64,000 nt of DNA from Arcobacter arenosus (GTDB lineage Bacteria > Campylobacterota > Campylobacteria > Campylobacterales > Arcobacteraceae): positions 310,001 to 374,000 of the forward strand of contig NZ_VANU01000001.1 of assembly GCF_005771535.1 (NCBI RefSeq), in the 5' to 3' direction. Both the position numbers and the translations under genes were made by a program. Below the pieces are notes generated by a model. It did no database searches. It worked only from the letters and a program-made list of their open reading frames with translations, and had not been told where the DNA came from. This document shows positions 1-64,000 of this stretch, piece after piece. Every line of letters begins with the position of its first letter. Within the stretch, counting starts at the first letter, position 1.

Positions 1-313
1 TGATGATGTAAAACCAAAGGTACATTTAATCAAGAAATTTTACACAAAAGTGATTAGCACAAGTGGAAGTGCAAAAAGGTTAGATCCAAGTAAAATCGAA
101 TATAAATCAATTTGGGATACATATAATGACCCATTTATTAAAAAAATAAGATATGAATTAAAAAAACAAGGTTTTAAAAGAAAGTTCAAGGTTGTCTTTT
201 CAAGCGAAGACCCTAACTGCCTAGAAAAAGGAAGTTTTGAAGCAGTAACTGGTTCTTTTGGCTTTATGATGGCATCTGTTACAATAAGAAAGATTATTAA
301 CAAAAACAAATAA
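1..313 (+). CDS. tcdA: tRNA threonylcarbamoyladenosine dehydratase, C-terminal part (partial)
   Basis: Only about the last 103 codons are inside the window; the open frame runs in from base 2 and the start lies upstream. The tail matches the C-terminal part of TcdA (CsdL/YgdL), the E1/ThiF-like enzyme that uses ATP to cyclise t6A37 to ct6A37 in tRNAs. Visible landmarks are DPFIKKIRYELKKQG, KVVFSSE, CLEKGSF and VTGSFGFM, in the order expected after the adenylation domain. The nucleotide-binding half cannot be seen. The stop is followed by 70 bases and then cheV on the same strand. The GTG at 50 is internal and not a real start. Confidence 0.8.
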   Translation, partial: DDVKPKVHLIKKFYTKVISTSGSAKRLDPSKIEYKSIWDTYNDPFIKKIRYELKKQGFKRKFKVVFSSEDPNCLEKGSFEAVTGSFGFMMASVTIRKIINKNK

Positions 314-383
314 AATAATTTTTTAAAGTTAAGTATAAGAAAAAAAGCATTATAATTTATATAAAACCAAAAAAAGGGTCTTC

Positions 384-1286
384 ATGAACGGTATTAATAG
401 TGTTGAGCAAATGACTCAAGGCCACTTGAGAAATGTACAGCAATTAGCTGTTTTTTACACTGGACACAACAATATTTACGCAATTAATATTGCAAAAGTA
501 AAAGCTTTTATTATCACTGAAGAGTGTACTATAAATGATACTCCAAAGGATACAGCTGTAATTGCAGGAATTGCGACTATTAGAGGAGAGCCTGTAACAT
601 TAATTAATTTAGATGCATGGCTTGGATTACCACATTTAGATACTAAAGACTATAAATTAATTATATATTGTGAATTCAATCATAAAAAAGTAGGTTTTTT
701 AATCAAAGATATGTTGGATATTGTTGAAAAAACAACAGATGAATTAAGACACTCAGAAGAGACTAATTCTAAAATTACATATACAACTTATGTTAAAGTT
801 CATGATAAAGATGAATTATGTACAGTATTTAATGCAGAGCAACTTCTAAAAGACTTAGGTTGGGTTGATGATGGAGAAGATACTTTAAATAAATATGTTG
901 ATGCACCTTTTAAAACAGATAAATTAGTTTTAGCAGCAGAAGATTCAGGTGTTGCTAGAGAAGTATTAACTAAATTTTTCAAAAAAGCGAATATACATTT
1001 TGAAATGTATGTAAATGGAGCTCAATTAATTCAAAGAATTGAAGAGGTTGGAGCTGAGAAGATAGCTTTAGTTATTACAGATATTGAAATGCCAGAAACA
1101 GATGGTTTCCAAGTTGCCTCATTTATTAAATCTAGTAATAAATATGCACATATTCCTGTTGTAGTTAATTCATCTATGACAACTGATGCAGTTAGAAATA
1201 AAATGAATCAAATTGGTGTTGATGGATTTATTGGTAAAACTGATATTCAAGCACTTTATGCGGCTACAAAACAATTCTTATCTTAA
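384..1286 (+). CDS. cheV: Chemotaxis coupling protein CheV (CheW domain plus receiver)
   Basis: A 300-residue protein with an N-terminal CheW-like coupling domain (about residues 15-160, containing the TIRGEPVTLINLDAWLG core) and a C-terminal receiver domain (about 180-300). The receiver keeps its acidic pair (AAEDSG), the phospho-acceptor Asp in VITDIEMPETDG, the Ser of VNSSM and the Lys of GKTD. CheV proteins connect chemoreceptors to CheA, and the receiver is thought to tune coupling or drain phosphate. The start at 384 has a purine-rich AAAAAGGG upstream. It appears monocistronic and ends at a strong hairpin. Two chemoreceptors elsewhere in the window are possible partners. Confidence 0.93.
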   Translation: MNGINSVEQMTQGHLRNVQQLAVFYTGHNNIYAINIAKVKAFIITEECTINDTPKDTAVIAGIATIRGEPVTLINLDAWLGLPHLDTKDYKLIIYCEFNHKKVGFLIKDMLDIVEKTTDELRHSEETNSKITYTTYVKVHDKDELCTVFNAEQLLKDLGWVDDGEDTLNKYVDAPFKTDKLVLAAEDSGVAREVLTKFFKKANIHFEMYVNGAQLIQRIEEVGAEKIALVITDIEMPETDGFQVASFIKSSNKYAHIPVVVNSSMTTDAVRNKMNQIGVDGFIGKTDIQALYAATKQFLS

Positions 1287-1298
1287 ACTATAAATATA

Positions 1299-1326
1299 AA
1301 AATAGATGAAATTTTCATCTATTTTT
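1299..1326 (+). terminator. Rho-independent terminator after cheV
   Basis: An inverted repeat, AAATAGATGAAA paired with TTTCATCTATTT, is followed directly by further T residues. It lies 13 bases after the cheV stop. The A-rich left side means it may also serve the convergent argH gene on the other strand. Confidence 0.8.
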
Positions 1327-1345
1327 ATTCTTTCTTTTAAATTTA

Positions 1346-2728
1346 TTAATTATTTAACCATTCTTCAAAAACTTTAATTTGCTCAACCGTTTGAAGTGTA
1401 GATGTTCCACCAAAAGAGTTTCTTGCATTCATTGAATTTCTTAAATCTAAATACATAACAAGTTCTTCACTTACATCTTTTAATTGTTCATTTGCATTTC
1501 TAATCTCATCTATTGTAAGTTCACTTATATCTTTATTTAAAGAGTTAGCATATGCAACTACATCTTTTGTTATATAATAAGCTGTTCTAAATGGCATATT
1601 TTGTTTTTGAACTAAAAAGTCTGCTAAATCTGTTGCAGTTAAATGTCCAATTTTACATGCATTTTCCATTTTATCTACATTTACAATCATAGTTCTAATA
1701 ACTTCTGTTAAGATTGAAAGTGAGATTTCAATTGTTTTAACTGAATCAAAAACTCCCTCTTTATCTTCTTGAGTATCTTTGTTATAAGCTAATGGTAAAC
1801 CTTTCATTACAGTTAGAAGTGAAATTAAATTTCCATAAACTCTACCTGTTTTCCCTCTAAGTAATTCAGGTACATCAGGATTTTTCTTTTGTGGCATTAT
1901 TGAGCTTGTTGTAGCATATTCATCACTCATTCTAACAAATTGGAACTCATATGATGACCAAGTTACTAACTCTTCAGAGATTCTAGAAATATGCATCATA
2001 GAAGTACTTATGTTAAATAAAATTTCTAATGCAAAATCTCTATCTGAAACTGTATCCATAGCATGAGTTGTTGGAGATTTGAAACCTAGTTTTTGTGAAG
2101 TTGATTCCCTATTTATATTATGTGGAGTACCAGCTAATGCTGCACTCCCTAAAGGTGAATAGTTGTTTCTCTCATATGAACTTTCAAACCTTTCATAATC
2201 TCTTTTAAACATATTTGCATAAGCCAATAAATGATAACCAAAATTTAAAGGTTGTGCATGTTGTAAATGTGTCATACCTGGAATTAATGTTGTAGTATGT
2301 TTATTAGCAACTTCAACAAATACTTTTATCAACTCTTTTAGTTGTGATTTAATACTCAAACTTTTCTCTTGAACATATAATCTAAAATCTGTTGCAACTT
2401 GGTCATTTCTACTTCTTGCTGTATGAAGTTTTTTCCCTGGTTCACCAATTATTTCTGTAAGTCTACTTTCAACTGCCATATGGATATCTTCAGTTTCAAG
2501 GGTAAATTCAAAGTTACCTGATTCAATCTCTTCTTTTACTTGTAAAAGTCCTGATTCAATAGCTTCTTGTTCATCTTTTGTTAAAACCCCTTGTTCACAT
2601 AACATTTGTGAATGGGCAATTGAACCTTTTATATCTTGAGCATATAACTCTTTATCAAACATAATTGAAGCATTAAACTCATCTAATATTTGTGCATTTG
2701 TGTTTTTTAATATTTGGTCATTTGACAT
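1346..2728 (-). CDS. argH: Argininosuccinate lyase
   Basis: At 460 residues this has the usual ArgH length. It carries the fumarase/aspartase superfamily signature [11 protein letters not shown], the [13 protein letters not shown] substrate loop and the THLQHAQP segment with a catalytic His. The enzyme splits argininosuccinate into arginine and fumarate in the cytoplasm, the last step of arginine synthesis. The start is set by an AAGGACA ribosome-binding site seven bases or so before the ATG. It is not in an obvious operon: cheV converges on it, and a long hairpin (2774-2812) separates it from the upstream chemoreceptor gene on the same strand. Confidence 0.96.
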
Positions 2729-2773
2729 AAATTGTCCTTAAATTTGGAAATGTAGTATTAATATTAATAGATT

Positions 2774-2812
2774 CTGCGTATTATATCAAAAGCTATATAA
2801 TACGCAGTTTTT
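2774..2812. terminator. Long hairpin between chemoreceptor and argH
   Basis: Thirteen-base perfect arms (CTGCGTATTATAT and its complement) enclose an eight-base loop, followed by TTTTT on the + strand. It lies 22 bases past the end of the minus-strand chemoreceptor gene, so it probably ends that transcript, although the minus-strand side has only a weak T tract. Confidence 0.65.
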
Positions 2813-2834
2813 AGTAGATTATATTTTTAAATAA

Positions 2835-4409
2835 TTAAAAGCTTTCCCATTCATCTGAATCAGCTACATTACTAACTATTTTATTTGGCTGAGAATGGCT
2901 TACTTGCTTAGGTTGATTAACTTTTTTAGGAGCTTGCACCTGTACTGAAGATGATTTTCTATTTACAGCTTTTGCTTTTGCACTCTCTTTACCATCAAAG
3001 TTTTTCTCATCTGCACTTATAACAATTAATTTAGCAATCTCATCAGTTTGAACTGCTACATCATGGGCTTCGTTTGCAATTGAAGCATTTAATTGAGTTT
3101 GTTGATCAAGGCTATTTATTGCATCATTTATTTGTTCAATTCCAGATAATTGCTCTTTTGAAGCACCTTCAATATCAGAAATTAATTCAATCGTTTTTGC
3201 AATATTATCACTTAATTCATTATAACCTTTAATCATTTTTTCTGAGATTGATTTACCACTATTAGCTTTGTTTGTAGCATTTTCAACTAAGTTTTTGATC
3301 TCTTTTGCTGCTTCTGCACTTCTACTTGCTAGGTTTCTAACTTCTTGAGCAACAACTGCAAAACCTTTTCCTGCTTCACCTGCTGTAGCAGCTTCAACTG
3401 CCGCATTTAAAGATAGAATATTTGTTTGGAATGCAATTTGATCAATTACTGTGATTGCTTCATTAATTGCATTTACCTCATCATCAATTTCTGTCATAGC
3501 AGTTGTAGTTTGTTGTGCTAAATCTTTACCCTCAGATGCTGAAGCAGTAACTTGATTTGCAAAACCTGACATTTTTACAATATTTTGTGTATTAGATGAG
3601 ATATTACTAGTAATTTCCTCTAAAGCTGCTGCAGTTTCTTCTAAAGATGCTGCTGCTTCATTTGAATTTACATTTAAAGAATCTACATTTTTAAGTAAAA
3701 TATTTGAACTTTCATCTAAAGTTAAACCATTTATTTTATTTTCTAAAAGCATTGCTGTAATTACATCAGATAAAGAGTTTAAACCTTTTGCTGTTTCACC
3801 AATATCATTTCCAGAAATTTTATGGGTAAAGTCTAATTTTTGATAACTTGCTAGTGCAACTGATACCTTATTTAAATCCCCATCAACTTTTGATGAAACA
3901 ATTTGGAATAAATCATTTACCCCATTTTTTAATGCTTCTACTCCTTCATTATCTGTTGATTCTTTTATTTGTTGATTAAAAATTCCAGTTTTTGCTAAAT
4001 CAATTGCTTTATTTACTGCATCAATTACCATTTTTGAAGAAGTAATATCTTGTGCGAATTTAACTACCCTTATTACTTTCCCACTTTTATCTTTAACAGG
4101 AGTATATGAAGCTTGAATCCAAACTGAACTTCCATCTTTTCTAATTCTTTCAAATTCATCAATATTTGATTTTCCACTATTTAAATCTTTCCAAAAATTT
4201 TCATATTCTCTTGAATTTACATAAGTACTATTACAAAAAATTCTATGATGTTTTCCAACTACTTCTGATAAGTTATATCCTAAAGCATTTAAAAAGTTAT
4301 TATTTGCATGGATAATTGTACCATCAGGTTTAAAAGAAATAATTGCGTAATTCTCTTCCATTGCACTTAATCGTGCAGACTCTTCTTCGTTTTTGCCAAA
4401 ACCAAACAT
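2835..4409 (-). CDS. Soluble PAS-containing methyl-accepting chemotaxis protein
   Basis: A 524-residue chemoreceptor with no transmembrane segment, so it should signal from the cytoplasm. An N-terminal PAS domain (about residues 18-125) has the HHRIFC stretch typical of BdlA/Aer-like PAS receptors. A conserved signalling domain follows, with EEITSNISS, the hairpin tip around [16 protein letters not shown], and [11 protein letters not shown]. The C-terminus is DEWESF, shaped like the xWxxF tether that binds CheR or CheB in other bacteria. The start at 4409 is preferred over an in-frame ATG eight codons earlier because AGGAG sits six bases before it. Its ligand is unknown; redox or oxygen sensing is common in this class. 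Confidence 0.92.
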
Positions 4410-4506
4410 ATTTTCTCCTAAAATTATTTTCATGTTATCTATCTGTTAACTTATTTTATCTTAATTTTTCTATTTTAGTAGTAAATAAATGTATTTTAAT
4501 CAAAAA

Positions 4507-4536
4507 AAAAGCCCATACACCTAAGTATGGGCTTTT
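4507..4536. terminator. Terminator downstream of nifU
   Basis: Twelve-base perfect arms (AAAAGCCCATAC and its complement) with a six-base loop, A-rich on one side and T-rich on the other. It lies just past the nifU stop on the minus strand and upstream of the chemoreceptor gene, so it isolates the two units. Confidence 0.85.
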
Positions 4537-4562
4537 AAAATATTATTTTAAATATTTAATTA

Positions 4563-5543
4563 TTAGATTGGTAATACTCTAATATTCTCGTCAACTTTTT
4601 GTTTAAGTACTGATTCAATAGCATATAATGTACCAGTATCTCCTGATGCACAACCATTACATGCACCTAAATATCTAATATATAAATCGTAGTGAGGCAT
4701 ATTATCTTTAATATCAATAATCTCCATATTACCACCATCCATCATAAGCATAGGTCTAATATCTGTATCTAAAACTGTATCGATAACTTTAATTCTTTGA
4801 ACAATAGTCATTTTATCAAATGAATTTTCACCTGATTCAGTTGTATCAGCAGCTGCTTTTAATTTTTCTTGTTCCATTTGAGCTCTAACATCAGATAAAA
4901 TATCAACTAAATAGATATCTTTTTCTTCATGTCCACCTGGTTTAATACATGATTTACAAAATGCTCCAGCTTTTGTAAAATCTGTAATTTGTTCAACTGT
5001 TTTAAGGTCATTGATTCTAATAACTTCTTGTAAAGTACCTAATGTTACCCTTGCACATTCACAGATAATTTGCTCTTCTTCAAAAGATTCCATATCTACA
5101 TTAAGATAAGTTCCCGCTGCTTTTTTAATAACATCATATGCCATAACTGAACAGTGCATTTTTTGTGGTGGAACTGCAGGAACATCTGGATGGTCTCTAA
5201 GTGCTTTTTCAACATCAATATTTGTAATTTTTACTGCATCTTGAACTTTTTTTCCAACACAAAGTTCTGCCATAGCATCAGATGAAGCAATAGCTGTACC
5301 ACAACCAAAAGATTTAAATTTAGAATCTAAAATTACATCAGTTTCAGGATTTACACACCAATAAAGTCTAACTGCATCTCCACATGATTCTGCACCAAAG
5401 TCAGCAACGATTAATTTTCCACCCATCTGTTTTGCTTGCTCTTCTGTAATTTCACCTTGATGAGTTGGGTCATCCATTCTTCTAATAACTTGATTTGAGT
5501 ATTCGTCCCAAATTGAACCAGTAATTAAATCATTTTTAGCCAT
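4563..5543 (-). CDS. nifU: Fe-S cluster scaffold NifU (three-domain)
   Basis: A 326-residue modular scaffold. The N-terminal IscU-like domain (about 1-130) has the cluster cysteines in ESCGDAV, FGCGTAIASSDA and MHCSVM. A central BFD-like [2Fe-2S] domain (about 150-215) shows CECARVT and CKSCIKPGG. The C-terminal NifU domain (about 250-326) has MMDGGN and the CNGC cluster site. NifU receives sulfur from NifS and assembles clusters for transfer to apo-proteins. In epsilon-type bacteria without nitrogenase this pair is the housekeeping system. It lies 24 bases after nifS on the same strand with an AAGGAAAT ribosome-binding site and is surely cotranscribed with it. Confidence 0.96.
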   Translation of the reverse strand: MAKNDLITGSIWDEYSNQVIRRMDDPTHQGEITEEQAKQMGGKLIVADFGAESCGDAVRLYWCVNPETDVILDSKFKSFGCGTAIASSDAMAELCVGKKVQDAVKITNIDVEKALRDHPDVPAVPPQKMHCSVMAYDVIKKAAGTYLNVDMESFEEEQIICECARVTLGTLQEVIRINDLKTVEQITDFTKAGAFCKSCIKPGGHEEKDIYLVDILSDVRAQMEQEKLKAAADTTESGENSFDKMTIVQRIKVIDTVLDTDIRPMLMMDGGNMEIIDIKDNMPHYDLYIRYLGACNGCASGDTGTLYAIESVLKQKVDENIRVLPI

Positions 5544-5567
5544 TTTTTATTTCCTTATCTTTTTTTC

Positions 5568-6880
<1,313 letters not shown>

Positions 6881-6897
6881 AAACAAATTAGCTTTTT

Positions 6898-7551
6898 TTA
6901 AGATTTTAAGATATTTATTTTTTCTAAAATTAAATCTTTTTTTATTTTATTTTCTTCTTTTTCATATAAATTATTTAACCAATAAAGAACAACTCTTTTA
7001 TAACCATAATATGAGGCTTTGTCAATAATTTCATTGATTTGATTTTTAGATAATTTATCTTTATGTAAACTAGAAACAACAAATAATGAAGTGATATTTT
7101 CTACATCAAATATATAATCAAAGGAGTTAACAATTTTTCCATCAAAGTAATATTGATAAAATTTTTTATACTGTTTTGGCAAAAATTTCAACTCTTCTTT
7201 TTTAAGTTTTTTTTGAAGCATTGAAAAATATACATCTAAATTTTTATTGTTAATTAATCTTTTTATATCTTGATAATCTTGACAATTTAAATTAATCCCA
7301 ATACTAATATTTAAGGCACATTTACCTAAATAAATTTTTGCAAGTTGATTTAAATTTGCACTTTGTTTTGCATAATTAATAGCTTTTTCTAAATCACTTT
7401 TTGCAAGGATTTCTTTATTTGATAAAAAGTTTTTCATATAAGAATTGTAAGCCTTTGCACTATCATATTCCCATTGATTAGGTATAGCTTTAAAAGAACA
7501 TCCAACTAAAATAAATAATACACAAGAGAAAATAAAAGTTTTAAATATCAT
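6898..7551 (-). CDS. Lipoprotein of the MCE transport operon
   Basis: A 217-residue protein with a lipobox, CVLFILVGCSF, so it should be lipid-anchored at Cys18. The rest is hydrophilic and probably alpha-helical, with helices around AINYAKQSANLNQLAKIYLGKCAL that recall Sel1/TPR-like repeats; I do not recognise a named domain. Its start overlaps the MCE gene stop by four bases (ATGA), which implies translational coupling. Campylobacter carries a similar gene order (permease, MCE protein, lipoprotein), so it is probably an accessory part of this lipid-transport system. The exact role is unknown. Confidence 0.75.
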   Translation of the reverse strand: MIFKTFIFSCVLFILVGCSFKAIPNQWEYDSAKAYNSYMKNFLSNKEILAKSDLEKAINYAKQSANLNQLAKIYLGKCALNISIGINLNCQDYQDIKRLINNKNLDVYFSMLQKKLKKEELKFLPKQYKKFYQYYFDGKIVNSFDYIFDVENITSLFVVSSLHKDKLSKNQINEIIDKASYYGYKRVVLYWLNNLYEKEENKIKKDLILEKINILKS

Positions 7552-8462
7552 GGTAAAATAACCTTTTTATCTGTTTGATTTTGGAAAAGATTATCTACTT
7601 TTTCAATTATCTCATTTGATTTTAATATTCCTGTTTTAATTCCATCTTTTATTTGTAATAAATCTTTATCGTATGAACCAACTGAATTAACAACACCATC
7701 AAGTTTTTGTAATTTGTTCTCAATATCTTTTGCGATTTCACTCAATTCTTTTATAAACTTTGTAACTTCAGGAATGATTTCTTTATCAACATTAGAACTT
7801 ATTTTATTAATATTATTCATTAAACTTGGCAATTTTTCCATACTATCAATCAAGGAGTTTGTTGCTTTTTCATTTCCAGTAATTGTTGTTAATAATGATT
7901 TATTTTCAATTAAAAGGGAAGTAAACTTTTCTATATTTTTTACAATTTTCATCAATTCAGAATCATCTTTTGCTAAATATGTTGTTATCTTATCAACTGA
8001 ATTTACTATATTCTCTAATTTTGTAACTACAGGATTTAACTTTAATACTAAATCATCAATGTCATTACTAACAATTATATCTAGTTTTGAACCATCATTT
8101 AAAATTGAATTTCCAATTGCAGAATAAAGAATTATATGAGAAGAACCTAATAATGGTTTTTTTAACATCAATAAACTTCCTTCATTAATCCATTTTTGAT
8201 TTTTTTCATTAACACTAAAAACAAAATCTACTGTTCCATTATCTAATAATTCAATTGAATCTAATTTACCAATTGTAAATCCAGAAACCTTTATGGGCAT
8301 ACCAACAAAAAAAGATTCTGCACTATATGAATTAAAAGTATAAGAGTACCTTTTTTCTAAAAGACCTTTTTCTATAACAATGTAAACAATTGCTGCAATA
8401 AAATTTAAAAATAAAATAAATACAAATATTCCAACTCTAACTTTTGTTTTACTGTGTTCCAT
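7548..8462 (-). CDS. MCE/MlaD-like substrate-binding protein
   Basis: A 304-residue protein with one N-terminal membrane anchor (about 10-30), then an MCE domain (about 38-120, including FFVGMPIKVSGFTIGKLDSIEL) and a long helical C-terminal region. MlaD-type proteins form hexameric rings in the periplasm and carry phospholipids between membranes with an ABC permease. The gene lies 11 bases after the permease and overlaps the lipoprotein gene by four. The long helical tail after the MCE domain recalls MCE proteins whose helices bundle into a tunnel. Confidence 0.88.
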   Translation of the reverse strand: MEHSKTKVRVGIFVFILFLNFIAAIVYIVIEKGLLEKRYSYTFNSYSAESFFVGMPIKVSGFTIGKLDSIELLDNGTVDFVFSVNEKNQKWINEGSLLMLKKPLLGSSHIILYSAIGNSILNDGSKLDIIVSNDIDDLVLKLNPVVTKLENIVNSVDKITTYLAKDDSELMKIVKNIEKFTSLLIENKSLLTTITGNEKATNSLIDSMEKLPSLMNNINKISSNVDKEIIPEVTKFIKELSEIAKDIENKLQKLDGVVNSVGSYDKDLLQIKDGIKTGILKSNEIIEKVDNLFQNQTDKKVILP

Positions 8463-8473
8463 AAAATATACCC

Positions 8474-9235
8474 TTAATAAACAATCAAAATTGATGCCAA
8501 TTCAATACTTAAAAGTATTATCAACATTATAATAAAAATTTTTAGACTAGAAGCAACATTAATATTTTTGTTAAATTGTCTTAATTTATTTGCATAAAAT
8601 ATAGGTACTAACATAGTCAAAAGACTTGATACAGAAGATTTTATAAGTAATATAAATATATTTTCTAAAGATATAGAGTTTATAATCAAATTTTTATATG
8701 TTTCTAAACTAAAATCTAAAAAAAATATAGAAACAACACAAGCACTTAAAATCATCAAAGTTGCAAATAAAAAGGACATCAAAGGTACTAAAAAAATACA
8801 ATTAACAAGTTTTGCATTATATAAATTAAGAATATCATTTTTATCATTTAAACTTTCAAGTTTTGTTTTTTCTTGTATACTTAAGCCATAGACAAAAATA
8901 AAAAATAAAGTTGTAAATATTGGAGAAAATTCATTTACAATAAATGAGATTAATAAAACCCCAATTTGTTCCACTAAATTAAACCTTATTGCAAATATCA
9001 TTGCTATTAAAATTAAAATAGAACCCAAAACAACAGCTAAAAACAAAAAAGAGAGAAATCTTTTTATACTACTTTCATAAATCTCTAAAACAAGATTTTT
9101 AAACATAGTTTTATTGTAACTAAAAGGGTTAAGAATATTTAAAATTGACTCAAATACAAAAAAAATAAAACTAAACCCCTCTTTTACAGATAGGATTGTT
9201 TTATCTCCTGTATTTTCTAAAAACTTCAGAAACAA
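8474..9235 (-). CDS. MlaE-like ABC transporter permease
   Basis: A 253-residue polytopic protein with about five or six membrane segments; the core VNEFSPIFTTLFFIFVYGLSI resembles the MlaE motif around its conserved Glu and Pro. It should be the inner-membrane permease of the MCE lipid transporter encoded just downstream. The start appears to be TTG (9235) with AAGAG upstream. No MlaF-type ATPase gene lies in this cluster: the region upstream holds only a divergent amino-acid transport operon. The ATPase must be encoded elsewhere or be shared. Sequence identity to MlaE looks low, so the call rests partly on context. Confidence 0.78.
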   Translation of the reverse strand: MFLKFLENTGDKTILSVKEGFSFIFFVFESILNILNPFSYNKTMFKNLVLEIYESSIKRFLSFLFLAVVLGSILILIAMIFAIRFNLVEQIGVLLISFIVNEFSPIFTTLFFIFVYGLSIQEKTKLESLNDKNDILNLYNAKLVNCIFLVPLMSFLFATLMILSACVVSIFFLDFSLETYKNLIINSISLENIFILLIKSSVSSLLTMLVPIFYANKLRQFNKNINVASSLKIFIIMLIILLSIELASILIVY

Positions 9236-9391
9236 TATAGACTCTTTATTTATTGATTTTAAAATTATTACAAATTCTAACTAAATATAAATTCAAAAAA
9301 AAGCACAACTTTTATACATTGGAAAATTATATCTAACTTTACAGTAAGTTTATTTAGAGATAATATTGTCATATATTTATAAAGGAAAGCT

Positions 9392-10207
9392 ATGAAGAAC
9401 TTGTTAATAGTATTTTCATCTATTTTAGTACTTTTTCTAGTAGGATGTGGTGAAAAAAAAGAGGACGTTAAAACACAAGAGGAACCTCAAAAAAAGGTTT
9501 TAAAAGTTGGTATGGAATTAGCTTATCCACCCTTTGAAATGAGCGATAAAGATGGAACACCTTCAGGGGTTTCAGTTGATATGGCAAAGGCCTTAGGTGA
9601 ATATTTAGGAAGAGATGTTGTAATAGAAAACATTGCATGGGATGGACTTATTCCATCACTAAAAACTGGAAAAATTGATATAATAATCTCTTCTATGACA
9701 ATTACTGAAGAGAGAAAAAAATCGATTGCTTTTTCAATTCCTTATGCTCAAAGTTCCCTTGCAATCTTAGCAAATAAGAATTCAGGTATAACATCAATAG
9801 ATGATTTAAATGTCACAGGTAAAAAAGTTGCAGTAAAAAAAGGCTCAACTGGACATATCTATGCAAAAGATAATTTACCTAATGCTGAAGTTTTAGTTTT
9901 TGATAAAGAGGCAGCTTGTGTTCTTGAAGTTGTTCAAGGTAAAGCTGATGGTTTTATTTATGATCAATTAACTATTTATAAAAACTATGCAAAAAATATG
10001 GATACAACTGTTCCATTGTTACAATCTTTTCAAAAAGATTTTGAGTATTGGGGAGTTGCTTTAAGACAAAATGACCCACTAATAGAAGAGGTAAATACTT
10101 TTATTAAAAGAGCAAAAGATGATGGAACATTTGATACCTTTGCAAATAAATATTTAACAGATGCTAAAAAAACATTTGATGAACTTGGCATTCCATTCTT
10201 CTTCTAG
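9392..10207 (+). CDS. Amino-acid ABC transporter substrate-binding lipoprotein
   Basis: A 271-residue family 3 periplasmic binding protein (SBP_bac_3). The N-terminus has a lipobox, VLFLVGCGEKK, so it is a lipoprotein rather than a free periplasmic protein. Family landmarks include LKVGMELAYPPFEM, GVSVDMAKALGEYLGR, IISSMTITEERKK and KVAVKKGSTGHIYAK. It probably binds a polar or basic amino acid. The ribosome-binding site is AAAGGAAAG. The permease follows in the same reading frame after a single TAG stop. No ATPase gene is adjacent. Confidence 0.92.
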   Translation: MKNLLIVFSSILVLFLVGCGEKKEDVKTQEEPQKKVLKVGMELAYPPFEMSDKDGTPSGVSVDMAKALGEYLGRDVVIENIAWDGLIPSLKTGKIDIIISSMTITEERKKSIAFSIPYAQSSLAILANKNSGITSIDDLNVTGKKVAVKKGSTGHIYAKDNLPNAEVLVFDKEAACVLEVVQGKADGFIYDQLTIYKNYAKNMDTTVPLLQSFQKDFEYWGVALRQNDPLIEEVNTFIKRAKDDGTFDTFANKYLTDAKKTFDELGIPFFF

Positions 10208-10216
10208 GAAGTAATT

Positions 10217-11008
10217 ATTAAACTAAAAGATTTTTTTATCCATGAATTAGGATTAAAAAAAGATAGACAAACTTCAAAGTTTGTTTATCTCTTTAATCTA
10301 ATCTTTCTTATTGTTTTAGTACTTATTACATTTTATTTTATGTTTAAAAATGTATCTTACACTTTTAACTGGGATAGTGTTTGGGAATATAGACAAAAAT
10401 TTATTGATGGTTTTTTTATGACTATCATCATCTCATTTTTTGCTTTAATTCTAAGTTTTATAATTGGTTTGTTTTTTGCTTATGCACAAAATTCAAAACT
10501 AATAATTCTTAGATTTTTTTCAAGATTTTATATTGAAATTATAAGAGGAACTCCCCTACTTGTTCAAATTCTTATATTCTTTTATGTATTTGCTAATAAT
10601 TTAGGTTTTGAAAATAGATATATTGTTGGGACTGTTATTTTGGCACTTTTTGCAGGAGCTTATGTAAGTGAAATTATAAGAGGTGCAATAGAATCAGTGG
10701 ATTTTGAACAATATGAAACTGCTTTAAGTCTTGGAATGACAAATTATCAAATGTACAGATATATAATCTTTCCCCAAGCATTTAGAAGAATGTTACCAGC
10801 GTTGACAGGACAATTTGCAAGTATTATAAAAGACTCATCCCTTTTATCAATTATCTCTATTAGTGAATTTACAATGAATGCCCAAGAAGTTAATGCATAT
10901 ACTTATTCAACCTTAGAAAGCTATATCCCACTAGCAGTAGGATATTTACTTTTAACATACCCTATTTCTTACTACACAAATAAACTAGAGGCAAATATAC
11001 GTAAATAA
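10217..11008 (+). CDS. Amino-acid ABC transporter permease (HisM type), probable ATT start
   Basis: A polar amino-acid permease with the HEQ-family membrane core (FFMTIIISFFALILSFIIG) and the EAA-type loop around YETALSLGMTNYQMYRYIIFPQAFRRMLPAL. The first ATG is at 10340, but the frame upstream is open and clearly coding: it encodes an extra membrane helix (FVYLFNLIFLIVLVLITFYF) expected at the N-terminus. No ATG, GTG or TTG occurs in that stretch. AGGAAG at 10206-10211, overlapping the binding-protein stop, is five bases before an ATT at 10217. I therefore propose a rare ATT start giving 263 residues. The conservative start at 10340 would lose the first helix. Confidence 0.8.
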   Translation: MKLKDFFIHELGLKKDRQTSKFVYLFNLIFLIVLVLITFYFMFKNVSYTFNWDSVWEYRQKFIDGFFMTIIISFFALILSFIIGLFFAYAQNSKLIILRFFSRFYIEIIRGTPLLVQILIFFYVFANNLGFENRYIVGTVILALFAGAYVSEIIRGAIESVDFEQYETALSLGMTNYQMYRYIIFPQAFRRMLPALTGQFASIIKDSSLLSIISISEFTMNAQEVNAYTYSTLESYIPLAVGYLLLTYPISYYTNKLEANIRK

Positions 11009-11114
11009 CCTCTAGACTATAGTTTTTATTCCAAACAAACTTTCAAATGGAATCTTGTTCTGTTTTTATAGGTTTGACATTCATTTTAAATCTCCTGCAC
11101 ATCTATGTTATAGT

Positions 11115-11378
11115 TTATACATCTAATTTAATTTTATTTGATGCAAATTGATGAATAAGTATCTGTATTATTGTTTGATATGGAATAGAGTTTTCTAAAG
11201 CTTTCTTTTTTAGTTCATAAATATCATTTTCATTTACCCTTATAGATATAGCTTTTTTCTTTTGGTTTTTAATATATGATTGTAATTCTTTAAGTCTTTT
11301 CTCTCTATTGTTTTTACTCTTCCATTCATCATTTTCAACACTTTGTAAAAGTTCTTCTTCATATTTATCAAGTGTCAT
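11115..11378 (-). CDS. CopG/BrnA-like antitoxin
   Basis: An 87-residue protein. The C-terminal half (AISIRVNENDIYELKKKALENSIPYQTIIQILIHQF) is a ribbon-helix-helix motif of the CopG/BrnA kind, with the DNA-contacting strand ISIRV. The charged N-terminal half would bind the toxin. It overlaps the upstream toxin gene by 11 bases, matching the toxin-first order of BrnTA systems. It should neutralise the toxin and repress the operon. It belongs to the accessory patch after the ABC permease. Confidence 0.82.
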   Translation of the reverse strand: MTLDKYEEELLQSVENDEWKSKNNREKRLKELQSYIKNQKKKAISIRVNENDIYELKKKALENSIPYQTIIQILIHQFASNKIKLDV

Positions 11379-11670
11379 TTTTAGCTCCTTTATTATACTT
11401 TTTATTCATCTGTCTTGAAGGAATAATTGTCTTTAAAAATATTGAATCTTCATCTTCAACATAAGGTACTAAATATACATAATCTTTAATTTTAACCAAG
11501 ATTATAAATATATTTTGATTTGGATATTTTTCCTTATTTGGATGTTCAATATCATCTAATAAGTTTCCATTTTCAATACTTAAAATCACATCTTCAAAAC
11601 TAATATCTCTATCTTTTTTTAAAATCTCATTTTTTTCAAAAGAATATCTTATAGTTTTATTTTTAAACAT
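11368..11670 (-). CDS. BrnT-like toxin
   Basis: A 100-residue protein with the layout of BrnT-family toxins: ISYEDV-like ISFEDVILSIENG near the start, a central beta-rich stretch (IFIILVKIKDYVYLVPYV) and a basic tail with TIIPSRQMNKKY. BrnT toxins are RelE-fold ribonucleases that halt translation. The ribosome-binding site is AGGAAT before the ATG at 11670. The family call is from pattern memory, and the catalytic residues cannot be assigned with certainty. Confidence 0.72.
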   Translation of the reverse strand: MFKNKTIRYSFEKNEILKKDRDISFEDVILSIENGNLLDDIEHPNKEKYPNQNIFIILVKIKDYVYLVPYVEDEDSIFLKTIIPSRQMNKKYNKGAKNDT

Positions 11671-11684
11671 TTCTATTCCTATAT

Positions 11685-11695
11685 ATACAATGTAT
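11685..11695 (-). promoter_or_regulatory. Candidate toxin-antitoxin operator
   Basis: A small odd-centred palindrome, ATACA-A-TGTAT, lies 15-25 bases before the toxin start on the minus strand. Ribbon-helix-helix antitoxins usually bind such sites to repress their own operon. The short length makes this tentative. Confidence 0.35.
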
Positions 11696-11835
11696 TTTAT
11701 TATATTTATTTTTTATTGTCAATACTTTGGATTTTAACGAATATTTTTTAATTCAATTGATTTGATTACAAATTGTAATATTTTTGATTATTTTAAAGTG
11801 TTTTTTTGATATATTTATGAAATGATGTTTTTTAA

Positions 11836-12203
11836 TTTGATGTTAGAAAAAAAATAAAAATATTTGCAACAGATTACAAACAAGATTTAAAACCTTTAAA
11901 AGAGTTTGTAAAAAACATGAAATACCAATTATTATACAAAGTCTACAAACTAAAACTTCATATCAAAATAAATATAAACTAAAAGAGAAAGAGTATACAA
12001 ACTATTCTTGTAAGTATATAGACCATGATTTAATGCAGTTTTATTTTGTAGATGGAACCGTTTCCCCATGTTGTTGTATGGTAGATAAGAGTTTGGTAAA
12101 AACAAAGAAGGAGATAAAAGAGATGTTAGATGAGAAAATAGTACCTGATTGTTGTGGGCAGTGTAGTGAATTAGTAAAAGGAGAAATAAATGAAAAAATA
12201 TAA
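11836..12203 (+). pseudogene. Radical SAM/SPASM protein remnant (C-terminal, frameshifted)
   Basis: Two overlapping open segments together give a coherent protein tail. The first (frame of 11836) encodes KIKIFATDYKQDLKPLKEF. After a frame change near 11910-11915, consistent with loss of one A in a run of A, the second continues KKHEIPIIIQSL and ends at 12203. That part contains SPCCCMVDKS and PDCCGQCSEL, cysteine clusters like those of SPASM-type C-terminal domains. The radical SAM core with its CxxxCxxC site is missing, so at least the N-terminal two thirds is gone. Its end overlaps the start of the next gene, so it was once the first gene of an operon. Confidence 0.6.
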
Positions 12204-13210
12204 AATTCTGTTAATTGTGTTAGTTTCAATAATTTTAACTATTTTTGGATTGATAAATATTTGGAAAGAGTCAACTTATCAAGAAGTTTTATCAATGTAT
12301 CCTCTTGAAAAATCAACAAATAAAGAAGCCAGTGCTCAGTTTCTAAAAGCAATGGAATATAGAATCTATATAAAACAGTTACATCCATTTTTTGATTATG
12401 ATAGTTTTGTAATGGCTCCATTATTAAAAAAATTAGATTATCATTTTCAAAAAGGAAAAGAATTACTTCCTAAAAATAGTGTTGAAGATATAGTTTGGTG
12501 GACACTTTTTTATAAAGAAATCTATTCTCTTTTAGGAACTCCCCCGTAATGATCTATCTTTAGCATATGAGAATTTACCTTATACTGAATTTAGGATAAA
12601 GCATGACATGATTTATGAGATGATAATGCGTTATCCTGATGGAAATGTTTATTTTAATATTGATGAAATAGAAAAGTTCCGTTTTCAAACTATGGCTATA
12701 TTATCAGGTTTCTATTACAAAAAGTTTCCTCGTAGATATAATTCAAACTCTATAGTTGGAAAATCAAAATTAGAACAGAATGATATAAATGCTATGAATC
12801 TACAATCTAAAGTAAAAGAAAAATATAAAGTTGCTTATAAGAAGTTTATAGATACTTCAAAAAAAAAGGAATTTATGAAACGTGAATATTTGTATGATAT
12901 GGTTTCAATAAATACAAAGCTTATAGTTAATTATGTAGTGATAAATAAGACTCAACAATTACCTAAATCAATTTGCTATTCAGAAGATAATAAAAAAATT
13001 GTAACTAAATATGTAGATAAATTATTAGACTATGTAGAAAATAGCAAAACTTATCAGTCGAAAGTATTTTATAATAGTTTATTTAACTACAAAGCACAAA
13101 CAAATGTACCAACTGTATTTAAAATGTTGAACTATAGATGTCCAAATTTAAAACCAAAAATTAGTGAAGTTGTTGAAAGAATTAATAGATTAAATGAAGT
13201 TAAGAAATAA
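12190..13210 (+). pseudogene. Membrane-anchored protein of unknown function, interrupted by a frameshift
   Basis: Two open segments (12190-12549 and the frame ending at 13210) form one protein if one base is removed from the run of five C at 12541-12545. The merged product is about 339 residues: one N-terminal membrane helix (about 5-25), then a soluble helical part. The join would read GTPRNDLSLAYENLPYTE, which continues naturally. As written, the first segment stops right after GTPP. I recognise no family. An AAAGGAG ribosome-binding site precedes the start, within the radical SAM remnant. Either the gene is dead or the C-run is a base-calling error. Confidence 0.6.
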
Positions 13211-13221
13211 AAGGAGAATAA

Positions 13222-13287
13222 ATGGCAAGCAATGAATTAACTAAAGTTATAGATGGTATGTGTACCAACGTAAAGTTTTTAAAATAA
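13222..13287 (+). pseudogene. Short ORF or 5' stub after the membrane protein
   Basis: A 21-residue ORF (MASNELTKVIDGM...) with a strong AAAGGAG ribosome-binding site, nearly the same as the one before the preceding gene. It ends eight bases before the left inverted repeat of the mobile element, so it may be the beginning of a third operon gene cut off by insertion. It might instead be a genuine very small peptide; nothing in it is recognisable. Confidence 0.35.
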
Positions 13288-13294
13288 CAAAATA

Positions 13295-13685
13295 ACACCC
13301 CCAGAGGATGAATCTCCACTTTTAAGATTAAAGAATATGAATTAAGAATATGAAGAATCAATAAATTAAAGTTTCTAAAAAAAGAGATTTTACTTTGTAG
13401 ATAATATATATAAATAAAGGTAAAAAGATGCCCACAAGATTAAGAGTAGATTTTGCAGATACCATCATGTAATAAATAGAGGAGTAAATAGATGCGATGT
13501 CTTTAATCATGTAAATGATAAAGATATGTTTTTGCAAATTATAAATAAAACAGCAAAAATACATAAAGTAATTTTACATACCTATGCTCTTATGGATAAT
13601 CATTACCACTTATTAATTGAAACACAAAATGAAAACTTATCCACTTTTATGAGAATAATAAATGGAGATTCATCCTCTGGGGTGT
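13295..13685. mobile_element. Small element with inverted repeats around a broken Y1/RAYT-type transposase
   Basis: The left end at 13295-13318 and the right end at 13663-13685 are inverted copies of one sequence (right-end form TGGAGATTCATCCTCT followed by four G and TGT; the left copy has five G). Between them is a degraded Y1-class transposase. Ends like these recall REP-type palindromes mobilised by RAYT transposases. The right repeat overlaps the last codons of the transposase remnant, so the element is shortened internally or is a decayed deletion derivative. Confidence 0.65.
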
Positions 13686-13687
13686 AG
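13428..13687 (+). pseudogene. Y1/RAYT-like transposase fragment
   Basis: From an ATG with AAAGG upstream, the reading begins MPTRLRVDFAD and then shifts frame near 13445-13452 into RYHHVINRGVNRCDVF. It continues with KIHKVILHTYALMDNHYHLLIETQNENLSTFMRIING. The NHYHLLI stretch is the HUH histidine pair of Y1 transposases (IS200/RAYT, PF01797 type), and YHHVINRG is a typical N-terminal motif. The catalytic Tyr region and C-terminus are missing: the frame runs straight into the right inverted repeat and stops. It is inactive by frameshift and truncation. Confidence 0.75.
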
Positions 13688-13761
13688 TTTTGGGTGTAGT
13701 TTTAATTATGCTTGATAAATGTGTACTCACATTTCATAAGCAAATAATTAACATTTCACAA

Positions 13762-13830
13762 GCCGTTTTACATTTAACTTATCCTATTTCATATTATACT
13801 AATAAATTAGAAGCTAAAATCAAAAAATGA
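13762..13830 (+). pseudogene. Orphan 3' end of an amino-acid ABC permease gene
   Basis: The open frame ending at the TGA in 13828-13830 encodes LTYPISYYTNKLEAKIKK. This is almost the same as the last residues of the permease ending at 11008 (LTYPISYYTNKLEANIRK), but many third codon positions differ, so it is not a recent copy. The stop overlaps the start of the methyltransferase gene (ATGA), an arrangement normal for an operon. It is best read as the tail of an ancestral or allelic permease left behind when the 11.0-13.7 kb patch arrived or the upstream part was replaced. Confidence 0.75.
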
Positions 13831-14522
13831 AAGAACTAAATTTTTTACACAAAGATACATTCTCATATGAAGAATATAAACAAATGGTAAAAGAATACCA
13901 CGAACAAGACAAAGTTTTAGATTGGTTTGATTATATTTATCAAAGTGCCAATGGTGATTTTTCTAAAGTTTTTTGGGCGGATTTGGAAGCAAGCCCTTTT
14001 TTAATTGAATGGTTAAAGAAAAAAATAGTTCAAAAATCAAATAAAAAAGCATGTGTTATTGGTTGTGGTGTGGGAGATGATGCCGAAGCTTTAAGTGATT
14101 TTGGTTTTGAAGTTACAGCCTTTGATATCTCACAAACTGCAATTGAACTTTGCAAAAATAGATACCCAAATTCAAATGTTAAATATGTAATTGCCGATTT
14201 ATTTAATTACCCAAAAGAGTGGTTTGAATCTTTTGATGTAGTTTATGAGTGTAATACAATTCAAGTTTTACCAAATGAATATAGAAAAAAAGCAAGGGCT
14301 TCAATGAGCTCACTTCTTGCAAAAAATGGATATATTTTAGTTTCATGTAGAAGTAGAGAAGAAGGGGAAAAAGAAGATGAAATTCCAAAACCTCTTAGCA
14401 AATCTGAACTTGATGAATTTATCTCAATTGATAAACTAGAAGAACAAAGTTTCTTAGCCTATGATGATAAGCAAACTCCAAGTGTTCCTCACTACTTTGC
14501 TGTTTATAAAAAAAATATTTAA
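13827..14522 (+). CDS. Class I SAM-dependent methyltransferase (TPMT-like)
   Basis: A 231-residue methyltransferase with motif I VIGCGVGDDAEALSDFG, the acidic end of strand 2 in VTAFDIS, and a motif II-like YECNTIQVLP. The N-terminal segment, VFWADLEASPFLIEWL, fits the thiopurine/tellurite methyltransferase family (TPMT, PF05724), whose members methylate small thio or metalloid compounds or thiols. The natural substrate is unknown. The start overlaps the stop of an orphan permease tail by four bases, so its former operon was an amino-acid ABC transporter. Confidence 0.82.
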   Translation: MKELNFLHKDTFSYEEYKQMVKEYHEQDKVLDWFDYIYQSANGDFSKVFWADLEASPFLIEWLKKKIVQKSNKKACVIGCGVGDDAEALSDFGFEVTAFDISQTAIELCKNRYPNSNVKYVIADLFNYPKEWFESFDVVYECNTIQVLPNEYRKKARASMSSLLAKNGYILVSCRSREEGEKEDEIPKPLSKSELDEFISIDKLEEQSFLAYDDKQTPSVPHYFAVYKKNI

Positions 14523-14593
14523 TATCCTAAAGTAAGTATTTAAAAGATACAATAAGAGTTAAACACAAAAATTATTAAAATGAGAATATATAC

Positions 14594-15478
14594 TTGAAAA
14601 CATTAAATAAAACAGTATTTATATTGCTTGTAATAACTGCTCTTGCCTTATCAATTTTATTTTATAAATTAACTTTAATAAATAAAAGTAACAACCTAAT
14701 AAACAATTTAGAAAATGCTATGACAACTACAAGATATCTTTTTGAAGAACAAAAAAGATATGCCTTATCTCTTTCGATAATTTTGGCTCAAGATAAAGAG
14801 TTAATTGACAGTTTTAAACAAAAAAATAGAGAAAAAAGCTTTGAAGTTGTAAATAGAAAAATCAAACTTCTTAAAAAACTACAAAACAGTCAAATTGATG
14901 TACAAATTCATAACAAAGATTTAAGCACCTATTTACGAAGTTGGAATCTATCCATAAAAGATATTCCCCTTGAAAGCTTTAGGCATGGTATTGTAAAAGC
15001 ACACAAAGATAAAAAACCTATTGTATCTATAGAATTAGGAAAAAGATTAAATATAAAAGCAATCTCCCCTTTAGTTGAAAACAATAAAATAATTGGTTCA
15101 ATTGAGGTAATTATTGGATTTGAGTATTTAGAACAAGAATTAAAAAAAGAGGGATTAGATACATATATTCTTTTGAAAAACAAATTTCTCAATATTGCAG
15201 ACACTCTAAAAGAAAACACAAAAATAGGTCAATACACTTTAGTAAATGATAAAAATAAAGAGATAGAACCTTTAAAAAGTGAAGTTCTAAATCAGCTAAA
15301 AGATTATGGATATTTTACAAATGAAAATAAAGCATTTTCATATTTTTCTATTTATTCATTTAAAAGGGAAAGGCTAGGATATATAATAATCTCTTTAGCA
15401 AATAATGACTCTATAAAAATTTATAAATCATATGAAAAAAATAGATCAATCAAAAGTGAAGGAGTATTAATAGAATGA
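14594..15478 (+). CDS. Membrane-anchored periplasmic sensor protein (Cache-like)
   Basis: A 294-residue protein starting at TTG, with one N-terminal membrane helix (about 7-27) and then a periplasmic region. The segments ISPLVENNKIIGSIEVIIGFEYLEQEL and LGYIIISLAN fit a single Cache-like fold. There is no kinase, chemoreceptor or cyclase domain, so it can only sense. Its stop overlaps the response-regulator start (ATGA), and regulator and kinase overlap too. I infer a third, ligand-binding component of this two-component system, with the TsdA-like cytochrome downstream as probable target. Confidence 0.68.
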   Translation: MKTLNKTVFILLVITALALSILFYKLTLINKSNNLINNLENAMTTTRYLFEEQKRYALSLSIILAQDKELIDSFKQKNREKSFEVVNRKIKLLKKLQNSQIDVQIHNKDLSTYLRSWNLSIKDIPLESFRHGIVKAHKDKKPIVSIELGKRLNIKAISPLVENNKIIGSIEVIIGFEYLEQELKKEGLDTYILLKNKFLNIADTLKENTKIGQYTLVNDKNKEIEPLKSEVLNQLKDYGYFTNENKAFSYFSIYSFKRERLGYIIISLANNDSIKIYKSYEKNRSIKSEGVLIE

Positions 15479-16143
15479 AAATACTTTTACTAGAAGATGA
15501 TTATGACTACAAAAATAGTATAAAAGAGTATCTGGAAACATTAAACTATGATGTTGATGATTTTGATAACGGAGATGAAGCTTATGATGCAATCTTTGAA
15601 AAAAACTATCAACTACTAATTTTAGATATTAGAGTCCCTGGAATAAATGGCTATGAGATAGTAAAAGCTTTGAGAAAAGAGAATAATGATATTCCAGTTA
15701 TATTTATAACATCACTAACTGATATAAACAATCTTAGTATGGGTTATGAGTTAGGGTGTAATGATTATATTAAAAAACCCTTTTCACCAAAAGAGTTAAA
15801 GTATCGTATAGAACAACTAATAAAAACATTTTATTTTAATACCAATGATAAAAAAATCAAGATAAAAGAAGATTTCTTTTATGATATTTTGAACAAACAA
15901 CTTTTTAAAAATGAGCAAAAAATCAATTTTACTAAAAAAGAGGAAGATATAGTTTTTTTATTGATTAGTTGTAAGAACTCTTTTGTAAGTATAAATCAAT
16001 TAAGAGAAGAGATTTGGGAAGGCAAGTATATGAATGAAGCTGATATTAGAGTATTTATTAAAAATATCAGAGATAAAACCTCAAAAGATTTTATTGAAAC
16101 AAAAAGAGGGATAGGATATAAAATTGAAAGAACTGGTAAATAA
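15475..16143 (+). CDS. OmpR-family response regulator
   Basis: A 222-residue regulator. The receiver domain (1-120) has the acidic pair LLEDDYD, the phospho-acceptor Asp in LLILDIRVPGINGYE, the Thr/Ser position in FITSLTD and the Lys in YIKKPFSPKEL. The C-terminal winged helix (about 130-222) has the typical VSINQLREEIWEGKYMNEADIRVFIKNIR recognition region and ends with TKRGIGYKIE. It overlaps the sensor gene upstream by four bases and the kinase downstream by 20. It probably activates the cytochrome gene at 17.3 kb. Confidence 0.93.
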   Translation: MKILLLEDDYDYKNSIKEYLETLNYDVDDFDNGDEAYDAIFEKNYQLLILDIRVPGINGYEIVKALRKENNDIPVIFITSLTDINNLSMGYELGCNDYIKKPFSPKELKYRIEQLIKTFYFNTNDKKIKIKEDFFYDILNKQLFKNEQKINFTKKEEDIVFLLISCKNSFVSINQLREEIWEGKYMNEADIRVFIKNIRDKTSKDFIETKRGIGYKIERTGK

Positions 16144-17257
16144 AAACCACCTCATAAAACTATCTATTTCCTACGCTTTAGTTATAGTCATACTAATTTT
16201 TATACCTACATATTTTTATACAAAAAGTGAAATAAAAAACTATACACTCAATCAAGAAAATCTTGTAAAACAACATGGTTTAAATATACAAAGAGCTATA
16301 TATGATTTTACAAATTCTAAAAACGATATTTTTTATTTTCCAAAATCTTTTAATATAAATGCATATATTTATAACATAGATAACAAAATCATTTATGCTT
16401 CCTCAAATAAAGAAATATCCCATGATAAGAGCTTTATTATAAAAAAATTTACACTAAATAAAAATAGATTAAATGCAAAAACACTTGTAATAAGTAAAAA
16501 ATTAAATCTAAATGAGATATATCTAAAAATATCAATTTTAGTTTTGAGTATTGGATTATTTACTTTTATCAGTGCTTATTTAATACTAAAACAAACCGTT
16601 ACTCCCTATAAAAAAGCTAATAAATACTTAGATAGATTTTTTAATGATGCAATGCATGAACTTAAAACTCCATTAGGAATATTACAATTAAATTTAGAAT
16701 TATTAGAAGACAAATATGAAGATTCAAAGGAAGTAAAAAGATCACTTAATGCAGTAAAAAATTTACAATTAACCTATGAAGATATAGAATATCTTATGAA
16801 ACAAAATATAGTTTCATATACAAAAGAAAACTTTGATTTTTCTATATTTTTAAAACAAAGAATCGATATATTTAAAGGTCTTGCCCATTCAAAAAATATT
16901 TCTATAAATGAAAATATTGATGATAATATAAATATTAATATAAATAGAATTGAACTTCAAAGAGTAATTGATAATACACTCTCAAATGCAATAAAGTATT
17001 CTAATGAATCTTCACAAATAAATATAACTCTAAGAAAAAATACTCAAAACCAAACACTTTTTAGTGTTGAAGATTTTGGCAAAGGGATAAAAGATACATC
17101 AAAAATATTCCATAGATACCATAGAGAAGAGACTATTCAAGGAGGCTTTGGAATTGGACTTAATATCGTCAAAAATATCTGTGATAAAAATCTTATACAA
17201 ATAGATATAAAAACAAAACTAAATGTAGGAACAAACTTTACATACAAGTTTTCTTAA
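16124..17257 (+). CDS. Sensor histidine kinase
   Basis: A 377-residue kinase. There are two membrane helices (about 9-31 and 130-155) with a small periplasmic loop of about 100 residues between them. The dimerisation and phospho-acceptor motif is AMHELKTPLGIL. The ATP-binding domain has the N box in DNTLSNAIKYSNES, the G1 box in VEDFGKGIKD and the G2 box in GGFGIGLNIV. It overlaps its regulator by 20 bases. The small loop fits a kinase that receives its signal from another protein, such as the Cache-like product encoded first in this operon. Confidence 0.92.
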   Translation: MKELVNKNHLIKLSISYALVIVILIFIPTYFYTKSEIKNYTLNQENLVKQHGLNIQRAIYDFTNSKNDIFYFPKSFNINAYIYNIDNKIIYASSNKEISHDKSFIIKKFTLNKNRLNAKTLVISKKLNLNEIYLKISILVLSIGLFTFISAYLILKQTVTPYKKANKYLDRFFNDAMHELKTPLGILQLNLELLEDKYEDSKEVKRSLNAVKNLQLTYEDIEYLMKQNIVSYTKENFDFSIFLKQRIDIFKGLAHSKNISINENIDDNINININRIELQRVIDNTLSNAIKYSNESSQINITLRKNTQNQTLFSVEDFGKGIKDTSKIFHRYHREETIQGGFGIGLNIVKNICDKNLIQIDIKTKLNVGTNFTYKFS

Positions 17258-17342
17258 TAAAATCTTAAATTAACTTTCTAAAAACCAACTTTTAATTTAT
17301 ATTCAATTGTTAATATTTTAAAAATTAAAAGGAGAAGAAAAA

Positions 17343-18269
17343 ATGAAGTTTTTAATTTCAATACTACTTTTGGCAACAATCTCATTTGCAAATGAAATGC
17401 TTGCACCAAAAGATTATCCAACAGGTGAAGTTGGAAAACTTGTAAAATTAGGTGAGGATATTGTAAACAACACAGATACACACCCTCTAACAAAAGATTT
17501 TGTAGGAAATAAACTACAATGTAAAAGTTGTCACTTAAAAGGTCCTGATGGAAAAGTAGGTACTGGAAAAGGGATTTCTAGTTGGGTTGGTACAGCCGCA
17601 CAATTTCCTGCTTGGTCAAAAAGAGAAAAAACAGTTCAATCTTTACAAGATAGATCAAATAACTGTTTTATGAGAAGTATGAATGGTAAAAGACTTATTG
17701 TAGATTCAAAAGCTAGTATGGCTATTGCAGCTTATATTACTTGGTTATCAGAAGGTACTCCTATTAAAATGAATGAAAAAGGTCCTTGGAGTACTCACAA
17801 TACAAAACTATACCCAAAAGGTGTAAAACATTTTAAAGCAATTCAGAAAAAAGCAACACATGAAAACTATTTGGCTGGTAAAGATGTGTATGCAAAAAAA
17901 TGTGCTTCATGTCATGGACAAAATGGAGAGGGTATAGCAGTATTTCCTCCACTATGGGGAAAAGATGCTAATGGTAACTGGTTAAGCTATAACACAGGTG
18001 CTGGTATGAGTAAATTAGATAAAGCTGCTTCATGGGTTAGATCTAATATGCCATTAGGACAAGGTGGAAGTTTAAGCGACCAAGAAGTGGCTGATGTTGT
18101 GTTATTTATGAATGCTCAAGAAAGAGCACCATTTGATCTTCAAAAAGCATTATTGCCAAAAGAAGAGATGGGATACTATAACTCAGCAGTTTTAGAAGAA
18201 AAACATACAGTAGAAAGCAACTTTAAATCTCTAGGACTTGATTTACAACAAATCAAAACTGGCAAATAA
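17343..18269 (+). CDS. tsdA: TsdA-like dihaem cytochrome (thiosulfate dehydrogenase / tetrathionate reductase)
   Basis: A 308-residue secreted cytochrome with a short signal peptide (cleavage near SFANE). Two haem sites are seen: CKSCH at 60-64 and CASCH at 187-191. The NNCFMRSMNGK segment carries Cys108, placed like the cysteine that ligates the active-site haem in TsdA enzymes, and MPLGQGG (Met236) offers a Met ligand. TsdA interconverts thiosulfate and tetrathionate; Campylobacter jejuni uses its version mainly as a tetrathionate reductase. A good AAAGGAGA site precedes the start. It lies 85 bases after the kinase and ends at a strong hairpin, so it is the likely output of that system. Confidence 0.88.
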   Translation: MKFLISILLLATISFANEMLAPKDYPTGEVGKLVKLGEDIVNNTDTHPLTKDFVGNKLQCKSCHLKGPDGKVGTGKGISSWVGTAAQFPAWSKREKTVQSLQDRSNNCFMRSMNGKRLIVDSKASMAIAAYITWLSEGTPIKMNEKGPWSTHNTKLYPKGVKHFKAIQKKATHENYLAGKDVYAKKCASCHGQNGEGIAVFPPLWGKDANGNWLSYNTGAGMSKLDKAASWVRSNMPLGQGGSLSDQEVADVVLFMNAQERAPFDLQKALLPKEEMGYYNSAVLEEKHTVESNFKSLGLDLQQIKTGK

Positions 18270-18273
18270 TAAA

Positions 18274-18304
18274 ATCTTTCAAGGGTGTTTATCCCTTGAA
18301 AGAT
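18274..18304 (+). terminator. Hairpin after tsdA
   Basis: Twelve-base perfect arms, ATCTTTCAAGGG and its complement, around a seven-base loop, beginning five bases after the stop. The following tract is only moderately T-rich, but position and stem strength make a terminator likely. Confidence 0.75.
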
Positions 18305-18407
18305 ACAATATTTTCTTCCAATATTTCCAAACTATATCTTAATCTTTTTAACTTAGTTAAATCTCTTAATTTTCTTTTAATGAACATATGTTAAATTTAC
18401 ATTATAG

Positions 18408-18432
18408 AAATAAGACAAAATTTGTCCTATTT
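18408..18432 (+). promoter_or_regulatory. Operator-like palindrome in the suf promoter
   Basis: The halves AAATAAGACAAA and TTTGTCCTATTT, separated by one A, form a 12-1-12 inverted repeat with a single mismatch. It lies 16-40 bases before the sufB start and just after a -10-like TTATAG at 18403-18407, so a bound protein would block initiation. The same geometry and nearly the same bases occur before nifS (6856-6880). Probable repressor site; regulator unidentified. Confidence 0.62.
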
Positions 18433-18447
18433 AAAAAAGGAGTCGAT

Positions 18448-19884
18448 ATGAGCGACAATAGTCAAATAAAAGATTTATTAAAAAAAGAATATAAACTTGG
18501 ATTTGAAACACTAATTGAAAGTGATACATTTCCAGTTGGATTAAATGAAAACGTAATAAAAGCTATATCAAAAAAGAAAAATGAACCTGAATGGTTATTA
18601 GAGTTTAGATTAAAAGCATATAAAAGATGGCAAAAAATGGAAGAGCCTAATTGGGCAAATTTAAGATATCCACAAATTGACTATCAAAACATATCATATT
18701 TTTCTGCTCCAAAGAAAAACTTAGATAGTTTAGATGAAGTTGATCCGGAAATTTTAAAAACATATGAAAAACTTGGTATTCCACTTGAAGAGCAAAAAAT
18801 GCTTGCAGGTGTGGCAGTTGATGCAGTATTTGACTCTGTTTCAGTTAAAACAACATTTCAAGAAGAGTTAGAAAAACTTGGAATTATATTTTGTTCTATT
18901 AGTGAAGCAGCACAAAATCACCCTGATATTTTAAAAAAATATTTAGCTTCAGTTGTAAGTGCAGGAGACAATTATTTTGCAGCATTAAATAGTGCAGTTT
19001 TTACAGATGGAAGTTTTGTTTATATTCCACCAAATACTAGATGTCCAATGGAATTATCAACATATTTTAGAATAAATGCTTTAAATACTGGGCAGTTTGA
19101 AAGAACACTAATTATTTGTGATGAAGGTTCATATGTATCATACAATGAAGGTTGTTCAGCTCCTCAAAGGGACGAAAGACAACTTCACGCAGCAGTTGTT
19201 GAACTAGTTGCACTAGATAATGCACATATTAAATATTCAACAATTCAAAACTGGTATCCAGGTGATGATGAGGGTAAAGGTGGTATTTTAAATTTTGTTA
19301 CAAAAAGAGGTTTATGCGCTGGAGTTAATTCAAAAATTTCATGGACACAAGTTGAAACGGGTTCATTAGTAACTTGGAAATATCCATCTTGTGTTTTAAA
19401 GGGTAAAAATTCTGTTGGAGAATTTTATTCAGTTGCAATTTCATCTCATGCCCAACAAGCAGATACAGGAACTAAAATGATTCACTTAGGTGAAAATACA
19501 AAATCAACAATTATTTCAAAAGGTATCTCTGCTATGAAAGGTGTAAATGCATACAGAGGATTAGTAAGGGTTGGTAAAAAAGCTAAAAATGCAAGAAATA
19601 TCTCAGAGTGTGATTCACTTTTGATTGGTAATACTTGTAAAGCACATACTTATCCATACCATGAGATTAAAAACCCAAGTGCAAAAATAGAACATGAAGC
19701 TACTACATCAAAAATTTCTGATGAGCAATTGTTTTATTTACAACAAAGAGGTATTGATGAAGAAGATGCAATTGCAATGATTGTAAATGGATTTTGTAAA
19801 GAAGTGTTAAAAGAACTTCCAATGGAATTTGCAGCAGAAGCTAAAGAGTTATTAAGTATCTCTTTAGAGGGAAGCGTTGGTTAA
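18448..19884 (+). CDS. sufB: Fe-S cluster assembly protein SufB
   Basis: A 478-residue SufB with the family's beta-helix core and C-terminal signature ([29 protein letters not shown]). Landmarks include [22 protein letters not shown] and SECDSLLIG. With SufC and SufD it forms the SufBC2D scaffold on which Fe-S clusters are built. The start at 18448 is chosen over an in-frame ATG 20 codons earlier because AAGGAGT lies just before it. It is the first gene of sufB-C-D-S-E-DUF59. Confidence 0.97.
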
Positions 19885-19901
19885 AAAAAGGAGAATGTAT
19901 T

Positions 19902-20660
19902 ATGTTAAAAATTGATAATTTAAAAGTAAATATAGATAATAAAGAGATTTTAAAAGGTTTAGATTTAGAGATAAATCCAGGTGAAGTTCATGTTCTTATG
20001 GGACAAAATGGTGCAGGTAAATCTACACTTGTAAAAACACTAAGTGATCATTATGATTGTGAAGTTATTGATGGGAAAATAGTTTACAAAGATAAAGATT
20101 TGATGGAACTAGATGTTAGTGAGAGAGCTAAAGAAGGGATTTTCTTAAGTTTTCAAAACCCTGTTGAAGTTCCTGGAGTAAACAATAGCTATTTTTTAAA
20201 AACAGCAGTAAATGAAAAAAGAAAACATGATGGTTTAGAAGAACTTGATGCAATGGATTTTCTAAAACTTACAAAAGAAGAGCTTGGAAAGTTTGATATT
20301 GATAGAAAACTTTTACAAAGAGATTTAAATGATGGATTTTCTGGTGGAGAGAAAAAAAGAAATGAATTAATGCAATTACTTCTTTTAAAACCAGATTTAA
20401 TTATGCTTGATGAGATTGACTCAGGACTTGACGTTGATGCAGTTAAAACAGTTGCAAATGTTGTAAATGATTTATTAAAAGACAAATCAAAGTCACTTTT
20501 AATGATTACACACTATGACAAACTATTATCTGCAATTAAACCTGATTTTGTACATATCATGCACAATGGAAAAATAGTAAAAACAGGTGACTATAACCTT
20601 GCCCTTGAATTAGATGCAAAAGGTTATGAAGCAATAGGAATAAAAGATGAAGTTAATTAA
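19902..20660 (+). CDS. sufC: Fe-S assembly ATPase SufC
   Basis: A 252-residue ABC-type ATPase without membrane partners. It has Walker A GQNGAGKST, the SufC-specific FLSFQNPVEVPGV, the signature FSGGEKKRNE, Walker B LIMLDEIDSGLD and the switch His in MITHYD. ATP hydrolysis drives rearrangement of the SufBC2D complex during cluster assembly. It lies 17 bases after sufB and overlaps sufD by 14 bases. Confidence 0.97.
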   Translation: MLKIDNLKVNIDNKEILKGLDLEINPGEVHVLMGQNGAGKSTLVKTLSDHYDCEVIDGKIVYKDKDLMELDVSERAKEGIFLSFQNPVEVPGVNNSYFLKTAVNEKRKHDGLEELDAMDFLKLTKEELGKFDIDRKLLQRDLNDGFSGGEKKRNELMQLLLLKPDLIMLDEIDSGLDVDAVKTVANVVNDLLKDKSKSLLMITHYDKLLSAIKPDFVHIMHNGKIVKTGDYNLALELDAKGYEAIGIKDEVN

Positions 20661-21474
20661 TTTGAAAAACGAAGAACTTTTAATTGATAAAGATACGATT
20701 GAACCCCTTGTAATTTCATATGATTTGAAAAAAGAGAGTCATAATAAAATTAGAATAAAACTAAAAAAAGGTGTAAAAGCATCAATTATTGAAATATTTT
20801 CTGGTGGTAATTCAATTGGAGAATATGAAAGAGATTTAGTAATTGAAGATGGTGCAAAATTAGAGTACTTAAAATACCAAACCCTAGAGAAAAAAAGTGT
20901 AGTTGATTTTAACTATAAAATCAATTTAGGAAATGAAAGTAAAATTAATATGTTTAATTTAGAGTTTGGTGAAGGTTCAACAAAAAGTACATATGAAACA
21001 CCACTTGATAATGAAAATGCAATTTTTAATGTAAATGGTTTAGTTAAAATTTACAATGATAGTGATTCTAAATCAATTTTTAGAACAATACATAATGCAC
21101 CAAATGCATTAAGTGATATTGCATATAAACATCTACTAAATGACAAAGTAAAAGCAACATTTGATGCAAAATCAATTGTAAATGAAAAAGCTTTAAACTC
21201 TAAAGTTTATCAAAATTCAGAAACTTTACTTTTAAGTGAAGATGCTGTAATTTTTGCACAGCCACATTTAGAGATTAATATTGATGAACTTGAAGCATCC
21301 CATGGAGCTACAACAGGAAGTTTAGATGAAGAGCAATTGTTTTATTTACAAGCTAGAGGTATATCAAAGGAAGAAGCAAAACATATTTTATTAAAAGCTG
21401 TTGAGAATAAAATTTACGATAAAATTGAAGATATAAAGATAAAAGAGTTTATAAAAAATCAAAAAAAGGCTTAG
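20647..21474 (+). CDS. sufD: Fe-S cluster assembly protein SufD
   Basis: A 275-residue SufB/SufD-family protein, shorter than the roughly 420-residue E. coli SufD, lacking part of the N-terminal helical region. The C-terminal signature (SHGATTGSLDEEQLFYLQARGISKEEAKHILL) is intact, including the conserved His in ASHGATTG. It pairs with SufB and SufC. The gene overlaps sufC by 14 bases and is separated from sufS by two. Short SufD forms are seen in related bacteria, so truncation by mutation is unlikely. Confidence 0.92.
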   Translation: MKLINLKNEELLIDKDTIEPLVISYDLKKESHNKIRIKLKKGVKASIIEIFSGGNSIGEYERDLVIEDGAKLEYLKYQTLEKKSVVDFNYKINLGNESKINMFNLEFGEGSTKSTYETPLDNENAIFNVNGLVKIYNDSDSKSIFRTIHNAPNALSDIAYKHLLNDKVKATFDAKSIVNEKALNSKVYQNSETLLLSEDAVIFAQPHLEINIDELEASHGATTGSLDEEQLFYLQARGISKEEAKHILLKAVENKIYDKIEDIKIKEFIKNQKKA

Positions 21475-21476
21475 TT

Positions 21477-22658
21477 ATGTTTAAAAAAGATTTTCCATTT
21501 TTTGCTAACTCTCAAACAGTATATTTAGATAATGGAGCAACTACACAAAAGCCAAAAAGTGTAATTAACTCTCAAATTGAATATTATGAAAAGTATTGTG
21601 CCAATACTCACAGAAGTTCTTTTGGTGACGCAAATAAAGCTACTACTAAATATGAAGAGAGTAGAAAAATTTTAAAAGAGTTTATAAATGCTTCATCAAA
21701 AGAAGAGATTATATTTACAAAAGGTGTTACTGAATCAATAAACTTTATTGCAAGTTCCTATGCTAAAAAATTTAAAACAGTTATTATCTCTAGTTTAGAA
21801 CATCACTCAAATATTGTTCCATGGCATATGCAAGGAAGAACATTAGGTGCAGGATTAGAAGTTGTAAATTGTGATGAAAATTTAGGTTTTGATTTTGCTC
21901 ATTTTGAAGAGTTGTTAAAAAACAACCCTAAATCATTTGTATCAGTTACTCATATTTCAAATGCTTTTGGAATAATTCATGATATTAGAAGAATCATTGA
22001 ACTAGCACATAAATATGAAAGTGTAGTGTTAATAGATGGGGCACAAAGTTTAACACATACCCATATTGATGTTCAAGTTTTAGATGTAGATTTTTTTGCA
22101 ATATCAGGACATAAATCATTTGGACCAACAGGAGTTGGTGCTTTATATATAAAAGAAAAATATTTAGAAGAGTTTGACCCTTATCAAACAGGTGGTGCTA
22201 CAATTGATAAAGTTGATTATGCTGGTTCTACACTTTTACCAAGTCCTTATAAATTTGAGGCGGGAACTCAAAATATTGCTGGAGTTATTGGTTTTGGTGA
22301 AGCATTAAAATTTATCAGTCATGTAGGATATGCGAATATAAAAACTATAGAAAAAGATGTATATCAATACTTAGATTTAAAATTAAGTGAACTTCCTAAC
22401 ATAATCTTTTATAACAAGATTGAGAATTCAATTGCAAGTAGGAGTTTTAATTTTAAGAATATTTCCCATGATGATATAGGAATATTACTTGATAAAATGA
22501 ATATAGCAGTAAGAGTTGGTCACCATTGTGCACAACCTATTATGAATAAACTTGGAATAAAAGGGACAATTAGAGTTTCCCTTGCATTTTATAATGATTA
22601 TAAAGATGTAGACAGATTAATTGAAAGTTTGAAAAAAGCTTTAAGTATGTTAGAGTAA
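21477..22658 (+). CDS. sufS: Cysteine desulfurase SufS
   Basis: A 393-residue group II cysteine desulfurase. It begins YLDNGATTQKPKSVI, has the PLP lysine in ISGHKSFGPTGVGALY and the active-site cysteine in RVGHHCAQP near residue 350. It releases sulfur from cysteine as persulfide and hands it to SufE, then to SufB. It differs from the class I NifS encoded at 5.6-6.8 kb, so the organism runs two desulfurases with separate scaffolds. Confidence 0.96.
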   Translation: MFKKDFPFFANSQTVYLDNGATTQKPKSVINSQIEYYEKYCANTHRSSFGDANKATTKYEESRKILKEFINASSKEEIIFTKGVTESINFIASSYAKKFKTVIISSLEHHSNIVPWHMQGRTLGAGLEVVNCDENLGFDFAHFEELLKNNPKSFVSVTHISNAFGIIHDIRRIIELAHKYESVVLIDGAQSLTHTHIDVQVLDVDFFAISGHKSFGPTGVGALYIKEKYLEEFDPYQTGGATIDKVDYAGSTLLPSPYKFEAGTQNIAGVIGFGEALKFISHVGYANIKTIEKDVYQYLDLKLSELPNIIFYNKIENSIASRSFNFKNISHDDIGILLDKMNIAVRVGHHCAQPIMNKLGIKGTIRVSLAFYNDYKDVDRLIESLKKALSMLE

Positions 22659-22670
22659 AGGATAATATTT

Positions 22671-23075
22671 ATGAGTATTGAAGAAAAAGTTGAAAGTATA
22701 AAAGAAGATTTAGATTTTTTTGAGGATGAACTACAAAAATATGAATATATTATAGACCTAGGGAAAAAACTAGAACCCCTTGAAGATGAATATAAAACCC
22801 CTTCAAATATAGTTCATGGTTGTACCTCTCAAGTATGGTTGGTATGTGAAGAAAGAGATGGAAAACTATATTTTAAAGGTACTTCAGATGCAATTATTGT
22901 AAAAGGACTTATCTATATAATTTTAGAGATATTTTCAGGACTTGAAAAACAAACTTTAAAAGAAGTTGATATGGATATAGTTTATGAATTAGGTCTTAGT
23001 GAAGTTATTACACCAAATAGACAAAGTGGTGTAATTGGTATGATAAAAAAAATAAAAGAGTATGCAAACTCTTAA
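22671..23075 (+). CDS. sufE: Sulfur acceptor protein SufE
   Basis: A 134-residue SufE-family protein. The persulfide-carrying Cys is in IVHGCTSQVWL. It takes sulfur from SufS and passes it to SufBCD. It follows sufS by 12 bases and precedes the DUF59 gene by 17, all in one transcription unit. Confidence 0.95.
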   Translation: MSIEEKVESIKEDLDFFEDELQKYEYIIDLGKKLEPLEDEYKTPSNIVHGCTSQVWLVCEERDGKLYFKGTSDAIIVKGLIYIILEIFSGLEKQTLKEVDMDIVYELGLSEVITPNRQSGVIGMIKKIKEYANS

Positions 23076-23092
23076 ATTTAAGAGGACTTAAA

Positions 23093-23440
23093 ATGTTAAA
23101 TGAAGAATTAGAAAAAAAATTAAAAGCAGAATTAGAAAAAAGATATAGAAATATTTATGACCCAGAGATTCCTGCAAATATTTATGATTTAGGATTAATT
23201 TATAGTGTTACATTTGAAGAAAATGGAAACTATTTATACGCAAATGTAGAGATGACTCTTACTTCTCCTGCTTGCCCTGTAGCTGAATCACTTGTTGACC
23301 AAGTTAGATATGCAACTTCTGGTGTACCAGAAATTGATGAAGCATATGTAAAACTTACCTTTGATCCACCATGGGAGCCAAGTATGATGAGTGATGATGC
23401 AAAAGAGGTTATGGGAGCAAGTGGAGCAGCGATTTTTTAA
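23093..23440 (+). CDS. DUF59/MIP18-family Fe-S assembly protein (SufT-like)
   Basis: A 115-residue DUF59 protein, with DPEIPANIYDLGLIYSV and the conserved Cys region MTLTSPACPVAESL. Such proteins act late in Fe-S maturation, helping carry clusters to targets. A gene of this family often closes suf operons, where it is called SufT. The ribosome-binding site is AAGAGGAC. It ends the operon; about 60 AT-rich bases then separate it from an MFS transporter. Confidence 0.9.
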   Translation: MLNEELEKKLKAELEKRYRNIYDPEIPANIYDLGLIYSVTFEENGNYLYANVEMTLTSPACPVAESLVDQVRYATSGVPEIDEAYVKLTFDPPWEPSMMSDDAKEVMGASGAAIF

Positions 23441-23499
23441 AAAATAAATAATCATAAATTTAATATACACTTTTAGGAAAATATTGATATAGTTCCATA

Positions 23500-24645
23500 A
23501 TGAAGAAAAAAGAACTTTTTATAATTATATATACTATAACAATACTCCTATCAGTTATGTATGCAACTCAACCCTTACAACCACTTTTATCAAAAGAGTT
23601 TGATGTATCTATTGTAAAAGCATCATCTTTTACAGCTGTAATAATGCTTTTTTTAGCAATATCACCTATTTTTTATGGATATATCTTAGAATCAGTTAAA
23701 ATAAAAACCGTTCTTATGATTGCTTCTTCAATACTTTTAATTACAAATCTAATTTTAGGTTTTGTAAATAACTATGAACTTTTTTTAACCATTAGAACTA
23801 TTGAAGCAATTGTTATTCCTGCTATATTAACTGGATGTATGGCAATACTTGCAAAGGATAAAAAAAATACGAAAGTAAATATGTCAATTTATGTTGCAGC
23901 AACTGTTTTTGGTGGTTTAGTAGGAAGAGTATTTTCAGGGTTTATTGCTGAAGAGTTTGGTTGGCGAATAGTTTTCTTTTCCTTATCTCTAGCTTTATTA
24001 CTTGGTCTTTATTTTATTAAATCACTAAACTTTGATGATGATGCTAATTTAGTTAAACCAAAACTTCAAGATATTACAAATATTTTAAAAGATAAAAGAT
24101 TTGTAATAATCTATTTACAAATGTTTATTATATTTTTTGTTTTTGCAGGACTTTTAAATATCCTTCCTTTTAGGGTAAAAGAGCTTGACCCAAATGTTAG
24201 TGAAACACAAGTAGGACTTTTATATCTAGGTTATGGAATGGGTATATTAATATCTTTATTTATCCATAAAATTGTTAACTTTTTCAAAAAAGAATTACGT
24301 GCTATTATGGCTGGGATAGTTTTATTTCTAGTTTCAACAAGTTTATTTATTTCAACAAATCCCATACTTTTATTCTCTTTAGTTTTTGTATTTTGTATAG
24401 GAATGTTTACTATTCATACTTTATCAACTAGAATAGCAAACTCCTTAAAAGCTTCACAAAAAGCCTTAACCTCGGGAATGTATCTAAGCTTTTACTATTT
24501 AGGAGGAGCTGTTGGTTCTATCATTCCTTCTATAGTCTATGCAGAATTAGGATGGAACTTTACAATTTATATGTTTTTAGTATTATTAGCTTTTGCATTT
24601 TTATTTGTATTTTTAAATAGAAATAAATTTGAAGCATTTAACTAA
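23500..24645 (+). CDS. MFS transporter
   Basis: A 381-residue major facilitator protein with about 12 membrane helices. The YATQPLQPLLSKEFDVS start and the FGGLVGRVFSGFIAEEFGWR motif in the first half resemble YnfM-type and sugar-efflux MFS members. The substrate cannot be predicted. No convincing ribosome-binding site was seen. It has no obvious functional tie to the suf operon before it and converges with the kinase gene after it, with two bases between stops. Confidence 0.85.
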   Translation: MKKKELFIIIYTITILLSVMYATQPLQPLLSKEFDVSIVKASSFTAVIMLFLAISPIFYGYILESVKIKTVLMIASSILLITNLILGFVNNYELFLTIRTIEAIVIPAILTGCMAILAKDKKNTKVNMSIYVAATVFGGLVGRVFSGFIAEEFGWRIVFFSLSLALLLGLYFIKSLNFDDDANLVKPKLQDITNILKDKRFVIIYLQMFIIFFVFAGLLNILPFRVKELDPNVSETQVGLLYLGYGMGILISLFIHKIVNFFKKELRAIMAGIVLFLVSTSLFISTNPILLFSLVFVFCIGMFTIHTLSTRIANSLKASQKALTSGMYLSFYYLGGAVGSIIPSIVYAELGWNFTIYMFLVLLAFAFLFVFLNRNKFEAFN

Positions 24646-24647
24646 AA

Positions 24648-26732
24648 CTACATATTCTTATTTAATTTTATAAAAAACTTTGCTCCATTTTCAGTATTTT
24701 CAACATATAAACTTCCACCTAAACTTTCATTAATAATCTTATAACTCATATATAGTCCCAATCCTGTACCTAAAGATTGGTTTTTTGTTGTAAAGTATGG
24801 TTCAAAAATTTTACAAATTATATCTTCAGGAATTCCCCCTGCATTGTCTTCTATTGAAATAATTACATCCTTTTCTTTTTCTAAAAGGTCAACTTTAATC
24901 CATGGGTTTTTTACACTATTTTCTAAAAGTGCATCTTTTGCATTATTTAAAATATTTATTATAACTTGAGGTAACTCTCCAATAATCAAACTCATACTAA
25001 TAGGTTTAATCTCATCTATATTTAGTATTAAATCAATCCCTTTACTATGTAAAGTTCCACTTACAATCTTACTTACTTCTTTTATTTTATCTTGTAAAAC
25101 AATATTTTCTATCCCTTTATCATTTTTTAAAAAATCTCTAAAAGTATTAATAGTTTCTGATAGATATTGAGTTTGATCATTAATCATTAATAGGTCTTTT
25201 ATCAAATCTTTATCTGATACATCTATATTCATCTCTTTTTTTAGTATTACACTTGTTGAGGCACTACTAATCACACTTAGTGGCTGTCTCCATTGGTGAG
25301 CAATATTACCAATCATTTCACCCATTGCAGCTAATTTAGATTGCTCTAACATCAGTTTTTGTTGAGATTCAAAATCTTTTTTACTACTAATATCTTCTCT
25401 AATTGATATAAAGCCAATAAGTTTTTTATTTATATTGTATTCAGGAGTTATAATTGCATTTACCCAATAATAACTTCCATCTTTTGCTAAGTTTTTCATC
25501 TCCCCTTGCCAGTTTTCTTCATTTTTCAACTTATCCCACATATCTTGGAAAACTGATTTTGGCATTTCAGGATGTCTTACTATATTATGAGAGCTTCCAA
25601 TTAACTCATCTCTTGTATAACCAGATAGCTTACAAAAAGCATCACTTACATCAGTTATAATACCGTGTAAATCTGTTCTTGAATAAATTACATGGTCACT
25701 AATAGTTTTCTCTTTATTTTTTAAATTAAAGTTTAACATCTTTAAATCATCTATAGTAATAACATATTTATAAAATATTTTAATTATAATAAAAGATAAA
25801 ATTAAAGAAAACAATAGTGTTATTAACGCAACTGTAATCTCTTTTTTAAATTCTACAGCACTAATTGCATCTAAGTGGGATTTTTTTAATTGAAGAATTA
25901 AATAAAGTCCAGATTTAATATCAACATCTAATTTTTTTGAAACAAAATAGTTACTTCTAAAAGTATCTTCCCTAAAAATTTCTTCATAATATAAAGGAAA
26001 TTCTTCTTTAATATTAAAGTTTGAACTATTGTATTTACTCCAAGCTTTTGTTTTATCATAGTGATATAAGGTCTCACCTTTTTTATTTACTAAAATCACA
26101 TCATAAAAAGGTGTATTAGTAAATTTAGTTAAAAATTCACTCATAGAATAATCTATTACTAATATCCCTGCAAAACTAGCATCGTTTTTAACTGGTAAAA
26201 TAATTCTTATAATAGGTTTGTAAGGTAATATGGGTTTGCAATTTTTCATTTTTAAATCTAATTCAGAAAACCAAACAACTTCATATGGTTTATTTTTTGA
26301 TTCTTTAAAATAGTATCTACTTGATTTTCTTTCTAATTTTGAATCAGCAAACGCTTTTGAATTAAATTCTGTTTTACTTACTTTTATTTTTTCAAAGCCA
26401 TTTTTATTTATGTATCTTATTTGAGCAATAGCTTTTTTAGAATTTAAATAGGAAATAAATAGTTGCTCTATTATCTCTTTATTTTCAACTTTCCCTTTTA
26501 TATATTCATCTAAATATTTAAACTTTCTTATAGAAAAAAGTATATTTTCTGTTTCTTGTTGAACATTTTTTTTAAACTCTAACTCTTTGCCTCTCATCTT
26601 TTTGAAAGCATCATCCAATGCTATTTTTGTAAAGCTATCTTTAAAATAAATATCTTTTACATAAAAATTAGTAACCACTAATAAAATGGAAAAAAATATA
26701 AAAATTAAAAATAATTCAATAGCTTTTTTCAT
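24648..26732 (-). CDS. Membrane PAS sensor histidine kinase (HQWRQP type), orphan
   Basis: A kinase of about 694 residues. After an N-terminal membrane helix there is a periplasmic region of about 260 residues that looks like a double Cache sensor (VILVNKKGETLYHYDKT, AGILVIDYSM), then a second helix near 295-320. A PAS domain (about 340-445; SGYTRDELIGSSHNIVRHPEM) leads to GEMIGNIAHQWRQPLS with the phospho-His. The ATPase boxes are NILNNAKDA, DNAGGIPED and GTGLGLYM. No response regulator is adjacent. The start at 26732 is preferred over GTG at 26741 because GGGG lies eight bases before it. Confidence 0.9.
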   Translation of the reverse strand: MKKAIELFLIFIFFSILLVVTNFYVKDIYFKDSFTKIALDDAFKKMRGKELEFKKNVQQETENILFSIRKFKYLDEYIKGKVENKEIIEQLFISYLNSKKAIAQIRYINKNGFEKIKVSKTEFNSKAFADSKLERKSSRYYFKESKNKPYEVVWFSELDLKMKNCKPILPYKPIIRIILPVKNDASFAGILVIDYSMSEFLTKFTNTPFYDVILVNKKGETLYHYDKTKAWSKYNSSNFNIKEEFPLYYEEIFREDTFRSNYFVSKKLDVDIKSGLYLILQLKKSHLDAISAVEFKKEITVALITLLFSLILSFIIIKIFYKYVITIDDLKMLNFNLKNKEKTISDHVIYSRTDLHGIITDVSDAFCKLSGYTRDELIGSSHNIVRHPEMPKSVFQDMWDKLKNEENWQGEMKNLAKDGSYYWVNAIITPEYNINKKLIGFISIREDISSKKDFESQQKLMLEQSKLAAMGEMIGNIAHQWRQPLSVISSASTSVILKKEMNIDVSDKDLIKDLLMINDQTQYLSETINTFRDFLKNDKGIENIVLQDKIKEVSKIVSGTLHSKGIDLILNIDEIKPISMSLIIGELPQVIINILNNAKDALLENSVKNPWIKVDLLEKEKDVIISIEDNAGGIPEDIICKIFEPYFTTKNQSLGTGLGLYMSYKIINESLGGSLYVENTENGAKFFIKLNKNM

Positions 26733-27079
26733 CTTTAACACCCCATTAAAAAATTATTTTGTTTATTTTTTCTACAATTTTGATTTTAATTTTGACATAA
26801 TACATTAAAAAAAATTAAAACAATGAATATATATTCATAATTTAAGATTTTTCTTATAGATTCCCTTATTTGTGACCATTGAGTGACATTTTTAATGAAA
26901 ATTAGATAATTTTAAATTATAAAATACTTGATAATATTTACTTATAATATCAAAAAGTTATTACTAGGCCATCTTAGTTATTAATAATTATTTATTGGAT
27001 TTTTAATCATCTTAAAATTAATTTATTATTTAGATTTTTTCAGTATTATGAGCATTCATTTATTTTGAAAAGGTTAGAG
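26733..27079. other. AT-rich intergenic region between divergent genes
   Basis: About 350 bases between the kinase and dsbB starts. It must hold both promoters. TATA-like tracts are too numerous to pick one. I see no gene, RNA-like structure or clear palindrome. Confidence 0.5.
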
Positions 27080-27496
27080 ATGGACGTGACTACAAAGGTA
27101 AATTCAAAAATCATTTTTTTATGTTTTTTAATTGCAACAACTGCCACACTAGGAAGTTTATTTTTTAGTGAAGTAATGCAGTTTATTCCTTGCAATATGT
27201 GTTGGTATCAAAGAATTTTTATGTACCCACTTGTTTTTATTTTTTTAATCAATTTATTATACCCAGATGACAAAGTATTTAAATACGCTTTTACTTTGGT
27301 TTTTATAGGTTTACTTATCTCTATTTACCATAACCTTTTAATGTTTGGTATAATTCCAGAGTCTGCTGTTCCTTGTGCTAATGGAGTACCTTGTTCAACA
27401 GAATATATAAACTGGCTTGGTTTTATAACTATTCCATTTTTATCTATGGTATCTTATTTAGCAATATTTATATTACTAATATCAATGAAAAAATAA
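27080..27496 (+). CDS. dsbB: DsbB-family disulfide oxidoreductase
   Basis: A 138-residue inner-membrane protein with four helices. The first cysteine pair lies in FIPCNMCWYQR and the second in VPCANGVPCS, as in DsbB/BdbC proteins that reoxidise a DsbA partner and pass electrons to quinone. ATG at 27080, with AAGG before it, is favoured over an upstream TTG at 27065. The thioredoxin-like partner follows 12 bases later. Confidence 0.92.
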   Translation: MDVTTKVNSKIIFLCFLIATTATLGSLFFSEVMQFIPCNMCWYQRIFMYPLVFIFLINLLYPDDKVFKYAFTLVFIGLLISIYHNLLMFGIIPESAVPCANGVPCSTEYINWLGFITIPFLSMVSYLAIFILLISMKK

Positions 27497-27508
27497 CTTG
27501 GAGAATAT

Positions 27509-28150
27509 ATGCAAAATAAAAATATAGTTTTTATTTCAATAGCAATTTTAATAATTGCTTTTTTTGGAGGAGCATACTTTTATAAAAATGCTCAGTCGGA
27601 AGAGAGTGTAGCTTTAGCAAAAGAGCAAGCTTTATTGTTTCAAAGGCCATACTCATATGTAATTGGGAAAGAAGATGCAAAGGTTCAATTAGTTGAATTC
27701 TTTGACCCAGCGTGTGGAACTTGTGCACAATTTCACCATCTAACAAAAACCTTATTAACAAAATATAAAGGGGATATTAAATTAGTACTTAGATATGCAC
27801 CATTTCATAAAAATTCCCATTATGCTGTAAAAATGCTTGAAGGTGCAAGAGAGCAAGGTAAATTTATGGAAACATTAGAGTTTATGTTTGCAACTCAAAG
27901 ACAATGGATTAAACATCATGAAGTTCAAGCTAATGTACTTTGGAGTTTACTTCCAAATGTAAAAGATTTAGATATGGAAAAACTTAGCGAATTTATGAAT
28001 AGTTCAAAAGGTGATGAAATAATAAAACAAGACTTAGCAGATGCTGAAAAATTAGGGGTTAATAAGACACCTGGATATATTGTAAATGGTAAACCTTTAC
28101 AAAATTTTGGCTTTGAACCACTAAAAGAACTAATAGAATCAGAATTATAA
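27509..28150 (+). CDS. DsbA-like thioredoxin-fold protein
   Basis: A 213-residue membrane-anchored (about 7-25) periplasmic thioredoxin-fold protein. It has the active site FFDPACGTCAQFH (CGTC) and the cis-Pro loop NKTPGYIVNGK. With the DsbB-like protein just upstream it should form an oxidative folding pair. The CGTC site differs from the CPHC of classical DsbA, and the fold is closer to BdbD/Com1-like DSBA proteins. Confidence 0.9.
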   Translation: MQNKNIVFISIAILIIAFFGGAYFYKNAQSEESVALAKEQALLFQRPYSYVIGKEDAKVQLVEFFDPACGTCAQFHHLTKTLLTKYKGDIKLVLRYAPFHKNSHYAVKMLEGAREQGKFMETLEFMFATQRQWIKHHEVQANVLWSLLPNVKDLDMEKLSEFMNSSKGDEIIKQDLADAEKLGVNKTPGYIVNGKPLQNFGFEPLKELIESEL

Positions 28151-28160
28151 AACAAAAAAA

Positions 28161-28190
28161 TCATATAATACCATCAAAGGTATTATATGA
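28161..28190 (+). promoter_or_regulatory. Perfect 12-base hairpin covering the malQ start
   Basis: The arms TCATATAATACC and GGTATTATATGA are perfect complements around ATCAAA. The right arm contains the malQ ATG, and the loop plus arm contain the AAAGG ribosome-binding site. In RNA this would hide the start codon. The left arm also contains TATAAT, so a DNA operator or promoter is an alternative reading, and it may help end the dsb transcript. Confidence 0.6.
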
Positions 28191-29656
28191 AAAAACAAAT
28201 TGGAATTTTAGCACACATCTCATCATTACCAAATGATTATGATATTGGAACATTAGGGCGTGAAAGTTATCGATTTATTGATATCCTTTCAAAAAACAAT
28301 ATAAATATTTGGCAAATTTTACCAATCAATCCAACTGAAAAAGACCATTCACCATACTCTTCGGTTTGCTCATTTGCAGGAAACTTATCTTTTATTGATT
28401 TTGAGGAGTTCCTTGAAAATAATCTTATTTCAAAAGAGGAACTAGATAATCTAAAAAGAAAAGATGATACTAGTTTTGAAAGTGAAGAGAGTTTAGAATA
28501 TAAAAAATCACTTTTAAGAAAAATATTTACAAAAACAACCTTAGATGAAGATTTTCAAAACTTTACAGAAAAAAACAAATTTTGGTTAGAAGATTATGCC
28601 TTATTTTTAAGTCTGCAAGAAAAACTTAATGAAAAACTTTTTTACAATTGGCCAACAGATATTGCAAAAAAAGAGCTTTGTAATCCTATAATAAAAGAGT
28701 TATTAGAAGAAGAAAATGAATTAAACTATCATAAATTTACCCAGTATATATTTTTCAAACAATATATGAAACTAAAAAACTATGCTAATAGCAAAGGGGT
28801 AAAAATATTTGGGGATCTTCCAATTTATGTATCTAAAAATAGCTCTGATGTTTGGGGAGACCAAGATATTTTTCTTTTAGATTCAGATATGCAACCAAAA
28901 CTAAAAGCTGGTGTACCACCTGATTATTTTAGTGAAGATGGTCAAGCGTGGGGGAATCCTGTTTATGATTGGGAAAACAATAAAACAAATGTACTTTCAT
29001 GGTGGATTCAAAGGATTAAATATAGTTTAGAACTATTTGATTTAGTTAGAATTGATCACTTTAGAGGACTTGAAAGTTTTTGGGTAATCCCTAAAGATGA
29101 TGAAACAGCAATTAATGGTTGGTGGGAAAAATGTTATGGGGATGAATTATTTCAAAAGCTAAAAGAAGAACTTGGCGAAGATTTACCAATCATTGCTGAA
29201 GACTTAGGAGAGATTACACCTGAAGTAATTGCCCTAAGGGATAAGTATAAACTTCCTGGAATGAAAATCTTAGCCTTTGCCTATGATGGAAATGAAAACA
29301 ATCCATATTTGCCTAAAAACTGTGAAGAAAACTCTATTTCATATATTGGAACCCATGATAATAATACTTTAATTGGTTGGAAAAATGAGATTTTAAATAG
29401 AGATGATAAAGAGGAAATAAATAGAATATTATCAGCTTTAAATATCAACTCTATGGATGAGTTTGAAAATGCCCTTATTAATACTTTAATAGAGACTAAA
29501 TCAAAGATTTCTATTATATCAATACAAGATATTTTATTACATGATGAAAACTATAGAATGAATATACCAGGTGTTGCGCAAGGAAATTGGACTTACAGAA
29601 TGAATATGGATGAACTAAATGAGGATATGATAAAAATAAAAAGGGAAAAGATATAA
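28187..29656 (+). CDS. malQ: 4-alpha-glucanotransferase (amylomaltase)
   Basis: A 489-residue GH77 enzyme. The catalytic nucleophile is the Asp of VRIDHFRGLESFW, the acid/base Glu lies in PIIAEDLGEI, and the third carboxylate in YIGTHDNNT. The enzyme moves glucan segments between maltodextrins in the cytoplasm. No other glycogen or maltose genes are near. The start codon sits in a strong hairpin, and a terminator overlaps the stop. Confidence 0.95.
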   Translation: MKKQIGILAHISSLPNDYDIGTLGRESYRFIDILSKNNINIWQILPINPTEKDHSPYSSVCSFAGNLSFIDFEEFLENNLISKEELDNLKRKDDTSFESEESLEYKKSLLRKIFTKTTLDEDFQNFTEKNKFWLEDYALFLSLQEKLNEKLFYNWPTDIAKKELCNPIIKELLEEENELNYHKFTQYIFFKQYMKLKNYANSKGVKIFGDLPIYVSKNSSDVWGDQDIFLLDSDMQPKLKAGVPPDYFSEDGQAWGNPVYDWENNKTNVLSWWIQRIKYSLELFDLVRIDHFRGLESFWVIPKDDETAINGWWEKCYGDELFQKLKEELGEDLPIIAEDLGEITPEVIALRDKYKLPGMKILAFAYDGNENNPYLPKNCEENSISYIGTHDNNTLIGWKNEILNRDDKEEINRILSALNINSMDEFENALINTLIETKSKISIISIQDILLHDENYRMNIPGVAQGNWTYRMNMDELNEDMIKIKREKI

Positions 29657-29670
29657 ACTTTTCCCTTTTT
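29638..29670 (+). terminator. Terminator overlapping the malQ stop
   Basis: Thirteen-base arms (AAAAAGGGAAAAG and its complement) around a seven-base loop that holds the TAA stop, ending in a run of T. It is probably bidirectional, also serving the small minus-strand ORF that ends at 29679. Confidence 0.88.
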
Positions 29671-29678
29671 GAAGAAGA

Positions 29679-29756
29679 CTAAAAACTTGTACTTATAAAC
29701 CCGATAGCTGCAAAAGAGATTGCAACAAATAAAATTAAGTTTCTTACCATTTTCAT
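29679..29756 (-). CDS. Small hydrophobic protein (25 residues)
   Basis: A 25-codon ORF, reading MKMVRNLILFVAISFAAIGF and five more residues, forms a single basic-headed membrane helix. AAAGGAT lies six bases before its ATG, a better ribosome-binding site than many long genes here have. It ends just before the bidirectional terminator shared with malQ. I do not recognise the family; small membrane regulators or toxin-like peptides look like this. Confidence 0.45.
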   Translation of the reverse strand: MKMVRNLILFVAISFAAIGFISTSF

Positions 29757-29847
29757 AATTTATCCTTTGATACTTATTTAAATAAATTATACAAATATTG
29801 TGTCAATTTAGAAATGCAATAACTCTTTACAATTTATTGACAAAATC

Positions 29848-31230
29848 TTAAAATTGAATTGAAAAGATATTTGAAGAGTCTTTGTGGATATAATCTAATT
29901 TAAAATTATGCATTTTTATAATTTTATTTACTATATTTAGCCCCAGACCATGACCTACTTGTTGATTTGGGTCCCTTGTAAAAGGTTTAGTATAATAAAT
30001 CAAATCATTGGCTAACTTTTCACCAATATTTTCCACCTCTATTTTATTATGTGAAGTTCTTATTGAAATAGGATACCTTTTTGCATATTTCATTGCATTA
30101 TCAATTAAATTCTTTAAAACAATAGTTAAATAGTATTTATCCCCTTTTATTTTAAAATCATTATCCACATCTAAAAAGATTTTAGATTCATCATCAATGG
30201 AAAGTTTTGATAAAGATTCTAAAATTAAACTTGTAACTTTAAACTCTTCAATATTTAAGGTTACAAAATTAAGTTTTTCTCTTTGAAGAAGTTTACTTGT
30301 AAGCTCTTCAATATCAACAAATACACTGTTTACACTAGTTAGTTCATCTTTTTCAAGTTTATCTTTAAAGTTTTCTAATAAAAACTTACCCTTTGTTATT
30401 GGAGTTTTTAATTCATGACTAATATTTCTTAAAAGCTCTTCTCTTGAATGAATAATATCATCTTGTTTTTCAAGGTATGAATTTAGATTATTAGTGATTT
30501 CACTTAGTTCATTATTTTTACCAAGATCAATTTTAATAGAGTTTTCATCATCCCTAAAAAGTTGAAGAACCCCTTTATTTAACTTATCAAGCATCACTTT
30601 AATATCATTCATAATTTTTGTTGAAATAATAAAAGAGAGTAAAAAAGCTATAAAAAGTAAAACTACGATCTCTAATTTGATTGTATTTATAAATTCATTT
30701 CTATCTTTTTCTGTTTTATCTAATTCATTTTGTAAATAACTAATCTCATCAATAAGTAGTTTTTCTGCTTTGTTACTTAGAATATCAAACTTTTCACTAA
30801 AATTTTTAAAATCTTCTTCATTTTTTTTAGTTAAGACAATTGTATAGAGTTCATCTCTTATTGATTTATATAAATTTTCAAAGTGTAAAAACAATAACTT
30901 TAGATTTTCTTTTTCCGCTAATGACTCCGAGTTTTCAATTGTAATCTCTTTTTTTAACAACAAACTTTCAAAAAGTTCATCCGCTTTATTAAGTCTTTTT
31001 TTCACAATATCTATTTTCTCATAATCTGTGATAATATCAAGGACAATCCATGAAAAAGAGTGATTATATTCTTTTAAACGCTCAACCCGTCTAATTTGAT
31101 CGTATCTATGTTTTTGAGCCATATGAACTTCATTTAAGTTGTAGATAGAATAAAAAAATACGCCAATTATAAAGATTGTAATAAGTAAGATAAGAAAAAA
31201 AGATATTGTAAGTTTTTGTCTAATTGTCAT
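29848..31230 (-). CDS. Sensor histidine kinase (ArsS/RacS-like)
   Basis: A 460-residue kinase with membrane helices near 8-30 and 185-208, and a mostly helical periplasmic domain rich in Lys and Glu between them. A HAMP-like linker precedes NISHELKTPITKGKF with the phospho-His. The ATP-binding motifs are NLIDNAMKYA and GHGLGLNIV; the G1 region is degenerate (VENIGEKLAND), as in the ArsS/RacS/CosS kinases of Campylobacterota. It overlaps its regulator by 11 bases, in an operon starting with nhaA. The signal is unknown; pH or sodium is suggested only by the nhaA link. Confidence 0.9.
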   Translation of the reverse strand: MTIRQKLTISFFLILLITIFIIGVFFYSIYNLNEVHMAQKHRYDQIRRVERLKEYNHSFSWIVLDIITDYEKIDIVKKRLNKADELFESLLLKKEITIENSESLAEKENLKLLFLHFENLYKSIRDELYTIVLTKKNEEDFKNFSEKFDILSNKAEKLLIDEISYLQNELDKTEKDRNEFINTIKLEIVVLLFIAFLLSFIISTKIMNDIKVMLDKLNKGVLQLFRDDENSIKIDLGKNNELSEITNNLNSYLEKQDDIIHSREELLRNISHELKTPITKGKFLLENFKDKLEKDELTSVNSVFVDIEELTSKLLQREKLNFVTLNIEEFKVTSLILESLSKLSIDDESKIFLDVDNDFKIKGDKYYLTIVLKNLIDNAMKYAKRYPISIRTSHNKIEVENIGEKLANDLIYYTKPFTRDPNQQVGHGLGLNIVNKIIKMHNFKLDYIHKDSSNIFSIQF

Positions 31231-31912
31231 CTATAAATTTATACCCTATTCCCCAAACTGATTTTATATATTTTGCATCTTTAGAGTCATCATTTATTTT
31301 AAATCGAATATTACTTACATGCATATCTATTGTTCTATTCTTTGTATCTTTTTTTAAACTAGTTTGATTTAAGATATCTTCCCTTGATACAACTTTATTT
31401 ATATTATTTATAAACATAAAAAAGATTTCAGATTCAATTTTTGTAAACTCTATTTGATGGTCATCTAAAAAAACTGTTTTTTTATCTAAATCAATAAAAA
31501 GCTCATTGATTTTTATTTTATCATCATCTGTATATCTTTTTAAAGTTGCATCAATTCTAAGAACTAATTCTCTAGGTTCGTATGGCTTAGATAAATAATC
31601 ATCCGCACCAAGTTCAAACCCATGAATTTTATTACCAATATCATCCCTTGCTGTTGAGATGATAATTGGTATATTTTTTATCTCTTTTAGTTTTTTAAAT
31701 AAATCAAAGCCATCCATTCCAGGAAGTCCTAAATCCAAAATAACAATACAATATTTTGAACTTTCCTTTTTAAACTCTTCTAATGCTTCTAAAGGTTGTG
31801 AATATACAAAACAATCGTAATTATAAGACTTTAAAAAAGTACTTATAAGATTTTGTAACTCAGTATTATCTTCAATTAATAAAACGTTTTTATTTTTCAC
31901 TAGTTTCCTCAT
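31220..31912 (-). CDS. OmpR-family response regulator
   Basis: A 230-residue regulator with the acidic pair LLIEDNTE, phospho-acceptor Asp in IVILDLGLPGMDGFD, Thr in ISTARDD and Lys in YLSKPYEPRELVLR. The C-terminal winged helix includes VSREDILNQTSLKKDTKNRTIDMHVSNIRFK. It overlaps nhaA by 23 bases upstream and the kinase by 11 downstream, so the three are translated from one message. Confidence 0.93.
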   Translation of the reverse strand: MRKLVKNKNVLLIEDNTELQNLISTFLKSYNYDCFVYSQPLEALEEFKKESSKYCIVILDLGLPGMDGFDLFKKLKEIKNIPIIISTARDDIGNKIHGFELGADDYLSKPYEPRELVLRIDATLKRYTDDDKIKINELFIDLDKKTVFLDDHQIEFTKIESEIFFMFINNINKVVSREDILNQTSLKKDTKNRTIDMHVSNIRFKINDDSKDAKYIKSVWGIGYKFIDDN

Positions 31913-33236
31913 ATTTAGAAACTGATTTTAACCAAAAATATCCAAATAAACCTGAAAACAATGAAGCCGTTAGGATTCCTATTTTAGCTTGAAAAATCAA
32001 ATCTTCATTTCCTATAAATGCTAAATCTGCAACAAATATAGACATTGTAAAACCAATACCACCTAAAAAGGCTACTCCAAATACTTGACTAAAACTACTT
32101 CCTTTTGGAAGTTGAGCAATTTTCATTTTTACTGCAAGCCATGAAACTCCAAAAATTCCTATAACTTTTCCAAGAATAAGACCACCAATTATTCCTAAAG
32201 AAACTGGTTCTAAAATTGTTTCACCTATTGAAGAAAAATCGATTTTAATACCTGCATTTGCTAAAGCAAAGATAGGTATAACTAATAAAGCAACTGGTAA
32301 ATGAAGTCCATGTTCTAATCTTGCAGCAGGTGTTCCTACCTCATCAATTTTATCTTGAATATTTGTTAATATCTTTTTTTGTTTTTCATGTAATTCAAGG
32401 GTTTCATTTACAGGATATTCTTCATACTCATCTAAAAGTTTTCTTGTATCCTTCGCAAAAGTTGAAGGAATTCTTTTTGGAGTTGAAGGGATTGCTAAAG
32501 CAGCTAAAACCCCTGCAATTGTAGCATGAACTCCTGACTCAAGCATAAAAAACCACATAAATAATCCAACAACAAAATATGGTAAAATCATATGAATACC
32601 AAATCTATTAAATGTAATCATAACTAAAAACATTAATCCTGCTAAACCAAGTGGCATTAAATTAATTGTGTCAGTATAAAATAAAGCAATAACAATAACT
32701 GCCCCTAAATCATCCACAATAGCTAAAGCTACTAAAAAAGTTACAAGTGCAGTTGGAACCCTTTTTCCAAGTAATACTAAAGCACTAATAGCAAAAGCAA
32801 TATCTGTAGCCATAGGAATACCCCAACCACCTGCGCCTGCTGTTCCATAATTTAAACTCGTATAAATAATAGCAGGAAAAACCATTCCCCCAATAGCTGC
32901 TAAAATTGGAAGCATGGCAACTTTTATATTTGATAACTCACCAGCTGTTATCTCTCTTTTTATCTCTAAGCCTATTAAAAAGAAGAATATCGCCATTAGA
33001 CCATCATTTATCCAGTGATGTAAACTATGAGATAATTTCCATGAGCCAACATTTAAATCTATATACATATGAAAAAAATGTGAATATGTTTCATATAAAG
33101 GTGAATTTGCTAATAATAATGCTAAAACAGTCATTAGTATTAAAATTAGTCCTGTTGTAGTTTGGGCATGCAAAAACTCTTCAAAAGGTGTAGATACTTT
33201 TTTAAAGGCTTTTTCCCAAGGTGCATAAAGTTTCAT
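31890..33236 (-). CDS. nhaA: Na+/H+ antiporter NhaA
   Basis: A 448-residue NhaA with about 12 membrane helices. The essential pair of adjacent aspartates is in VALAIVDDLGAVIVIALF, and GGIGFTMSIFVADLAF matches the conserved late helices. It exchanges cytoplasmic Na+ for periplasmic protons. A hydrophilic insertion (around 250-300, with EYEEYPVNETLELHEKQK) is longer than in E. coli NhaA. The ATG at 33236, with GGGAGA before it, is preferred over a TTG five codons upstream. Regulator and kinase genes overlap its end, suggesting they control it. Confidence 0.95.
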   Translation of the reverse strand: MKLYAPWEKAFKKVSTPFEEFLHAQTTTGLILILMTVLALLLANSPLYETYSHFFHMYIDLNVGSWKLSHSLHHWINDGLMAIFFFLIGLEIKREITAGELSNIKVAMLPILAAIGGMVFPAIIYTSLNYGTAGAGGWGIPMATDIAFAISALVLLGKRVPTALVTFLVALAIVDDLGAVIVIALFYTDTINLMPLGLAGLMFLVMITFNRFGIHMILPYFVVGLFMWFFMLESGVHATIAGVLAALAIPSTPKRIPSTFAKDTRKLLDEYEEYPVNETLELHEKQKKILTNIQDKIDEVGTPAARLEHGLHLPVALLVIPIFALANAGIKIDFSSIGETILEPVSLGIIGGLILGKVIGIFGVSWLAVKMKIAQLPKGSSFSQVFGVAFLGGIGFTMSIFVADLAFIGNEDLIFQAKIGILTASLFSGLFGYFWLKSVSKYEETSEK

Positions 33237-33338
33237 TTTTATCTCCCACAAAAATTGTAAATTTTATTTCAAATTGTCAAATTATACTTTTTATTTGTAA
33301 ATAGTTTCATACATTATTTATTGACAGTTTCTTGACAT

Positions 33339-33941
33339 TTAACTATAAAAAGAATCGATTTTTTCTTTATGATTAGCTGCCCATTGTTCAAAACTTGTTG
33401 CTTTTTCTTTTTCTACATTTGTTTTAGTTTGATAATAAATCTCTTCAGCATTATCTTTGGGAATAACCACAACCCCTTCTTCATCAGCAACAATAATATC
33501 CCCAGGATTGACAGATATTCCTCCAGCTATAATAGGGATATTTACGGGAACTGCATTTTTTTTACCACCTGGCATTGGTATTACACCTCTTGCAAATATT
33601 GGCACTTTATTCTCTCTTATCTCACCAATATCTCGAACTAAACCATCTATAATAAAACCTCTAATTCCTCTTTTTTTAGCAATTAAAGCTACATTTCCAC
33701 CTATGACTGCATAATCCATAGTATTTGATTGTGCAACAATAATTGAACCCTCAGGAGCTTCATAAATTGCTCGGTGTAAACTTAAATTTTCACCACCAAC
33801 CATTTCTACAGTAAAAGCTGGTCCACTAATTCTTGGAATTCTAGGCCATAACTCTTTAATTCCTGCATCCATAAAACTTTCTCTTTTTAAAGGTCCAGCA
33901 TAATCACAAGGGGAAAACTCTGCATATTTTTCATAATCCAT
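33339..33941 (-). CDS. RraA-family protein (HMG/CHA aldolase-like)
   Basis: A 200-residue RraA-like protein with the family core VIGGNVALIAKKRGIRGFIIDGLVRDIGEI, including the Arg-Asp pair (VRD) that in the aldolases binds substrate and metal, and VNPGDIIVADEEGVVVIP. Such proteins are either divalent-metal aldolases for 4-hydroxy-4-methyl-2-oxoglutarate and oxaloacetate or regulators of RNase E. Here an aldolase or oxaloacetate decarboxylase role is more likely. AAGGAGT sets the start. It stands alone. Confidence 0.82.
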   Translation of the reverse strand: MDYEKYAEFSPCDYAGPLKRESFMDAGIKELWPRIPRISGPAFTVEMVGGENLSLHRAIYEAPEGSIIVAQSNTMDYAVIGGNVALIAKKRGIRGFIIDGLVRDIGEIRENKVPIFARGVIPMPGGKKNAVPVNIPIIAGGISVNPGDIIVADEEGVVVIPKDNAEEIYYQTKTNVEKEKATSFEQWAANHKEKIDSFYS

Positions 33942-34013
33942 TAATACTCCTTAACATTTAAAAAGTATTATACTAATTAGTTTTAAAATTTCACAATTAA
34001 GTATTCACTAATT

Positions 34014-34502
34014 TTATTTTGTAAATAAAGTAAGAACTTCATAAACAACTTCACTTTCAATTACCAAACAAACAAAAAAGATAAGCTCAAATTTAAATAA
34101 AAAAACCTTACTTATTCTTTCATTTAAAAACCTATAATCTTTTTTTAATACATCATAAGAATGCATAGAAAGGCTATGTTGTACGTTTTGTTTATACCAG
34201 GCAATATATGCTTCCCTTTTATTTATATTTTTTTTAGAAATAATTTCATATAAAAAATATGTATATAAAACTGATATAAAAAAAGTTCCAATTAAAATCA
34301 CATTCTCTAAAAGAAAATAGATTAAGATGATTATATAAGGAAAAGAGATGATAAAACAACTTAAATTTTTATGTTTATGATAAATATAATTAACTAAAAA
34401 ATATTTTGTACCTAAATCATTTGATTCATTTCTACTAAAAATCAATAGATTTAAAAAAATTATTAAAGAAGCAATAAGATGTAAATATAATAAAGAAAGC
34501 AT
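34014..34502 (-). CDS. Membrane protein of unknown function
   Basis: A 162-residue protein with about four hydrophobic helices (near 3-22, 49-67, 68-88 and 138-157) and a central basic loop (SKKNINKREAYIAWYKQN). AGGAG lies before the ATG, and it is flanked by unrelated genes. I do not recognise the family, and no conserved motif suggests a role. Confidence 0.65.
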   Translation of the reverse strand: MLSLLYLHLIASLIIFLNLLIFSRNESNDLGTKYFLVNYIYHKHKNLSCFIISFPYIIILIYFLLENVILIGTFFISVLYTYFLYEIISKKNINKREAYIAWYKQNVQHSLSMHSYDVLKKDYRFLNERISKVFLFKFELIFFVCLVIESEVVYEVLTLFTK

Positions 34503-34670
34503 AATAATCTCCTCTTTAAGTGAGCAATATCAGTCCTTCAATTTTAATTTATCCTACTTCTATTTAATTAAAAATAAAAATTATTAGATAGTTTTTCATT
34601 TAACTTATATATTAATTTTTAGAACATAAACAAATAATTGATACAATTACGCTTTATTTTAGGATGTTTA

Positions 34671-35558
34671 ATGAAAAATCTCAGTGAATCAACTATCGGT
34701 GTTATTTATATTGCTTTGTGTATTCTTCTTTGGTCATTGATACCAACTGTTGCAAAATTTGCACAAACTGGTTTAGACCACCACCAGTATCTTTTTTATT
34801 CATCTATTATCTCTTTTCTTTCAATTTTTGCAGTTTCACTATATGAAAAAAACTTAAAAGAGATTTTTTTCTACTCTAAAAAAATTGTTTTAGTTCTATT
34901 TGCCCTAGGATTTTTAGACTTTTTTTACTATTTACTTTTGTACTTTGGATATAAACATGCAAATGGATTAGAGGTTTTAGTTATACAATATATGTGGCCT
35001 ATTTTTATTGTTTTTTTATCTTTAATTATATTAAAAGAGGAGTTTACAAAGAAAAAGCTTCTATCTGTAATATTAGGTTTTTTAGGAGTTAGCTTAGTTA
35101 TTACAAAAGGTGATTTTTCAAGTTTAGACTTTGGGCAAATTGATGTTTTATTAATTGTGATGCTTGGGGCGATTGCTTTTGCGCTATTTTCAGTATTAAG
35201 TAAAATTGTAAAAGTTAATGCTACTAATGCAGTTATGATTTACTTTTTTTCTGCCATAATCTACTCAATAATTAGTGTTCAATCTTTCTCTGAATTTACT
35301 TTACCATCTGCTAAAGATTGGATAAGTATTTTAATCAATGGTGCATTTTTAAATGGCGTTTCATATTTGTTTTGGGTAAAAGCTTTAAAAACTTTTGATG
35401 CTTCAAAGGTAGCACCTTTTATATTTACAACACCTATTTTATCAGCATTTTTTCTGATAATATTCTTTGATGAACCAATTTTATCAATATATTTTGTAGG
35501 TTTATTTCTTGTTATAATTTCAGGATTAATAAGTAGTATAAAAAGAAAAAAGAGATAG
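34671..35558 (+). CDS. DMT-superfamily (EamA) transporter
   Basis: A 295-residue protein with ten membrane helices in two EamA repeats. GVSLVITKGDFSSLDFGQID marks the middle, and the second repeat contains FWVKALKTFDASKVAPFIFTTPILSAFF. Such carriers export amino acids or metabolites; the substrate is unknown. The ATG at 34671 with AGGATG before it is preferred over a start 11 codons upstream. A family B polymerase gene starts three bases after the stop, so the two may share a message. Confidence 0.88.
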   Translation: MKNLSESTIGVIYIALCILLWSLIPTVAKFAQTGLDHHQYLFYSSIISFLSIFAVSLYEKNLKEIFFYSKKIVLVLFALGFLDFFYYLLLYFGYKHANGLEVLVIQYMWPIFIVFLSLIILKEEFTKKKLLSVILGFLGVSLVITKGDFSSLDFGQIDVLLIVMLGAIAFALFSVLSKIVKVNATNAVMIYFFSAIIYSIISVQSFSEFTLPSAKDWISILINGAFLNGVSYLFWVKALKTFDASKVAPFIFTTPILSAFFLIIFFDEPILSIYFVGLFLVIISGLISSIKRKKR

Positions 35559-35561
35559 ATA

Positions 35562-37550
35562 TTGACTGAAAACAAATATTATTCATATGATTTAGAAACT
35601 TATCCAAATATATTCACTTGTGTTATTCAAAATATTCAAAGTGAAGAAATAAGAGTATTTGAAATAAGCTCTAGAAAAAATGACTTAAATAAACTATTGC
35701 AAACTCTTCTTTGGATAAATAAAAATGATAAAGCCTTAGTTGGATATAACAATCTAAATTTTGACTACCCTATTTTACAATTTATTTTTAACTCAAACTT
35801 TCAAAATCTAGAGAAAGAAAAAAATGCTGAAGAAAAAATTACTTTTGAGATTTATAATTACGCCAATAAATTAATAAAAGAAAATAAAAACTACATAGAA
35901 GATAAAAAAAGTATAATATTAAATCAAGTAGACTTAATGAAAGTTCATAATTTCGATTATAGAGCTACTATGGTTAGTTTAAAAATGTTAGAAATAAACA
36001 TGAGAATGGAAAATATTGAAGACTTACCATTTCCCCCTGGAACAAAACTTCAAAATAAAAATTTCAATACTCTTATAGAATATAATATTCATGATGTAAA
36101 AGCCACTACTAAATTTTTTATTCATTCAAAGGATGCAATAAATTTTAGAGAAAAACTAAGTTTAGAATTTAATGAAAATATGATGAACTACAGTGATACA
36201 AAAATAGGTAAAAGATACTTTATTAGGAAGCTTGAAGATAAACTAGGAAAGGATATTTGCTATAAAGATGGTAAACCTAGACAAACAATAAGAAATTATC
36301 TTGATTTTTCACAAATTATATTTCCCTATATTAAGTTTCAAACTCCCCAATTAAAAGCTTTAGTTGAATATTTAAAAAAACAATATACAAATGATATGTC
36401 AACAGTTTTTTCAAACATTCCAAAAGAAAATCTAGGAGAATTAGCAAACTATATTCATATAAATAAAAATGGTAAAGCCTCAAGTTTACATGTGCTTTTT
36501 GATAACTTTAGAGTTGATATAGGAACAGGTGGATTGCATGGGAGCTTAGAAAGCTGCTTTTTACAAAGTGATGATGAATTTGAAATAATCGATGTTGATG
36601 TAGCAAGTTATTATCCAAGTATTGTTGTAAGAAATAGACTTTATCCTGAGCACCTTGGTGATGAATTTGCAGATATTTATGATGAGATTAGAAAACTTAG
36701 GTTTTCATATGATAAGTCACAGCCTCAAAATAAGATGTTAAAACTTGCATTAAACTCAGCAGGATATGGAGATACAAACAATAAGTTTAGCCCATTTTAT
36801 GATTATAAAATGACTATAACTATTACATTAAATGGTCAATTGATGCTTTGTTTACTTTCTGAGATGCTAAAACTTAAAATTGATTCAATACTTTTAATTC
36901 AAGCAAATACAGATGGTTTAACTTTAAAGGTGCCCAAAAAAGATAAAGAGCTTTTCTTTAGTATCTTAAAAGAGTGGGAAGATATTACAGGTATGGGTTT
37001 AGAAGAAAATTTTTATGAAAAAATTTGGATTAGAGATGTAAACAATTATATTGCCCTAAAAAAAGATGGTGGTGTTAAAAAAATTGGAGCATATAAAGAT
37101 AGCCTTGAATGGCATCAAAACCATTCAAGTTTAGTGGTTCAAAAAGCAGTTGAAGCATATTTGATAAAAAATATTCCTATTGAAGAAACTATTTTAAATC
37201 ATAATGACCCCTTTGATTTTATGTTAAATTATAAAGCATCAAGGGGTATTAAACTTGTTTTAGAAGAAAATTCTACAACAAAAAAAGAATATGAAAATTT
37301 ACAAAATACCATAAGATACTATATCTCTACTAATGGGAAAGCCTTAAAAAAAACCTTACCACCTTTAAAAAACGATAATGAAGAGAGAATCATAGGTATA
37401 AATGTTGGTTTTCTAGTTAATATATGCAATGATAGGAAAGATTTTAGTTTTAAAAATCTAAACTATGATTGGTATATAAAAGAAGCCTATAAATTAATTT
37501 CTCCTTTTAAAGAAAAGGCTCCTTCTAATCTATTTGATTATCTAGATTGA
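35562..37550 (+). CDS. Phage-type family B DNA polymerase
   Basis: A 662-residue protein starting at TTG. Exonuclease motif I is YDLETY (Asp10, Glu12), with YNNLNFDYPIL as the next exonuclease segment. Polymerase motif A is DVASYYPSIV near residue 346, motif B is KLALNSAGYGD near 393-402, and motif C is ANTDGL near 447, where the usual first Asp of DTD is Asn. The order and spacing fit a short family B enzyme of the kind coded by phages and plasmids, not the bacterial Pol II. No other phage or plasmid gene is near. It might be a captured repair polymerase. It lies directly behind a DMT transporter gene. Confidence 0.85.
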   Translation: MTENKYYSYDLETYPNIFTCVIQNIQSEEIRVFEISSRKNDLNKLLQTLLWINKNDKALVGYNNLNFDYPILQFIFNSNFQNLEKEKNAEEKITFEIYNYANKLIKENKNYIEDKKSIILNQVDLMKVHNFDYRATMVSLKMLEINMRMENIEDLPFPPGTKLQNKNFNTLIEYNIHDVKATTKFFIHSKDAINFREKLSLEFNENMMNYSDTKIGKRYFIRKLEDKLGKDICYKDGKPRQTIRNYLDFSQIIFPYIKFQTPQLKALVEYLKKQYTNDMSTVFSNIPKENLGELANYIHINKNGKASSLHVLFDNFRVDIGTGGLHGSLESCFLQSDDEFEIIDVDVASYYPSIVVRNRLYPEHLGDEFADIYDEIRKLRFSYDKSQPQNKMLKLALNSAGYGDTNNKFSPFYDYKMTITITLNGQLMLCLLSEMLKLKIDSILLIQANTDGLTLKVPKKDKELFFSILKEWEDITGMGLEENFYEKIWIRDVNNYIALKKDGGVKKIGAYKDSLEWHQNHSSLVVQKAVEAYLIKNIPIEETILNHNDPFDFMLNYKASRGIKLVLEENSTTKKEYENLQNTIRYYISTNGKALKKTLPPLKNDNEERIIGINVGFLVNICNDRKDFSFKNLNYDWYIKEAYKLISPFKEKAPSNLFDYLD

Positions 37551-37558
37551 TTAAATTT

Positions 37559-38119
37559 CTAAGCCTTTATACTATCAAGAATTTTTTGCGCACCTTTAAA
37601 GCCACTATCAATTCCACCAAAAATATTAAATTCTTTTAAATTCATAGCACAAAATTCTATGATTTGATCTTTAAACATTTTTTTAAGTCTTCTATTTGCT
37701 CCATTTAAAAAATAAAAAAACTTAGGAGCCCCTGTTGTAGTATATACTTTTACATCTTTCCCTTTTAAGAGCCCTTTAGGAGTCCCTTTTTCATATGTGT
37801 ATGCAAATCCAGCAGAAAGATTCCAGTCAAAAAAATTCTTTAATATTGCAGGCATACTTCCCCACCAATAAGGAAAGACTATTACTATCTCATCAGCCTT
37901 TTTTATCTTTTCTTGATAATATAACATCTCCTTTGTTGGTTCAAAATGAAAGGCATTTTCTTCATATATAAAAAAATCTTGTCTTTTTTCATCTTTATAT
38001 AAATCAAGTATCTCAACACTATTTTTAATATCTTCATTTACTTTTTTTACCCTATTTGCTATGGCAAATGATAAACTGTCTTCTTTTGGGTTAGCAACAA
38101 TAACTAAAACATTTTTCAT
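37559..38119 (-). CDS. NAD(P)H-dependent flavin oxidoreductase (flavodoxin fold)
   Basis: A 186-residue flavodoxin-like reductase of the MdaB/KefF/NQO1 group. The N-terminal VLVIVANPKEDSLSFAIANRV binds FMN or FAD phosphate, and VFPYWWGSMPAILKNFFDW contains the family PxWW motif. It probably reduces quinones or electrophiles by two electrons. AAGGAAAA precedes the ATG. A 22-base site nearly identical to one in the TetR promoter lies right before its ribosome-binding site, so the adjacent TetR protein should repress it. Confidence 0.88.
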   Translation of the reverse strand: MKNVLVIVANPKEDSLSFAIANRVKKVNEDIKNSVEILDLYKDEKRQDFFIYEENAFHFEPTKEMLYYQEKIKKADEIVIVFPYWWGSMPAILKNFFDWNLSAGFAYTYEKGTPKGLLKGKDVKVYTTTGAPKFFYFLNGANRRLKKMFKDQIIEFCAMNLKEFNIFGGIDSGFKGAQKILDSIKA

Positions 38120-38130
38120 AATTTTTCCTT

Positions 38131-38152
38131 TATGGTACTACTTGGTACAAAA
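38131..38152 (-). promoter_or_regulatory. Putative TetR operator before the flavin reductase
   Basis: TGGTACTACTTGGTACAAAA lies 14 bases upstream of the reductase start. It differs at only three positions over 22 bases from a site overlapping the TetR gene's own promoter region (38781-38802). The recurring GTAC blocks give it partial dyad symmetry. Confidence 0.62.
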
Positions 38153-38166
38153 TTAAACAAAAAAAA

Positions 38167-38772
38167 TTAATCCATTAATTCTTCCACAAAAATTAATAGA
38201 TCATCTACAACATTAAAATCAATTCCTGCTTGTAAGGAAGAGATAATACCTGTATACAAAGTTAGATATCTTACAGCTAATAGTTTTGAATCAAGTTTGT
38301 TTTTAATATTGCCATTTTTTTGACCCTCTTCTACAAACTCTGTAAAAAATTCAACAAAACTATTCATCTCTTTCTTTATATAATTACTTATAATTCCAAA
38401 CTTTTTATAAGATTCTTTACCACAATCAATAAGTAAACAACCTTTTAATCTGCCTAATTCCTTTGATTCTTCAATATCACACTTTATAATATAGACTAAA
38501 GTCTCTTTTACTCCTATTTGGGATTTCAACTGCTCTAAAAGTAAAAAAGTTTCTTTTTTATAAAGTTCAAGTGAAAGAAAAAACACCTCTTCTTTAGATT
38601 TAAAAGTTCTATAAAAGCTACTTTTTTTAATCCCCATTGCAACTAATAAATCATCTAGATTTGTTCCTTCGTAACCATGTTCCCAAAAGTGATTCATAGC
38701 TAACTTGATTACATCTTCTTTCTCAAAAGTTTTTGGTCTACCGATACTATTTTTCATTGATTTATTTGTCAT
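38167..38772 (-). CDS. TetR-family transcriptional regulator
   Basis: About 201 residues. The N-terminal helix-turn-helix (GRPKTFEKEDVIKLAMNHFWEHGYEGTNLDDLLVAMGI followed by KKSSFYRTFKSKEEVF) is the AcrR/YafC type often linked to oxidoreductases and electrophile stress. The C-terminal ligand domain has a Cys pair region (GCLLIDCGKE) that could sense thiol-reactive compounds, though this is inference. ATG at 38772 is chosen because the TTG at 38790 lies inside the putative operator. It is on the same strand as the reductase, 47 bases upstream of it. Confidence 0.88.
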   Translation of the reverse strand: MTNKSMKNSIGRPKTFEKEDVIKLAMNHFWEHGYEGTNLDDLLVAMGIKKSSFYRTFKSKEEVFFLSLELYKKETFLLLEQLKSQIGVKETLVYIIKCDIEESKELGRLKGCLLIDCGKESYKKFGIISNYIKKEMNSFVEFFTEFVEEGQKNGNIKNKLDSKLLAVRYLTLYTGIISSLQAGIDFNVVDDLLIFVEELMD

Positions 38773-38780
38773 AGTAGAAT

Positions 38781-38802
38781 TATGGCACAACTTAGTACAA
38801 AA
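38781..38802 (-). promoter_or_regulatory. Putative autoregulatory TetR operator
   Basis: TGGCACAACTTAGTACAAAA (38783-38802) matches the site before the flavin reductase, with 19 of 22 bases the same when the two leading bases are included. It lies just upstream of the TetR start. Confidence 0.62.
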
Positions 38803-38822
38803 GTCAAGGGTTAACTTTCTAT

Positions 38823-38865
38823 TGTGATTTCAATCACAGATTAAATACTTATTTTTTTCTACAAT
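38823..38865 (+). promoter_or_regulatory. Crp/Fnr-type site and -10 element before the DUF4242 gene
   Basis: TGTGA-TTTCAA-TCACA at 38823-38838 is a perfect Crp-type palindrome. A TACAAT at 38860-38865 gives a start of transcription near 38872, putting the palindrome centre at about -41.5, the class II activator position. The same spacing occurs at 41136-41178. Confidence 0.68.
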
Positions 38866-38915
38866 TATTCTGATGTACATCTAAAACTAATTATTAAATA
38901 AAAAAAGGAACTACA

Positions 38916-39212
38916 ATGGATCAACTAAAGTTTTTCATAGATACACATGATAAAAATAGTGAAACTTTTCCAGCTGGCATCACACCTGCACAAATGGAAA
39001 GTTTTTATAAAAAGTATGAAGAGGCATGTGCACAAGAAGGTGTTATATCTCTTCGAATTCACGTAGGTTTTGAAGATGGAAAAGCATTCTGTCTTAATAT
39101 GGCTTCTAATGCCCAAGCGGTAAAAAGAGTTCATGATAAAGTAGGACTGCCATTTGAAAGTATTACAGAAGTGAATACAATAAGTCCAGCTGACTTGGCT
39201 TTGTTAAACTAA
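38916..39212 (+). CDS. DUF4242 (SCO4226-like nickel-binding) protein
   Basis: A 98-residue protein matching the DUF4242 pattern: EACAQEGVISLRIHVGFEDGKAFCLNMASNAQAVKRVHDKVGLPFESITEV. The family has a ferredoxin-like dimeric fold, and one member (SCO4226) binds nickel. Its role is not known. AAAAAGGAAC precedes the start. A perfect Crp-type palindrome lies in its promoter, and the hairpin at 39223-39256 ends it. Confidence 0.78.
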   Translation: MDQLKFFIDTHDKNSETFPAGITPAQMESFYKKYEEACAQEGVISLRIHVGFEDGKAFCLNMASNAQAVKRVHDKVGLPFESITEVNTISPADLALLN

Positions 39213-39222
39213 TCACCTCATC

Positions 39223-39256
39223 TACACTTGTAATGCCATTTTACATTACAAGTGTA
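39223..39256. terminator. Bidirectional terminator between convergent genes
   Basis: Thirteen-base perfect arms, TACACTTGTAATG and its complement, with an eight-base loop containing the stop of the minus-strand transglutaminase gene. It ends both that gene and the DUF4242 gene. Confidence 0.8.
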
Positions 39257-39819
39257 TCTGGCAAATTATTGATAACATCTTTATAACTTTTGTAGCTACT
39301 TAAAACTTTTACAACTTCACCAACTGGCGAAGCATATAATTTTGGAATATCAAGTTCACCTTTAAATCTAATTTGAAATGCCAATTTCTCAGTAGGAAAA
39401 TCAAATTGTGCATTAACACCTTTTTTATTTCCTCTTGCATCAATTCTAAACCATCCATATTCTTCAAAATAAACAGCATTTAAGCCATGTAAACAGAATT
39501 TATCTCCACTTCCATCATCGTTCAATTTTAATCGTTGGTAAACTAATGCACATGGAATATTATTAGCTCTTAAAATTGCAGCTAAAAGGTGTGATTTAGA
39601 ATAACACCATCCAGTTTTATATTTCAATACGTCACTTGCTTTTAATGTAGTTTGATTATCTTTATGATCACCACTATGTCTAATTTCATCTCTAACATAT
39701 TCGAAAGATTTTTTTACTATTTCATGTTTAGATAAGCCTTTGGATAATTGAAAAGCAAGTTTTTTTATACCTATATCAGAATAATCAATTATCTCTGTTT
39801 CATTTAAAAATTCTTGCAT
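39241..39819 (-). CDS. Transglutaminase-like protein
   Basis: A 192-residue protein with the catalytic triad of the transglutaminase/cysteine protease-like superfamily: Cys in TGWCYSKSHLLAAILRANNIP, His in CLHGLNAVYF and Asp in RIDARGNK. It has no signal peptide, so it is probably cytoplasmic. The substrate is unknown. It starts eight bases after the peroxidase-like cytochrome gene and is probably cotranscribed with it, an unusual pairing. Confidence 0.82.
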   Translation of the reverse strand: MQEFLNETEIIDYSDIGIKKLAFQLSKGLSKHEIVKKSFEYVRDEIRHSGDHKDNQTTLKASDVLKYKTGWCYSKSHLLAAILRANNIPCALVYQRLKLNDDGSGDKFCLHGLNAVYFEEYGWFRIDARGNKKGVNAQFDFPTEKLAFQIRFKGELDIPKLYASPVGEVVKVLSSYKSYKDVINNLPDTLVM

Positions 39820-39827
39820 AATTGTTC

Positions 39828-41087
39828 CTATTTTATATATTCTACTATTGTACCATCAACTGATTTTAAAAATGAAATAATCTTATTTATCTCATTATTA
39901 CTTAAATTATTTCTAGTTTGATGAATACCCATAATTTTAATAACCTCTTCAAGCTTATCTACACTGCCATTATGAAAATATGGTTTTGTTTGAACAATAT
40001 TTCGTAATAAAGGAACTCTAAAATACTTTTCTTTACTTCTTAAACCTAAAAAACCTCCTTTATTCTCAAAGGGAAATGATATTTTTGTAGATAAATCTCT
40101 TTTTAGTTCAGTTGAATTACTTAAATGGCAAGACGTACATGCCGAGGAAGTGAGAATCTTTGATTTCTCTTCTTCTTTGACATGATTAAAAAAACCTTCA
40201 TTAATTAATTTATAATTCTTACTACCCATTGAAGATTTTAGATACTCTATTTTCTGTTTATCTGTGTAAATATTCATATTATTTAACAAGGATAATGTAT
40301 CAAAATAGTTTTTCTTAATCTGTTCGATATGGTTTGGCGTAGATAAACTCCATATAGTATGATATGTTAAAGGAAATTTTCTTAACTCTTGTCCTCCAAG
40401 GGCTATACCATTGTGACAGCCTGCACATCCTTTTGTAATAAATAAAGATAAGCCCTCTTTTTCATTTTTACTTAATGCATTTTTGTCACCAGTTAAAAAA
40501 TTATCATATCGACTCTTTGTAAGCAAGGTTTTTTCATAAATTGATATTGCTTTTGCAATCTTATCAAAAGTTATTTCTTCACTTCCAAATGCATTTTTAA
40601 AAAGTTGTTGATAAGGTACTTTTTCTTTTATTCGTTGAACAGCCAATTTAGGTGTTATTGCCATTTCAAATGGAGCTTGCAAAGGACCTTTTGCCTGTTC
40701 TTTTAAAGTTTTTTCTCTTCCATCCCAAAATAAACGTTTGGAAAAAGCTGTATTTAAAACAGTTGGTGTATTTAAATGAAAAGGGTTTTTTAAACCTTTA
40801 TATCCTATTGCTGTGGGAATAGAATCGGCTCCACCCTTACTAAAACTGTGACAAGAAGCGCAACTTATATCTCTACTTTTTGATAATTCTTTTTCGAAAA
40901 AAAGTTTCTTACCAAGTAAAACTTTCTGTTTTGATATATCAGCTTGTTCCAATTTTAATTCATACAATAATGATTTAAGATTACTTGGTGCTGGTCTTAA
41001 ACCATTTTTATAAGCTTTTAAAACCAATTCAAAATACTCATCTCCATATAAATTTATGACAATCAACACCATTAATAATAATTTCAT
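39828..41087 (-). CDS. Tri-haem cytochrome c peroxidase-like protein
   Basis: A 419-residue secreted cytochrome (signal peptide to about residue 15). It belongs to the MauG/cytochrome c peroxidase family: CASCH at 76-80, CAGCH at 221-225, then RVPLLRNIVQTKPYFHNGSV near the C-terminus. A third haem motif, CTSCH at 317-321, lies in an insertion of about 100 residues (245-345) that standard dihaem peroxidases lack. It may reduce peroxide or oxidise another substrate in the periplasm. AAGGAG sets the start. A Crp-type palindrome lies 49-64 bases upstream, and a TAAGAT on the minus strand at 41114-41109 sits at activator spacing. Confidence 0.85.
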   Translation of the reverse strand: MKLLLMVLIVINLYGDEYFELVLKAYKNGLRPAPSNLKSLLYELKLEQADISKQKVLLGKKLFFEKELSKSRDISCASCHSFSKGGADSIPTAIGYKGLKNPFHLNTPTVLNTAFSKRLFWDGREKTLKEQAKGPLQAPFEMAITPKLAVQRIKEKVPYQQLFKNAFGSEEITFDKIAKAISIYEKTLLTKSRYDNFLTGDKNALSKNEKEGLSLFITKGCAGCHNGIALGGQELRKFPLTYHTIWSLSTPNHIEQIKKNYFDTLSLLNNMNIYTDKQKIEYLKSSMGSKNYKLINEGFFNHVKEEEKSKILTSSACTSCHLSNSTELKRDLSTKISFPFENKGGFLGLRSKEKYFRVPLLRNIVQTKPYFHNGSVDKLEEVIKIMGIHQTRNNLSNNEINKIISFLKSVDGTIVEYIK

Positions 41088-41135
41088 AAATACTCCTTTT
41101 TTTAACTAATCTTAATCAAAAAATCTCTTTTGGTT

Positions 41136-41178
41136 TGTGATTAGCATCACATAAAAAAATTTTATTAGTAGATATAGT
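41136..41178 (+). promoter_or_regulatory. Crp/Fnr-type site between divergent cytochrome genes
   Basis: TGTGA-TTAGCA-TCACA at 41136-41151, with TATAGT at 41173-41178. The distance from palindrome centre to the -10 (29.5 bases) is identical to the site at 38823. The same palindrome is equally spaced from a TAAGAT for the opposite gene, so it could activate both directions. Confidence 0.7.
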
Positions 41179-41205
41179 TTCAAATAGAGATAAAAGGAGA
41201 AATAG

Positions 41206-41826
41206 ATGAAATATATAATTATAAGTGGAGTTACTATAATCGTTACATTATTAATAACAAAAGTATATACAGTAGTTAACTTAATGTATTTTAATAAATA
41301 TCCTAAAGAAAAAATAGAAATACTACAGAAGAAAACTGCTGAGACACAAATACTTAAAACTGGAAAAAATCTTTATATGGTTTATTGTACTTCATGTCAT
41401 GGTCAAGATGGAAAAGGGAATAATGAAAAAGCCCATAATCATACAAAAAGAATATCAAAAAAATCAGTTAGTTATGCAATCAAAAATGGTGCAAACAATT
41501 TTATAAGCTTATATCCTTCAGGGATGCCTTCACATCTCATTAATGCGAGTAATACAGATGAAGTGGCTCAATATGTCTCAAAAGGATTAAAAGAGACAAA
41601 ACCAAAAATATGGGATAAATGTGCCTCATGCCATGGAGAAAATGGAGAAGGTATTAATTATATAGCACCAAATATTAAAAGTTATACAGATGATTTAGTT
41701 ATAACTGTATTACTTAATGGTAAAAAAGGTGTTATTGGAACAATGCCTAGTTTTAAAGGCAGATTAACAACAGTTCAAATGAAATCTATTGCAATGTATA
41801 TTAGAAGTTTAGGAGAATTAAAATAA
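41206..41826 (+). CDS. Dihaem c-type cytochrome
   Basis: A 206-residue cytochrome with an N-terminal membrane anchor (about 3-22) and two haem motifs, CTSCHGQDGKG (about 65-75) and CASCHGENGEG (about 140-150), each followed by its own class I fold with Met-type ligands (YPSGMPSH, IGTMPSF). This is cytochrome c4-like. It could carry electrons to the peroxidase-like protein encoded divergently. AAAAGGAGA precedes the start. A Crp-type site sits at class II distance. Confidence 0.88.
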   Translation: MKYIIISGVTIIVTLLITKVYTVVNLMYFNKYPKEKIEILQKKTAETQILKTGKNLYMVYCTSCHGQDGKGNNEKAHNHTKRISKKSVSYAIKNGANNFISLYPSGMPSHLINASNTDEVAQYVSKGLKETKPKIWDKCASCHGENGEGINYIAPNIKSYTDDLVITVLLNGKKGVIGTMPSFKGRLTTVQMKSIAMYIRSLGELK

Positions 41827-41894
41827 AAATGGTAATAAATTAATAATGCTATAAAAAGCTTTGTGTAACAATTATAATGAAAAAAAGGATACAT

Positions 41895-42512
41895 ATGGAA
41901 CTTTTAGATTATCACTGTTTTGATGGTTTAAGCAAGGAAGAAGAAAAAAAAGTAATTCAAGATGCAAAAACTATTATGATACCAAGTGAGCAAATATTAT
42001 ATTATGCAGGAGATATTTGTAACGATGTATTATTTTTAAAAAGTGGAACAGTAAAAGTTTATATTCAGCCCAAGGAAATAGGTGTTGAGGAGATGACACT
42101 TTATGAATTAAATAGTGGTAGCCAATGTATTGTAAATTTATTTAGTACAATAAGTTCATCTAAAACCCTTGCAACAGCACAAACTATTACCCCAATTGAG
42201 GGATGGTTACTTCCAAAAGATACAGTCTTATGGCTTATTAATACTTCACCGTCTTTTCGTGAATTTAAAATGGATATTTTTGGTAAAAGATTAAACTCAC
42301 TTATAGCACTCATTACAGATGTTAAATTTACTACAATTGAACAAAGATTATTGAATTGGCTATATGTTCAAGGTAGAGACACAATAAAAATCACCCATGA
42401 TAAAATTGCTTCTATTATTGGAGTAACAAGAGAAACAGTTAGTAGAAATCTTAAAAAACTTGAACACCAAGGATATATAAAATTGGGACGTGGTGTTATA
42501 GCACTAACTTAA
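41895..42512 (+). CDS. Crp/Fnr-family transcription regulator
   Basis: A 205-residue regulator with a cyclic-nucleotide-binding-like beta barrel (about 15-115; LFLKSGTVKVYI), a dimerisation helix and a C-terminal helix-turn-helix (KITHDKIASIIGVTRETVSRNLKKLEHQGYI). The recognition helix has R-E-x-x-S-R, which fits half sites such as TGTGA or TTGAT. No N-terminal cysteine cluster is present, so it is not an Fe-S FNR. The ATG at 41895, with AAGGAT before it, is preferred over 41877. It probably acts at the two Crp-type sites nearby. Confidence 0.9.
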   Translation: MELLDYHCFDGLSKEEEKKVIQDAKTIMIPSEQILYYAGDICNDVLFLKSGTVKVYIQPKEIGVEEMTLYELNSGSQCIVNLFSTISSSKTLATAQTITPIEGWLLPKDTVLWLINTSPSFREFKMDIFGKRLNSLIALITDVKFTTIEQRLLNWLYVQGRDTIKITHDKIASIIGVTRETVSRNLKKLEHQGYIKLGRGVIALT

Positions 42513-42536
42513 AGTAGATTATTAAATTCTATTTTA

Positions 42537-43646
42537 TTATTTAAAGTAAGAAATAGATTTTAATGTAAAAACTATACCTTTTTGACCAATTTTATTTTCT
42601 TCTCGTAAAATTATCTCTTCTTTATTTATTAGCTCAAACTCAGACTTTTTAATTAAAGACTCAATATATTTAATACTATGGGAAAACCTACCTGTTTTAG
42701 CTAATTGATAATTTTCTTTGTTTACGTTATTAAGAATCTCGGTAGTAAAGATGAAGTAACCATTTTTATTTAAAGATTTTTTTACACAAGTAAAAATATT
42801 TTCTAGTTCTCCTAAATAAATAAAAACATCAGCAGCAATAATTAAATCAAAATAATCTAAATTCTTAAAAAGAAAATCATTGATATCATTAGTATAAAGT
42901 TTGTTATAAATCTCTTTTTTTCTAGTTTCATTTATCATTTTTGAAGATATATCAACACCAACTAAATTCGGGAAAATATCAACAATAGTTTTCCCCATTA
43001 GTCCTGTTCCACACCCAAGATCTAAAACTTTTGAATTATTTGATAGGTTTAAAGGTTTTAATTTTTCTTTTATAATATTTGGAACTTTATACTTTAATGA
43101 ATTTACTAAATGCTCTTCAAAATAATCTGCATACCTATCAAAAAGATCTCTTGCATACTCAGATGAATAATCACTATTTGTTTCTTTATTCAAAGAGGCC
43201 AATAAATGATTTGCACCTGGATGTTCAGGAATTTTTTCTATTGTTTTGTTAAGAAACTCTGTCATTTTGTTTTCATTCTTCATTTTTCTATAACATTGCG
43301 CTATTGAATACAATGCATCATAAAAGTCAGGACAAATTTTTGTCACTTTTTCTAAATGGAAAAGCGAAAATTCATATTTAGAAAGTTTTTCATAGATTTG
43401 TGACATTTTGAAATGGCATATATAACACTTATTATTTATTTTAGTCGCTTTTTTTAAATACATAAGCGCATTGTTATAGTCTTTATTTATCCTAAAACAA
43501 TCACCTAATTTAAAATAAGCTTCAAAACTTGAATCATCTTTTTTTAATATATATTTATATTTTTCTATTGCTAGAGTTAATAAACCAGATTTTTGAAATG
43601 CATTTGCTTTTTTTAAAGCATATTTAATATTGAATTGTGTTTCCAT
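42537..43646 (-). CDS. TPR-containing SAM methyltransferase
   Basis: A 369-residue protein. The N-terminal half (about 1-150) holds four tetratricopeptide-like repeats (FEAYFKLGDCFRINKDYNNALMYLKKA and similar). The C-terminal half is a class I methyltransferase with motif I VLDLGCGTGLMGKTI, acidic VGVDIS and DLIIAADVFIYLGEL. This TPR-methyltransferase layout is known in bacteria, but targets are mostly undefined. AGGAG lies eight bases before the ATG, inside a strong hairpin that could control translation. It converges with the Crp/Fnr gene. Confidence 0.85.
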   Translation of the reverse strand: METQFNIKYALKKANAFQKSGLLTLAIEKYKYILKKDDSSFEAYFKLGDCFRINKDYNNALMYLKKATKINNKCYICHFKMSQIYEKLSKYEFSLFHLEKVTKICPDFYDALYSIAQCYRKMKNENKMTEFLNKTIEKIPEHPGANHLLASLNKETNSDYSSEYARDLFDRYADYFEEHLVNSLKYKVPNIIKEKLKPLNLSNNSKVLDLGCGTGLMGKTIVDIFPNLVGVDISSKMINETRKKEIYNKLYTNDINDFLFKNLDYFDLIIAADVFIYLGELENIFTCVKKSLNKNGYFIFTTEILNNVNKENYQLAKTGRFSHSIKYIESLIKKSEFELINKEEIILREENKIGQKGIVFTLKSISYFK

Positions 43647-43649
43647 TCA

Positions 43650-43674
43650 TGCAGCTCCTAAGGATTGAGCTGCA
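43650..43674 (-). promoter_or_regulatory. Hairpin enclosing the Shine-Dalgarno of the TPR-methyltransferase
   Basis: On the minus strand TGCAGCTC pairs perfectly with GAGCTGCA around a nine-base loop (AATCCTTAG). The AGGAG ribosome-binding site spans the loop and the right arm, four bases before the start codon. In the mRNA this would mask the site. Confidence 0.55.
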
Positions 43675-44002
43675 GAAAATATTAGTTAAGTTTTAAGTCA
43701 AAAAAGATAAAAATAAGCTCTTTAAAGAGTATATCTTTTTAATAGTTACTTGGTAGATTTTGTTGTATATTGTTTAATCAATTATCAATTATCATAGAAG
43801 ATATATAAATAAAATTTAAGTGCCCTTGCTATTTTTATTTATTTCAGTTATTATGTCAGAACTTAAAGAAAATTTAGTCTTATTTACATTGTTTGCTTTT
43901 TATTAACATCTACGTTGACACTTATCTCTCAAAATATTTAAAATCTGGTTTAAACTTTACTAAAACTTCAACTATGAAGTAAATACATACAAAAGGATTT
44001 CT
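43675..44002 (+). promoter_or_regulatory. Intergenic region with cspA-type promoter and leader
   Basis: A strong promoter, TTGACA at 43915-43920 and TAAAAT at 43939-43944 (18-base spacing), would start transcription near 43951. This leaves a leader of about 52 bases with a small hairpin, ACTTCA-ACTA-TGAAGT at 43965-43980, before the AAAGGAT site. Further upstream, a long imperfect stem (AAAAAGATA at 43701 with TATCTTTTT at 43732) surrounds a CTCTTTAAAGAG palindrome. No gene is seen in the rest. Confidence 0.6.
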
Positions 44003-44221
44003 ATGTCAAATAGATACAATGGAACTGTAAAATGGTTCAATAATGATAAAGGTTTTGGATTTATCCAATTAGAAGATAATAGCAAAGATATATTCGTACA
44101 CCATACTGAAATTAATAACAGAGGTTATGGAAAATCTTCACTTACAGATGGACAAAAAGTTGCTTTTAATATTGGTGTAAACCAAAAAGGTGAACATGCA
44201 ACGAGTGTAGAAACTCGATAA
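44003..44221 (+). CDS. Cold-shock protein (CspA family)
   Basis: A 72-residue single cold-shock domain with RNP1 KGFGFI and RNP2 DIFVHH, and the typical start GTVKWFNNDKG. It binds single-stranded RNA or DNA as a chaperone. A strong promoter and a leader hairpin precede it. The next gene starts four bases after its stop, so a methyltransferase is probably co-expressed. Confidence 0.95.
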   Translation: MSNRYNGTVKWFNNDKGFGFIQLEDNSKDIFVHHTEINNRGYGKSSLTDGQKVAFNIGVNQKGEHATSVETR

Positions 44222-44225
44222 TTAT

Positions 44226-44876
44226 TTGTCTAATATACGATATAAGTATCAAACAATAGTATTTGACAATGTAGATATACATTTAAAAACACTTAAAGAC
44301 ACCCAACAATTTCATGATAAAAACAATGAAGCTCAAGACTTAGGAATCAATTCTGCAACTTGGGCTTTATTTGGAGTCTTATGGCCATCAAGTTATATTT
44401 TAGCTAACTATATTTATCAATTAGACACAGGCGCAAAAAGAATTCTTGAGGTTGGTTGTGGTATTGGTTTAAGTAGTTTACTTTTAAATCATTTACAACA
44501 AGATATTACTGCAACAGACTATCACCCTGAAGTAAAAGCTTTTCTTTTAAGAAACTCAGATTTAAACAACGATAAAGAGATTCCTTTTTATAGATTAAAT
44601 TGGGAAGACAAAGTTTTAAATAATATTGGAAAATTTGATTTAATAATCGGAAGCGATTTACTTTACCAACAAAATCATGGAGAAACACTTTCTCATTTTA
44701 TTAACCAATATGCAAATAAAACATGTGAAGTAATAATAGTTGACCCAAGCAGAGGCAATCATTCAAAATTTAAAAAAGAGATGATAAAGTTTGGGTTTAA
44801 ATATGAAAAGATAGATACATTAAAATACTCTGATTTAGTATTTAAAGGATCTATTCACAAATACAATAAAGGATAA
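44226..44876 (+). CDS. Class I methyltransferase (METTL21/NNMT-like)
   Basis: A 216-residue protein starting at TTG. Motif I is ILEVGCGIGLSSLLL, followed by ITATDYHP and the post-motif FDLIIGSDLLYQQNH. The N-terminal GINSATWALFGVLWPSSYILANYI has the W-P-S/A-x-x-L element of lysine-methylating METTL21-type enzymes. It may methylate a protein, though the target is unknown. It is four bases after the cold-shock gene and probably cotranslated with it. Confidence 0.8.
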   Translation: MSNIRYKYQTIVFDNVDIHLKTLKDTQQFHDKNNEAQDLGINSATWALFGVLWPSSYILANYIYQLDTGAKRILEVGCGIGLSSLLLNHLQQDITATDYHPEVKAFLLRNSDLNNDKEIPFYRLNWEDKVLNNIGKFDLIIGSDLLYQQNHGETLSHFINQYANKTCEVIIVDPSRGNHSKFKKEMIKFGFKYEKIDTLKYSDLVFKGSIHKYNKG

Positions 44877-44878
44877 AA

Positions 44879-45016
44879 TTGACCATACTAACTATGGAAT
44901 ATAAATATATAGTTTTTCTAAAACTACTAAATAAAAGAGAAAAGATTGAAGATGCTTGCTCAAAATCTGGATTAACTATGAAAGAAGCATCAAAGCTTAT
45001 AAATATGGTGTTGTAA
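44879..45016 (+). CDS. Small protein with a helix-turn-helix-like end (45 residues)
   Basis: A short ORF right after the methyltransferase, starting at TTG with AAAGGA six bases before it (or at the ATG at 44894). The end, KIEDACSKSGLTMKEASKLINMVL, looks like a helix-turn-helix or a small coiled helix pair. A terminator hairpin follows at once, so it would be the last gene of the cspA operon. The function is unknown. Confidence 0.45.
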   Translation: MTILTMEYKYIVFLKLLNKREKIEDACSKSGLTMKEASKLINMVL

Positions 45017-45020
45017 AATT

Positions 45021-45045
45021 AGACCAAACTTTTCAAAAGTGGTCT
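45021..45045. terminator. Bidirectional terminator
   Basis: AGACCA pairs with TGGTCT, and inside it CTTTT pairs with AAAAG, followed by TTATTTT. It lies between the small ORF and the convergent yjbQ gene. Confidence 0.75.
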
Positions 45046-45056
45046 TTATTTTCCAA

Positions 45057-45476
45057 TTATTTTCCAATAATAGTAGAAACAATCTTTCTACTACCACCAA
45101 AATCTCTATGTTCACCTAAATAAATCCCTTGCCAAGTTCCCATATTAAGTTGCCCATTTGTAATTGGAATTGTTAAACTTACTCCAAACAGTGAAGATTT
45201 TATATGTGCAGGCATATCATCATCACCCTCATAGGTATGTTTAAAGTATGATTTATTTGAGACAACATCATTTATAAAATTTTCCATATCACTTCTAACT
45301 GTTGGGTCACAGTTTTCATTTATAGTCAAACTTGCACTTGTATGTTTTATAAATAGATTTAATGTTCCTATTTCAAAATCTTTTATTTCTGGAAGATTTA
45401 AAAGTATTTCATCTGTGATTAGATGAAAACCTCGATTTTTTTTTCTTAGATTAAACTCTTTTTGTAAACTTTTCAT
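45057..45476 (-). CDS. YjbQ/UPF0047 family protein
   Basis: A 139-residue protein with the UPF0047 signature: FIKHTSASLTINENCDPTVRSDMENFIND, AHIKSSLFGVSLTIPITNGQLNMGTWQGIYLGEHRD. The family has weak thiamine phosphate synthase activity, but its true role is unclear. There is no ribosome-binding site; a perfect TATAAT ends five bases before the ATG, so the mRNA is probably leaderless. Confidence 0.9.
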   Translation of the reverse strand: MKSLQKEFNLRKKNRGFHLITDEILLNLPEIKDFEIGTLNLFIKHTSASLTINENCDPTVRSDMENFINDVVSNKSYFKHTYEGDDDMPAHIKSSLFGVSLTIPITNGQLNMGTWQGIYLGEHRDFGGSRKIVSTIIGK

Positions 45477-45481
45477 TGTTT

Positions 45482-45513
45482 ATTATAACAAAAGTTAAAT
45501 TTTTTAGTATAAT
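45482..45513. promoter_or_regulatory. Two divergent leaderless-type promoters
   Basis: Between two starts only 43 bases apart there are two perfect -10 elements. One TATAAT on the minus strand lies five bases before the yjbQ ATG; the other, at 45508-45513 on the + strand, lies six bases before the ATG at 45520. Both would start transcription at or next to the start codon, and neither gene has a ribosome-binding site. Confidence 0.6.
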
Positions 45514-45519
45514 TATTTT

Positions 45520-45834
45520 ATGGCAAAAAATGAAAAAATTCAAAAGAAAAAAACTCAGGCAAGACTATTTTTAGATATTTTGTTTAAAATATTAGTAGGT
45601 GTTGCAATTATTATCTTTATCTATATAGGGTTTACAAAAGTAAATTTTTCATCAGGAAAAATGGATTTTAAATCACCCAAAAAATCAAAATTTGAAGCAG
45701 ATGCCCCAGAAGAGTTAAAATGGTTTGACACCTTTAAAGGGATTGAAAATGTCCCATCAAAAAAACAAGAAAAAAAGAAAGAATCTGGTGATAGTTCAAC
45801 AGGATTTAATTACCAAGGCTTTCAAAATAAATAG
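45520..45834 (+). CDS. Single-pass membrane protein of unknown function
   Basis: A 104-residue protein with a basic N-terminus, one membrane helix (about 19-42), then a Lys/Ser-rich tail likely to lie in the periplasm. No family is recognised. It has no ribosome-binding site and a -10 element directly before its start codon. Its stop falls inside the hairpin that also ends the RND efflux operon. Confidence 0.65.
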   Translation: MAKNEKIQKKKTQARLFLDILFKILVGVAIIIFIYIGFTKVNFSSGKMDFKSPKKSKFEADAPEELKWFDTFKGIENVPSKKQEKKKESGDSSTGFNYQGFQNK

Positions 45835-45850
45835 GGAAAACCCTATTTAT
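45827..45850. terminator. Shared bidirectional terminator with both stop codons inside
   Basis: ATAAATAGGG pairs perfectly with CCCTATTTAT around AAAA, then CTTTTTT. It contains the TAG of the + strand membrane protein and the stop of the minus-strand RND transporter. Confidence 0.88.
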
Positions 45851-48800
45851 CTTTTTTAAAACTAAGTTTTTCTTTAATTTTAAGTACTCCAAAGAAGAAT
45901 AATGGAATAAATAAAACTCCAATTACAACTGCAGCAATCATACCACCAACAACAGTCGTACCAATAATATGTCTACTTGCACTACCTGCACCACTACTTA
46001 AAGCAAGTGGTAAAGTACCAACTATAAATGCTAGTGATGTCATTACAATAGGTCTAAATCTAAGTCTTGAGGCTTCAATTGTCGCATCAAATAAACTCAT
46101 ACCTGATTTCAATTTATCCATTGCAAACTCTACAATCAAAATTGCATTTTTAGCACTTAATCCAACAAGAGTAATAAGTCCTACTTGGAAATAAATATCT
46201 GCTTCTAATCCCCTTAACATTACAGCTAATGCCGCACCAAAAATTGCGAAAGGGATAGAGATAATAACTGCAAGTGGAATACTCCAACTCTCATAAAGTG
46301 CAGCTAGAATTAAGAATACAAATACAGCTGCATAAACTGCTGTTAAATCACCTTCAGTTTCTAATTTTTTCTCTTGATATGTTGTACCTGACCAAGCAAT
46401 AGTATAACCTTCAGGTAAAATTTCACTTGCTATCTCTTCAATTGCACTAGTTGCATCACTTGATGCAAATCCAAATGCTGGAGATCCTGTTACTTTTGCT
46501 GCATTAAACATATTAAATCTTTGAATAACACTTGCGTTTACAGTTCTATCAAGGGTAATTAATTCACTTAATGGAACATAATTATTTGTTGCAGATTTAA
46601 CAAAAGTATTTTTAAATTGTTCTTTTGTTGCTCTATATTGTGATTCAGACTGAATATTTACATGGAATGTTCTGCCATATAGATTGAAGTCATTGATATA
46701 ACCTTGACCATAAGTGTTCTGAATAACACTAAAAATAGAATCAAAAGATACATTCATAGCTTTTGCTTTATCTTTATCAATATTTAGCATATACTTTGGA
46801 ACATTTGTATTTAATGTTGTTCTAACACCAGTTAACCTAGGATCTGCACTTGCTTTTGCAATAATATCTTGTGTAAATTTATTTAGTGTTGCTAAGTCTC
46901 CACCTGTTCTATCTTGAATCCACATTTCAAAACCACCAGTTGTACTCATACCCATGATTGGAGGTGGATTTACAGGCAATACAAAGGCTTCTTTACTTGT
47001 AGCCATAAATTGCCCCATCAATCTTCCTGCAATTGCTTGAGAATTTTGATTTGGTAAGGGTCTTTCATCCCATGGTTTTAATCTTGCAAACATAAGTGCT
47101 GCATCTGTTTTATAAGCAAATGTTGCAATATCAAGTCCTGTTATATTACCAGTTGAAATAATCTCTTTATCAGCTAATAATTGCTGTTCAATACCATCTG
47201 TTATTTTTGCAGTTTCACCTAAAGAGGTTGAAGGCATAGCATAAGCAAATACCATTAAAACACCTTTATCTTCAGTTGGTACAAGTCCCCCTGGTGTTTT
47301 TTGCATAATTGAATATGTTGCATATAATAAAATACCAAACAATGCCAATGAGAAGAACCATAATCTAATAGTTTGTTTTGTAATACCAATAAATATCTTC
47401 GTAGACCAATCAAAAAACTCATTGAATTTTCTAATAGGCCAAATTGGTTCTGGTTCATGTTTTCGCAAAAATATTGCACATAATGCAGGAGTTAAAGTCA
47501 AGGCAACAAGTCCTGAAATAACTACGGCCATTACAATAGTTATGGCAAACTGTTTATACATAACCCCACTAAATCCACCAGTAAGTGCTGCAGGGATAAA
47601 TACAGCAGATAAAACAAGAATAATTGCTACAAGTGGAGTAGTTAACTCTTTCATCGCATCAATAGTTGCATCTTTTACAGAAATATCATTTTTAGTTCTT
47701 AAGTTTCTTTCAACATTTTCAATTACAATAATGGCATCATCAACAACCAAACCAATGGCTAGAATCATACCAAATAGTGTAAGTAGGTTAATAGAAAACC
47801 CTGCTGCATAAAGTCCTGCAAAAGTACCAATAACTGAAACAGGAATAGCAAGAACTGGAATAATCGTTGCTCTAAAATTACCTAAGAATAAATAAATTAA
47901 AATAATTACAAATACAATTGCTTCAAGTAATGTTTTAACAACCTCTTTAATTGATTGGTCAACAAAAAGTGTTGCATCATAGGGAACTTGATATTCTAAA
48001 TCTTCTGGAAAATTTGCAGAGATTTCATTTAAAGTTTCAGTTAGTGCTGCAGAAACTTCAAGAGCATTTGCACCAGGAGCTAAGAAAATACCAACTGGAA
48101 TCATAGGTTCACCAGAATATTTACCATTTGTATATGTTGAATCTGAACCTAACTCAACTTTTGCAATATCTTTTAACTTAAGTGTTGAACCATCAGCATT
48201 TGATCTAACAATTATCTCTTTAAACTCTGCAACATTTTTAAGTCGCCCTTCTGTTGAAACAGAATAAGTAAAAGGAGTTACATTTTCAATTGGTGCAGCT
48301 CCAACACTACCTGTTGAGTATTGATTATTTTGCTCAGAAATAATTGATCTAACTTCTGCTGGACTTATATCATAAAACTTTAATTTTTCTGGGTCGATTA
48401 ATACTCTAATAGCATAATCTTTAGAACCAAATACTCTAGCTTCACCAATACCTTTAATTCTTTTAATATCATCTAATACATTTACAGTTAAATAATTTGA
48501 AATCCATGTTGTGTCGTGAACTGATTCTTTAGATGTAAATGCTAAAACTTTTAACATATCAGGAGATCTTTCAGCAACAGAGATACCCTGTCTTTGCACT
48601 TCACTAGGAAGTGAGCTAAGTGCTAATTGAACTCTATTGTTTACATCAACTTTTGCTTGGTCAACATCAGTACCAACTGCAAATATAATACTCATACTTA
48701 AAACACCACTTGGAGAAGCAGTTGTAGACATATATGTCATATTATCTACACCATTAATAGCATTCTCTAAAACTGGAGCAACAGTACTTGAAAGTGTACT

Positions 48801-48965
48801 TGCATCAGCTCCTGGATAAGTTGCACTCACATTAATTTGTGGTGGAGTAACAGCTGGGTACTCTTTTACAGGTAAAATATTTATAGATATTAAACCTGCA
48901 AGAATAATTATAATAGACACAACTGTTGCGAAAATTGGTCTATTAATAAAAAACTTTGAAAACAT
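45843..48965 (-). CDS. RND (HAE1/AcrB-type) efflux permease
   Basis: A 1040-residue inner-membrane proton-driven pump of the hydrophobe/amphiphile efflux type. There are 12 helices and two large periplasmic loops. The proton-relay aspartate pair is in GLVVDDAIIVIENVERN, and the N-terminus FFINRPIFATVVSIIIILAGL is typical. It forms a tripartite pump with the adaptor and outer-membrane protein encoded upstream in the same operon. The AAGG site lies in the end of the adaptor gene, two bases away. Substrates are likely drugs, bile-like compounds or solvents. Confidence 0.96.
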   Translation of the reverse strand: MFSKFFINRPIFATVVSIIIILAGLISINILPVKEYPAVTPPQINVSATYPGADASTLSSTVAPVLENAINGVDNMTYMSTTASPSGVLSMSIIFAVGTDVDQAKVDVNNRVQLALSSLPSEVQRQGISVAERSPDMLKVLAFTSKESVHDTTWISNYLTVNVLDDIKRIKGIGEARVFGSKDYAIRVLIDPEKLKFYDISPAEVRSIISEQNNQYSTGSVGAAPIENVTPFTYSVSTEGRLKNVAEFKEIIVRSNADGSTLKLKDIAKVELGSDSTYTNGKYSGEPMIPVGIFLAPGANALEVSAALTETLNEISANFPEDLEYQVPYDATLFVDQSIKEVVKTLLEAIVFVIILIYLFLGNFRATIIPVLAIPVSVIGTFAGLYAAGFSINLLTLFGMILAIGLVVDDAIIVIENVERNLRTKNDISVKDATIDAMKELTTPLVAIILVLSAVFIPAALTGGFSGVMYKQFAITIVMAVVISGLVALTLTPALCAIFLRKHEPEPIWPIRKFNEFFDWSTKIFIGITKQTIRLWFFSLALFGILLYATYSIMQKTPGGLVPTEDKGVLMVFAYAMPSTSLGETAKITDGIEQQLLADKEIISTGNITGLDIATFAYKTDAALMFARLKPWDERPLPNQNSQAIAGRLMGQFMATSKEAFVLPVNPPPIMGMSTTGGFEMWIQDRTGGDLATLNKFTQDIIAKASADPRLTGVRTTLNTNVPKYMLNIDKDKAKAMNVSFDSIFSVIQNTYGQGYINDFNLYGRTFHVNIQSESQYRATKEQFKNTFVKSATNNYVPLSELITLDRTVNASVIQRFNMFNAAKVTGSPAFGFASSDATSAIEEIASEILPEGYTIAWSGTTYQEKKLETEGDLTAVYAAVFVFLILAALYESWSIPLAVIISIPFAIFGAALAVMLRGLEADIYFQVGLITLVGLSAKNAILIVEFAMDKLKSGMSLFDATIEASRLRFRPIVMTSLAFIVGTLPLALSSGAGSASRHIIGTTVVGGMIAAVVIGVLFIPLFFFGVLKIKEKLSFKKDK

Positions 48966-48967
48966 AT

Positions 48968-50104
48968 TTATTTACCTTGTTCGTTTATAACTTTGTCAAC
49001 AGTTACTGGATTTCCTGGCTTAATTCTAAAGAAATTATTTACGAATACTCTATCTCCACTTTTTACCATACCACCAGCAACAATATATTTATCGCCACTC
49101 TCTTTTCCTGGTACTATTGGTCTAACTCCAACTTTACCACCCTCATCAACCATTACAATTGTTCCCATAGGATTTTGTAAAACTGCTTTTTGAGGAACTG
49201 TTATTACATTTTTTTGTACAATACCACTTAAGGCAACTCTTGCAAAGCTTCCAGCCATAAGCTTTTGTTCTGTGTTATCAACGATTGCTCTCATTTTTAC
49301 AGTTGATGTATTTTCATTTGTGTTTACATCAATAAAATCAACGAAACCCTTTACTCCTGATGGTTTTCCATTTAAGATAACATCTACTTCAATTTTCCCA
49401 TTTTCAGGTAATGTCCATAAACCATTTTTAATATTTATATAATCACTCATTGGCATAGAAAAATCTAAATAAACTTTATCATTTTGAGTAATTGTAACAA
49501 GTGCCATAGGAGGATTTGATGTAACTAAGTTACCTAAATCAACTGCTTTTAATCCAGTAACTCCTGAAATTGGAGCTTTTACTTTTGTATAATCTAAATT
49601 AATTTTTGCTTGTTTTAATTGTGCTTTTGCAGCTGAAACAGATGCTAAAGCATTTTGATAAGCTGATAATGTTGTATCTCTTTGTTCTGTAGTAACAGCT
49701 TTACTTTTATATAGTTTTTTTATTCTTTCCCAGCTTCTAGTTGCATTTTCTAAAGTTGCTTCTGCCATTTTAAGTGAAGCTTGAGCGGCATCAACCTGAG
49801 CTTGATAGATATCATCTTCAATTGTAAATAACTCTTGTCCTTTTTTTACTTTTTCACCTTCATTAAAATGCATTGCTTCCAAAACACCTAAAACCCTTGA
49901 ATAAACAACAGCTTGACTTAATGGTTCAATAGAAGCAGGATATTTTAAACTAATTGCAAAATTTGAAGCTTCAGGTACAACATATACATCCGCTTTAGGA
50001 GCTGGCATTTGTTGTCCAGCTGGAGCTCCTGCTGCATTCATATTTGTTGAAAGTGCAATAAATGTTATTGCTGAACCTATAAATAAATTTTTAATCATTA
50101 TCAT
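48968..50104 (-). CDS. RND efflux periplasmic adaptor
   Basis: A 378-residue membrane-fusion protein with a signal sequence (about 1-24). It has a lipoyl/barrel-sandwich segment (VVYSRVLGVLEAMHFNEGEKVKKGQELFTIED), an alpha hairpin (about 100-165) and the second lipoyl half (IKAPISGVTGLKAVDLGNLVT-like region). It bridges the RND pump and the TolC-like channel. Its start overlaps the TolC gene stop by four bases. Confidence 0.94.
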   Translation of the reverse strand: MIMIKNLFIGSAITFIALSTNMNAAGAPAGQQMPAPKADVYVVPEASNFAISLKYPASIEPLSQAVVYSRVLGVLEAMHFNEGEKVKKGQELFTIEDDIYQAQVDAAQASLKMAEATLENATRSWERIKKLYKSKAVTTEQRDTTLSAYQNALASVSAAKAQLKQAKINLDYTKVKAPISGVTGLKAVDLGNLVTSNPPMALVTITQNDKVYLDFSMPMSDYINIKNGLWTLPENGKIEVDVILNGKPSGVKGFVDFIDVNTNENTSTVKMRAIVDNTEQKLMAGSFARVALSGIVQKNVITVPQKAVLQNPMGTIVMVDEGGKVGVRPIVPGKESGDKYIVAGGMVKSGDRVFVNNFFRIKPGNPVTVDKVINEQGK

Positions 50105-51339
50105 TTGATATACTCCTCTAGCGTTTCACCACTATAATAAATTATGTTTGCTTTTCTTACTTCTAAATCATATAATGCAACTTTTAATGAACTTTCTGCA
50201 CTATATTTTTCTGTTAATGCTTGTAGATATGAAATATTATCAACTATTCCATTTTCATATTGTGCTTTAATTAAGTCGTATGCACTATTTGCTGCTTTTA
50301 ATCCAGCTTTTGCTGATTCAATTTTTAATTTACCAATTTCAAAAGCTCTTTTTGCTAGTTTTAAATCTACATTAGCTTTATTTTTTTCATATTCATATTG
50401 TGATTTTAAAGCTAAGTATTGTTTGTATGCCGCTTCATATGATTTATTTGTTGCACCAAAATCAAAAATGTTCCAAGATAAATTAATTGTTGAAAGATTT
50501 CTTTCATAATCATCAGAAGCTGTACTTAAACTTCCGCCATTGTCATAATCATAATCACTATATGAAAGTGTGTTATTAAAACTTACAGTTGGTAGATTTC
50601 CACTTTTTGTTGCTTTTGCATTTGATTTTAATGCTTCTAATTGATATTCTAAAGCTTTAATATCTGCTCTTAGTTTAAGTTCTTTTGATTCATATTCTTT
50701 AACACTTGAACCATTTTCAATAGTTACAGATTGACCTAAAATATATTCTAAGTTATGAGTAATTGTTTGAATATTTAATTCCAACTCATGTAACTCTACA
50801 TTTGCAATTTCGATATTTGATATTATTTTTTGAACCTCGTCTTCAGTTGTAGTACCAGCATCTAAAAATTTTTTTAATCTACTATATTGAGCTTGTAACT
50901 GTTCAATCTCTTGAAGTTTTGTCTCTTTTTGTGCAATATATGAAAGATAATTGTAATAATAACTTACAACTTGTAAAGCAGTTTGATTTGTCAAATCTTC
51001 TAAACTCTTAGTTGAACTTTTGATTGTAGAATCATAGTAATCAAATGTGTTACCTTTTTTTCCTCCATCATAGATAACATAATCTAAACTTCCTTGAATA
51101 CTTGCAGTTTTTTCTGGCATTCCTGAAGTCTCTTTTGTGTTATATCTATAACTTCCCCCAAGATTTATTTGTGGCATATAAGAACTTTTAACACTATCAT
51201 AAGTATCTTTAGTACTTTCTATACCTATTCTAGATGAATCAATCATCTTATTATTTTTTGATAATTCTATTAACTGTAAAAGATTTTCACCAAATAATGA
51301 AAATGGAACAATTAATAAAAACACTAAACTCTTTCTCAT
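50101..51339 (-). CDS. TolC-family outer-membrane efflux protein
   Basis: A 412-residue protein with a signal peptide (cleavage near FSLFGEN) and two OEP repeats. Helical segments such as ALQVVSYYYNYLSYIAQKETKLQEIEQLQ and the second-half LSWNIFDFGATNKSYEAAYKQY match the family. It forms the trimeric exit duct of the tripartite pump. AAGGAAAA precedes the start; a DUF2798 gene lies 14 bases upstream in the operon. Confidence 0.93.
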   Translation of the reverse strand: MRKSLVFLLIVPFSLFGENLLQLIELSKNNKMIDSSRIGIESTKDTYDSVKSSYMPQINLGGSYRYNTKETSGMPEKTASIQGSLDYVIYDGGKKGNTFDYYDSTIKSSTKSLEDLTNQTALQVVSYYYNYLSYIAQKETKLQEIEQLQAQYSRLKKFLDAGTTTEDEVQKIISNIEIANVELHELELNIQTITHNLEYILGQSVTIENGSSVKEYESKELKLRADIKALEYQLEALKSNAKATKSGNLPTVSFNNTLSYSDYDYDNGGSLSTASDDYERNLSTINLSWNIFDFGATNKSYEAAYKQYLALKSQYEYEKNKANVDLKLAKRAFEIGKLKIESAKAGLKAANSAYDLIKAQYENGIVDNISYLQALTEKYSAESSLKVALYDLEVRKANIIYYSGETLEEYIK

Positions 51340-51353
51340 TTTTTTTCCTTGTA

Positions 51354-51581
51354 TTAATTCTTTTTTATTACCATATTTGTAAGTTTATGCACAAAAGGTG
51401 CAACAACAAATATTATTGGGAAAGCTACAATAAAAGCTTTCCAATATGCTTCTAACCATAATGAAACAAAACCATCAATAAAACCTAAGTTTATAAAAGT
51501 AATCACTCCACTCATTAAAAAACTCATCAGAGAAGACATAAAAAAAGCAAAAACTACTCTTTGATATTTTGATGGAATCAT
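51354..51581 (-). CDS. DUF2798 membrane protein
   Basis: A 75-residue protein with two membrane helices (SLMSFLMSGVITFINLG and AFIVAFPIIFVVAPFV), matching the small DUF2798 family. Its function is unknown, but such genes often accompany efflux operons. It overlaps the TetR gene stop by four bases (ATGA), so regulator, DUF2798 and pump genes form one operon. Confidence 0.83.
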   Translation of the reverse strand: MIPSKYQRVVFAFFMSSLMSFLMSGVITFINLGFIDGFVSLWLEAYWKAFIVAFPIIFVVAPFVHKLTNMVIKKN

Positions 51582-52180
51582 TTATCTACCTCTATTAATT
51601 TGAAAATCGTATTTATAAACTTTTCAAAATCTTCCTTTGCATCATAATTAGCTTGACTCATTTTTCTAATAGTTAACCCCTTTTGATAAGTTAATATTCC
51701 ATCAGCTAAATCAAGTGATTCCTCTTTTAATTCTCCACTTTCTATACCTTCAGCAAAAATTTTTTCAAGTTCAACTCGAAAAAACTCATTTTTATTACAA
51801 TTAAATTCTTTCATTGAAAGATTATCGTCTGATAACACGATAGAGAGAAACTCTTTATAGCCATTAAACTTTTTTACTAATTCAGGGTCATCACTTAATA
51901 CAAACTCAAAAAAAAGTTCAATTTTTTCCCTTATTGTTGTAAGTTTTTCTACCTCTTTTAAAAACTTTCTATGATGTTCTTCAATATGAATATTTATAAT
52001 TTGGAAAATAATATCATCTTTGTTTTCAAAATATTCATAGATTGTTCCTTTCCCAATTCCAGCAGCTTTTGCTACCTGAGCAACGGTAAGATTTTTCATT
52101 CCAACTTCATATATAAGTTCACGGCATGATAAAGCTACTTCTCTTCTTTTTTCTTCTTTATTAATTTTTCTAGGACTCAA
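51578..52180 (-). CDS. TetR-family regulator of the efflux operon
   Basis: A 200-residue TetR/AcrR-type repressor. The helix-turn-helix is ELIYEVGMKNLTVAQVAKAAGIGKGTIYEYFENKDDI; the rest is the helical ligand-binding and dimer domain. It is the first gene of the efflux operon. Two palindromes fitting TetR sites lie upstream (52230-52242 and 52287-52303). It probably represses the operon until a pump substrate binds. Confidence 0.92.
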   Translation of the reverse strand: MSPRKINKEEKRREVALSCRELIYEVGMKNLTVAQVAKAAGIGKGTIYEYFENKDDIIFQIINIHIEEHHRKFLKEVEKLTTIREKIELFFEFVLSDDPELVKKFNGYKEFLSIVLSDDNLSMKEFNCNKNEFFRVELEKIFAEGIESGELKEESLDLADGILTYQKGLTIRKMSQANYDAKEDFEKFINTIFKLIEVDK

Positions 52181-52229
52181 TATAGTACCTCCTTTGGGTT
52201 ACAAATAATTAACCATATAACTTTTTGAC

Positions 52230-52303
52230 TGACCGTCGGTCAATTTATGTTGAATTATATCAATCAAAACTTAATGATATATTAATACTGACCAGTAGTC
52301 AGT
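52230..52303 (-). promoter_or_regulatory. Two TetR-type operators before the efflux operon
   Basis: TGACCG-T-CGGTCA at 52230-52242 is the classic TetR/AcrR palindrome. ACTGAC-CAGTA-GTCAGT at 52287-52303 is a second, related one 57 bases further from the gene. Both are in the promoter region shared only by the efflux operon. Confidence 0.72.
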
Positions 52304-52331
52304 TGAAACAGATAAAAAGATATACTGCCTT

Positions 52332-53789
52332 TTAAGAGGAACAACTAAGTTTTATATTTGAGTAGTCAAGGGGTGTTGGTTTTGCATATCTTTCAAACTC
52401 TTTATGTTCAGAAAAAGGGTTTTGGGCGATTTTTAATAAATCATTTACTAAAGAGAAATCACCCTCTTGAGCTTTTTCTATAGCTTCTTGGAGCATGTAG
52501 TTTTTAATTATAAACTTAGGATTAGTTTTTTTCATAAGCTTTTTCATTTTTGAAAAATCTTGTTTTTGTATTTTTATTGCTTCTTTGTATTTCTCAAACC
52601 AGCTTTCTAGAGGAGCCCTAAATACAGCTATATCCAAAATTGATGAGATATTATCAAAGTTTTCTAGTTTTGTAAGTTCGTAAAAAAAACAATTATAATC
52701 TATCTTTGCTTCTTCTAAAGCCTCAAGTAAAGTAATCATCAAATCTAAGTTTTCATCATCACTTAACTTTATATCTAAACCCAATCTTTCATTCATTATT
52801 TTTAAATACTCTTCTTGCTGTTTAGACATAAATGTTTTTAAATATGACATTAGTTTTTGAAAATTGCAAATTTTACCCAAAACAAAAGCCAATACTTCTA
52901 AGTTCCATCTAGCAACTTCTGGCTGATTGTTATATGAATATCTTCCTTCCATATCTGTATGATTACAAATAGAATGTTTTGAGAACTGATCCATAAAAGC
53001 AAATGGTCCATAATCAATAGTAAGTCCTGCAATTGAAAAGTTATCAGTGTTTATAACCCCATGTTGAAAGCCATATGCCATCCATTGAGCCAATAGTTTT
53101 GCACTTTTATCCACTAATTCAAAATACATCTTCTCGTATTTATTCTCATCATTTTTTAGGTGTGGATATGATTGATTAATCACATAATTAGCTAATTGTT
53201 TTAGATTTTTTTCAGGTTCACGTCCTCTTGAGAAAAACTCAAAGGTTCCTATTCTAACCCAAGAAGGAGATAATCTTAAAACAATTGCACCTGTTTCTTT
53301 TTCCATATAATCTCTATAAACTTCATGACTTGAACCAATTAAGGCTAAGGCTCTTGTTGTAGGGATTTCTAGAGCGTTCATTGCTTCACTTATAATATAT
53401 TCTCTAATAGATGACCTTAAAACTGCTCTTCCATCTCCTTGTCTTGAATACTTTGTAAGCCCTGAGCCTTTTGTTTGAAGATGCCAATTATTTATATGTC
53501 CAAGATTTATAGCTCTTCCATCACCAAGCTGTGGAACAAAATATCCAAACTGATGACCTGCATATGCCATTGCAAAAGGGATACTACCTTCTAAAACTTT
53601 TTGACCATTAATAAATTTTACAAAATCTTTGGTTTCACATTCTTCGTAATCTAAATTGATTAAATCACATGCGTTTTTACTGTAACTTATTAAGAAAGGA
53701 TTATTTAAAGGTGTTGCATTAACTTTTTCATAAAACTTTTTATCAAATTGAAAATAGTCTACTTCAAGTTTTAATTCATCTAATTTCAT
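52332..53789 (-). CDS. selO: SelO (YdiU) pseudokinase-fold protein AMPylase
   Basis: A 485-residue SelO-family protein. Landmarks are AGHQFGYFVPQLGDGRAINLG, KGSGLTKYSRQGDGRAVLRSSIREYI and the metal-binding HGVINTDNFSIAGLTIDYGPFAFMD. SelO transfers AMP from ATP to Ser, Thr or Tyr of other proteins and is linked to redox stress. No selenocysteine is present at the C-terminus (it ends with KLSCSS), as in most bacterial forms. The start at 53789 (MKLDELKL) is preferred over a TTG ten codons upstream; neither has a strong ribosome-binding site. Confidence 0.92.
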   Translation of the reverse strand: MKLDELKLEVDYFQFDKKFYEKVNATPLNNPFLISYSKNACDLINLDYEECETKDFVKFINGQKVLEGSIPFAMAYAGHQFGYFVPQLGDGRAINLGHINNWHLQTKGSGLTKYSRQGDGRAVLRSSIREYIISEAMNALEIPTTRALALIGSSHEVYRDYMEKETGAIVLRLSPSWVRIGTFEFFSRGREPEKNLKQLANYVINQSYPHLKNDENKYEKMYFELVDKSAKLLAQWMAYGFQHGVINTDNFSIAGLTIDYGPFAFMDQFSKHSICNHTDMEGRYSYNNQPEVARWNLEVLAFVLGKICNFQKLMSYLKTFMSKQQEEYLKIMNERLGLDIKLSDDENLDLMITLLEALEEAKIDYNCFFYELTKLENFDNISSILDIAVFRAPLESWFEKYKEAIKIQKQDFSKMKKLMKKTNPKFIIKNYMLQEAIEKAQEGDFSLVNDLLKIAQNPFSEHKEFERYAKPTPLDYSNIKLSCSS

Positions 53790-53902
53790 ACTTATACTTT
53801 TTTCTTTTGAATTTATCAAATTAAGTTAAATAAACCTTATTTAACTTTGATTACTTTACTTTTTTAATCTAAATGCAAATATAATTCCTCCAAAGGAAAT
53901 AA

Positions 53903-55558
53903 ATGATAGACCAACCCTACTTCACATTTAAAAGCTATATGAAAAAAAATTATAATACTACACTTCATACTATTCCTGTAGATTTAGATTTAGGGTGTCC
54001 AAATAGAGATGAAAACAATAATGGAGGTTGCTCATTTTGTCCCCAAGATGGAGCTAGGGCTGCTCAGATTCTAGATGCAAAAGATGTAGAAACTCAAATA
54101 AAAAATGCCATAGAGTTTTCACAAAAAAGATATAAAGCAAAGGAGTTTATGCTTTATATTCAAGCATATACAGGAACATTTACCTCTGTTATAAAACAAA
54201 AAGAAAGCTATTCAAAACTTCTAGAACTTTACAATTTTAAAGCAATTAGTATAGGGACTAGACCTGATTGCTTAAATAAATCAACATTAGAATATCTTCT
54301 AGAACTAAATAAGCAAATTGATGTTTATGTGGATTTGGGAGTTCAGACATTAAATGACAAGACCTTAAAAGATATTAATAGAGGTCACGATTCAAAACAA
54401 ACAATAAAAGCTATAAGAGATTTAAAGAGATATGGTATCAAAATCTTTGCTCATATAATAGTTGGATTCAAAAATGAGAGTAGAAAAGATTGGCTAAATA
54501 CTGTTAAAATAGTTTGTAAAGAGAAGGTTGATGGAATAAAAATACACAATCTACATATTATAAAAAATACTGCTTTAGAAAAAGAGTATGAAAAAGAGGT
54601 TTTTAAAACTTTTAATGAATACGAATATGCTGAAGAATTAATTTTTTTAATTAGAAATATCCCTTCTAATATTCCAATTGTAAGAACCTCAACAGATACT
54701 CCTACTTGTGACCTAATAGCCCCAATATGGAATATGCAAAAGGGACAGTTTGTAGAGTTTATAAATGAATCAATGATTTATAGTGGTTTTAAACAAGGTG
54801 ATTTAATAGAAAAAAAAGAACTAAATTTAACAAAACAAAACAGTTTTGAGCTTGAAGATGGAAGTATCACCATTTGGGATAAAATATATAAAGATTACTA
54901 TCATCCAAAAAATGGAGCATATCTACAAGCAAAAAAACTTTTTTTAGAACAATCAAATTTAAAAGAGAAACTTCAAGAAAAAGATATATCTTTATTAGAT
55001 ATTGGTTTTGGAATGGGAATAAACTCCCTTATGGCAATAAAACTTGAAAAAAAATTCAAACTTGATATCACTGCTCTGGATAAAAATAAAGTGATTATTA
55101 AACATTCAGAAAGTTTAAATAAAAATAAAGAAGAAAAAGAGATTTTAAAAAGTTTATATGAAAACTATGAATACAAAAACAGCAATAATCATATAAAACT
55201 TTTAATAGGTGATGCAAGGTTTACAATTACTAAATTGGATAAAAAATTTGATATTGTTTTCCTAGATCCTTTTTTACCAAATTTAAACCCTTCTTTACTC
55301 TCTTTTGATTTTATAATATTAATAAAAAAAGTGCTCAAAAAAAGTGGTATTATAATTTGTTCTCAAAATAACGAATTAATTAGAAATGCTTTTGCCAAAG
55401 TAGGTTTTACATATAAAGAGTTTGAGTTAGAAAAAACTGATATAAAAGGTTTGCTTTTAACTTTAGGAAATAGTTTTTTTCAAGAGAACTATTACCAAGA
55501 CCCTTATTTGATTTTTAGAGAAAAACAAATTATCACTAACTTTGAACAAAATAAGTGA
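53903..55558 (+). CDS. Radical SAM (YhcC/TIGR01212) fused to MnmC-like methyltransferase
   Basis: A 551-residue two-domain protein. Residues 1 to about 300 are a YhcC-type radical SAM domain with cluster cysteines Cys32, Cys43 and Cys46 (CPNRDENNNGGCSFC) and the VDLGVQTLND strand. Residues about 325-545 resemble the MnmC methyltransferase domain (DUF752): KDYYHPKNGAYLQAKKLFLE, LLDIGFGMGINSLMAI, IGDARFTI and VFLDPFLPNLNPSL. MnmC methylates the aminomethyl group of wobble uridine in tRNA. The fusion suggests YhcC also acts in tRNA modification, though this is inference. AAAGGAAAT sets the start. Confidence 0.85.
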   Translation: MIDQPYFTFKSYMKKNYNTTLHTIPVDLDLGCPNRDENNNGGCSFCPQDGARAAQILDAKDVETQIKNAIEFSQKRYKAKEFMLYIQAYTGTFTSVIKQKESYSKLLELYNFKAISIGTRPDCLNKSTLEYLLELNKQIDVYVDLGVQTLNDKTLKDINRGHDSKQTIKAIRDLKRYGIKIFAHIIVGFKNESRKDWLNTVKIVCKEKVDGIKIHNLHIIKNTALEKEYEKEVFKTFNEYEYAEELIFLIRNIPSNIPIVRTSTDTPTCDLIAPIWNMQKGQFVEFINESMIYSGFKQGDLIEKKELNLTKQNSFELEDGSITIWDKIYKDYYHPKNGAYLQAKKLFLEQSNLKEKLQEKDISLLDIGFGMGINSLMAIKLEKKFKLDITALDKNKVIIKHSESLNKNKEEKEILKSLYENYEYKNSNNHIKLLIGDARFTITKLDKKFDIVFLDPFLPNLNPSLLSFDFIILIKKVLKKSGIIICSQNNELIRNAFAKVGFTYKEFELEKTDIKGLLLTLGNSFFQENYYQDPYLIFREKQIITNFEQNK

Positions 55559-55567
55559 TAATTTAGT

Positions 55568-58348
55568 CTAGATACAATCTTCTAATCTTACAGTAAAAAG
55601 TGCACCTTTGTATTTTATATCCTTATAAGTATACTCTTCATTAGATACACTTATCTCTCCATTCATACCTTCTATTATCTGTTTTGTCATATATAATCCT
55701 ATACCTGTACCAAAACTCTCATCTTTTGTTGTAAAGTATGCATCAAATATTTTATCTTTTATATCTTCTGCAATTCCCCCTGCACTATCTTTTATTTGTA
55801 TAAATACATTTTTTTCTTTTTTGTAAATATCAACAAATATTAATTTCTTATTTTTTGTATCTTGAGATTCTAAGGCATCCCTTGCATTTTTTAATATATT
55901 TACCAATACTTGAAGAAGTTCATTTTCAAAAGTATTTAATTCAATATCTTCTATGTTTTTTATTATCTCTATTGAATTATTTTTTAATTGTGCTTCCATT
56001 AAAGTATATGTTTTTTCAAATATCTTTTTTGTTTTAAAATATTTTTTATTTTTTTCTGGTTTAAAAAAGTTCCTAAAATCATCTATTGTATGGGACATAT
56101 ATTCCACTGAATTTGAAATATTTTTTATTGAGTTATCTAATTCATCTTTTGTTACTACGCCTTCTACTTCTTGACTTAGCATAAAAATTCCATTTGACAT
56201 TGATATAGCACTTAATGGTTGTTTCCATTGATGGGCAATATTACCTATCATCTCACCCATCATTGCCATCTTTGATTGTTGAGAAAGCATTAAATCTTTT
56301 TTTCTTAACTCTTTTTCATAATTTAAGATATCTGAAATATCTGTAAATATCCCTATATAATTTTGAAGTTTTCCTTTGTTGTCTTTAATTGCACTTAATG
56401 TTAAAAAAGAAGTAAACTCTTCTTTATTTTTTCGTTTATTAATAATTTTTCCAGACCATTTACCCGTTTGTTTTAAATCTAAAAATAGTTTATTATAAAA
56501 ATCTTCATCATACTTATCAGATTTGATTATGGAAATCTTTTTTGATAAAACATCATGATAAGAATATCCTGTAATATCACTAAATGCCTTATTACTCTCT
56601 GTAATATAACCATTGGCATCTGTAATAATTACACCCTCTTTAAGATTTTGGAAAATCCTTCTCGAACGCTCCAATAACAACATATTCTCATTTTCTTGAG
56701 ATAAATCTCTAAGAGTCCCATATATAATTTGTTTATTTTCAAAATTTATTATTTGAGAATTTATTGATACGGTAAAAATATTATTCTCTTTACCAATAAG
56801 TTCTATTTCAAATTGCGCTTCTTTTTTAGACTTTAATGTATGAAAAATTCTTTTTAACTTTTTTAAATCCTTTGTGGTTAAAAAACTTTTTATATTTGAA
56901 TTTATCAATTCTAATCTTGTTTTATCAAATAATCTTTCAATATATGGATTTACATTAATTATTGTCCCATCAATTTCAGATATAAAAACACCTTCTCTTA
57001 CATTATTAAAAATTGTTTCATACTGTTTTGAGATTTCAACTCTTTCACTTATGTCTATTGATGATGAGATATAAAACTTTTTATTTTTAATATTTATTAA
57101 TTTAGCACCCATTAATATATTAAATAAACTTTCATCTTTTTTCTTTGCAACTAAAGTAAAAATATTGTTTTTGTCTTTTTCTAATTCATTTATAATTTTT
57201 TTATGCATTGAAGAATCATAAAAATGATTAGCAGGGGATTCCCCTAATATCTGATTTTCATTTTCATAACCCCAAAGTTTTAAGTAAGATTCATTTACAT
57301 AACAAAATTTACCATCACTATCTAGTACACTAGTTGCAGCAATTGATTGTTCTAAAAGAAGGGATTGGAATTTTAATTGTTCTTTACTTTTTACATCTTC
57401 TGTAATATCTCTAATTAAAGCCATTAAATGTTCATCATCTCCAAGAAGTGACATCCTTGACTCATAATATTTTCTTTCGTTTCCTATTTCTAATTCATAA
57501 TCAAAAATTTGGATATCTTTTTTTTCAATTGTTTTAGCTAGATATTCTTCAAATAATTTAGCAGCATTAAAAGGTAGTACATCTTGAACTTTTTTATTAA
57601 TAAAAAAATCAGGTTGTAAATATAAATCATTATTACTCTTAGACCTATAATCTACAATCGTTCCATCTTTTTTAATTATAAATAAAATATCTGGTAGTGT
57701 TTCAAATACCAAAGATAAAATATTTTCAAATTTTTTTACATTTTTTTCGGCACTTACATCTATATGTGAGATTACAATATCTTGTATTTCTCCCATTGAG
57801 TTTTTAATTGGATATATTTGTGTTTTTACTAATTTTTCTTGATTTTTCAAATTAGTATTAATAGAATCTAAACTATGTGAATACACAGGAATATCGATTA
57901 TTTCGCCATTAAAAGACCTATTAATAAAATCTAATAAACCTGCTTGTTTAAATATTTTATTGTTATTTATATTTAATTTATTTTTAGTTGTTGATTTTTT
58001 TATATCCCAAAACTTTGTATATTCTTTATTAAAATATGTTTGAAACCCTTCTTTGTTATACACTTCTATTGCATATGGAGCTTGTTCTAATAATGATATA
58101 TAATACTCTTTTGATTCATAAAGCTTTTTTTCATTTCTATTTTTTTCATCTTCATATCTTTTTACTAGAGAGTATAATAAAATAGAAGTAACTACAATAA
58201 AAGTCCAACCTTTGAAAGATTGTATTTTCGATAATTGTTCAACATCCTTTATAAAATAAAATAAAATCTCATCAGATAATAAAATCCAAGCTACACCAAA
58301 TAATAAATAGATAGTTGCAATTTTTGTTTTTATAGATATTTCTTTCAA
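55568..58348 (-). CDS. Multi-PAS membrane histidine kinase (HQWKQP type)
   Basis: A 926-residue kinase starting at TTG. It begins with two membrane helices (LFGVAWILLSDEILFYFI and GWTFIVVTSILLYSLV), then five or so PAS domains in series (about 80-690; for example ITGYSYHDVLSKKISIIKSD). The kinase core has GEMIGNIAHQWKQPLSAIS with the phospho-His, N box NILKNARDAL, G1 DSAGGIAED and G2 GTGIGLYM. No response regulator is adjacent. A relic of another kinase lies 20 bases upstream. Confidence 0.9.
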   Translation of the reverse strand: MKEISIKTKIATIYLLFGVAWILLSDEILFYFIKDVEQLSKIQSFKGWTFIVVTSILLYSLVKRYEDEKNRNEKKLYESKEYYISLLEQAPYAIEVYNKEGFQTYFNKEYTKFWDIKKSTTKNKLNINNNKIFKQAGLLDFINRSFNGEIIDIPVYSHSLDSINTNLKNQEKLVKTQIYPIKNSMGEIQDIVISHIDVSAEKNVKKFENILSLVFETLPDILFIIKKDGTIVDYRSKSNNDLYLQPDFFINKKVQDVLPFNAAKLFEEYLAKTIEKKDIQIFDYELEIGNERKYYESRMSLLGDDEHLMALIRDITEDVKSKEQLKFQSLLLEQSIAATSVLDSDGKFCYVNESYLKLWGYENENQILGESPANHFYDSSMHKKIINELEKDKNNIFTLVAKKKDESLFNILMGAKLINIKNKKFYISSSIDISERVEISKQYETIFNNVREGVFISEIDGTIINVNPYIERLFDKTRLELINSNIKSFLTTKDLKKLKRIFHTLKSKKEAQFEIELIGKENNIFTVSINSQIINFENKQIIYGTLRDLSQENENMLLLERSRRIFQNLKEGVIITDANGYITESNKAFSDITGYSYHDVLSKKISIIKSDKYDEDFYNKLFLDLKQTGKWSGKIINKRKNKEEFTSFLTLSAIKDNKGKLQNYIGIFTDISDILNYEKELRKKDLMLSQQSKMAMMGEMIGNIAHQWKQPLSAISMSNGIFMLSQEVEGVVTKDELDNSIKNISNSVEYMSHTIDDFRNFFKPEKNKKYFKTKKIFEKTYTLMEAQLKNNSIEIIKNIEDIELNTFENELLQVLVNILKNARDALESQDTKNKKLIFVDIYKKEKNVFIQIKDSAGGIAEDIKDKIFDAYFTTKDESFGTGIGLYMTKQIIEGMNGEISVSNEEYTYKDIKYKGALFTVRLEDCI

Positions 58349-58368
58349 TACTCTTCTTTCAATTTATT

Positions 58369-58873
58369 TTAATCGTTATTTTCTATTGGTAATTCAATAA
58401 AAGTTTTTGCACCACTTTGGGTATTTTTAATATAAATATTACCCTTTAAACTATCTTTTACAATATTAAAACTCATATATAATCCAAGACCTGTACCTTG
58501 TGATTGATGTTTAGTTGTAAAATATGGTTCAAATACATGAGGTAATACATCTTCTTTTATACCACCTGCATTATCTTCTATTGTTAAGATAGCTTTATTT
58601 TCTTTTTTTATTACATCAATTATTATGGTTGGATTTTGAATTTTATTTATATGTAAAGCATCCTTTGAATTATTTATTATATTCATAATAACTTGTGCTA
58701 ATTCTCCAAGAATTAGTTTTATTTTTATAGGTTCTTTATCATCAATTCTATTAATTATTTTTATATTTAATATCAATATACACAGTGAAAGCTAATAGTG
58801 TAACAATTAAAAATAATAGAAGAAACAAGTTTCTATTATAGGTGTTACTTGGATTAGCTATATTTTTTTGCAT
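58369..58873 (-). pseudogene. Histidine kinase relic: N-terminal stub plus ATPase domain
   Basis: Two out-of-frame pieces remain. A 40-codon ORF (58873-58751) encodes a cytoplasmic start and one membrane helix (LFLLLFLIVTLLAFTVYI). The frame 58776-58369 encodes an HATPase domain (GELAQVIMNIINNSKDAL, DNAGGIKED, GTGLGLYMSF) with no phospho-His region. The pieces meet near 58751-58776, as expected after one large internal deletion that removed the sensor and dimerisation domains. The ATPase part is closest to the kinase at 24.6 kb. It might be expressed as a free HATPase protein, but that is less likely. Confidence 0.75.
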
Positions 58874-59049
58874 ACTGAATTCTTTGAATTAATTTTTATC
58901 TATAAATGACCATTTTAGCATAAATAACTTTTATTAAACAACTTTGATAGTATTTTATAATTTTAAATAATAATTAATTTTTTTAAATTTCAACTCTTAT
59001 ATAAAATAAGCTATAATTCCAAAAAAAAATTGGACTTAATCGGATATAT

Positions 59050-60201
59050 ATGCAAGAAAAAATCGAAACAAAACTAAGCCATTTGGCAAAATATGCTCCC
59101 TTTGAAGATATTGCAGGGGCATCTCATTTTCCTATTTATAATACAGGAACCTTTGATTTAAAAAAACAATCGGGGGACAAAATTTATGATTATACTAGAA
59201 GTGATAACCCAACAAGAGAGATGTTAGAAAACCTATTTACTGAAGTTGAGGGTGGAGCTGGTTGTGTTTGTACACATACAGGAATTGCTTCTGTTGCCCT
59301 ACTTTTTGAAACAGTTTTAAAAGCAAACTCACATATTTTAGTTGAAGCTGATTGTTATGGTGGAACATTTAGATTATTAAAAGTATTTAAAGAAAAATAC
59401 AATATCACAGTTCATTTTGCTGACTTTTTAGAGTTTGATGAATTAGAAAAAATTCTTTCAAACAACCCTATTGACTTAGTTTTATGTGAATCTCCAACTA
59501 ATCCAGGTCTTAAAATCATAGATTTAAAACAAGTAAGTTTTTTAGCTAAAAAGTACCATGCACTATTTGCAGTTGATAATTCATTGGCTACTTTTATCTC
59601 ACAAAGACCACTTGATTTAGGAGCTGATTTTTCTTTATTTTCAACTACAAAATATATTTCAGGTCATGGGGCAGTAGTTGCTGGAGCAATTGTAGCTAAA
59701 ACAGCTGAATTAGCTAATGAGATTCATTACTATGCAAATGCCCATGGTAGAAGTCAGAATCCAATGGATGTATATTTAATCTCTTTAGGTATTCCAACCC
59801 TAAAAGTTAGAATGGCAGAACATGAAAAGGTATCAATTAAAATTGCTCAATTTTTAGAAGACCAAGATTATATTAATAAGGTTACACACCCTGCCCTAAA
59901 ATCACATCCGCAGTATGATTTAGCAAAAGAGCAAATGAATTATATCCCTGGGGTTTTTTGTGCTGATTTTGAAAGTTTAGAATTAGCAGAAAAATTTATT
60001 GAAAATACAAAGATTTTTGGAGAAAAATGTTCATTTGGAAGCCCTGATTCAAGGGTAGAAATTCCAGCGAAAATTTCCCATGCTTCATTTTCAAAAGAGG
60101 AACTTGAAGCCATTGGAATTGCTGAAGGTACTGTTAGATTCTCTATTGGATTAGAAAGCTATGAAGATTTAATAGAAGATATTAAGCAGGCTGTAAAATA
60201 G
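59050..60201 (+). CDS. Cys/Met metabolism PLP enzyme (cystathionine gamma-synthase/lyase type)
   Basis: A 383-residue trans-sulfuration enzyme. The PLP lysine is in FSTTKYISGHGAVVAG; YTRSDNPTREMLENLF and the CESPTNPGLKIIDL loop with the PLP-contacting Asp region are also typical. It could make or break cystathionine or use O-acetylhomoserine; sequence alone cannot decide. The next gene starts immediately after its stop and encodes a second, longer enzyme of the same superfamily. Confidence 0.88.
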   Translation: MQEKIETKLSHLAKYAPFEDIAGASHFPIYNTGTFDLKKQSGDKIYDYTRSDNPTREMLENLFTEVEGGAGCVCTHTGIASVALLFETVLKANSHILVEADCYGGTFRLLKVFKEKYNITVHFADFLEFDELEKILSNNPIDLVLCESPTNPGLKIIDLKQVSFLAKKYHALFAVDNSLATFISQRPLDLGADFSLFSTTKYISGHGAVVAGAIVAKTAELANEIHYYANAHGRSQNPMDVYLISLGIPTLKVRMAEHEKVSIKIAQFLEDQDYINKVTHPALKSHPQYDLAKEQMNYIPGVFCADFESLELAEKFIENTKIFGEKCSFGSPDSRVEIPAKISHASFSKEELEAIGIAEGTVRFSIGLESYEDLIEDIKQAVK

Positions 60202-61698
60202 ATGTCAAATTACTTTAATCATATCTCTTGTGGAGAAACACTTCCACCTAAAAATATTCATGCAGTATCTGTATCTATGCCAAAGATTCAAGATGTAATT
60301 GATTATGAGGAACAAACTCCTGAAATATTAGAAGTGATTAAAAGTGGTTATCCAAGGTTTATTTTACACCCTTATTTAAAAAAATTGGCAACATATTTAA
60401 AAAAGAAATATAATGTTCCTGATTCATATGAGGTTGTAGTTTTATCTTCACAAAAAGCAGTTGAACTTGTAAGTGATAAATACTATATTCATAATAAAAT
60501 TGATATAGATGAACCTTTTGGAATTATTTTAGTTCAAAAAGGAACATCACAGCTTCAAAAGGTTTTAACTTATATTCAACATTCAGGGTGTAACTTATCT
60601 TCTAGATTTGCAGAAAAATATCTATTTGAACTGGGATTAATCAATACTCTTCATGAAGAAGAATTAGAAGATGAAGATATTGCAGAAGATATTATTATAT
60701 CTACACTTGCAAGTGCTTATAAACAGCCAAAGAAAAATATTTATCTTGCCCCTTCAGGGATGAATGCAATTTATTCAGTTATTAGAGCAATAAACTCAAT
60801 CCAAAGTCATAATGGAAGATCTATTTTAGTTCAATTTGGTTGGTTGTATTTGGATACAATGAATATTGTAAATCACCATTATAAAGAATCAAAAATATTT
60901 ACTGATGTTTTAAATCTAGATTTACTTGAAGAGTATTTAAAAGAGAATGGATTTCAAGTAAGTGCAATAATTACTGAAATCCCAACAAATCCCCTTTTAA
61001 AAACAGTAGATATAAAAAGATTAAGAACTTTATGTGATAAATATAATATCCCCTTAATAATTGATACAACCTTTGCAACACCATATAATCTAGACCTAAC
61101 ATCTTATGCAGATATCTTTGTTGAATCCCTTACAAAATTTGCTTGTGGAAATGCTGATGTTTTAATGGGTGCAATTATTTTAAACAAAAAGCATACTTTA
61201 TCCCACATGACTAAAGAGTTTTTCAAACATTGTGAACCTGTATTTATAAAAGATAAACAAAGATTAGCTTTTGAGATAAAAGAGTATAAAACTCGAGTTA
61301 AAAAAATCTCTTCAAATACAAAAGCTTTGGTTGAATATTTAAAAACTTGTCCTTATATTGATAAGATATATTACTGTTTTAGTGAAGAGAATAAAGAAAA
61401 CTACTCACAAACAATTATTGATGATAATTCATACACAGGGATTGTATCTGTTACTTTTAAAAAACCATTATCAGAGATTTATGATAATCTAAATTTTGCA
61501 AAGGGACCAAGTCTTGGAACTGAGTTTACCCTTTTAATGCCTTATTCATACCTTGCTCACTATGATATGATAACTTCAAAAAAGGGAAATAATTTTTTAA
61601 AAAAAATTGACCTTCCAATAGAAATAATCCGAATTTCTATAGGATGTGAACCTATTAATGATATTATATATGAGTTTAAAAAACTAGAAAATATCTAA
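60202..61698 (+). CDS. Long PLP-dependent trans-sulfuration enzyme, possibly fungal-type cystathionine gamma-synthase
   Basis: A 498-residue fold-type I enzyme. The catalytic part (about 165-498) has APSGMNAIYSVIRAI, TEIPTNPLLKTVDI, IDTTFATPYNL and the PLP lysine in VESLTKFACGNADVLMG. About 165 residues precede it, including PPKNIHAVSVSMPKIQDVIDYE and GYPRFILHPYL, which recall the N-terminal extension of fungal cystathionine gamma-synthases. There is no gap to the preceding gene, so the two may form a hetero-pair or act in sequence in methionine or cysteine synthesis. Confidence 0.82.
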   Translation: MSNYFNHISCGETLPPKNIHAVSVSMPKIQDVIDYEEQTPEILEVIKSGYPRFILHPYLKKLATYLKKKYNVPDSYEVVVLSSQKAVELVSDKYYIHNKIDIDEPFGIILVQKGTSQLQKVLTYIQHSGCNLSSRFAEKYLFELGLINTLHEEELEDEDIAEDIIISTLASAYKQPKKNIYLAPSGMNAIYSVIRAINSIQSHNGRSILVQFGWLYLDTMNIVNHHYKESKIFTDVLNLDLLEEYLKENGFQVSAIITEIPTNPLLKTVDIKRLRTLCDKYNIPLIIDTTFATPYNLDLTSYADIFVESLTKFACGNADVLMGAIILNKKHTLSHMTKEFFKHCEPVFIKDKQRLAFEIKEYKTRVKKISSNTKALVEYLKTCPYIDKIYYCFSEENKENYSQTIIDDNSYTGIVSVTFKKPLSEIYDNLNFAKGPSLGTEFTLLMPYSYLAHYDMITSKKGNNFLKKIDLPIEIIRISIGCEPINDIIYEFKKLENI

Positions 61699-61770
61699 AA
61701 TATAATAAAATGCTATCCTTTTGATACCTTTTAATGTTAGAATCTAAAAAATCAATCAAAGGGTTAGCAT

Positions 61771-63804
61771 ATGACAATTAAGTTTAAAATAAATGGAGCC
61801 TTTTTAACACTTATTGCAATCACTATATTACTAAGTTTATATATATCATATAATCTTAGTAATATAGAAAAAAATGTAAAAGAATTAAGTGAAAAAGACT
61901 TTTCTGGGATTACAGTTTTACTTGAAGCTGATAGGGATTCATATCAATCAAATGTTGCATTGTCACAACTAATAAATAAGCAAGATAAGGAAAATGCTAA
62001 AGATTTAATTAAAGATGTTGATGATAACTTACAACAAGTTAGACAAAGGTTTGATAAGTTTAAAGCTCGTCTTGAAAAAGATATGCCTGACAAAAAAGAC
62101 AAATTCGAGGAATTTGATACATTTTTTAATTTAACGTCACAACACACTTCTAAATTAAAAGATTTTATCAATGCTGGCAATTATGAAGAAGCTAAAGAAT
62201 ACTATTTTAATAAGTATTTAAAAGATTATGGTTCAATGAGAGATTTAATCGACTTTTTTACGGAAGCCTCGTATAAGGTTGTTGGGAAAAATCAAAATGC
62301 TACTGCATCTTTAATCTCAAACTCCTTTACAATTTTTGTAATTATTGGATTATTAAGTGTTTTAGTTGCGATAATTTTTGCCCTTGCTTTAAGTAAATCA
62401 ATTAATAATTCACTTACAAAATTTAACGGTGGATTACAAAATTTCTTTAATTTCTTAAATAGAGAATCAGCTTTTGTGGAACTTTTAGATGAATCTTCTA
62501 AAGATGAAATAGCAAAACTTGCTTCTATTGTAAATAAGAATATTAACAAAACAAAAACTTTAATGGAAAATGATGCGGCATTAATCAATGAAGTTAAAGA
62601 TGTAGTTGAAAAAGTTAAAGCTGGAAATCTAGATGATACAATCAAACTTTCAACGGAAAATAAAGAACTTGAAGAATTAAAAACAATATTCAATGAGATG
62701 TTAAAAGTTATATCTTCAAATATTTCAAATAACTTAAATGAGATAAAAACTGCTTTAGAACAGTTTCAAAAACTTAATTTTACACATAGAATTACAAATG
62801 CTTCAGGTAATACAGTTGAAGGTTTAAATACCCTTGCAAATATTATTAATGAAATGTTAGTTCATAATAAAACAAATGGTTTAACACTTCAAACAAGTGC
62901 AAAAGGGCTTTCAAATATGGTTGATGGTTTAAGTAAATCATCAAATGAAGCTGCTGCAAGTATTGAAGAAACTGCCGCGGCACTTGAAGAGATTACAGCT
63001 AATATCAACCACAACAGCGAAACTGTAGTAAAAATGGCTCAAAATGCCAATGAATTGAAAAAATCTTCTTCTGAAGGTGAACAAATGGCAAGTAATACTA
63101 CAAAAGCAATGGATGAAATTAATGAACAAGTAAGTGCAATTAATGAAGCAATTACTGTCATTGATCAAATTGCATTCCAAACAAATATTTTATCTTTAAA
63201 TGCAGCGGTTGAAGCGGCAACAGCAGGGGAAGCTGGAAAAGGTTTTGCGGTTGTAGCACAAGAAGTAAGAAATCTGGCTTCTAGATCGGCAGAAGCTGCT
63301 AAAGAGATTAAAGAATTAGTTGAAAATGCAACATTAAAAGCAAACGATGGTAAAACTATTGCTAATAAAATGATAAAAGGGTATGAGGGTCTAAATAAAA
63401 ATGTTACTACTACATTAGAGTTAATTAGTAATGTAGAACATTCAAGTAAAGAGCAACAAAGTGGAATTAATCAAATTAATAATGCAGTTAATCAATTAGA
63501 TACTCAAACTCAAAAAAACGCAGAAGTAGCTAACAACGCTAAAGATATTGCTAATCAAACTCAAACTATCGCCGATGACATTGTAAAAGATGCAGATGAA
63601 AAAGAGTTTGTTGGTAAAGATACTATTGTAGCCAAAGAGCTTAAAATAGATACTTCTTTCACTAAAACTGAGACTAAAAGGGTTGAACCAACTCACAAAA
63701 AAGAGAGTTATGCACAACAAAGAAATAAAGAAATAAAACCAATAACTACAACTAAAACAGTAGTAGCAAACAATAAAGACGATGATGAATGGGAGAGTTT
63801 TTAA
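61771..63804 (+). CDS. Transmembrane methyl-accepting chemotaxis protein
   Basis: A 677-residue chemoreceptor with membrane helices near 8-28 and 184-208. The periplasmic part between them is a four-helix bundle sensor ([29 protein letters not shown]). HAMP-like segments follow to about 380, then the signalling domain (about 390-610) with [16 protein letters not shown] at the hairpin tip. It ends DDEWESF, the same tether-like end as the soluble receptor at 2.8-4.4 kb. The two share nearly the same signalling domain, so they probably sit in the same arrays. Confidence 0.95.
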
Positions 63805-63811
63805 ACTCTCC
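63791..63811. terminator. Terminator overlapping the chemoreceptor stop
   Basis: GGGAGAGTTT and its near-complement AAACTCTCC form a stem around the stop codon region, between the chemoreceptor and a convergent minus-strand gene. Confidence 0.72.
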
Positions 63812-63817
63812 TAATAA

Positions 63818-64000
63818 CTAAACCATTTGAGCGTTTAAAAAAAGTAAAATACCTAATAAGAACATCACGACTGGCGATAAATATTCTAAAAAATTAGTTA
63901 ATTTATGTGATTTTTCACTAACTTTTTGAACTGATACACCTAAAAATGAAGAGGCAAAAATCACTAATCCCATCCCTAAACTAATAAAAATAGAAGCTAA
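63818..64000 (-). CDS. Polytopic membrane protein, C-terminal part (partial)
   Basis: The last 60 codons of a minus-strand gene that runs off the window end. They encode two hydrophobic helices (ASIFISLGMGLVIFASSFLGV and SPVVMFLLGILLFLNA) joined by a basic loop. The pattern resembles the end of metal or anion exporters such as NicO/RcnA-type nickel-cobalt or TauE-like carriers, but this is a guess. The chemoreceptor gene converges on it. Confidence 0.5.
   Translation of the reverse strand, partial: LASIFISLGMGLVIFASSFLGVSVQKVSEKSHKLTNFLEYLSPVVMFLLGILLFLNAQMV

Follow-up and report, generated by a model that had tools for sequence, protein, structure and literature searches.

The window analysed here, a stretch of 64,000 nucleotides from the genome of Arcobacter arenosus, contains what is very probably, as judged from sequence, a compact, self-contained class II Crp/Fnr regulon. 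We hold its predicted wiring (a local Crp/Fnr regulator, palindromes, class II promoters and nearby redox genes) with high confidence; the predicted sites and targets, the spacing and the regulator have been kept as a set across the genomes compared. This wiring, taken together with a signal left as "thiol-reactive", is probably right. A bolder reading, to which we give a probability of about 0.35, goes further: the Crp/Fnr activator would sense reactive sulfur directly by a cysteine placed where cAMP-binding relatives start their phosphate-binding cassette, and one palindrome would drive two divergent class II promoters. The features concerned are listed in Table 1.

Table 1. Predicted features of the locus (positions in the window)
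Feature	Position	Strand	Remarks
Palindrome 1	38823..38838	no strand	TGTGATTTCAATCACA, centre 38830.5
-10 hexamer TACAAT, DUF4242 gene	38860..38865	+	start 29.5 bases from centre 1
DUF4242 / SCO4226-like protein, 98 aa	38916..39212	+	PF14026, 51.2 bits (cut-off 28.5)
Transglutaminase-like protein, 192 aa	39241..39819	-	PF01841
Tri-haem peroxidase-like cytochrome, 419 aa	39828..41087	-	PF03150, 180.8 bits; putative peroxidase
-10 hexamer TAAGAT, peroxidase-like gene	41109..41114	-	29.5 bases from centre 2
Palindrome 2	41136..41151	both directions	TGTGATTAGCATCACA, centre 41143.5
-10 hexamer TATAGT, di-haem cytochrome gene	41173..41178	+	29.5 bases from centre 2
Di-haem cytochrome c, 206 aa	41206..41826	+	PF13442 and PF00034, two stretches each; N-terminal hydrophobic stretch
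Crp/Fnr-family regulator, 205 aa	41895..42512	+	PF00027 and PF13545; alignments; tree

In the proposed mechanism, a dedicated Crp/Fnr-family activator would bind TGTGA(T)-N4-(A)TCACA palindromes whose centres lie near -41.5 and, by class II activation, turn on locally encoded redox proteins. The outputs would be the tri-haem peroxidase-like cytochrome, the di-haem cytochrome c and the DUF4242 protein here; in relatives they would include DsrE-like proteins and, in a single genome, a flavocytochrome-c sulfide dehydrogenase. A single symmetrical palindrome would often drive two divergent promoters, the regulator would activate its own gene (positive feedback), and the signal read at Cys78 and a partner cysteine would most likely be reactive sulfur (sulfane sulfur or polysulfide). 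The output proteins appear to handle electrons, and perhaps also sulfur or peroxide, beyond the inner membrane.

Palindromes and their spacing to the -10 hexamers

The two perfect TGTGA-N6-TCACA sites described in an earlier note on this DNA were both re-found at their positions, and the genome-wide motif search proposed there showed that the 3.13 Mb genome holds only these two perfect copies (none in the reversed-pattern control). About 2.5 perfect palindromes are expected in the genome from base composition, so that a count of two is not unusual. Near-matches in the window (21) stayed below the shuffle mean of 31.6, and sites with at most one mismatch were at chance level across the genome (49, the two perfect copies among them, vs 49 in the control). 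What is unusual is that both sites lie in a single locus, their placement relative to the -10 hexamers, and their conservation. A wider regulon in this genome is not supported by the remaining 47 one-mismatch sites, none of which, according to a rough ORF call, was both intergenic and provided with TANNNT at 29.5 bases; one site inside an ORF has TANNNT at that distance.

Both palindromes had been claimed to lie 29.5 bases from a -10 hexamer, counted from the centre to the first base, and this is exactly the case for TACAAT and TATAGT. The tri-haem peroxidase-like gene, proposed as a possible third target, has TAAGAT at the same distance on the other side of palindrome 2. We compared the 14 genomes that carry a close regulator (6 Arcobacteraceae and 8 from other families). 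Of 33 target directions, 31 have a TANNNT hexamer whose first base lies exactly 29.5 bases from the middle of the palindrome; the directions were chosen by gene position but after the spacing had been seen, and they are not independent because the 14 genomes share ancestry. Such a fixed distance is what class II Crp-dependent promoters require. The -10 is one base off in the two remaining directions, and any other offset is found in at most 6 of the 33. TANNNT at 29.5 bases was present in 1 of 13 non-target directions of the same 23 sites, and in 0 of 36 directions at 18 off-cluster perfect sites of the same genomes. Ten of the 23 sites are predicted to drive two divergent genes at identical spacing, and all ten of these two-way sites, palindrome 2 among them, have TANNNT at 29.5 bases on both sides.

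The possibility that the palindromes are chance matches and their common spacing a coincidence would agree with the number of perfect sites expected per genome from base composition. We reject it as practically negligible, because the exact spacing is kept across the 14 genomes but is absent off-cluster. The conserved regulator, sites and spacing thus support the earlier proposal of a compact class II regulon with both sites at about -41.5, one that acts locally and takes in the divergent peroxidase-like gene.

The regulator and its predicted targets in related genomes

In agreement with the earlier description, the regulator belongs to the Crp/Fnr family (PF00027, 32.1 bits; PF13545, 49.7 bits; both above cut-off) and has the R-E-x-x-S-R signature in its helix GVTRETVSRNL (R179, E180, S183, R184). 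Fold comparison gave full-length matches with Z up to 17.7; cAMP-binding regulators were among the top ranks, which bears on the fold and not on the ligand. From the structure model (mean pLDDT 84.3) we took no more than the secondary structure. A published rule, as excerpted from PMC1274295, pairs R180/E181 with G3/A6, and the R-E helix together with G3/A6 of the site therefore fits this rule. A perfect palindrome is present inside the gene cluster of the regulator in 14/14 genomes. Five HTH_Crp_2 matches were found in the Arcobacter arenosus genome, and the window regulator alone has R-E-x-x-S-R; two of the others have P-E-x-x-S-R, one has R-Q-x-x-S-T and one is MarR-like in look. Lacking this signature, they were rejected as users of the sites.

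The targets named earlier were borne out by Pfam, which assigned PF14026 to the DUF4242 protein, cytochrome domains to the di-haem cytochrome (two CxxCH; alignment of 7 relatives) and CCP_MauG to the peroxidase-like protein. The latter thus has by sequence the CCP_MauG domain and the two CxxCH motifs of di-haem cytochrome c peroxidases and MauG, and both of its halves match the di-haem peroxidase 1iqc. It has three CxxCH in all, the third sitting in an insert and present in 10/10 aligned peroxidase-like proteins, which indicates a tri-haem variant. For SCO4226, nickel binding is described in excerpts of the SCO4226 papers, which contain no link to the present system. The transglutaminase-like gene, 8 bases behind the peroxidase-like gene, may be a further member of the regulon; a relative of it adjoins the regulator in G072 and is separated from it by some 3 kb in G386 and G374.

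Orthologous sites precede DUF4242 genes in G084, G058 and G060; in G060 this gene is on a separate contig from the regulator, yet site and spacing are kept. Among 104 family genomes, the six that carry the regulator, and no others, have a full-length tri-haem orthologue; within the set of 14 genomes, 11 have the tri-haem gene as a predicted target. The clusters of the other three (G235, G431 and G373) have a DsrE-like gene and no tri-haem gene. Across the phylum, 7 of 397 genomes gave strong DsrE matches, and each of the seven is among the 11 with the regulator; four weaker matches were in G039, G003, G342 and G029, and Arcobacter arenosus had none at 1e-10. The immediate predicted targets of the 23 sites are genes for DUF4242, cytochromes, DsrE, FCSD, ABM, DoxX and the regulator; a flavocytochrome-c sulfide dehydrogenase is among the predicted targets in one relative's genome. 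A 341-aa protein encoded between cytochrome and regulator in G386 and G374 had no Pfam match. The perfect 12-letter sites in G056, G067 and G068, genomes without a close regulator, had no -10 at the spacing.

The examined loci of sister-clade regulators, whose identity is about 31-45%, lack a perfect TGTGAN6TCACA; this includes nine regulators with the R-E helix, so that such a helix is not enough to predict the site. Another palindrome, TGTAACN4GTTACA, was noticed by eye in G039 and then by a scan demanding the 29.5 spacing. Genome-wide it gave 9 sites in 12 genomes vs 5 in the reversed-pattern control; four of the nine adjoin the regulator (two in G039, one each in G020 and G261), the one in G020 having no gene start close behind. 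Sister clusters contain sulfur-handling genes.

Candidate signals

FNR holds a [4Fe-4S] cluster by four cysteines. That these are absent from the window regulator, as noted earlier, is correct: it has cysteines at positions 8, 42 and 78 only, and 78 alone is common to all 14 close regulators. Haem, nitric oxide or a small ligand had been listed as possible signals. These stay on the list, with the thiol-reactive candidates (reactive sulfur, peroxide) placed at its head, because Cys78 is invariant in 27/27 aligned relatives and 14/14 close regulators have a further cysteine, either at 42 or at 129. The partner thus shifts between two positions, and the sensor halves of the 14 aligned regulators have two cysteines each. 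Cys78 may be structural, since it is also retained in sister-clade regulators having other sites.

The favoured signal is a thiol-reactive one, reactive sulfur first and peroxide second, as suggested by the invariant Cys78, the replaced cAMP-contact positions (see below) and the DsrE-like, sulfide-dehydrogenase and peroxidase partners in relatives. We put sulfur at slightly less than even odds; the window's own targets point to no sulfur chemistry. With the same wiring, the signal might instead be hydrogen peroxide, acting on a thiol switch formed by Cys78 and either Cys42 or Cys129, with periplasmic peroxide reduction as the output. The frequency of the tri-haem gene as a target, its strict co-occurrence with the regulator in the family and the two cysteines per sensor half are in line with this, but three clusters have the DsrE-like gene without the tri-haem gene, sister clusters contain sulfur-handling genes and the peroxidase activity of the tri-haem protein is only putative; on balance we consider peroxide rather unlikely.

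Sensing of NO or a haem-bound gas by the same wiring, as by the HcpR and NssR relatives, is improbable. A cysteine is able to bind haem, and HcpR shares the TGTGAN6TCACA motif (PMC545781, PMC1274295), but neither hcp nor a globin gene is among the immediate predicted targets of the 23 sites and no sensor-half histidine is common to the 14 regulators. More improbable still is an activator that depends on a cyclic nucleotide and so resembles Crp in its ligand as well as its site. It would suit the CRP fold with its high-ranking cAMP-binding regulators, the cNMP_binding domain and the class III cyclase encoded in the Arcobacter arenosus genome. In E. coli CRP, a Glu and an Arg contact cAMP; profile alignment placed other residues at both positions, and the regulon is tiny and local, which argues against such a ligand.

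Relation to known systems

At class II promoters of E. coli CRP the site is TGTGAN6TCACA with its centre at about -41.5. The present system resembles CRP in fold, in the R-E-x-x-(x)-R helix positions, in the site and in its predicted placement, but differs in the cAMP-contact positions, in its local regulon of few genes and in the 10/23 sites serving two promoters at identical spacing. The closest solved sequence is 3dv8, the putative Crp/Fnr regulator EUBREC_1222 of Eubacterium rectale (E 1.6e-35), whose cysteines align with Cys42 and Cys78, although identity by structure alignment is 23%.

The following systems are compared as they appear in excerpts of the cited papers. HcpR of Desulfovibrio recognizes wTGTGAnnnnnnTCACAw, controls hcp and frdX and responds to nitrosative stress (PMC545781, PMC1274295). 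Family, motif, helix Arg180 and a regulator gene often beside its target are shared, whereas no hcp lies under the 23 sites here. NssR of Campylobacter jejuni, likewise a Crp/Fnr-family local activator of the same phylum, has A180/Q181, a TTAACnnnnGTTAA site and a globin target (PMC1274295), in contrast to R-E, TGTGAN6TCACA and cytochrome, DsrE and DUF4242 targets in the present case. The persulfide sensors CstR, SqrR and BigR are repressors of the CsoR and ArsR families (PMC9774590); the proposed reaction of two cysteines with sulfane sulfur would be alike, but the regulator here is a Crp/Fnr protein and probably an activator. An Acinetobacter Crp-like protein is persulfidated, with an effect not established (PMC7315123). 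Our searches of open-licence PMC papers showed no report of this regulon, of a sulfur-responsive Crp/Fnr regulator or of a DsrE or peroxidase link. The regulon would be new but of a familiar type, and direct sulfur sensing by a Crp/Fnr protein would, if true, be its new part.

The locus is a compact set of regulator, sites and targets that is testable with one construct, and the model makes strict predictions: the site centre at -41.5, the two-way promoters and Cys78. If the bolder reading is true, the two divergent class II promoters of one palindrome would compete for one dimer. If the signal is reactive sulfur, the Crp/Fnr family would join the sulfur sensors, and DsrE-like and DUF4242 proteins of unknown role would gain a regulated context.

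Palindromes and promoter spacing

On re-inspection, both TGTGAN6TCACA palindromes and their -10 hexamers lie exactly where an earlier note had placed them. The genome-wide motif search proposed in that note found the perfect pattern twice in 3.13 Mb, both times at this locus. Since about 2.5 perfect sites per genome are expected from base composition, rarity by itself is weak proof, and the evidence lies in where the sites stand and in how they are conserved. This genome has 49 one-mismatch sites, the perfect two included, and the control also gave 49.

We searched the regulator against 104 family genomes (Arcobacteraceae) and a sample of 397 phylum genomes; relatives are denoted by G, and locus stretches from them by L. 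The family contains five close orthologues besides that of the window (G084, G072, G100, G058 and G060; 68-89% identity), followed by a second tier at 33-42% identity and more distant Crp/Fnr proteins. The phylum sample yielded eight more regulators at 46-54% (G303, G386, G374, G443, G235, G431, G429 and G373). In all 14 genomes at least one perfect palindrome is present within the regulator's gene cluster. Together these genomes carry 41 perfect sites: 22 in regulator clusters, one upstream of a DUF4242 gene in G060, away from the regulator cluster, and 18 elsewhere.

The distance from palindrome centre to the first base of TANNNT was analyzed for 33 target directions at 23 sites, a target being a cluster gene starting downstream; these were chosen by gene position, after the spacing had been noticed. 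The gene starts within 90 bases of the centre in 32 directions, the other being the G060 regulator at 238.5. TANNNT starts at exactly 29.5 in 31 of the 33 directions, which owing to the common ancestry of the 14 genomes are not independent trials, and at 30.5 in the remaining two (both in G429); the second-best offset accounts for 6/33. The 18 off-cluster sites, nine of them intergenic by a rough ORF call, served as same-genome control, and there TANNNT was found at 29.5 in none of 36 directions. At the 23 sites themselves, directions lacking a listed target have it in 1 of 13. Beyond the searched pattern, T at -1 (30/33) and A at 18 (31/33) are conserved.

At each of the ten sites flanked by targets on both sides, the hexamer starts at 29.5 in either direction. 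Site 2 is among them, which strengthens the case for the divergent peroxidase-like target that the earlier note had entered with a "perhaps". TTGACA is absent from the -35 position, which falls on the edge of the palindrome, and a generic promoter scan (26 promoters found versus 25.4 expected) did not list these promoters; both are expected for activator-dependent promoters. Where one palindrome serves two divergent class II promoters, two polymerases would stand against the same dimer. The promoters would then probably fire in turn, and peroxidase and cytochrome output would be tied to a single switch.

Coordinates of features in the window and in loci of relatives
Stretch	Positions	Strand	Feature
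Window	37559-38119		flavodoxin-fold oxidoreductase gene
Window	38135-38148		palindrome GTACTACTTGGTAC
Window	38785-38798		palindrome GTACTAAGTTGTGC
Window	38823-38838		site 1
Window	38916-39212	+	DUF4242 gene
Window	39828-41087	-	tri-haem peroxidase-like gene
Window	41136-41151		site 2
Window	41206-41826	+	cytochrome gene
Window	41827-41894		gap with TAATAATGCTATAAAA
Window	41895-42512	+	regulator gene
G032, L030	1501-1617		regulator fragment
G039, L187	2865-5758		sister-clade gene row
G060, L037	12300-16889		ATTTCAATACATCATATGTTTTGGTTCGAG array
G060, L065	1944-2384		second DUF4242 copy
G084, L033	6425-6886		second DUF4242 copy
G431, L108	10375-10848		second DsrE-family gene

The regulator and its relatives

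A tree of 49 rows, of which 47 are different, places the 14 regulators on one side of a branch with support 100/99, and all have R-E in the recognition helix. A published rule (PMC1274295) pairs R180 with G3 and E181 with A6. The R-E helix and TGTGAN6TCACA are consistent with it. Many sister-clade proteins have R-V instead, and TGTAACN4GTTACA lies beside the regulator in G039 (helix TSRVVVSR), G020 and G261; this pattern emerged from visual inspection and from a scan requiring 29.5, and its spacing is not an independent test. No perfect TGTGAN6TCACA was found near nine sister-clade R-E regulators in the locus stretches examined, which counts against a simple helix-to-site rule.

The fold comprises a cyclic-nucleotide-binding-type domain and a Crp helix, the nearest solved sequence being 3dv8, a putative regulator. 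Cys78 is invariant in 27/27 aligned relatives, and a structure model puts it directly ahead of a predicted helix (79-87), where cAMP regulators begin their phosphate-binding cassette. All 14 close regulators carry another cysteine as well, at 42 in eight, at 129 in eight and at both in two.

Two side observations concern regulator loci. G032 carries what may be the remnant of a lost regulator copy: a short stretch, interrupted by one TGA, that is 85% identical to the regulator's last 43 residues. Downstream of the G060 cluster, ATTTCAATACATCATATGTTTTGGTTCGAG repeats at ~65-base spacing form a long array that looks like a CRISPR array.

Target genes and neighbouring elements

Under or directly behind the sites are a tri-haem peroxidase-like gene (11/14 genomes), a DsrE-like gene (9/14), a di-haem cytochrome (7/14) and DUF4242 (4/14); each cluster contains a tri-haem or DsrE-like gene. 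Further targets occur in one genome each: in G058 a 107-aa protein with a flavocytochrome-c sulfide dehydrogenase behind it, in G100 an ABM protein, and in G429 a DoxX protein upstream of the tri-haem gene. Among the 104 family genomes, six give matches (E ≤1.4e-152) that span almost all of the tri-haem query, and these are the very six that carry a close regulator; in the other 36 genomes matching at 1e-60, about the front half of the query is covered only. In the sample of 397 phylum genomes, seven give a strong DsrE match (<1e-20), and every one of them is among the 11 that have a close regulator.

In G431 a second, different DsrE-family gene is found on the opposite side of the palindrome, with no TANNNT at 29.5. 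In G084 and G060 a second DUF4242 copy follows the first; its N-terminal RRxF (Tat-like) export signal suggests a periplasmic, cofactor-bearing form.

In several genomes (e.g. G072, G058 and G429) a short gap separates the controlled gene from the downstream regulator, an arrangement that suggests positive feedback on the regulator. In the window this gap is 68 bases; the regulator there perhaps has a separate promoter of its own at TAATAATGCTATAAAA, which is found in G084 too.

The near-identical palindromes GTACTACTTGGTAC and GTACTAAGTTGTGC precede the oxidoreductase gene and the adjoining TetR-family gene. With one mismatch allowed, their pattern occurs nine times in the window versus 2.8 expected. 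They are likely a TetR operator pair, separate from the Crp/Fnr regulon.

The signal

Reactive sulfur is our first choice of signal, because, apart from the peroxidase-like protein, no partner is as frequent as the DsrE-like one, the G058 regulon includes a sulfide dehydrogenase, and some sister regulators have sulfur-type neighbours. One cysteine of the DsrE-like protein is conserved in 9/9. In G039 the gene order is DsrE, redoxin, sister-clade regulator, DUF302 and rhodanese, with two TGTAACN4GTTACA palindromes, and in G062 a sister-clade regulator lies beside two Cys/Met PLP enzymes. Annotation covered these few sister loci; in others (L039 and L040) no such genes were seen. Several points count against sulfur: the window's genome lacks a DsrE match at 1e-10, no sulfur chemistry is evident from the window's own targets, and the partner cysteine shifts position (42 or 129).

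Peroxide, to which the tri-haem protein among the targets points, ranks second. Of the haem, NO or small ligand listed in the earlier note, the former two now appear less likely, as neither hcp nor a globin gene stands directly under any of the sites and the 14 have no sensor-half histidine in common. A cyclic nucleotide would suit the class III cyclase of the window's genome but is disfavoured by the pocket: in an alignment to E. coli CRP, both cAMP-contacting positions are replaced.

Judged from sequence, this is very probably a locally acting Crp/Fnr regulon whose sites take the class II position, a kind already known. HcpR has the same motif but different targets, and NssR, from the same phylum, differs in helix, site and target. 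No publication on the present regulon was found among open-licence PMC papers. Direct sensing of sulfur by a Crp/Fnr protein, if true, would be the novel part.
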